Below are positions 1 through 22,360 of a stretch of 22,360 nucleotides of DNA, piece by piece. The stretch's first letter is position 1; the number at the start of each line of letters is the position of its first letter. Source of the DNA: Salinisphaera sp. UBA6602 (lineage in GTDB: Bacteria > Pseudomonadota > Gammaproteobacteria > Nevskiales > Salinisphaeraceae); the NCBI GenBank assembly GCA_002433465.1, contig DJIE01000079.1, forward strand, positions 1 through 22,360, read 5' to 3'. The notes below the pieces were generated by a model. It worked only from the letters and a program-made list of their open reading frames with translations, did no database searches and was not told the DNA's origin. A program made the translations under genes and the position numbers.

Positions 1-55
1 GCCTCAATACAGGCAAGCTCGCTAGCGCTCGCTCAATGTCTCGTCTTTCGTAGGT

Positions 56-79
56 CGGATTAGCCGAAGGCGTAATCCG
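56..79. repeat. REP-like hairpin repeat
   Basis: Arms CGGATTA (56-62) and TAATCCG (73-79) pair perfectly. Inside them GCC/GGC adds three more pairs around a GAA loop, with one bulged G at 72. Short elements of the form 'GTAGGTCGGATTA..TAATCCG' are common intergenic repeats in pseudomonad- and xanthomonad-like genomes; that link is from memory and not checked here. Confidence 0.55.
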
Positions 80-228
80 GCAGAGCGCAGCCACGAGCGA
101 CAACTCAGTTCGCAGCTGTAACGACTCATGACTACGGGCCAACGCGCCTGTATTCGGGGCCCGTGAGCATCGCCGTGAACCGGCATGCTTCACGCCGGCG
201 CGTAACCCGGGCGTCCTTTTCTTTGCCT

Positions 229-274
229 ACTTTCGTTTGGACGAGCAAACGAAAGTGGGTCGCGCTGCAGCGCG
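229..274. repeat. Double inverted repeat (intergenic repeat element)
   Basis: ACTTTCGTTTG (229-239) pairs perfectly with CAAACGAAAGT (246-256) around a six-base loop. It is followed at once by a 14-base perfect palindrome, CGCGCTGCAGCGCG (261-274). The pair resembles a repeat scattered between genes in many proteobacteria, whose translation gives spurious short ORFs rich in 'KVGRAAAR'-like words. I see no credible gene in 1-484, so these hairpins are the main content of that stretch. Confidence 0.5.
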
Positions 275-484
275 AAGCAAAAGGTCCAACAAACTCGTGA
301 GCGCCGAACGACGCGCCCTCCGACTAACTCCCTTCTTCCTTGCCGAAAAACACGCCAAGCCGTCGTGCCAGGTTAAAACCGCATTAGACATTTGGCTCAG
401 GTCGTCGCCTTTCACCCCAAAACGCATTTGCCGAGCAAGCGGAATCCGCTAATGTCGTGAAACAGCCAAGGCGAGGGGGCGCAC

Positions 485-878
485 TTGGAAACTCGACTGA
501 ACCTGCAGCCCGGCCAGAACGGCACCAAAGCGCTCGTCAAGAAGTATGGCGAGCGGCTGGTTTGTGTGCGCTACCGATACGACGTGTCTACTAGCACAAG
601 GTACAAGACCGTCGAACTCATCGAAGAGACGCGGCCATGGCATCCGCAAGGCAGTCGTGAATCACATCTGATGGAACGTGCCGCCGATGAGCCAGTTCTA
701 CCGCATATTGGCTACGACGAAAAAGCCCTACAACAACCGTTCGCCGACACGGCGACCGATGGCGCCCGGAACGAAGGCATGGACTAGCAGCTACGGCGTC
801 GCCAAAGAACTTGGGCTGGGTCGACCGGGTTGTAGGAGATATATAGATATGGATAGTTATCTATCTAGTGCTAGATAG
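485..878 (+). pseudogene. Frameshifted small conserved protein gene
   Basis: The reading starts at TTG 485 behind a GAGGGG ribosome site six to eight bases upstream and runs well for about 60 residues (LNLQPGQNGTKALV, VCVRYRYD, KTVELIEETRPW). I remember this as a small conserved proteobacterial protein often found near mobile DNA; I know no function for it. Similarity to the remembered family then continues in three different frames: YDEKALQQ in the first frame (to about 738), VRRHGDRWRPER in the frame starting at 739, and KAWTSSYGVAKELGLG in the frame read from about 775. The coding sequence therefore appears broken by at least two frameshifts. The 3' end given is the stop of the last frame and is approximate. 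Sequencing error is a less likely alternative, since neighbouring genes are intact. Confidence 0.6.
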
Positions 879-880
879 AT
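843..880. promoter_or_regulatory. AT-rich palindrome upstream of first cassette
   Basis: ATCTATCTAG (859-868) and CTAGATAGAT (871-880) form a perfect ten-base inverted repeat with a two-base centre. A further ATAGATA (843-849) pairs with TATCTAT (858-864). It ends 15 bases before the cassette boundary at 895 and 40 bases before the start codon at 920. An operator is an inference; a hairpin or the remains of an older recombination site are alternatives. Confidence 0.4.
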
Positions 881-894
881 GTCTTCTAGTTGGC

Positions 895-901
895 GTTATG
901 C
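895..901 (+). other. Integron core site GTTATGC (left boundary of cassette 1)
   Basis: GTTATGC fits the GTTRRRY core-site consensus at six of seven positions. It is the exact reverse complement of GCATAAC at 2600-2606, which is where the R'' end of this cassette's attC should lie. That match is expected for the two ends of one cassette, since they come together in the excised circle. The sequence to the left does not look like a normal attC or attI site. Confidence 0.65.
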
Positions 902-919
902 GCCTATGAGGCTAATACA

Positions 920-2605
920 ATGACCTTGGCACTTGTGCGAAATGAGCTCAATCGCTTCTTGGCGGAACCGAGTGCCGAGGTGCTGGCGATTCGGGGCAAA
1001 TGGGGTGTGGGCAAGACTTACAGCTGGAATCGAATTCTGGAAGATGCAAATCGCCGCGATCGGATTTCGCGTAAGCGCTATGCCTACTTGTCGTTGTTCG
1101 GAATCGGTACATTGGATGAGTTGCGTTTTTCCCTTTTCGAGCAATCCATCAATCGGTCTCTTATCGGAAAGCCGCCAACGCTGGATACGTTCCGTGATAA
1201 TGCTTCACAGCTCTCCATGTCGCTCGGGCGTAAAGCTTGGAGGCTTGTCAGCTCAACTCCCTATATGAAGTCCGTCTCTCCAGCGCTTGAGGCGGTTTCG
1301 TTTTTCTCCATTCGAGACATGCTGATCTGCCTTGACGATCTGGAGCGCCGTAGCGAATCCCTATCTGCTCGCGATGTTCTCGGTTTAGTCTCTTTGCTGA
1401 AAGAACAACGAAATTGCAAGGTCGTGCTTTTGTTGAATGATGGTGAAGATGGCCTTGAGGATTTCGAGAAGTACCGGGAAAAGGTCGTCGATGTCGAGCT
1501 TCTATTCGACCCTACCGCGAAAGAGTGCTCGGAAATCGCCTTTCATGAAACCACGCCACTGTATCAATCCGTCGGCGAATTGAGTGAACGACTTGGAATT
1601 ACCAATATCAGGACTCTTAAAAAGATTGAGCGGTTGGTCGGATTGGTAGAGTCGAGGTTAAGTGATTTGGGGCAAGACGTAACTCATCAAGTTTTGCATT
1701 CTTTGGTACTTTATGGCTGGTGTCACTATCGGGCTGATGACCCAGCAGTCCCGCCATTGGACTATGTCCAAAACATTGGATACGTGTTATTTGGACTCGG
1801 TGGAAGGGATGATCTAACTGACGACGAGAAAGCCTGGAACACGAAGTTGCAAAACTACGGATATCAGGTGACTGATGAATTGGATGAAGTGCTGGCGAAC
1901 GCGGTTAGGACAGGTTACGTCGTAGACGCAGAGTTTGATGAGGCCGCGTGGAAGAAAAACCAACAGGTAATCGCAGCAAAGGCTACAGGCTCTTTCTCCG
2001 ACGCTTGGCGTACATACCACGAAAGTTTTAATAATGATCAAGATGCTGTGGTTAAAGCCCTTTACGAAAGCTTCAAACTGAACGCTAAGCACGTCACTCC
2101 GACCAATTTGAACGGGACCGTCTGTCTATTCCGCGAACTTGGCGAGGATGCGAAGGCGGACGAGATAATCGATTTCTATGTAGATATCAGAGCCGATGAA
2201 CCGGAGCTATTTAACTTAGATGATTATCCATTTGCAGGTGATATTTCCGACGCGGCAGTCCGCGAGGCCTTCGGCAAGGCATACGAAGGTACGCAAGTGC
2301 CCGAGCCGGTTAAGGATGTCCTCTTGCGGCTCTGCGGCTCGAACGGATGGAGCGACAAAGATGAAGTCGTTCTCGCTAACGTTTCCGTGGATGAATATTA
2401 CGAGCTGTTCAAGGCCGAGAATGGCCGCCACTTGACCGGCATCATCAATGCTTGCCTTAGGTTCGGTCAGTTTTCAAACGCAAGCGAGCGTCAGAAGAAG
2501 ATTGCTGCTGATGCAACCGAGGCTCTCGTTAGAATCGGAAACGAAAGCGCCATAAACGCGCGCCGCGTCAAGAAATTTGGTGTTGAAGTAGACAGTGGCG
2601 CATAA
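920..2605 (+). CDS. KAP-like P-loop NTPase, integron cassette 1
   Basis: A 561-residue protein with a P-loop NTPase domain at the N-terminus. Walker A is GKWGVGKT (residues 26-33), Walker B is LICLDDLER (135-143), and a sensor-like asparagine follows a hydrophobic strand (VVLLLN, about 168-173). The arrangement and the 'LDDLER' word fit the KAP group of STAND-related NTPases. The long C-terminal part (about 240-561) is helical-looking, has no motif I recognise, and could be a sensing region. ATG 920 was chosen over an upstream TTG at 890 because GAGG (908-911) sits eight bases before it and because 890 lies outside the cassette boundary at 895. The stop codon lies inside the attC end GCATAAC, typical of cassettes. 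GC is lower than in the flanking chromosome. KAP NTPases occur in several phage-defence loci; a defence role here is inference. Confidence 0.82.
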   Translation: MTLALVRNELNRFLAEPSAEVLAIRGKWGVGKTYSWNRILEDANRRDRISRKRYAYLSLFGIGTLDELRFSLFEQSINRSLIGKPPTLDTFRDNASQLSMSLGRKAWRLVSSTPYMKSVSPALEAVSFFSIRDMLICLDDLERRSESLSARDVLGLVSLLKEQRNCKVVLLLNDGEDGLEDFEKYREKVVDVELLFDPTAKECSEIAFHETTPLYQSVGELSERLGITNIRTLKKIERLVGLVESRLSDLGQDVTHQVLHSLVLYGWCHYRADDPAVPPLDYVQNIGYVLFGLGGRDDLTDDEKAWNTKLQNYGYQVTDELDEVLANAVRTGYVVDAEFDEAAWKKNQQVIAAKATGSFSDAWRTYHESFNNDQDAVVKALYESFKLNAKHVTPTNLNGTVCLFRELGEDAKADEIIDFYVDIRADEPELFNLDDYPFAGDISDAAVREAFGKAYEGTQVPEPVKDVLLRLCGSNGWSDKDEVVLANVSVDEYYELFKAENGRHLTGIINACLRFGQFSNASERQKKIAADATEALVRIGNESAINARRVKKFGVEVDSGA

Positions 2606-2674
2606 CAAATCGCTGTAGTTGACCGTCCAAAGCGCTGTCACTCTTCGGTCGGCAGCCGAGTTTTGGCATTACGC
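2600..2674 (+). other. attC site of cassette 1
   Basis: R'' is GCATAAC (2600-2606) and the R' position holds ATTACGC (2668-2674). Between them 2613-2634 folds onto 2641-2660, with only two unpaired bases on the left arm (G2615 and A2622), few mismatches, and a short loop (2635-2640). Extrahelical bases at these places and a length of about 75 bases are the hallmarks of attC recombination sites. The R' sequence begins ATT where the consensus has GTT, so this boundary may no longer recombine well. Confidence 0.78.
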
Positions 2675-2688
2675 AAAATGAGTAGTTT

Positions 2689-3687
2689 ATGAGGTTGTAC
2701 GACTGGAACGAGTTAGAAGAGCATTTTCAAGACACGGTAATACTGGGAAACGGCGCGAGTATTAGCGTGGACAACCGGTTTGCTTACAGCTCTTTACTAG
2801 AAAAAGCTCGTCAAACTGGGTATATCACAGATTCTATCTCCCAGGTGTTTGAGCATTTTGAGACCTCTGACTTCGAATTGGTTTTAGAGATGCTATGGCA
2901 CGCGTCCCATATTAATGAGGCTTTGCAGGTTCGAGACCAAAAAACTCACCAAGCGTATCAAGAGGTAAGAGCCGCGCTAATAAATGCAGTGAGGCAAGTG
3001 CATCCTGAATATGAAGACGTAAACGATTGTGTGTTGAAAATTGGACAATTTCTAAAAAATTTCAAGACGGTTTTCGCTCTTAATTACGACCTTTTGACAT
3101 ATTGGTCAATGTTAAGATTCAATGGCGATATGGGCGGTATTTGGTTTAAAGACTGTCTAATTGATGGAGTGCTCGACCCAAATTGGACAAGATTGCGTGA
3201 GCCTTATCGAGCAGATGGTGCGACACTAGTGTTTTATCCGCACGGGCATCTGGCTTGGGCATCTAGCTTGTCGGGTCAAGAAATAAAGATAAATGCGTCT
3301 CGAATGAATAGCTTGTTAAACTGTATTTTTGATGCTTGGCAGACCGCAAAATTTTCTCCAGTTTTTGTAAGCGAAGGCGATACAAGTCAGAAAGTTAACT
3401 CTATCTCTCGCAGCCAATATTTAAGCACCGTTTTCAGGCAAGTTTTTCCAGAAAAAAAGCAATCGCTTGTAATCTACGGCTGGTCCTTGGGGGACCAAGA
3501 TACGCATATATTAAAGCAGCTTGAAAGTGCTCGAATTCCATTATGTGCCGTGTCCGTCCACAGTGGGGTGCCGAATAAAGAAAGATACTGCGATGACATA
3601 AAAGCTAAACTTAAGAGATATCTAAATAATAACCTTAAGGTTTATTTTTTCGACGCATCCAGTCCAGGAGCTTGGATAAATGCATAA
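2689..3687 (+). CDS. DUF4917 / SIR2-like protein, integron cassette 2
   Basis: A 332-residue protein that I place in the DUF4917 family, which has a SIR2-like Rossmann fold. The visible marks are the nucleotide loop GNGAS (residues 20-24), ALNYDLLTYW with N132 and D134, YPHGHL with H185 and H187, and VIYGWSLGDQDTHIL (261-275), a SIR2-type closing motif. In NAD-cleaving SIR2 domains the asparagine and histidine are the catalytic residues, so an NADase effector is plausible but unproven. ATG 2689 follows the cassette boundary at 2668 by 21 bases; only a weak TGAG lies upstream. The stop overlaps the next attC end (GCATAAA). Base composition is strikingly AT-rich for this replicon (18 of 60 G+C in line 3001, 28 of 60 in line 3181), a sign of transfer. 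The gene before it is a KAP NTPase on its own cassette. Confidence 0.78.
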   Translation: MRLYDWNELEEHFQDTVILGNGASISVDNRFAYSSLLEKARQTGYITDSISQVFEHFETSDFELVLEMLWHASHINEALQVRDQKTHQAYQEVRAALINAVRQVHPEYEDVNDCVLKIGQFLKNFKTVFALNYDLLTYWSMLRFNGDMGGIWFKDCLIDGVLDPNWTRLREPYRADGATLVFYPHGHLAWASSLSGQEIKINASRMNSLLNCIFDAWQTAKFSPVFVSEGDTSQKVNSISRSQYLSTVFRQVFPEKKQSLVIYGWSLGDQDTHILKQLESARIPLCAVSVHSGVPNKERYCDDIKAKLKRYLNNNLKVYFFDASSPGAWINA

Positions 3688-3755
3688 AAAACGCTGCAGT
3701 TGACCAACCAAAGCGCTGCTGCGCTTCGGCCGGCAATTGAGATTCGACGTTAGTT
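3682..3755 (+). other. attC site of cassette 2
   Basis: R'' is GCATAAA (3682-3688) and R' is GTTAGTT (3749-3755). Bases 3694-3716 pair with 3721-3741 around a TGCT loop, leaving only G3696 and A3703 unpaired on the left arm, the same two places as in the attC at 2600. Three A/C oppositions on this strand (3706/3731, 3707/3730, 3710/3727) become T-G wobbles on the other strand, so the bottom strand folds better, as expected for attC. About 40 of the inner bases are shared with the first site (CGCTG.AGTTGACC, CCAAAGCGCTG, CTTCGG.CGGCA). Confidence 0.78.
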
Positions 3756-3852
3756 ATCAGGTCTATTGGTGAACAGCAACACGCCCAGACTGCTTGCGCC
3801 CATTCCGGTGACAGCATATTTAGGTACCGCCAAGTCGAGCGAAACATGAGCC

Positions 3853-4440
3853 TCAGGCAGCAGCCTTCACCACAGGCTGTTCAAACAACCCCGCATCCAA
3901 CCACTTCAAACTCCCAATCCATAATCCCGCATGGTCCACGCCAATCTGGCGATTGACGACGTGAAACTTAGAGCGGCCGGCGTCAAACAGAATCAACCTG
4001 TTGTCCGGTCCGGCGACGGCGGAGATGAGCTGTAGAAAGGCTGGATCGGCGATCAGGCCGCGATGCCGGCGCGCGAGCGGGCGCAGGATGTCGTGTACGA
4101 GATGCCAGGTATCCGAGTAGGCCGGATCGCGGATGGGCAGGGTGAAGCTGCCGTTGTGCATGAGATACAGGCCGGGTTCGATCTCGAACGGGTGGGCGTT
4201 GCAGGCGTTGACGTCGCCGTGGGTACGCCGGCGCAGGTGGATGGCCAGCTCGGAATCGGTATGGGCACGTAGAAAGTCGATGGTGCGCGTGGCGTCGACG
4301 TCGACATGGCGTTCGAGCACGGTGTCGCCGTTCGCGGTATGGCCCATCACGCCCCAGCCATCGGCATTATGCAGAGCCGCCGAGCGGATGATCGGCTCGG
4401 GTACGGCGATGCCGGCGGGTTTATGAATCAGTACGCACAT
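3853..4440 (-). CDS. Class II glutamine amidotransferase domain protein
   Basis: A 195-residue stand-alone Ntn-hydrolase domain of the glutamine amidotransferase class II type. The initiator Met is followed directly by Cys2, the catalytic N-terminal nucleophile exposed when Met is removed. Further family marks are DGWG (27-30), HLRRRTHG (68-75), AHPF (82-85) and MHNGSF (94-99), which form the glutamine site and oxyanion region. No synthase domain follows, so the ammonia acceptor is unknown; similar short proteins occur in phages and bacteria. ATG 4440 has GGAG eight bases upstream. It lies between the cassette cluster and cysB and is read toward the cassettes. Its GC matches the chromosome, so it is probably resident rather than part of the island. 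Confidence 0.8.
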   Translation of the reverse strand: MCVLIHKPAGIAVPEPIIRSAALHNADGWGVMGHTANGDTVLERHVDVDATRTIDFLRAHTDSELAIHLRRRTHGDVNACNAHPFEIEPGLYLMHNGSFTLPIRDPAYSDTWHLVHDILRPLARRHRGLIADPAFLQLISAVAGPDNRLILFDAGRSKFHVVNRQIGVDHAGLWIGSLKWLDAGLFEQPVVKAAA

Positions 4441-4583
4441 GGGTCGTTCTCCAGCGATGCGGGGCCCGGTGTGCCCGGGCGTATCCAGCGACGTGTTTCG
4501 AGCGAAGACGTTAGCGGAGGTTTGGTATGGCTAGAACTGAGAAAAATCGCTTTGCTATTCGGCTCGGTTCATAAGGCCGGGCG

Positions 4584-5516
4584 TTATGCGGCCTGTTTGT
4601 CGAGCAGGCCGCGCACGGTCTGCAGGGTGAGGTCTTCGCGGCAGATGTTGAGGAACTTGTAGGCATAGCCGCGCAGGAAATAGCCTCGGCGCAGGGCGAT
4701 ATAGCTGGTATTGACCGGGAACAGGTGTTCGGCCGGAACCAGCGTCAGGCCCTGGTCGCGTTGTTCGTTGTAGGCCATGGAGGCGATCAGGCCGACGCCG
4801 AGTTCGAGTTCCACATAGGTCTTGATCACGTCGGCATCGAGTGCGGTGAGCACGAAGTCGGGGTTGATGTCGGCCTCTTCGAACAGGCGGTTGAGCCGTT
4901 CGCGGCCGGTGAAGCTGCGGTGATAGGTAATCAGCGGATAGTCGGCGATGCGTTCCAGCGTGAGCGGCGTGCCATCGGCCAGCGGATGGCCGTCGGGCAC
5001 GACCACGGCGTGGTGCCAGTCGTAGAAGCGAAAGCAGGCCAGGTGTTCGCGCTCCTGGGCCAGGCCTTCGGTGGCGATGCCGATATCCACCTTGCCGGCC
5101 TTGAGCAGGGAGACGATCTCGTCCGGCGAGCACTGGTGCAGCTCCAGATGCACCTTGGGAAAGGCCTGCTTGAACTCGCGAATGACCGGCGGCAGCACGT
5201 AGCGCGCCTGGGTATGGGTGGTCGCGATCGTGAGCTGGCCTTCGTCCTCGTGGGTGAGTTGTTGCGCGCTGCGGCGCAGGTTTTCCACATCCAGCACGAT
5301 GCGTTCGACCAGGTCGATGAGCATCTGGCCTTCGTCGGTAAGCCCGAGCAGGCGTTTGCCCTTGCGCTGGAATACGTCGATACCCAGCTCGGCTTCGAGG
5401 TCGCGGATATGCTTGCTCGCGCCAGACTGCGAGGTGTTGAGCGCGGCCGAGGCCTGGGTGAGGTTGAATTGCTGGCGCACCGTTTCGTGCACGAGGCGCA
5501 GTTGCTGGATATTCAT
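4584..5516 (-). CDS. cysB: LysR-type sulfur regulator CysB
   Basis: A 310-residue LysR-type regulator. The helix-turn-helix spans residues 1-60 (MNIQQLRLVHETV, NLTQASAALNTSQSGASKHI), with CysB-specific wording. The effector domain contains TTHTQARY with T100, T102 and Q103, the residues that bind sulfate or thiosulfate in CysB. CysB activates genes for sulfate assimilation and for using organosulfur compounds when cysteine is short, responding to N-acetylserine. It could also be the close paralogue Cbl. It is divergent from an organosulfur oxidation operon starting at 5743, which fits direct control. Start ATG 5516 is preceded by a weak GAG. Confidence 0.87.
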   Translation of the reverse strand: MNIQQLRLVHETVRQQFNLTQASAALNTSQSGASKHIRDLEAELGIDVFQRKGKRLLGLTDEGQMLIDLVERIVLDVENLRRSAQQLTHEDEGQLTIATTHTQARYVLPPVIREFKQAFPKVHLELHQCSPDEIVSLLKAGKVDIGIATEGLAQEREHLACFRFYDWHHAVVVPDGHPLADGTPLTLERIADYPLITYHRSFTGRERLNRLFEEADINPDFVLTALDADVIKTYVELELGVGLIASMAYNEQRDQGLTLVPAEHLFPVNTSYIALRRGYFLRGYAYKFLNICREDLTLQTVRGLLDKQAA

Positions 5517-5742
5517 CGCACGGTGCTCATTAAAGCTTCGTTGGGAATATAGAATAGTTTTTATATTCCTAAATAATATTTATTGGCACTATTGATATAC
5601 GAAGCTGCGATGACGGTTTCCGTGTTGCCCCCGGCCAGGGCCTAATCGAAATTCGTGACAAGTTAAGCGGTGATTCGTATTTCCGGTGGCGGTGCGCGCT
5701 GCCTATCTTTGGCCTCACGATTTCTTAGCGAGGCCGCTCGAC
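5517..5742. promoter_or_regulatory. cysB / organosulfur operon intergenic control region
   Basis: The stretch next to cysB is AT-rich against a GC-rich background. GGAATATA (5544-5551) and TATATTCC (5562-5569) form a perfect eight-base inverted repeat with ten bases between, followed by AAATAATATTTATTGG. AT-rich palindromic half-sites of this type suit a CysB operator. A weak promoter for the rightward operon may be GTGACA (5655-5660), 17 bases, TATTTC (5678-5683); this is tentative. Confidence 0.45.
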
Positions 5743-7182
5743 ATGAGCCAGCGCATCATTCTCAACGCCTTCGACATGACCTGCGTCAGCCATCAGGCGG
5801 CAGGCACCTGGCGGCATCCCGACAACCGTGCCGACACCTACAAGGATCTCGACTACTGGATCGATCTGGCTCGCCTGCTGGAGTCCGGCGGCTTCGATTC
5901 GTTGTTCATTGCCGACGTGCTGGGCGTCTACGATGTCTATCGCGATTCGGTGGAAACATCGCTGATCGATGCAGACCAGGTGCCGGTCAACGACCCCTTC
6001 ATGCAGATTTCGGCGATGGCGGCGGTCACCAAACGCCTTGGGTTCGGGGTCACGGCCGCGCTGACCTACGAACAGCCCTATGCACTGGCCCGCAAGTTCT
6101 CGACGCTGGATCACCTGACCAAGGGGCGGGTCGCGTGGAACGTGGTCACCTCGTATCTGAACAGCGCGGCGGTGAACCTCGGCCTGCAACAGCAGATCGC
6201 CCACGACGCCCGCTACGACCTGGCCGACGAATTCCTGGACGTGACCTACAAGCTCTGGGAAGGCTCCTGGGAGGATGATGCGGTCGTACGCGATCGGGCC
6301 AACGGCGTGTTCACGGACCCGACCAAGGTTCACCCGATCGGCCACGACGGCGAGTACTTCAAGGTGCCGGGCATCCATCTATGCGAACCGTCGCCGCAGC
6401 GTACGCCGGTGATTTTTCAGGCCGGTGCGTCGCCGCGTGGGCAACGTTTCGCCGCACGACACGCCGAAGGGGTATTCGTCGCGCCGGCCACGATTGCCCA
6501 GTCCGCCACGCTGACCGAAAGCATCCGTCGCCAGGCCGAGGACGCCGGGCGCGATCGAAACCACCTCAAGATATTCGCATTGCTGACGGTCATCACCGCG
6601 GAGACCGACGAAGCCGCGTGGGCCAAATACGCCGAGTATCAATCCTATGCCAGCGGCGACGGCATGTTGTCCTTCTATGGCGGCTGGACCGGCGTCGATT
6701 TCTCGCAGTTCGATCCGGATCAGCCGCTGGAGGCCATCGACAACGACGCCATTCGCTCGGTATTGGCCATGCTCACCCAGGCCGACCCGAACCGGCAGTG
6801 GACGCCGCGCGATATCGTCGAACAGCGCAGCATCGGCGGGATCGGGCCGGTGCTGGTCGGCGGGCCGCAGACCGTGGCCGACGCGCTCGAACGCTGGGTC
6901 GACGAGGGCGGGGTGGACGGTTTCAACCTCGCCTATGCGGTCACCCCCGGCACGTTCGCAGACTTCATCGAATGGGTGGTGCCGGAGCTGGCCCGCCGCG
7001 GGCGACTGCGCGACGGCTATGCCGGCGAAACCCTGCGCGAGAACCTGCTGGAAACCGGCTCGCCACGGGTGCCCGAGGATCATCCGGCGGCACGTTATCG
7101 CGGCGCCTTCTCGGATGGCGCAAACGCGGCCGAGGCGACCCGGCGGGCGCCGTTCGAGCCCGCCCGGGCTGCCTCGTTCTAA
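5743..7182 (+). CDS. DszA/NtaA-family FMN-dependent monooxygenase
   Basis: A 479-residue luciferase-like flavin monooxygenase of the nitrilotriacetate/DszA/SnaA group, which uses FMNH2 from a partner reductase and O2 to break C-S or C-N bonds. Family marks visible are AAGTWRHPDN near the start, the GGFDSLFIADVLG strand-loop, TYEQPYALARKFSTLDHLTKGRVAWNVVTS, HDARYDLADEFLDVTYKLW, VFTDPTKVHPIGHDGEYFKVPG and PVIFQAGASPRGQRFAARHAE. These follow DszA (dibenzothiophene sulfone monooxygenase) step for step. ATG 5743 has GAGG nine bases upstream and was preferred over an in-frame start at 5686. It heads an operon with an FMN reductase and a DszC-like protein. The true substrate, a sulfone or other organosulfur compound, cannot be read from sequence. 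Confidence 0.87.
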   Translation: MSQRIILNAFDMTCVSHQAAGTWRHPDNRADTYKDLDYWIDLARLLESGGFDSLFIADVLGVYDVYRDSVETSLIDADQVPVNDPFMQISAMAAVTKRLGFGVTAALTYEQPYALARKFSTLDHLTKGRVAWNVVTSYLNSAAVNLGLQQQIAHDARYDLADEFLDVTYKLWEGSWEDDAVVRDRANGVFTDPTKVHPIGHDGEYFKVPGIHLCEPSPQRTPVIFQAGASPRGQRFAARHAEGVFVAPATIAQSATLTESIRRQAEDAGRDRNHLKIFALLTVITAETDEAAWAKYAEYQSYASGDGMLSFYGGWTGVDFSQFDPDQPLEAIDNDAIRSVLAMLTQADPNRQWTPRDIVEQRSIGGIGPVLVGGPQTVADALERWVDEGGVDGFNLAYAVTPGTFADFIEWVVPELARRGRLRDGYAGETLRENLLETGSPRVPEDHPAARYRGAFSDGANAAEATRRAPFEPARAASF

Positions 7183-7302
7183 CCGCTGCGGCTTATGCAG
7201 AAACACGAAAAGCTTTGTCGATTTAATCGCTCTGCATTCACCAGATCCCGGTCTAGGCTGACAGCACTTCGATAAATCGACACGGAACACAAGGAACGTC
7301 TT

Positions 7303-7926
7303 ATGAAGATCGTACTTATCGCCGGCAGCCCGAGCGCGCCGTCGCGGGTGGCCACGCTCATCGAGCACGTGGCCGCACGGCTTGCCGAACATAATGCCCG
7401 CACCGAGGTATTCGGCCTCGACGCCTTCGAACCGGCGTCGCTGGTTTATGCGAATACGCGTGCGCCGGCGGTTGCGCGCTATATCCAGGCGGTCGCTGCC
7501 GCCGACGCGCTGGTGGTTGCCACGCCGGTGTATCAGTCGTCGTTTTCCGGCGCACTCAAACTGTTGCTGGATCTCATCCCGCAGAACGGCCTGCGCGACA
7601 AGAGCGTGCTGCCGATCGCGGCGGGCGGCTCGGCCCAGCATCTGCTCACGTTGGACTATGCGCTCAAGCCGGTGCTGGCCTCGCTGGGCGCGGACCGCGT
7701 GCTGGGCGGCGTCTATGCCAGCGGGCCCGATCTGGTACGCGAGGCCGACCGCTATCGTATTCAGCCCGGCATACGCGAACGCCTCGACGCGGCGGCGGAT
7801 GAACTCGCCAGTCGCCTGCGCCCGAGCACGACACAGCCGTTGGCGCTGCGCCGCGTCGAGCCCGGCCGTGGGCGCACCGTGTTCGCCACTGCGGCCGGCG
7901 AATGGCTTCGCAAGGCAGCCGGCTGA
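7303..7926 (+). CDS. MsuE/SsuE-like NAD(P)H:FMN reductase
   Basis: A 207-residue flavodoxin-fold reductase that makes FMNH2 for two-component monooxygenases. The phosphate-binding GSPS (8-11), TPVYQSSFSGALKLLLDLIP (74-93) and GGSAQHLLTLDYALKPVL (108-125) are the marks of the SsuE/MsuE group. A C-terminal tail of about 30 residues beyond the usual core is Arg-rich. ATG 7303 has AAGGA seven bases upstream. It sits between two flavin-dependent oxygenase genes, with five bases to the next start, so it most likely feeds both enzymes. The 120 bases before it contain no gene. Confidence 0.88.
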   Translation: MKIVLIAGSPSAPSRVATLIEHVAARLAEHNARTEVFGLDAFEPASLVYANTRAPAVARYIQAVAAADALVVATPVYQSSFSGALKLLLDLIPQNGLRDKSVLPIAAGGSAQHLLTLDYALKPVLASLGADRVLGGVYASGPDLVREADRYRIQPGIRERLDAAADELASRLRPSTTQPLALRRVEPGRGRTVFATAAGEWLRKAAG

Positions 7927-7931
7927 TCGTC

Positions 7932-9191
7932 ATGGCTACACCGCTTATCGATCCTGCCCGGGTTCGCCCGCCCGATACGAGCGCGCAGCGCGCTTATGCG
8001 CCGTTCACCGCAGCCGCGGGCGACTGGCCGGCAATTGCCGCGCAGCTTGCCGAACGCCTCGATGCCACCGCGGCCGAACGCGACCGCGAAGGTGGCCATG
8101 CCGCTGCCGAGCACGCCCTGATCCGCGCCTCGGGCCTGCTTGGCCTGTCGGTACCGCGCGCGCATGGCGGGGCCGGCATGGGCTGGCCCGCGCTGTTCGC
8201 CATCGTGCGCCAGCTTGCCGCCGCGGATTCGGCGTTGGCCCATGTGTTTGCCTTCCATCATCTGCAGGTGGCCACGCTGCGGCTGTATGGCGCGCCGGCC
8301 CAGGCCGAGCGGCTACTGCAACGCACGATCTCGGCAGGGTGGTTCTGGGGCAATGCGCTCAACCCGCGCGATCGGCGTTGCGAGGCCGTGGCGAACGATG
8401 CCGGCGGCTATGTGTTCAACGGCGACAAGGGCTTCTGCTCGGGCTCGGTGGGCGCGGATATGCTCACCGTTTCGGCCGTTCACGCAGCGACCGACAGCCT
8501 GGTGGTCGCCGCGATCCCCGCCAGTCGGACGGGGGTGACGATACATGGCGACTGGGATGCCATCGGTCAGCGCCAGACCGACAGCGGCACCGTCGGCTTC
8601 GACCATGTCCGCGTGCATGCCGAGGAGGTGCTGGTCGGCGCCGGCCAGCCGCAGACGCCGGCCATGCAGCTGCGCAGCTGTCTTGCCCAGCTCGTGCTGG
8701 TTAATCTGTATGCGGGTATCGCAGGCGGGGCGATCCACAAGGCGGCCGGGCTGACCCGCGAGCGTGCCCGGGCCTGGGCGGCGGCCGATGTCGACACCGC
8801 GGCGGAGGACCCCTATCTGCAGCATCGCTATGGCCGCCTCTGGGCGAGCCTGCGGGCCGCCGAGGCGTTGGCCGACTCGGCCGCGCGGCGGCTGGATACG
8901 ATGTTCGAGGTCGCGCTCGGGCCCGGCTGCCCGATGGGCGAAGCCGAGCGGGGCGGCGTAGCGATCGCGGTAGTCGAAGCCAAGGTCTGTGCCCACGATA
9001 TTGCCCTGCAGGCCAGCAGCGAGCTGTTCGAACTCGGCGGCACGGCCGCGGTGGCCAAACACCGCAACCTCGATCGCTTCTGGCGTAATGCGCGTACCCA
9101 TACCCTGCACGACCCCATCGACTACAAACTGCGCGATCTCGGTCGCTGGGCGTTACTTGGCCAGTACCCGGAACCCACCGCCTACTCGTGA
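7932..9191 (+). CDS. DszC/SfnB-like flavin oxidoreductase (acyl-CoA dehydrogenase fold)
   Basis: A 419-residue protein of acyl-CoA dehydrogenase fold, from the branch that works as a flavin monooxygenase in sulfur scavenging (DszC, SfnB). Diagnostic stretches are LSVPRAHGGAGMGWP, AFHHLQVATLRLYG, WFWGNALNPRD, the flavin-site FNGDKGFCSGS, and the C-terminal FWRNARTHTLHDPIDYKLRD (from residue 383). It would oxidise a sulfide or thiophene to sulfoxide or sulfone, which the DszA-like enzyme could then cleave. No DszB-like desulfinase is in the window. ATG 7932 gives the usual N-terminus; ATG 7902, overlapping the reductase, is an alternative, and neither has a strong ribosome site. Confidence 0.85.
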   Translation: MATPLIDPARVRPPDTSAQRAYAPFTAAAGDWPAIAAQLAERLDATAAERDREGGHAAAEHALIRASGLLGLSVPRAHGGAGMGWPALFAIVRQLAAADSALAHVFAFHHLQVATLRLYGAPAQAERLLQRTISAGWFWGNALNPRDRRCEAVANDAGGYVFNGDKGFCSGSVGADMLTVSAVHAATDSLVVAAIPASRTGVTIHGDWDAIGQRQTDSGTVGFDHVRVHAEEVLVGAGQPQTPAMQLRSCLAQLVLVNLYAGIAGGAIHKAAGLTRERARAWAAADVDTAAEDPYLQHRYGRLWASLRAAEALADSAARRLDTMFEVALGPGCPMGEAERGGVAIAVVEAKVCAHDIALQASSELFELGGTAAVAKHRNLDRFWRNARTHTLHDPIDYKLRDLGRWALLGQYPEPTAYS

Positions 9192-9210
9192 GATGGGCCG
9201 ATGCGTCGCG

Positions 9211-9275
9211 CACAAAAAAGCCGGCCGCGGATCCCGCGGCCGGCTGGTTCGTGCGTGCGCCGGGCCGAAGCCCGG
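9211..9275 (-). terminator. Intrinsic terminator of asd, with a second hairpin
   Basis: AGCCGGCCGCGG (9219-9230) and CCGCGGCCGGCT (9234-9245) pair perfectly across a three-base loop. The A-run at 9214-9219 becomes a T-run directly after the stem on the minus strand, so it terminates asd. A second hairpin, CCGGGC-CGAA-GCCCGG (9260-9275), lies between it and the asd stop. The same stem may also slow readthrough from the organosulfur operon that converges on it. Confidence 0.85.
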
Positions 9276-9287
9276 TCGTGCCCGCTA

Positions 9288-10406
9288 TCAGTGGCGTTCG
9301 CGCACGATGTTGAGCATGCGGCGAATCGGCTCGGCCGCGCCCCAGAGCAGCTGATCGCCCACGGTATAGGCGGCCAGATACTCGTCGCCCATGGCCAGCT
9401 TGCGCAGGCGCCCGACCGGGATGGTCAGCGTGCCGGATACGGCCGTGGCGGTGAGATCCTTGAGGGTCGCTTCCTTTTCGTTGGGCACGACCTTCACCCA
9501 CTCGTTATGGGCCGCGATGCGCTCTTCGATTTCCTCGATGGAGACGTTCTTCTTGAGCTTGATGGTGAACGCCTGGCTATGACAACGCATGGAGCCGATA
9601 CGCACACACAGCCCGTCCATCGGGATCGGGTTGCCGTCGCGGCCGAGTATCTTGTTGGACTCGGCGCCGGCCTTCCATTCTTCCTTGGACTGGCCGGTTT
9701 CTTCGATGAGCGTATCGATCCAGGGCAGGGCCGAGCCGGCCAGCGGATAGCCGAACTGTTCGACCGGGAAGTTCGGATCGCGCATCTTCGCGGTCACGTC
9801 GCGGTCGATATCCAGAATGGCCGAGGACGGCGTATCCAGCTGGTCGGCGACGGTGTCGCGCAGCTGGCCCATCTGCACCAGCAGCTCGCGCATGTGCTGG
9901 GCGCCGGAGCCGGAGGCGGCCTGATAGGTCATCGCCGACATCCATTCGATCAGGTCGGCCTCGAACAGGCCGCCCAGACCCATGAGCATGAGGCTGACCG
10001 TGCAGTTGCCGCCACAGAAGGTCTTGGTGCCGCGATCGAGGTTCTTTTCGATCACGTCGCGGTTGACCGGGTCGAGCACGATGGTCGAATCCTCGGCCAT
10101 GCGCAGCTTGCTGGCGGCATCGATCCAGTAGCCGTCCCAGCCGGCGTCGCGCAGGGGCTGGTACACCTCGCCGGTGTAGTCGCCACCCTGGCAGGTCATG
10201 ATCACATCCATGGCCTTGAGCGCATCGATGTCCTTGGCGTCCTGAAGCGCCGGCACGTCCTTGCCGATGTCCGGACCGGGCTGGCCTGCCTGCGACGTGG
10301 AAAAGAACACCGGCTCGATGCCGTCGTAATCGTTTTCCTCGAGCATGCGCCCCATGAGCACCGAGCCCACCATGCCGCGCCATCCAACGAACCCTACTTT
10401 AAGCAT
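9288..10406 (-). CDS. asd: Aspartate-semialdehyde dehydrogenase
   Basis: A 372-residue enzyme that reduces L-aspartyl-4-phosphate to aspartate semialdehyde with NADPH, the branch point to lysine, diaminopimelate, methionine and threonine. The N-terminal Rossmann loop is [10 protein letters not shown] (8-17). The active-site cysteine is C135 in CGGNCTVS and the acid-base histidine is H276 in [12 protein letters not shown]; length and spacing match the E. coli type of Asd. ATG 10406 is preceded by AAAAGG ten bases upstream. It stands alone with its own terminator, and the 213 bases upstream of it hold no gene and presumably its promoter. Confidence 0.96.
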
Positions 10407-10619
10407 GCTTTAGCAACCTTTTCTAAGCGTGATTGATACACGTTTGTGCTTGGGCTCAGTTTAACGTGAATCGAAAACTTTGGCGGCATGCGCCGGGTTC
10501 GCGCTTCGGGCGATCCGTTTTGCGTGCGGCTGCGATGCGCGTGAGAGCGCAGGCCAGGGGCATGCGGCCCTTAGCGACCGTATGCCCGGCGGGCGGGTCG
10601 GTGCTCGGTTGCCGAGTCG

Positions 10620-11423
10620 TTAGCAGTTCTCGTCGGACCAGGCCTTGAGTTGGTCGACGGCCGCCTTGAAACGCGGCGACTTGAGCGGGGCATGGCCGGG
10701 ATCGTTGCGCAGCACATCCGCCATGGTGTTCATATGCTCGCGTAGCGAGTCGTGGTTCAGACGGCCTGCGGTGTCGGAAAGCGACGCCGCGACCTTGCGC
10801 AGCTGCTCGTTGTCGACTTCCGCGCTGCCGGGCGCGCCCAGCGGGATCAGCGGCAGCATGCCGGCCGCGATCATGTGGCAGTCTTCGCGTACGTCGGGGT
10901 CCATTTCGAGGTATTGCTTGGCCGATTCCTCGGTCTTATCGATATCGGCCTGCGAGCGATCGTCTGGCTGGCCCATGAGCTGCTTGATGCGTGCTTCATG
11001 GGCCGTGTAGAACTTCGCGTTGTGGCGGGCGATGTCCGATTTCTGGCCTGCCTCGCCCATGAGCGCGGCGTACTTGGCCTGCAGCAGCGTCAGGTGGGCG
11101 CGTATGAAGCTGCGTCCGGTGAAGCCGTGTCGATCGACCAGGGCGTGCTTTTTCGGGTCGGCGTCGATACTGGCGCCCACGCGTTCTATCGTCTCGGGCA
11201 TGGTTGACGAGCCGGTTTGCTGGTCGTCGTTTTCGGCGAACGCCTCGACGCCGCCATGGGCTTCGATATCGGCCTGGGCTGCTTCCAGGCGCGACAGCAG
11301 GTCTTCGCTGAGTTTGACCTGCAACGGCGCCTCGGCGGCCTGCGCGTGTTGCGCGTTGACGACCATACAGGCCAGCGCCAGCAGCGCGGCGAAAGCGGTC
11401 TGAATATAGCGGTTGTGGTGCAT
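10620..11423 (-). CDS. Exported protein of unknown function
   Basis: A 267-residue protein I do not recognise. It has a Sec-type signal peptide (basic MHHNRY, hydrophobic AFAALLALACMVV, cleavage likely after AQA near residue 29), so it is periplasmic or secreted. The mature part is helical and hydrophilic with no membrane segments. Two cysteines remain after cleavage, C182 (EDCHMI) and the last residue C267, and could form a disulfide. A strong AGGGGA ribosome site lies five bases before ATG 11423. It appears to be a single-gene unit between asd and yceH. Confidence 0.7.
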   Translation of the reverse strand: MHHNRYIQTAFAALLALACMVVNAQHAQAAEAPLQVKLSEDLLSRLEAAQADIEAHGGVEAFAENDDQQTGSSTMPETIERVGASIDADPKKHALVDRHGFTGRSFIRAHLTLLQAKYAALMGEAGQKSDIARHNAKFYTAHEARIKQLMGQPDDRSQADIDKTEESAKQYLEMDPDVREDCHMIAAGMLPLIPLGAPGSAEVDNEQLRKVAASLSDTAGRLNHDSLREHMNTMADVLRNDPGHAPLKSPRFKAAVDQLKAWSDENC

Positions 11424-11572
11424 CGAATCCCCTGCGGCAATATTAAAAGCGCGCAGACTGCGTCACACCGTGCTTTCAGTCCACGATGCCCGGCGGCATT
11501 AAAACATTGCGCCGCAATTGGTTGCGCGATGCACAGGCGCCCGTGTGAATACCGGCGCCCTTACGGCATGCA

Positions 11573-12232
11573 TCAGTCGGCGTCGCCCAGGCGTCGGCGC
11601 AGCGCCGCGTTCTCGGTTTCCAGTTCCTGTACCCGTGCCTCCAGCTCGGCGATGCGGCCTTGTGACGACCCGCTACTGCCGCGGTTGGCGGCCGCCTGCT
11701 GGGCATGCGCGGCGATATCCACCGGCCCGCACAGCTGATGCATGAACTCGGCCTCCTTGCGGCCGGGCGTGCGTGGCAGTTGTACGAACAGGGCGCTGTC
11801 GTCCTCGCCGATCAGGTCGGCCACCGCGGTGGTCACGGCAGCGTTGTCGTCGAAGGTGTATAGCCGGCCGCTGCGTGCGCGCAGTTCGCCCGGCGTCTGC
11901 GGGCCGCGCAGCAGTAGCAGCGTGAGCACTGCGTACTGTGCCTTGCTCAGCTGCAGGTCGTTGTAGGTGGTGTTGCACAGGCGCTGCTTGTATTTCTCTA
12001 CGCCGTTCTTGAAGTTCTCTTCGATGTGCACGAGGCTGCGATCGCGCAGAGCGCGGGCGGCGCGCTGCACCTCGGCCGGCTTGAGCGCCATGACCGGCTC
12101 CCGCGATGATTTCTGGTTGGCCGCATTGGTCAGCGCGTTGAGCGTGAGCGGATACTGATCCGGCGTGGTGACGGCCTTTTCCATCAGGCAGCCGATCACG
12201 CGGGCTTCGGTGGCGGTGAGTTGGGGCAGCAT
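11573..12232 (-). CDS. yceH: YceH family (DUF480) protein
   Basis: A 219-residue DUF480 protein made of two winged-helix-like domains. The opening LTATEARVIGCLMEKAVTTPDQYPLTLNAL and the words QKSSREPVM, FKNGVEKYKQRLCNTTYNDL, LLLRGPQTPGELRARSGRLYTF and LPRTPGRKEAEFMHQLCG are characteristic. The C-terminus is a short heptad-like coiled coil (RIAELEARVQELETENAALRRRL). The molecular function is not established. ATG 12232 was chosen over a longer frame reaching 12427 because the family starts here and GAGAGA lies just upstream. Confidence 0.93.
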   Translation of the reverse strand: MLPQLTATEARVIGCLMEKAVTTPDQYPLTLNALTNAANQKSSREPVMALKPAEVQRAARALRDRSLVHIEENFKNGVEKYKQRLCNTTYNDLQLSKAQYAVLTLLLLRGPQTPGELRARSGRLYTFDDNAAVTTAVADLIGEDDSALFVQLPRTPGRKEAEFMHQLCGPVDIAAHAQQAAANRGSSGSSQGRIAELEARVQELETENAALRRRLGDAD

Positions 12233-12622
12233 GAATCTCTCGCAACGTGGGAAATCGACAGCGCGCAAGCGCTGCCAAGAGTCTAACGCGCGCGACACGA
12301 TTCGCTGTGCGCGATCTGCATAAATTAGCGATCGCAACGCCTTGCTAAGCGTGCCTGACACCGGCGAGCAGGTCCTGGCGTTCGCGGCCAGGCCGCGCGC
12401 CGATAGCGCACAGGCGACTCGACTCACGCAGAGCGTGCTCGTAGCGACGGCTATCCGGGCGGGGCTTGCATTCCTGCACGCGCGAGCCGCGCTTCGCGGC
12501 TCAGATAGCGGTCGAGATGCCCTCGACCCAGTGCCGCACCGACCACTGCGTCAGCGCTCCCGTCGTAACAGGGGCCGGCTTGCGCGTCTGCAACAGGCCG
12601 GCCCTGGCCGTGTTTACAGGCC
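12233..12622. other. Gene-free stretch with hairpin
   Basis: No convincing gene in 390 bases. GAGCCGCG (12484-12491) and CGCGGCTC (12495-12502) form a perfect hairpin with a three-base loop but no T-run, and an imperfect GC-rich inverted repeat lies near 12569-12604. One of these may end transcription of the minus-strand lipoprotein gene. Confidence 0.4.
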
Positions 12623-14065
12623 CTATTTGATGGACAGGTCCGCGGGCACGATGTAGAGACGGTTACCGTCGATGGTGTTGCTGTCGAGCATCTTTTGCTC
12701 CAGCTCGCCGCTGTCCGTGGACCAGGTGGCGAAGTCATCGTCGTTGAGCACGCCCAGGGTGTTGCTGTCGATCACCCAGAGGCCTTCCATCTTGTCGTGG
12801 GGGTAGCTCACCTGGGCCACCATATCCACTACCAGCTGTTTGTCCACGGGCACGATATTGTAGGCGGCCAGGCCGGCCCAGCCGTCTGCCTGGACCACTT
12901 CTTCCAGCGTCTTGCCGTCGATGGTCAGGCCCAGTTCGGCGTCCTGGCTTAGCTCGCCGCCGGTGGCGATGGTTTCCAGGTTGGTGCCTGTGCTCAGATC
13001 GATACGATAAACCGTCTTCTGGGCGGCGGGATTGGCCGCTGCGGGGCCGTCCGGACCGCCATACAGGAAGCTGCCGTCTCGTTCGAGTAACAGGAACTGA
13101 GTGGCGCTCAGGGCCGCCAGCTCGGAGTTGGAGTTCTGGTTTTTCTCCTGCTTGTACAGGTACTGGCCGACGCTTCCATCGTCCAGGTTGATGGTCACGA
13201 TACGGGTCATGTCCAGGTCACGGACGCTCTTGTCCGGGTTGTCCATGGTCGACTGCATAACGCCCACCAGGGTTTTCTCGTCCGGGGTGATGGCCAGACC
13301 CTCCATGCCGCGGTTGGCACGGCGATTGGCGAACTCTGCCGGCAGGGTGTAATCGTTACGCTCGTCATTGGCGAACGGGTTGATACGGCCGATTTCCTTG
13401 CCCTCGGCATCGAAATGCACGATGTGCGGGCCATACTCGTCGGATACCCAGAAGGAGCCGTCGCTGAGCGCCACCAGGCCTTCGCCATCCAGCCCGTAGT
13501 CGTCCAGGCGCAGCGGGTTGGTCTCGGCGTCATAGGGCTGGGTCGGGTCTTCCAGTACCGGGGAGCCATCGGCGTTATAGGGCGTCTCTCCGGTGCCGCC
13601 CAGCGCGCTGCTGTTGGGCAGGCCGGTGATCAGGGTGCCATCCGGGCGCTTGAGCAGAATGGTATCGAGCAGCACCACCTTGCCCTCGGCGGTGACTTCA
13701 TAGTGCCCGATGCGGGGCGTGTAATCCGGGGTGGGGAATTTCTTGCCCTTGCCCTGGCTGCCGGTGAAGCTGGCATTGGGGCCGCGGTCGGTGAGCGCAT
13801 AAAAACGGCGGTTGTCGGCCGGGTCGCCGGTCATGGCGGAGCCGAAGCCGCCGTTGCGTACTTCGAAGGGTTGCTGGGTGTTGGCATCAATCAGATCGGA
13901 GCGCAGCACCGTGTAGGGCAGGGCCACGCCTTGCGCCGGGAAATTGTCGGTCGGCGAGGTGGGCGACGTGCCCGCGTCGGTGTCGTCGTTACTTGACGAG
14001 CTATCACTACAACCGGAAAGCAGAGCGGCGGCGACGGCCGACGCGATCAGGGTTTTCTTGAACAC
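12623..14065 (-). CDS. Esterase-like activity of phytase family lipoprotein
   Basis: A 480-residue lipoprotein. The signal peptide ends in the lipobox LLSGC with C19 as the lipidated residue, followed by a Ser/Asp-rich linker to about residue 42; serine after the cysteine points to the outer membrane. The rest is a beta-propeller of the phytase-like esterase family (PF13449 type). DRGPN (93-97), LDGEGLVAL (192-200), SDEYGPH (208-214), GMEGLAITPDE (253-263) and KMEGLWVID are its repeated Asp/Glu-Gly motifs. Substrate unknown; members are linked to phosphate esters but many are untested. Start is GTG 14065 with AAGGA eight bases upstream. It follows an exported CYTH-like gene by 34 bases and is probably cotranscribed. 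Confidence 0.8.
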   Translation of the reverse strand: MFKKTLIASAVAAALLSGCSDSSSSNDDTDAGTSPTSPTDNFPAQGVALPYTVLRSDLIDANTQQPFEVRNGGFGSAMTGDPADNRRFYALTDRGPNASFTGSQGKGKKFPTPDYTPRIGHYEVTAEGKVVLLDTILLKRPDGTLITGLPNSSALGGTGETPYNADGSPVLEDPTQPYDAETNPLRLDDYGLDGEGLVALSDGSFWVSDEYGPHIVHFDAEGKEIGRINPFANDERNDYTLPAEFANRRANRGMEGLAITPDEKTLVGVMQSTMDNPDKSVRDLDMTRIVTINLDDGSVGQYLYKQEKNQNSNSELAALSATQFLLLERDGSFLYGGPDGPAAANPAAQKTVYRIDLSTGTNLETIATGGELSQDAELGLTIDGKTLEEVVQADGWAGLAAYNIVPVDKQLVVDMVAQVSYPHDKMEGLWVIDSNTLGVLNDDDFATWSTDSGELEQKMLDSNTIDGNRLYIVPADLSIK

Positions 14066-14099
14066 GGCAACGTTCCTTGGAATTTTTCAGGACGGGGCT

Positions 14100-14978
14100 T
14101 CAGGGCTGACAGAAAGTGCTGTCGTACTGGTAGACGAATGCGGTTTTGGTCTGGCCGTCGGGCTCCACCCAGTCGCTCAGGCCACGCAGGGCATCGAAAG
14201 CCTGCCGGGCACGATTCACGACCTTGCGTGTGTAGTCCGCGGATGGGTCTTCATATTTGAAGGAAATCTCGGCCACCGCCGGCGCCTGGTTGCCGGACGG
14301 GGTGCCGGCATACCAGAGGGTGATGCTGATCTCGCCGTCGTGCTGGCCCAGATCGATATCCACATTGCGGTAAACGCGCTCGGTCACCGTCAGATCACCG
14401 ACCACGGACAAGGCCAGATCGTCATCCAGGCCGTAGTCATCCTCGAAGCCGGGAAAATGCGCATGGATATCGTCCATGCGATTGAGCTTGCGGCCGTTGG
14501 GCGCCTTGGTGGAATGGCTGTACACCACCTTGAACGGCATGTCGCTGGTGGCGCCGACATCCGCTTCCAGTTTGCTGTCCGCGCCCTTGGTGCTGGAGGA
14601 AAGATCCTCGAAATCGGCGATGTAACGATCCGGGCTGCGAAATTTCAGTGTCACTTGGGAGTCGCCGTTTTCCAGGCGCTCGCGAAAGCTATAGCCGAGC
14701 TGATCGAGTACGCAGGAACCCGCGGTGTCGAAAAAACGCACCTGACGGTCATGGTCCAGGGTGGCGGTGCCTGTGACGGTGCGGTCGATGGCGTCTTCGA
14801 TAGCCGGTTTGGCCGCTTGCATCAGCTTCAGTACATCACTTTGTTCGTTCTGGTACTGGAACCGGCTGGCATCGAGAATCAGCTTGTATTCGCGCGAAAT
14901 CACATCCGGGTTGGCCTGCACCGGCATTGCGCTCAGCACGACCAGCAGGCCCAGGCCACTGGCAAGAAAAATTCTCAT
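14100..14978 (-). CDS. Exported protein with CYTH-like features
   Basis: A 292-residue exported protein with a clear signal peptide (MRIFLASGLGLLVVLSAMPVQA). I do not know the family. The stretch from REYKLIL (29-35) through RFFDTAGSCVLDQLGYSFRER (81-101) to VTLKFRSPD (109-117) recalls the CYTH/triphosphate tunnel fold, which has an ExExK strand, a Y/F-D-T turn, an R-x-R strand and a TLK strand. The first glutamate of ExExK is replaced here, so activity is uncertain. C89 and C290 may form a disulfide. ATG 14978 is preceded by a GGGGGG ribosome site eight bases away; the frame extends further upstream but that would spoil the signal peptide. The phytase-like lipoprotein gene follows 34 bases downstream. 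Confidence 0.6.
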   Translation of the reverse strand: MRIFLASGLGLLVVLSAMPVQANPDVISREYKLILDASRFQYQNEQSDVLKLMQAAKPAIEDAIDRTVTGTATLDHDRQVRFFDTAGSCVLDQLGYSFRERLENGDSQVTLKFRSPDRYIADFEDLSSSTKGADSKLEADVGATSDMPFKVVYSHSTKAPNGRKLNRMDDIHAHFPGFEDDYGLDDDLALSVVGDLTVTERVYRNVDIDLGQHDGEISITLWYAGTPSGNQAPAVAEISFKYEDPSADYTRKVVNRARQAFDALRGLSDWVEPDGQTKTAFVYQYDSTFCQP

Positions 14979-15340
14979 TGTGATCGCCCCCCAGCGTGCA
15001 GGAATCCTGCAGCGCAAACTGCGACGCGATTCTAGGAAGCGAAAATGACGCGTTGATGACCGACGCTTGAAAAGCGCGCCGTTCCGCTCGGCTCAGCGGC
15101 TCGGGACCGCGATTCGGGTGGGCGCAGGCGAATGGCCACGCCGCCGCCGGGGTCGGTGTCGCTGTGCGAAAGGCGTGACCGGCGGCGTACGCCCCGCGAC
15201 GGCCAGCATGGGCCGTCGCGCAGGTCGTGTTCAGACGCGCAGCTCAACTGCGGACCGAATCAAGGCTGTGCCGGTCCTGCGTCTGATTAGCCGCCCAGCG
15301 GATGCTGCGCTGGGATCCGGATCAGGCGACGTGCCCCTTT
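14979..15340. other. Gene-free stretch with strong hairpins
   Basis: About 360 bases without a credible gene. CGCGACGGCC (15195-15204) and GGCCGTCGCG (15211-15220) form a perfect ten-base stem with a six-base loop, and CCCAGCG/CGCTGGG (15294-15300 and 15308-15314) a second, smaller one. Neither has a T-run. They lie just past the stop of the symporter gene and may be its 3' processing or termination signals. The right part next to 14978 should hold the promoter of the exported-protein gene. Confidence 0.4.
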
Positions 15341-16939
15341 TTACAGACCGAGTTGGACGAAGAAATAGCCCCACAGTCCGGCCGCGATCACCAGCATGCC
15401 AATGAGCGCAATCCACACGCGACGATATTCGCGAATCAGCGACGCGCCGCTGGCATCGTCGGCAAGAAAACGCCCGATGGTGATCTCGGCCATGCGCTGG
15501 CCCTTCATTTCCTCGAAGCGCTCGATTTCATAGCCGCTGGGTTTGAAGGTCAGACACATCACGATGAGCGTGACAGTGCCCAGCGCGAAGGCCATCATCA
15601 GGTTGTCGATACCGGCCGGGTAGGAGATCAGCTCGTGGCGTTCGAGTTCGCCCAGCACGATGAAGCTGATCGAGCCGACCAGCATGCAGGCCAGCACCGC
15701 CGGCGCGCTCGCCCGGCGCCATTTCATCGCGGCCACAATGGTCGGCAGCCAGGCCACGGCGAAGATCGAGCCGGCATAGATGGAAATCCAGTAGATGCCG
15801 GCCGGACGCGCGATGGCGATCACGCAGACGATGATCGACACGACAATCTGCGAGATACGACCGGCCAACACGCTCTGTTTTTCGTCGAGTTTTTTCTCGA
15901 ACAGCTTCTCGTAGAGATCGCGCGCCAGGGCAAAGCCTGTCAGCACGAACAGGGTGGAGGCCGTGGACATGATGGAGGCCATCAAACCGGCCAAGCCCAC
16001 GCCGGCCAGTACCGGGTTGGTATGGTCCATGAAGCCCACGATCATGGCCCGGTCGGCGGGTTCGATGCCGGGCTGGATTACCTGCATGGCAGAGGCCGCG
16101 AGATACACCATCAGCTGCATGGCCGGGGCGAAGAACACGCCGATGACGGCGACCTTGAGGATCACGAAATCGTTCTTGGCCGGGAACACGCGCGATACCA
16201 GCGCCGGCGTACAGGCAAAGAACAGGATCCAGACCAGAAACTGCGAGATCGACCAGCTGATGCTGCGCCCGTCCGCGCCGGCGAGTGTCCAGTAGCCGGG
16301 CAGGCTGTCGCTCAGGCCGCGCAGGTTCTCCAGGCCGGCCTGGCCGATGAGCATGGGCGAGATCACGAAGGCGATCGCCAGCATGGTGAAGAACATCATG
16401 GTGTCGGTATAGACCACGCCGTACATGCCCGACAGGCTGCAGAACACCATCAGTGCGAAGGTAAAGGCGATGATGATCACCGGGAACGGCACGTCGATGA
16501 TCTCGGCCAGCACCAGCCCGGCGCCGATGAGCTGGATGATGCCGTAGCCGAGCAGGCCGATCACCATGAGAATGAGCGCGACCACGCTCACCCACTTGTT
16601 GTTGAAGCGCCGATCGAAGAAATCCATCATCGTGCGGCATTCCATGGCCTTCATCTTGCGGCCGATCCATACCACCGCGATAAGCGTGCCCAGCCAGGCG
16701 CCGAACGAGCCCAGCGCGCCGATCACCAGCGGGCCTTCGCTATAGGAAATGCCGGCAATGCCCATGAGCGTGACCGCGCTCAGAAACGTCGCGGCCAGCG
16801 TGCCGGTCAGCAGCAGGGTCGAGCCCTGCTCGCCCATGACGTAGAAATCGTCGCGGTTCTTGATGAAGCGGGTCAGCCCCGCCGCCACGATGACGTATGC
16901 CGCGAGTACGGCAACGAATATGGTGAGTGTGATGTTCAT
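15341..16939 (-). CDS. Sodium:solute symporter (SSS family)
   Basis: A 532-residue inner-membrane transporter with about 13 hydrophobic segments, as usual for SSS-family Na+/solute symporters. Family marks are the N-terminal RDDFYVMGEQGS, ATFLSAVTLMGIAG, GGMYG-like SLSGMYGVVYTDTMMFF, and GLMASIMSTASTLFVLTGFALARDLY, which carries the sodium-site Ser/Thr residues. The C-terminus has a cytoplasmic linker and a last membrane helix. ATG 16939 has GGGGGAA six bases upstream; a longer frame to 17044 only covers the small gene before it. A 48-residue membrane protein gene ends 22 bases upstream and an amidohydrolase gene lies beyond that, which suggests uptake of a ureido compound or amino-acid derivative. 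Confidence 0.87.
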   Translation of the reverse strand: MNITLTIFVAVLAAYVIVAAGLTRFIKNRDDFYVMGEQGSTLLLTGTLAATFLSAVTLMGIAGISYSEGPLVIGALGSFGAWLGTLIAVVWIGRKMKAMECRTMMDFFDRRFNNKWVSVVALILMVIGLLGYGIIQLIGAGLVLAEIIDVPFPVIIIAFTFALMVFCSLSGMYGVVYTDTMMFFTMLAIAFVISPMLIGQAGLENLRGLSDSLPGYWTLAGADGRSISWSISQFLVWILFFACTPALVSRVFPAKNDFVILKVAVIGVFFAPAMQLMVYLAASAMQVIQPGIEPADRAMIVGFMDHTNPVLAGVGLAGLMASIMSTASTLFVLTGFALARDLYEKLFEKKLDEKQSVLAGRISQIVVSIIVCVIAIARPAGIYWISIYAGSIFAVAWLPTIVAAMKWRRASAPAVLACMLVGSISFIVLGELERHELISYPAGIDNLMMAFALGTVTLIVMCLTFKPSGYEIERFEEMKGQRMAEITIGRFLADDASGASLIREYRRVWIALIGMLVIAAGLWGYFFVQLGL

Positions 16940-16961
16940 GATTGTTCCCCCGAATATGCGC

Positions 16962-17108
16962 CTAGCGCTTGTCGCTGCGTTCGCGCTTGAGACGCTGGAT
17001 GGTCGGGCGGTATTCGCGCAGCAGAATCGCGCCGACCACCACACAGCAGATCACCGTGGTCAGCAGGGCATTGCCGAACAGCATGAGAACGTAGGGTTTG
17101 AAATCCAT
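16962..17108 (-). CDS. Small membrane protein, symporter partner candidate
   Basis: A 48-residue ORF not long enough for most gene finders: MDFKPYVLMLFGNALL, one hydrophobic helix of about 20 residues (LTTVICCVVVGAILL), then a strongly basic tail (REYRPTIQRLKRERSDKR). The charge pattern predicts a single-pass inner-membrane protein with the tail in the cytoplasm. AGGAGA sits eight bases before ATG 17108, one of the best ribosome sites in the window. It lies 24 bases after the amidohydrolase gene and 22 before the symporter, so it should be cotranscribed. Other SSS transporters have small membrane partner genes (DUF485 with ActP, DUF997 with PanF); whether this one belongs to such a family is unknown. 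Confidence 0.75.
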   Translation of the reverse strand: MDFKPYVLMLFGNALLTTVICCVVVGAILLREYRPTIQRLKRERSDKR

Positions 17109-17132
17109 GGGTCTTCTCCTGATTGCGGTGCG

Positions 17133-18353
17133 CTAGATACGCCCGGCCCGCGCAAGGGCAGCGTTGAGGAGCACGTCGGCGGCATGTTTGGCGTGCTCGG
17201 GCTCGATGGACTCGGCCTCGTGGTGGCTCAGGCCATCGGCACAGGGAACGAATACCATCGCGGTGGGGCAATGTTTGGCCAGATGAAAGGCATCGTGGCC
17301 GGCACCGCTGATGATGTCCTGCCAGGAACAACCCAGTGCCTGGGCGGCATCGCGCACATGGCGTACACAGCTGTCGTCGAAGGGCAGGGCCGGGCTGCGC
17401 CAGTGTACGGATAAGGCGTGGCCGACACTGCGCGCCGCGCCGATGTTTTCCAACAGGTCGCGCACGGCCTCGATCGCTGCATCGACCACGGCATCGTCGG
17501 GATGGCGCAGGTCGAGCGTAAAGTGCACGTCGGCGGCAATGGTGTTGCGCGAGCCGTGCGGGACGTGAAATTCGCCGATCGTGGCCAGCAGGCCGTCGAT
17601 ACCGGCCACGTAGTCTTCCACGGCCACGATCGCGGCGCTGGCTGCGAACAGCGCGTCGCGGCGGACCGGCATGGGCGTAGTGCCGGCATGGCCGGCCTTG
17701 CCGGTGATGGTTACGTCCAGCCAGCGGATCGCCTGGCCGCCGGTGACCACGCCGATGGTCTTGTCGTTGTCTTCCAGCACCGGGCCCTGTTCGATATGGG
17801 CTTCGAAATAGGCGTCGTATTCGCGGGCCAGCGGCGTATCGCCGGCTTCGCCGGTGGCCTGCAGGCTGTCGGCAATGCTCTGGCCGCTGGCATCCTCGCG
17901 TGCCAGGCCATCTTCGAGGGCCATGGCACCGGTAAACACCGACGAGCCCAGCATGGCGGGGGTGAAACGCGCCCCTTCCTCGTTGGTCCAGTTGGCGATC
18001 TCGATGGGCGCACGGGTTTCGATTTCGTTTTCGTTGAGCGTGCGTACCGCTTCGAGGGCGGCCAGTACGCCCAGTACGCCATCGAAACGTCCGCCTTTGG
18101 GCTGGGTGTCCAGATGGCTGCCGATGACTACGGGTGGCACGTCTTCGTGCCCGGCCCGGCGCGCGAACAGGTTGCCGATGGCATCCCGCGATATCGAAAG
18201 GCCTTCGGCTTCGGCCCATTTCACGAACAGGGCACGCCCGGCGGCATCTTCGTCGGTCAGCGCAAGCCGGCTGCTGCCGCCGTTGTCGGTGGCGCCGATC
18301 TCGGCCATCGCCATCAGGCTGTCCCACAGTCGTGGGCCGTTGGTTTCGAGCAT
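17133..18353 (-). CDS. N-carbamoyl-L-amino-acid / allantoate amidohydrolase (M20 family)
   Basis: A 406-residue dinuclear-metal amidohydrolase of the M20 group that includes allantoate amidohydrolase, beta-ureidopropionase and N-carbamoyl-L-amino-acid hydrolase. Metal ligands visible are H80 (GSHLDTQPKGGRFDG), D91, E126 (WTNEEGARF), H186 (EAHIEQGP) and H378 (SHHEAES). The dimerisation-domain substrate site is marked by GKAGHAGTTPMP (218-229) and GSRNTIAADV. It splits an N-carbamoyl group into ammonia, CO2 and the amino compound. Which substrate is used cannot be told from sequence; the symporter beside it is the likely importer. ATG 18353 fits family length but lacks a clear ribosome site. 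A LysR regulator is divergent from it. Confidence 0.87.
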   Translation of the reverse strand: MLETNGPRLWDSLMAMAEIGATDNGGSSRLALTDEDAAGRALFVKWAEAEGLSISRDAIGNLFARRAGHEDVPPVVIGSHLDTQPKGGRFDGVLGVLAALEAVRTLNENEIETRAPIEIANWTNEEGARFTPAMLGSSVFTGAMALEDGLAREDASGQSIADSLQATGEAGDTPLAREYDAYFEAHIEQGPVLEDNDKTIGVVTGGQAIRWLDVTITGKAGHAGTTPMPVRRDALFAASAAIVAVEDYVAGIDGLLATIGEFHVPHGSRNTIAADVHFTLDLRHPDDAVVDAAIEAVRDLLENIGAARSVGHALSVHWRSPALPFDDSCVRHVRDAAQALGCSWQDIISGAGHDAFHLAKHCPTAMVFVPCADGLSHHEAESIEPEHAKHAADVLLNAALARAGRI

Positions 18354-18514
18354 AAGCGTGTTATTTAACTGTTGGAAACGGCGCGTGGTTGCACCCGCGT
18401 CGACCGGCGCGCTCGAGCGCCACCGTGGGCGATGGGCCGGCGCAACTGCCTCGTCGTGTCGTTTCATCTAGCGGTAATAACCGCATATCAGTCAAAGCAC
18501 GCAATATTATCGGT

Positions 18515-18535
18515 ATTATTAGCCGGGCTAATAAT
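18515..18535. promoter_or_regulatory. LysR-type operator palindrome
   Basis: ATTATTAGCC (18515-18524) and GGCTAATAAT (18526-18535) are perfect arms around a single G. The core TTA-N7-TAA fits the T-N11-A box of LysR-type regulators. It lies 22 bases before the LysR start and about 160 from the amidohydrolase start, in the shared divergent region, so it probably serves autoregulation and control of the catabolic operon. Confidence 0.7.
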
Positions 18536-18557
18536 TACACGCCATCGGAAGCGCGCA

Positions 18558-19523
18558 ATGGCCGATCGCTTGAACAAGACGTCGCTATCCGCAGCCGAGC
18601 ACGGTCAACGCGACCTGGCCGCGCGGCTGGACTGGAACCTGATCCGCACCTTTCTGGTGGTGGCCGACGAACTGAATCTCAGCCGGGCCGCCAAGCGGCT
18701 TTTCGTGACCCAGCCGGCGATCAGCCAGGCGCTCAAACGGCTGCAGGGCCAGCTCGGTTATGCGCTGGTGCAGCGCCGCGGCCCGCAGATCGCGCTGACC
18801 GCCGCTGGCGAAGAAGTGCAGCGCATCGCGCGCGGGGTGTTCGCCGATGTATCCAGCCTGGAAATGCCGGCACGGGATGCAACGGATCAGGTGGTAGGGC
18901 GGGTCAAGCTGCTCACCGTCAGCCGCGTGCATTCCCAGCGCTATAACGATTTTCTGGCCGACTTTCATCGCCGCTATCCGCGCGTGGAGCTGGAAGTGGA
19001 GGTGCTGCGCGGCCACGACGTGCTTATGGCGATTCGCCAGAATACGGCCTCGTTCGGGCTCGGTCTGTGCCGGCTCGATACGCCTTGCGTGGAACGACGG
19101 CTGATCGTGCCGCAGCGCTATGCGCTGTTCTGTGGCCGTCCGCATGCCTTGTATGCACGCCGCGAGGTCGAGGTGTCGCGGCTGCTGCACGAAGATCTGG
19201 TCACCTTCACCGGCGACTATCTCGGCGACACGCTGTCGCCGCTGACCCTGTTTCGCGAACACCACGGTTTTCAGGGCCGGCTGGCCGCCTCGTCTTCGAA
19301 CCTCGAAGAAGTCTGCCGGCTGATCATGTGCGGCTATGGCATCGGCTTTCTGCCGGAAGACGCCTTCCGCCGCGAAACCGAGGCCGGCATGCTGCGCAAG
19401 CTGCCGCCGGAAGAGGGGCTGGCGGATGTCGATATCCATCTGCTCTGGAACAGCCAGCGCCCGCTGCGGGCTGCGGAAGCCGTGTTTCGCGACGAACTGC
19501 TGGCTGCATTCGACCGCTACTAG
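18558..19523 (+). CDS. LysR-family transcriptional regulator
   Basis: A 321-residue LysR-type regulator. The winged helix-turn-helix is at residues 27-85 (LIRTFLVVADELNLSRAAKRLFVTQPAISQALKRLQ), with a 25-residue extension before it. The effector-binding domain follows (VKLLTVSRVHSQRYNDFLADFHRRYP onward). ATG 18558 has GGAAG about six bases upstream and was preferred over the frame that extends left to 18372. It is divergent from the amidohydrolase/small membrane protein/symporter operon and most likely controls it through the palindrome at 18515. It converges on the DksA-like gene with a gap of only five bases. Confidence 0.88.
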   Translation: MADRLNKTSLSAAEHGQRDLAARLDWNLIRTFLVVADELNLSRAAKRLFVTQPAISQALKRLQGQLGYALVQRRGPQIALTAAGEEVQRIARGVFADVSSLEMPARDATDQVVGRVKLLTVSRVHSQRYNDFLADFHRRYPRVELEVEVLRGHDVLMAIRQNTASFGLGLCRLDTPCVERRLIVPQRYALFCGRPHALYARREVEVSRLLHEDLVTFTGDYLGDTLSPLTLFREHHGFQGRLAASSSNLEEVCRLIMCGYGIGFLPEDAFRRETEAGMLRKLPPEEGLADVDIHLLWNSQRPLRAAEAVFRDELLAAFDRY

Positions 19524-19528
19524 CGACG

Positions 19529-19879
19529 CTATTCGCGGGCGGCGGCACAGTCCAGACAGCGCAGCGTGGTGGGGTCGTGCGCGAGTCGGGCCGGGGCGAT
19601 CGGCTCGTCACAGTCCAGGCAATAGCCGAAATCGGCGCTGTCGAGCCGTTTGCGCGTGGCGGCCACGCGTTGCAGCGTTTGATTCGCGCGGTTGCGGGCC
19701 GCGCGGCTCATCGCCTGCGCCTGCATGGCGTCCATACGCGATAGCCGTCCCTGACGGGTCTGGTCCAGTTCTACTGCCGTGTCGGCATCGCGGCTCTCGT
19801 CGAGATAGGCACGGGCCTCGGCCTCGAGCTCGTCGAGCCGGGCTTCGAGACTTTCACGCGAGGGGGCCGCATTGCTCAT
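19529..19879 (-). CDS. DksA/TraR family C4 zinc-finger protein
   Basis: A 116-residue protein with a helical hairpin (about 8-80) and a C-terminal zinc finger. C87, C90, C108 and C111 give a C-X2-C-X17-C-X2-C pattern. The hairpin contains ELDQTRQGRLSRMDAMQAQAM (37-57), typical of short DksA-like proteins that enter the RNA polymerase secondary channel. At 116 residues it is shorter than DksA itself (about 150), so it is a paralogue, and its effect on transcription is not known. ATG 19879 is the likely start; a GTG at 19906 would add nine residues, and neither has a clear ribosome site. Its gene lies downstream of the carboxypeptidase gene on the same strand, 55 bases away. Confidence 0.9.
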   Translation of the reverse strand: MSNAAPSRESLEARLDELEAEARAYLDESRDADTAVELDQTRQGRLSRMDAMQAQAMSRAARNRANQTLQRVAATRKRLDSADFGYCLDCDEPIAPARLAHDPTTLRCLDCAAARE

Positions 19880-19934
19880 GGCGCCAGTCTGACCCAATCG
19901 CGGCACGCCGCAAAGACGCTACGCGGCCGGAGCT

Positions 19935-20879
19935 TCAGAGGCCGCCGATGCGCAGACGATTGGCCTCGATCCGGGCCGTAGCGCCGTAGCGCCAGGCGTG
20001 ATTGACGCAGCCGTGGCCGACCGGGGCGTCGGAATACAGGGCGATGCCGCGCGCGTTCGTGTATTCGGCGACGATCTCGACCAGCGAATCCATGCCGCAG
20101 GCCAGGTTACAGCGCTCGAAACGCCCGAGAACGAGGGCCTTCACACGACGGGTATCGACCGCGTCGAGCAGCTGCTGCAGGCAGCGCTCCAGGCGAAATT
20201 CCGCTTCGCCGACGTCTTCGAGGAGCAGGATGCTGTCCGCGTCCAGCGTCAACGCCGCCGGCGTACCGGCGACGCTGGCCAGGGTGGTGAGATTGCCGCC
20301 GACCACGCGCCCGCCGAGCGCTTCGGCCGGGCCGCCGTGATACGCCAGCGGCCACTCGCCGGGCTCACCCTGCAGACAGGCGGCCAGCGATGCCATCGAG
20401 GCCGTGCGGGCCTGCTGCTCGGCCGGCGTTTCGCCGGGCAGGGCCAGCTCGGTGGCAACCGAGGCATGGATCGCGGCGCGATCGTGGCGGGTGAACGCGG
20501 CCAGCAGCAGGCTCATGTCCGAATAGCCGACAAGCGGCACGTGGCGCGGAATGCGATCCCAGTCGATTGCCTGCACGAACTGGGCACTGCCATAGCCGCC
20601 GCGCAGGCACCATACGGCATCGACTTTCGGCGATTCGAAGGCAGCCTGCAGGTCGGCCAGGCGCTGGGCCGCGGTGCCCGCGAGATAGCGGTGATGATCG
20701 CGGGCGTGGGCGCCCAGCGGGGCGTCGATACCGGCCGCTTCGAGCACCGCCAGGGCGGTATCGATACGCTCGTCCTTCACGCCGCCGGCGGGGGCGATCA
20801 GCGCGATGCGCATGCCGGCCAGCGGGCGCAGTGCCTCGACCAGCGCAGGTGATGGGTTCGGTAGTGCTTCACAGGTCAT
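19935..20879 (-). CDS. ldcA: LD-carboxypeptidase (peptidase family S66)
   Basis: A 314-residue cytoplasmic enzyme of family S66 that removes the terminal D-alanine from tetrapeptide muropeptides during peptidoglycan recycling. The catalytic serine is S120 in VGYSDMS, the glutamate E221 in LLLEDVGE and the histidine H289 in PVGHG; RGGYGSAQ precedes the serine as usual. ATG 20879 lies inside the last codons of the ATPase gene (11-base overlap ending in TGA), which suggests translational coupling; a GTG at 20891 is an alternative start. The link to the ATPase has no obvious functional reason. Confidence 0.91.
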   Translation of the reverse strand: MTCEALPNPSPALVEALRPLAGMRIALIAPAGGVKDERIDTALAVLEAAGIDAPLGAHARDHHRYLAGTAAQRLADLQAAFESPKVDAVWCLRGGYGSAQFVQAIDWDRIPRHVPLVGYSDMSLLLAAFTRHDRAAIHASVATELALPGETPAEQQARTASMASLAACLQGEPGEWPLAYHGGPAEALGGRVVGGNLTTLASVAGTPAALTLDADSILLLEDVGEAEFRLERCLQQLLDAVDTRRVKALVLGRFERCNLACGMDSLVEIVAEYTNARGIALYSDAPVGHGCVNHAWRYGATARIEANRLRIGGL

Positions 20880-22360
20880 GGGTCTGCACACGATTGCCCA
20901 GCTTTTCTGCTGCCATGTCGCGCAGGTGCTGGTGGTGGGTGAAGAACAGCACCTGGGTCTTTTCGGCCAGGCCGGCGAGTACGTCGAGGCCGGCCATGGC
21001 GCGCTCGTCGTCGAAGTTGATGAACAGATCGTCGGCGACCACCGGCAGCGGCGTCGCCCGCTGCAGATAATCCTCGATCGCGGCGATCCGCAGGGCCAGA
21101 TAAAGCTGGTCGCGCGTGCCTTCGCTCATGCCCGGCGGGGTCACCCGCGAACCGTCGGCGCGTACGCCCACGATCTGCAGCTCGTCGCGCTCGTCGAAGT
21201 CGCCGGCCAGGCGTTCAAAGGAGCCGCCGGTGAGTTGGTTCATGAGCGCGGAGCCGCGTTCGATGAGCGGGCGCTGCTTGTCCATGGCATAGCGCTGACC
21301 GGCCCATTTGAGCAGGAGTGCTGCGGTGCCCACCCGCAGATAGCGCTCGGCGGCGTCCTGCATGTCGGCCAGCGCCGTCTGGCGTTCGGCCGCGGCGGTC
21401 ACGGCGCGATCGTCGCCGCCGATCGTCTCGAAATCGGCACGGGCTTCGTTGCGGGCGTCACGGGCCGGGCCCAGCTCGTCGTCCACGTCCTTGAGCTGAT
21501 CGGCCAGGGCATCGATCTGTTCGCGCAGCGAATCGAGATCGCTGGCTTCGACCGCGGCGATGAGGTTGTCCAACGCCTGGCCGTCGCCCTGGTCGGCGAG
21601 GGTTTCGGCGGTGGCGGCCTGTTCGTCTACCAGTGCCCGGCGGCGCTCGACACGCGCGATCACGGTTTCGAGCGCTTGCGCATCGGCCACGCCCGCCTGG
21701 CGACAGAGCGTGTCGATACGGCGTCGCGCGTCGGCCTGGGTGGCTTGGTGTTCGCCGATCTGTTCGCCGTGGCGTTGGCGATCGCTCGCCCGGGTCTGTA
21801 GCCGGTCGTGGCGAGTCTGGGCTTCGCGCAGCGCGGCACTGAGTCGCTGCACGCTTTGTTCGGCGGTATCGCCCTCGTTCGCGGCCCGGCCCGTGGCTTC
21901 GAGCACCTGCGCCAGCCGATTTTCGAAACGCCGTTGACGCGCGACAAGATCGGCGCGTTCGGCGGCGAGGTCGCGGCTTGCACGGGCATGCTCACGCGCG
22001 CTGTCGAGCACGTCGAGCGCGGCCCGGCCGGCCTCGACGTCCAGATGCGCGTCCAGCCCGAGCTCGGCCAGGGCCGCGCGCCAGCGTTGCTGCCAGTCGG
22101 CAAGGTCGGTTTCGGCGGCAGAGTGTTCGCCATGCAACTTATCGATACGGCGGGCGTAGTCGCCGCGTTCGCGATCGATACGCTGGCGTTCGTCGCGGCG
22201 GCGTTTTTCGCGTTCGACCTGTTGCCGGGCCTGTTCGATCAGCACCGCCAGGGCGGTGTGGGTCGATTGTTCGTGATCACCGAGCAGCGCGACAAGCTGG
22301 CTGCGCTGCGCGTCGATGCGTGCGGCCAGATCGTCGCGTGCAGCGACGGCTTCGATACGG
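20869..22360 (-). CDS. YhaN/SMC-like ATPase, C-terminal part (runs off window)
   Basis: About 496 residues in the window, open at the upstream end (22360), so the start and the Walker A domain lie outside. From 22360 to about 21400 it is a long heptad-rich coiled coil, very rich in Arg, Glu, Ala and Gln. The C-terminal ATPase lobe follows: signature SEGTRDQLYLALR (from 21126), Walker B LPVVADDLFINFDDERA, and the H-loop FFTHHQH. This fits the AAA proteins of the YhaN type, relatives of SbcC/Rad50 that usually pair with a YhaO/SbcD-like nuclease encoded beside them and act on DNA ends. Such a partner would be expected further right, outside the window. The 3' end overlaps ldcA. Confidence 0.83.
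   Translation of the reverse strand, partial: RIEAVAARDDLAARIDAQRSQLVALLGDHEQSTHTALAVLIEQARQQVEREKRRRDERQRIDRERGDYARRIDKLHGEHSAAETDLADWQQRWRAALAELGLDAHLDVEAGRAALDVLDSAREHARASRDLAAERADLVARQRRFENRLAQVLEATGRAANEGDTAEQSVQRLSAALREAQTRHDRLQTRASDRQRHGEQIGEHQATQADARRRIDTLCRQAGVADAQALETVIARVERRRALVDEQAATAETLADQGDGQALDNLIAAVEASDLDSLREQIDALADQLKDVDDELGPARDARNEARADFETIGGDDRAVTAAAERQTALADMQDAAERYLRVGTAALLLKWAGQRYAMDKQRPLIERGSALMNQLTGGSFERLAGDFDERDELQIVGVRADGSRVTPPGMSEGTRDQLYLALRIAAIEDYLQRATPLPVVADDLFINFDDERAMAGLDVLAGLAEKTQVLFFTHHQHLRDMAAEKLGNRVQTHDL

Follow-up and report, generated by a model that had tools for sequence, protein, structure and literature searches.

Background

In the names used by PADLOC, PDC stands for phage-defence candidates and the letter S for a single gene, and PDC-S21 is an unproven candidate of this single-gene kind; in the literature searched, neither PDC-S21 nor PDC-S49 was found by name, and the word DUF4917 occurs in one paper. 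Among the KAP proteins, PifA and Tmn act in phage exclusion and possess membrane segments. Integron cassettes have reportedly been found to carry phage defence genes (in work by Kieffer and by Darracq, both of 2025), in another genus and with other genes. In the SIR2-HerA system, also called Nezha, herA stands beside the SIR2 gene. Passages of PMC11559045 describe for V. cholerae that plaquing goes up after herA is deleted. Moreover, passages of PMC9122126 and PMC9519451 describe a hotspot for antiviral genes in P2, in the slot that gpA and the portal gene (gpQ) enclose; a word search of the main text of PMC9122126 returned no KAP gene, the two matches to 'kap' being part of the name of an author.

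Herein we analyse a locus in which a gene for a KAP-type NTPase stands directly before a gene for a DUF4917 protein, in a 3.37-Mb draft genome of 275 contigs; the window, namely the whole stretch of DNA analysed, is the complete contig C232 of 22,360 bases. A sequence-only reading had proposed that the two proteins form a two-part defence system with each gene on its own cassette, and had kept as a fallback that the genes may act alone. It is the fallback that fits our results best, and each gene, as far as sequence can tell, is likely to serve in defence. With good confidence we regard the locus as two independent single-gene phage-defence cassettes, juxtaposed by integron recombination.

Results and Discussion

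Two cassettes between conserved flanks

The KAP and DUF4917 genes sit on integron-type cassettes, the features of which are collected in Table 1. Both genes, as given by the ORF listing, lie on the same strand with a gap of 83 bases. In the sibling species G003 the match of its locus L127 to the window stops at 897, which is the last base of GTT in GTTATGC, and a Desulfuromonas relative of the KAP gene has GTTATGTGCC at the equivalent place 5' of the gene. The same flanks in G003 enclose different genes and attC sites, including an ApeA-type gene; the matching locus is on contig C8 and the integrase on C31, so that the array appears distant from the integrase. As for the flanks themselves, a 120-aa ORF at 485-878 of the window is broken over two frames and is intact in G003 (L127:13046-13408), and the right-flank gene at 3853-4440 is class-II glutamine-amidotransferase-like (PF13230, 20.3 bits, under the cut-off of 23). 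Scanning the window for tRNA genes and, at the gathering threshold, for Rfam families gave no match.

Table 1. Features of the cassette locus, in positions of the window
Feature	Position	Strand	Remark
Cassette array left flank, kept in sibling species	193..897	.	88% identity with L127 13699-12995
Recombination core GTTATGC, bounding the KAP cassette on the left	895..901	+	sibling homology ends at 897
KAP-type AAA+ P-loop NTPase, 561 aa	920..2605	+	ATG at 920
attC site 1, KAP/DUF4917 junction; R'' GCATAAC, core of R' ATTACGC, without its GTT	about 2600..2674	+	pattern match at 2612, 0 mismatches
DUF4917 protein, 332 aa, predicted SIR2 fold, probable NAD+ hydrolase (from sequence and model)	2689..3687	+	
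attC site 2, closing the DUF4917 cassette on the right; R'' GCATAAA, core of R' GTTAGTT	about 3682..3755	+	pattern match at 3693, 0 mismatches
Right flank, kept in sibling species	3851..4452	-	86% identity with L127 4828-4222

The attC sites of the window are of the same type as those in the IntI-bearing array of the genome. In fact, a 26-base attC core pattern derived from the two repeats of the window, with at most 3 mismatches, has 15 matches in the genome and 0 in the reversed control, and 7 of the 15 are on C245, the contig of the integron integrase (IntI, 475 bits). The integrase family is above the cut-off in 12 of the 14 genomes of the genus. In the tally of core triplets over this genome and its siblings, GTT is found in 43 of 46 attC sites, where two of the 46 are unreadable by the arm pattern (one of these being GTT by eye) and where the pattern was set to accept an ATT arm, so further deviant arms could escape. 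In the window, GTT stands 5' of the KAP gene and 3' of the DUF4917 gene, and ATT at the junction between them (core 2668-2674). When the bottom strands were folded and compared with 200 shuffles, attC 1 was equalled by 53 and attC 2 by 14, neither being clearly better. The proposal that each gene has its own cassette is upheld by the attC sites and by IntI; the folding, which is not clearly better than that of shuffles, and the ATT core of the junction count against it.

Such deviations might suggest that at least one of the two genes is a passenger in decay that serves no function at present, as attC 1 has a mutated core, attC 2 deviates as well, and a simple scan of the + strand from 700 to 3900 gave no promoter-like site in excess over shuffles. 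However, both frames are intact and every conserved site residue is kept, and we consider such decay very unlikely.

The DUF4917 protein

The DUF4917 protein matches PF16263 with 318 bits (E 8e-95), and by PADLOC it matches PDC-S21 with 355.8 bits (E 5.8e-107) over residues 2-331. Its computed fold is sirtuin-like and holds the G-N-G-x-S motif, the N/D pair and the H of the NAD site, and the closest solved folds are SIR2 proteins from SIR2-HerA complexes. The residues of the NAD site are nearly invariant in the family: N21, G22, S24, D134 and H185 are found in 152 of 152 sequences, G20 in 151 and N132 in 149. The SIR2-type motifs noticed from the sequence beforehand (GNGAS, N132/D134 and H185) are hence confirmed. 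In the phage records searched the protein has no match, and the one row returned by a sequence search of solved structures with the KAP and DUF4917 profiles, at E 0.33, was a hemagglutinin chain and was taken as chance.

The protein is most likely a SIR2-type NAD+ glycohydrolase that would be held inactive before infection. We infer that infection may alter its assembly state or that a product of infection may bind to it, upon which NAD+ would be drained and the cell would stop, i.e. abortive infection. The protein has no recognised sensor domain, and for this reason a partner is still plausible.

The KAP NTPase

The KAP protein is an AAA+ NTPase in its residues 1 to about 280 by the computed model, and the remainder is helical. 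As to its family, the ORF read from an upstream TTG (571 aa) reaches 20 bits against PF07693, which is just the curated cut-off, and this marginal match covers residues 30-56 only; by PADLOC the protein matches PDC-S49 (E 2.1e-18), with residues 33-213 aligned to positions 28-203 of the 624-position model, and PDC-S49 is the best match for all six KAP relatives scanned. The residues G26, G29, G31, K32, T33 and D139 are present in 61 of 61 sequences and D140 in 60. Each residue of Walker A, Walker B and the sensor is either invariant or absent from a single one of the 61 sequences. No transmembrane segment is apparent (hydropathy maximum 1.2). The structural matches of the model are ORC/Cdc6/TnsC-type AAA+ modules, and the BFVD search (best E 7.4e-5) gave AAA+ proteins alone. 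No counterpart of the helical part, which starts near residue 280, is in the match lists, which barely probed this region; HerA is absent from the lists, which cannot exclude it. The earlier description of this protein, namely a P-loop NTPase the C-terminal region of which is unassigned, agrees with the Walker residues being kept in at least 60 of 61 sequences and with the unmatched helical part. Most likely KAP is an ATP-driven sensor or switch, in which the AAA+ module and the helical C-terminal part would respond to a phage product.

Separate distribution of the two families

If the two genes formed a system, the two families might be expected in common loci, but none was found among the loci examined beyond that of the window. 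Outside the window, DUF4917 is present at 0 of 72 KAP loci and KAP at 0 of 40 DUF4917 loci, with flanks of up to 10 kb that shrink to nearly zero where a contig ends, and partners further off would be missed. The 72 KAP loci comprise 31 from named genomes (one of them a 34-residue match not recovered by HMM), 6 from plasmids, 5 from a genome sample and 30 from viral contigs. The 40 DUF4917 loci comprise 1 sibling cassette, 7 plasmid stretches, 2 from E. coli (which are the same island as one of the 7 plasmid stretches), 13 from the genome sample (two being fragments in one genome, and a weak place in G380 being left out) and 17 from viral contigs. The plasmid records opened were 7 of 33 for DUF4917 and 6 of 128 for KAP, the latter among the 40 matches listed. 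In the sample of 398 genomes, KAP is found in 6 (E 1e-30) and DUF4917 in 14 (E 0.001; 13 above the cut-off), and both only in the genome of the window; since the number of shared genomes expected by chance in the remaining 397 is only about 0.16, this sample alone says little.

Within the genus, DUF4917 is found in 1 of the 13 other genomes and KAP in 0 of 13. A natural test is offered by the sibling species G004, which carries a one-gene DUF4917 cassette with an attC on each side, in an array of 11 attC sites near IntI, and has no KAP gene (E 1e-10); its DUF4917 protein is 44% identical to that of the window. Moreover, PADLOC enters the two families separately, as PDC-S49 and PDC-S21.

These results bear directly on the two-part system, in which the KAP NTPase would sense phage and activate the DUF4917 NADase, as HerA and SIR2 do in Nezha. 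The two genes are on the same strand 83 bases apart, the nearest solved folds of DUF4917 come from SIR2-HerA complexes, and herA deletion in V. cholerae raised plaquing according to passages of PMC11559045. In addition, the protein clusters of the two genes, with 21 and 24 contigs, have their longest contig (58,655 bases) in common, an indirect sign that the pair may be stable in the species. However, no other locus of the 72 and the 40 holds both families, the cassette of G004 stands without KAP, P2-type contigs with a portal-adjacent KAP gene lack DUF4917, and the KAP model resembles ORC/Cdc6/TnsC-type AAA+ modules. With no co-occurrence and with a lone cassette in a sibling, a functional pair was rejected as the main reading, and we now hold it to be very improbable. 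It is weakened rather than dead because the core of the junction attC is mutated: with GTT lost, the integrase may no longer part the genes, which could freeze the pair. An extension of this, which we rate as highly improbable, is that the lost GTT welded two single-gene defences into a selected double cassette, where the KAP ATPase would control the DUF4917 NADase as a nascent Nezha-like sensor and effector.

Neighbourhoods of the relatives

In viral contigs, the KAP relatives tend to occupy one place: by tblastn, 20 of the 30 contigs (L150-L154 and L156-L170) have a P2-type portal gene at most about 1.3 kb downstream of the relative, and gpA is also present in 16 of these 20. By PHROGs the portal is named in 3 of 3 KAP contigs scanned and gpA in 2 of 2; the remaining 10 of the 30 contigs have no portal. 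Among phage records, 7 of 50,697 match KAP, one of the 7 with at least 80% coverage. Distant KAP relatives (about 25% identity) are also seen, among the matches listed, on plasmids of Klebsiella, Salmonella and Citrobacter of roughly 105-120 kb; in one of Klebsiella (L059, 110 kb) phage tail genes adjoin the relative, and this is probably a phage-plasmid. Elsewhere, in Sinorhizobium (L100:5467-9713), a row of ThiF, Mov34/JAB and a small gene is followed 14 bases later by the start of a KAP relative, and in Agrobacterium (L099:8001-10830) a KAP relative is followed by a TIR gene.

The contexts of DUF4917 are more varied. Among 5,426 E. coli genomes, 36 have a near-identical copy of one DUF4917 gene. 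In both of the two genomes opened the gene is flanked by retron Eco8 and ABC-3C genes, in one island that includes the plasmid copy; IS1 splits at least 6 of the 20 E. coli copies listed. On plasmids a TIR gene is the neighbour at one locus and toxin-antitoxin genes at two, and some of the other neighbours are genes of arsenic handling, metabolism or plasmid maintenance, so the context is not always defensive. In viral contigs a P2 portal adjoins in 1 of 17, and genes for a polymerase, an integrase and tail proteins are among the other neighbours scanned. An alternative that we think unlikely is that DUF4917 uses its SIR2 fold to modify a target in the host, through deacylation or the transfer of ADP-ribosyl groups, or that it belongs to an addiction cassette, rather than being an NADase triggered by phage.

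Other cassettes of the genome and the genus were examined by PADLOC too. Among 10 other cassette-region proteins of the genome, CD-NTase and Cap15 match strongly, a GIY-YIG protein matches PDC-S57, 3 match weakly and 4 have no match; among 7 proteins of sibling arrays, two of ApeA type and the G004 DUF4917 match strongly, 1 weakly and 3 not at all. The CBASS-type cassette (L018:4541-6081, on contig C250 of this genome) holds the CD-NTase (PADLOC Cyclase, E 1.9e-142) and a Cap15/2TM effector (PF18153, E 1.1e-18), with an attC core ahead at L018:6188. The GIY-YIG/T5orf172 cassette (L016:4655-5338) is in the array beside the integrase. The two ApeA-type cassettes (Cas13-ApeA/PDC-S58; L127:5693-7081 and L089:10565-11956) are 93% identical, one being at the locus of the window in G003 and the other two cassettes from DUF4917 in G004.

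Probable juxtaposition of independent defences

Several results thus converge on two independent defences: KAP in the gpA-portal slot of P2, and DUF4917 among retron Eco8 and ABC-3C genes and near TIR; the 0 of 72 and 0 of 40 shared loci, together with the lone cassette of G004; and the SIR2 fold and residues, with defence-type neighbours such as CD-NTase and Cap15 in this genome and ApeA-type genes in two siblings. Counting against it are the non-defensive contexts of DUF4917, its portal in 1 of 17 viral contigs, the IS1-split copies and the mutated junction attC. In a genus with a chromosomal integron, recombination would have set both cassettes side by side, away from the integrase.

If so, a genus is added whose chromosomal integron would store single-gene defences, and adjacency within a cassette array is no evidence of a system. 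For PDC-S21, DUF4917 is given a testable assignment as a probable SIR2 NADase with no recognised sensor and as fold kin of the Nezha SIR2; should it act alone, phage sensing by a nearly bare SIR2 domain becomes a sharp question. For PDC-S49, the KAP family appears as a frequent occupant of the defence slot in P2 prophages.

Comparison with known systems

The DUF4917 protein resembles the NADase half of Nezha and belongs to the DUF4917 family (PDC-S21), of which it is a full-length member with no difference found. Against the SIR2 subunit of Nezha its identity is about 11-15% and its Foldseek TM about 0.53. Whereas herA accompanies SIR2 in Nezha, the neighbours of DUF4917 are by Pfam KAP_NTPase and GATase-like with no HerA model, and the gene travels singly; membership in Nezha was accordingly rejected, there being no HerA neighbour. 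The KAP protein has the NTPase core in common with the PDC-S49 and KAP NTPases, and is aligned with PDC-S49 over its N-terminal part only. It differs from PifA and Tmn in having no apparent membrane segment. Compared with ORC/Cdc6, TnsC and RdrA of RADAR, its helical part from about residue 280 is without match in the lists, and the deaminase of RADAR is not seen beside it. Finally, as in the cassettes reportedly found by Kieffer and by Darracq in 2025, the cassettes here are likewise of a single-gene defence type with attC sites, beside other defence cassettes in one genus; that integrons store defence genes has been published before, and the window is a probable further example of it.
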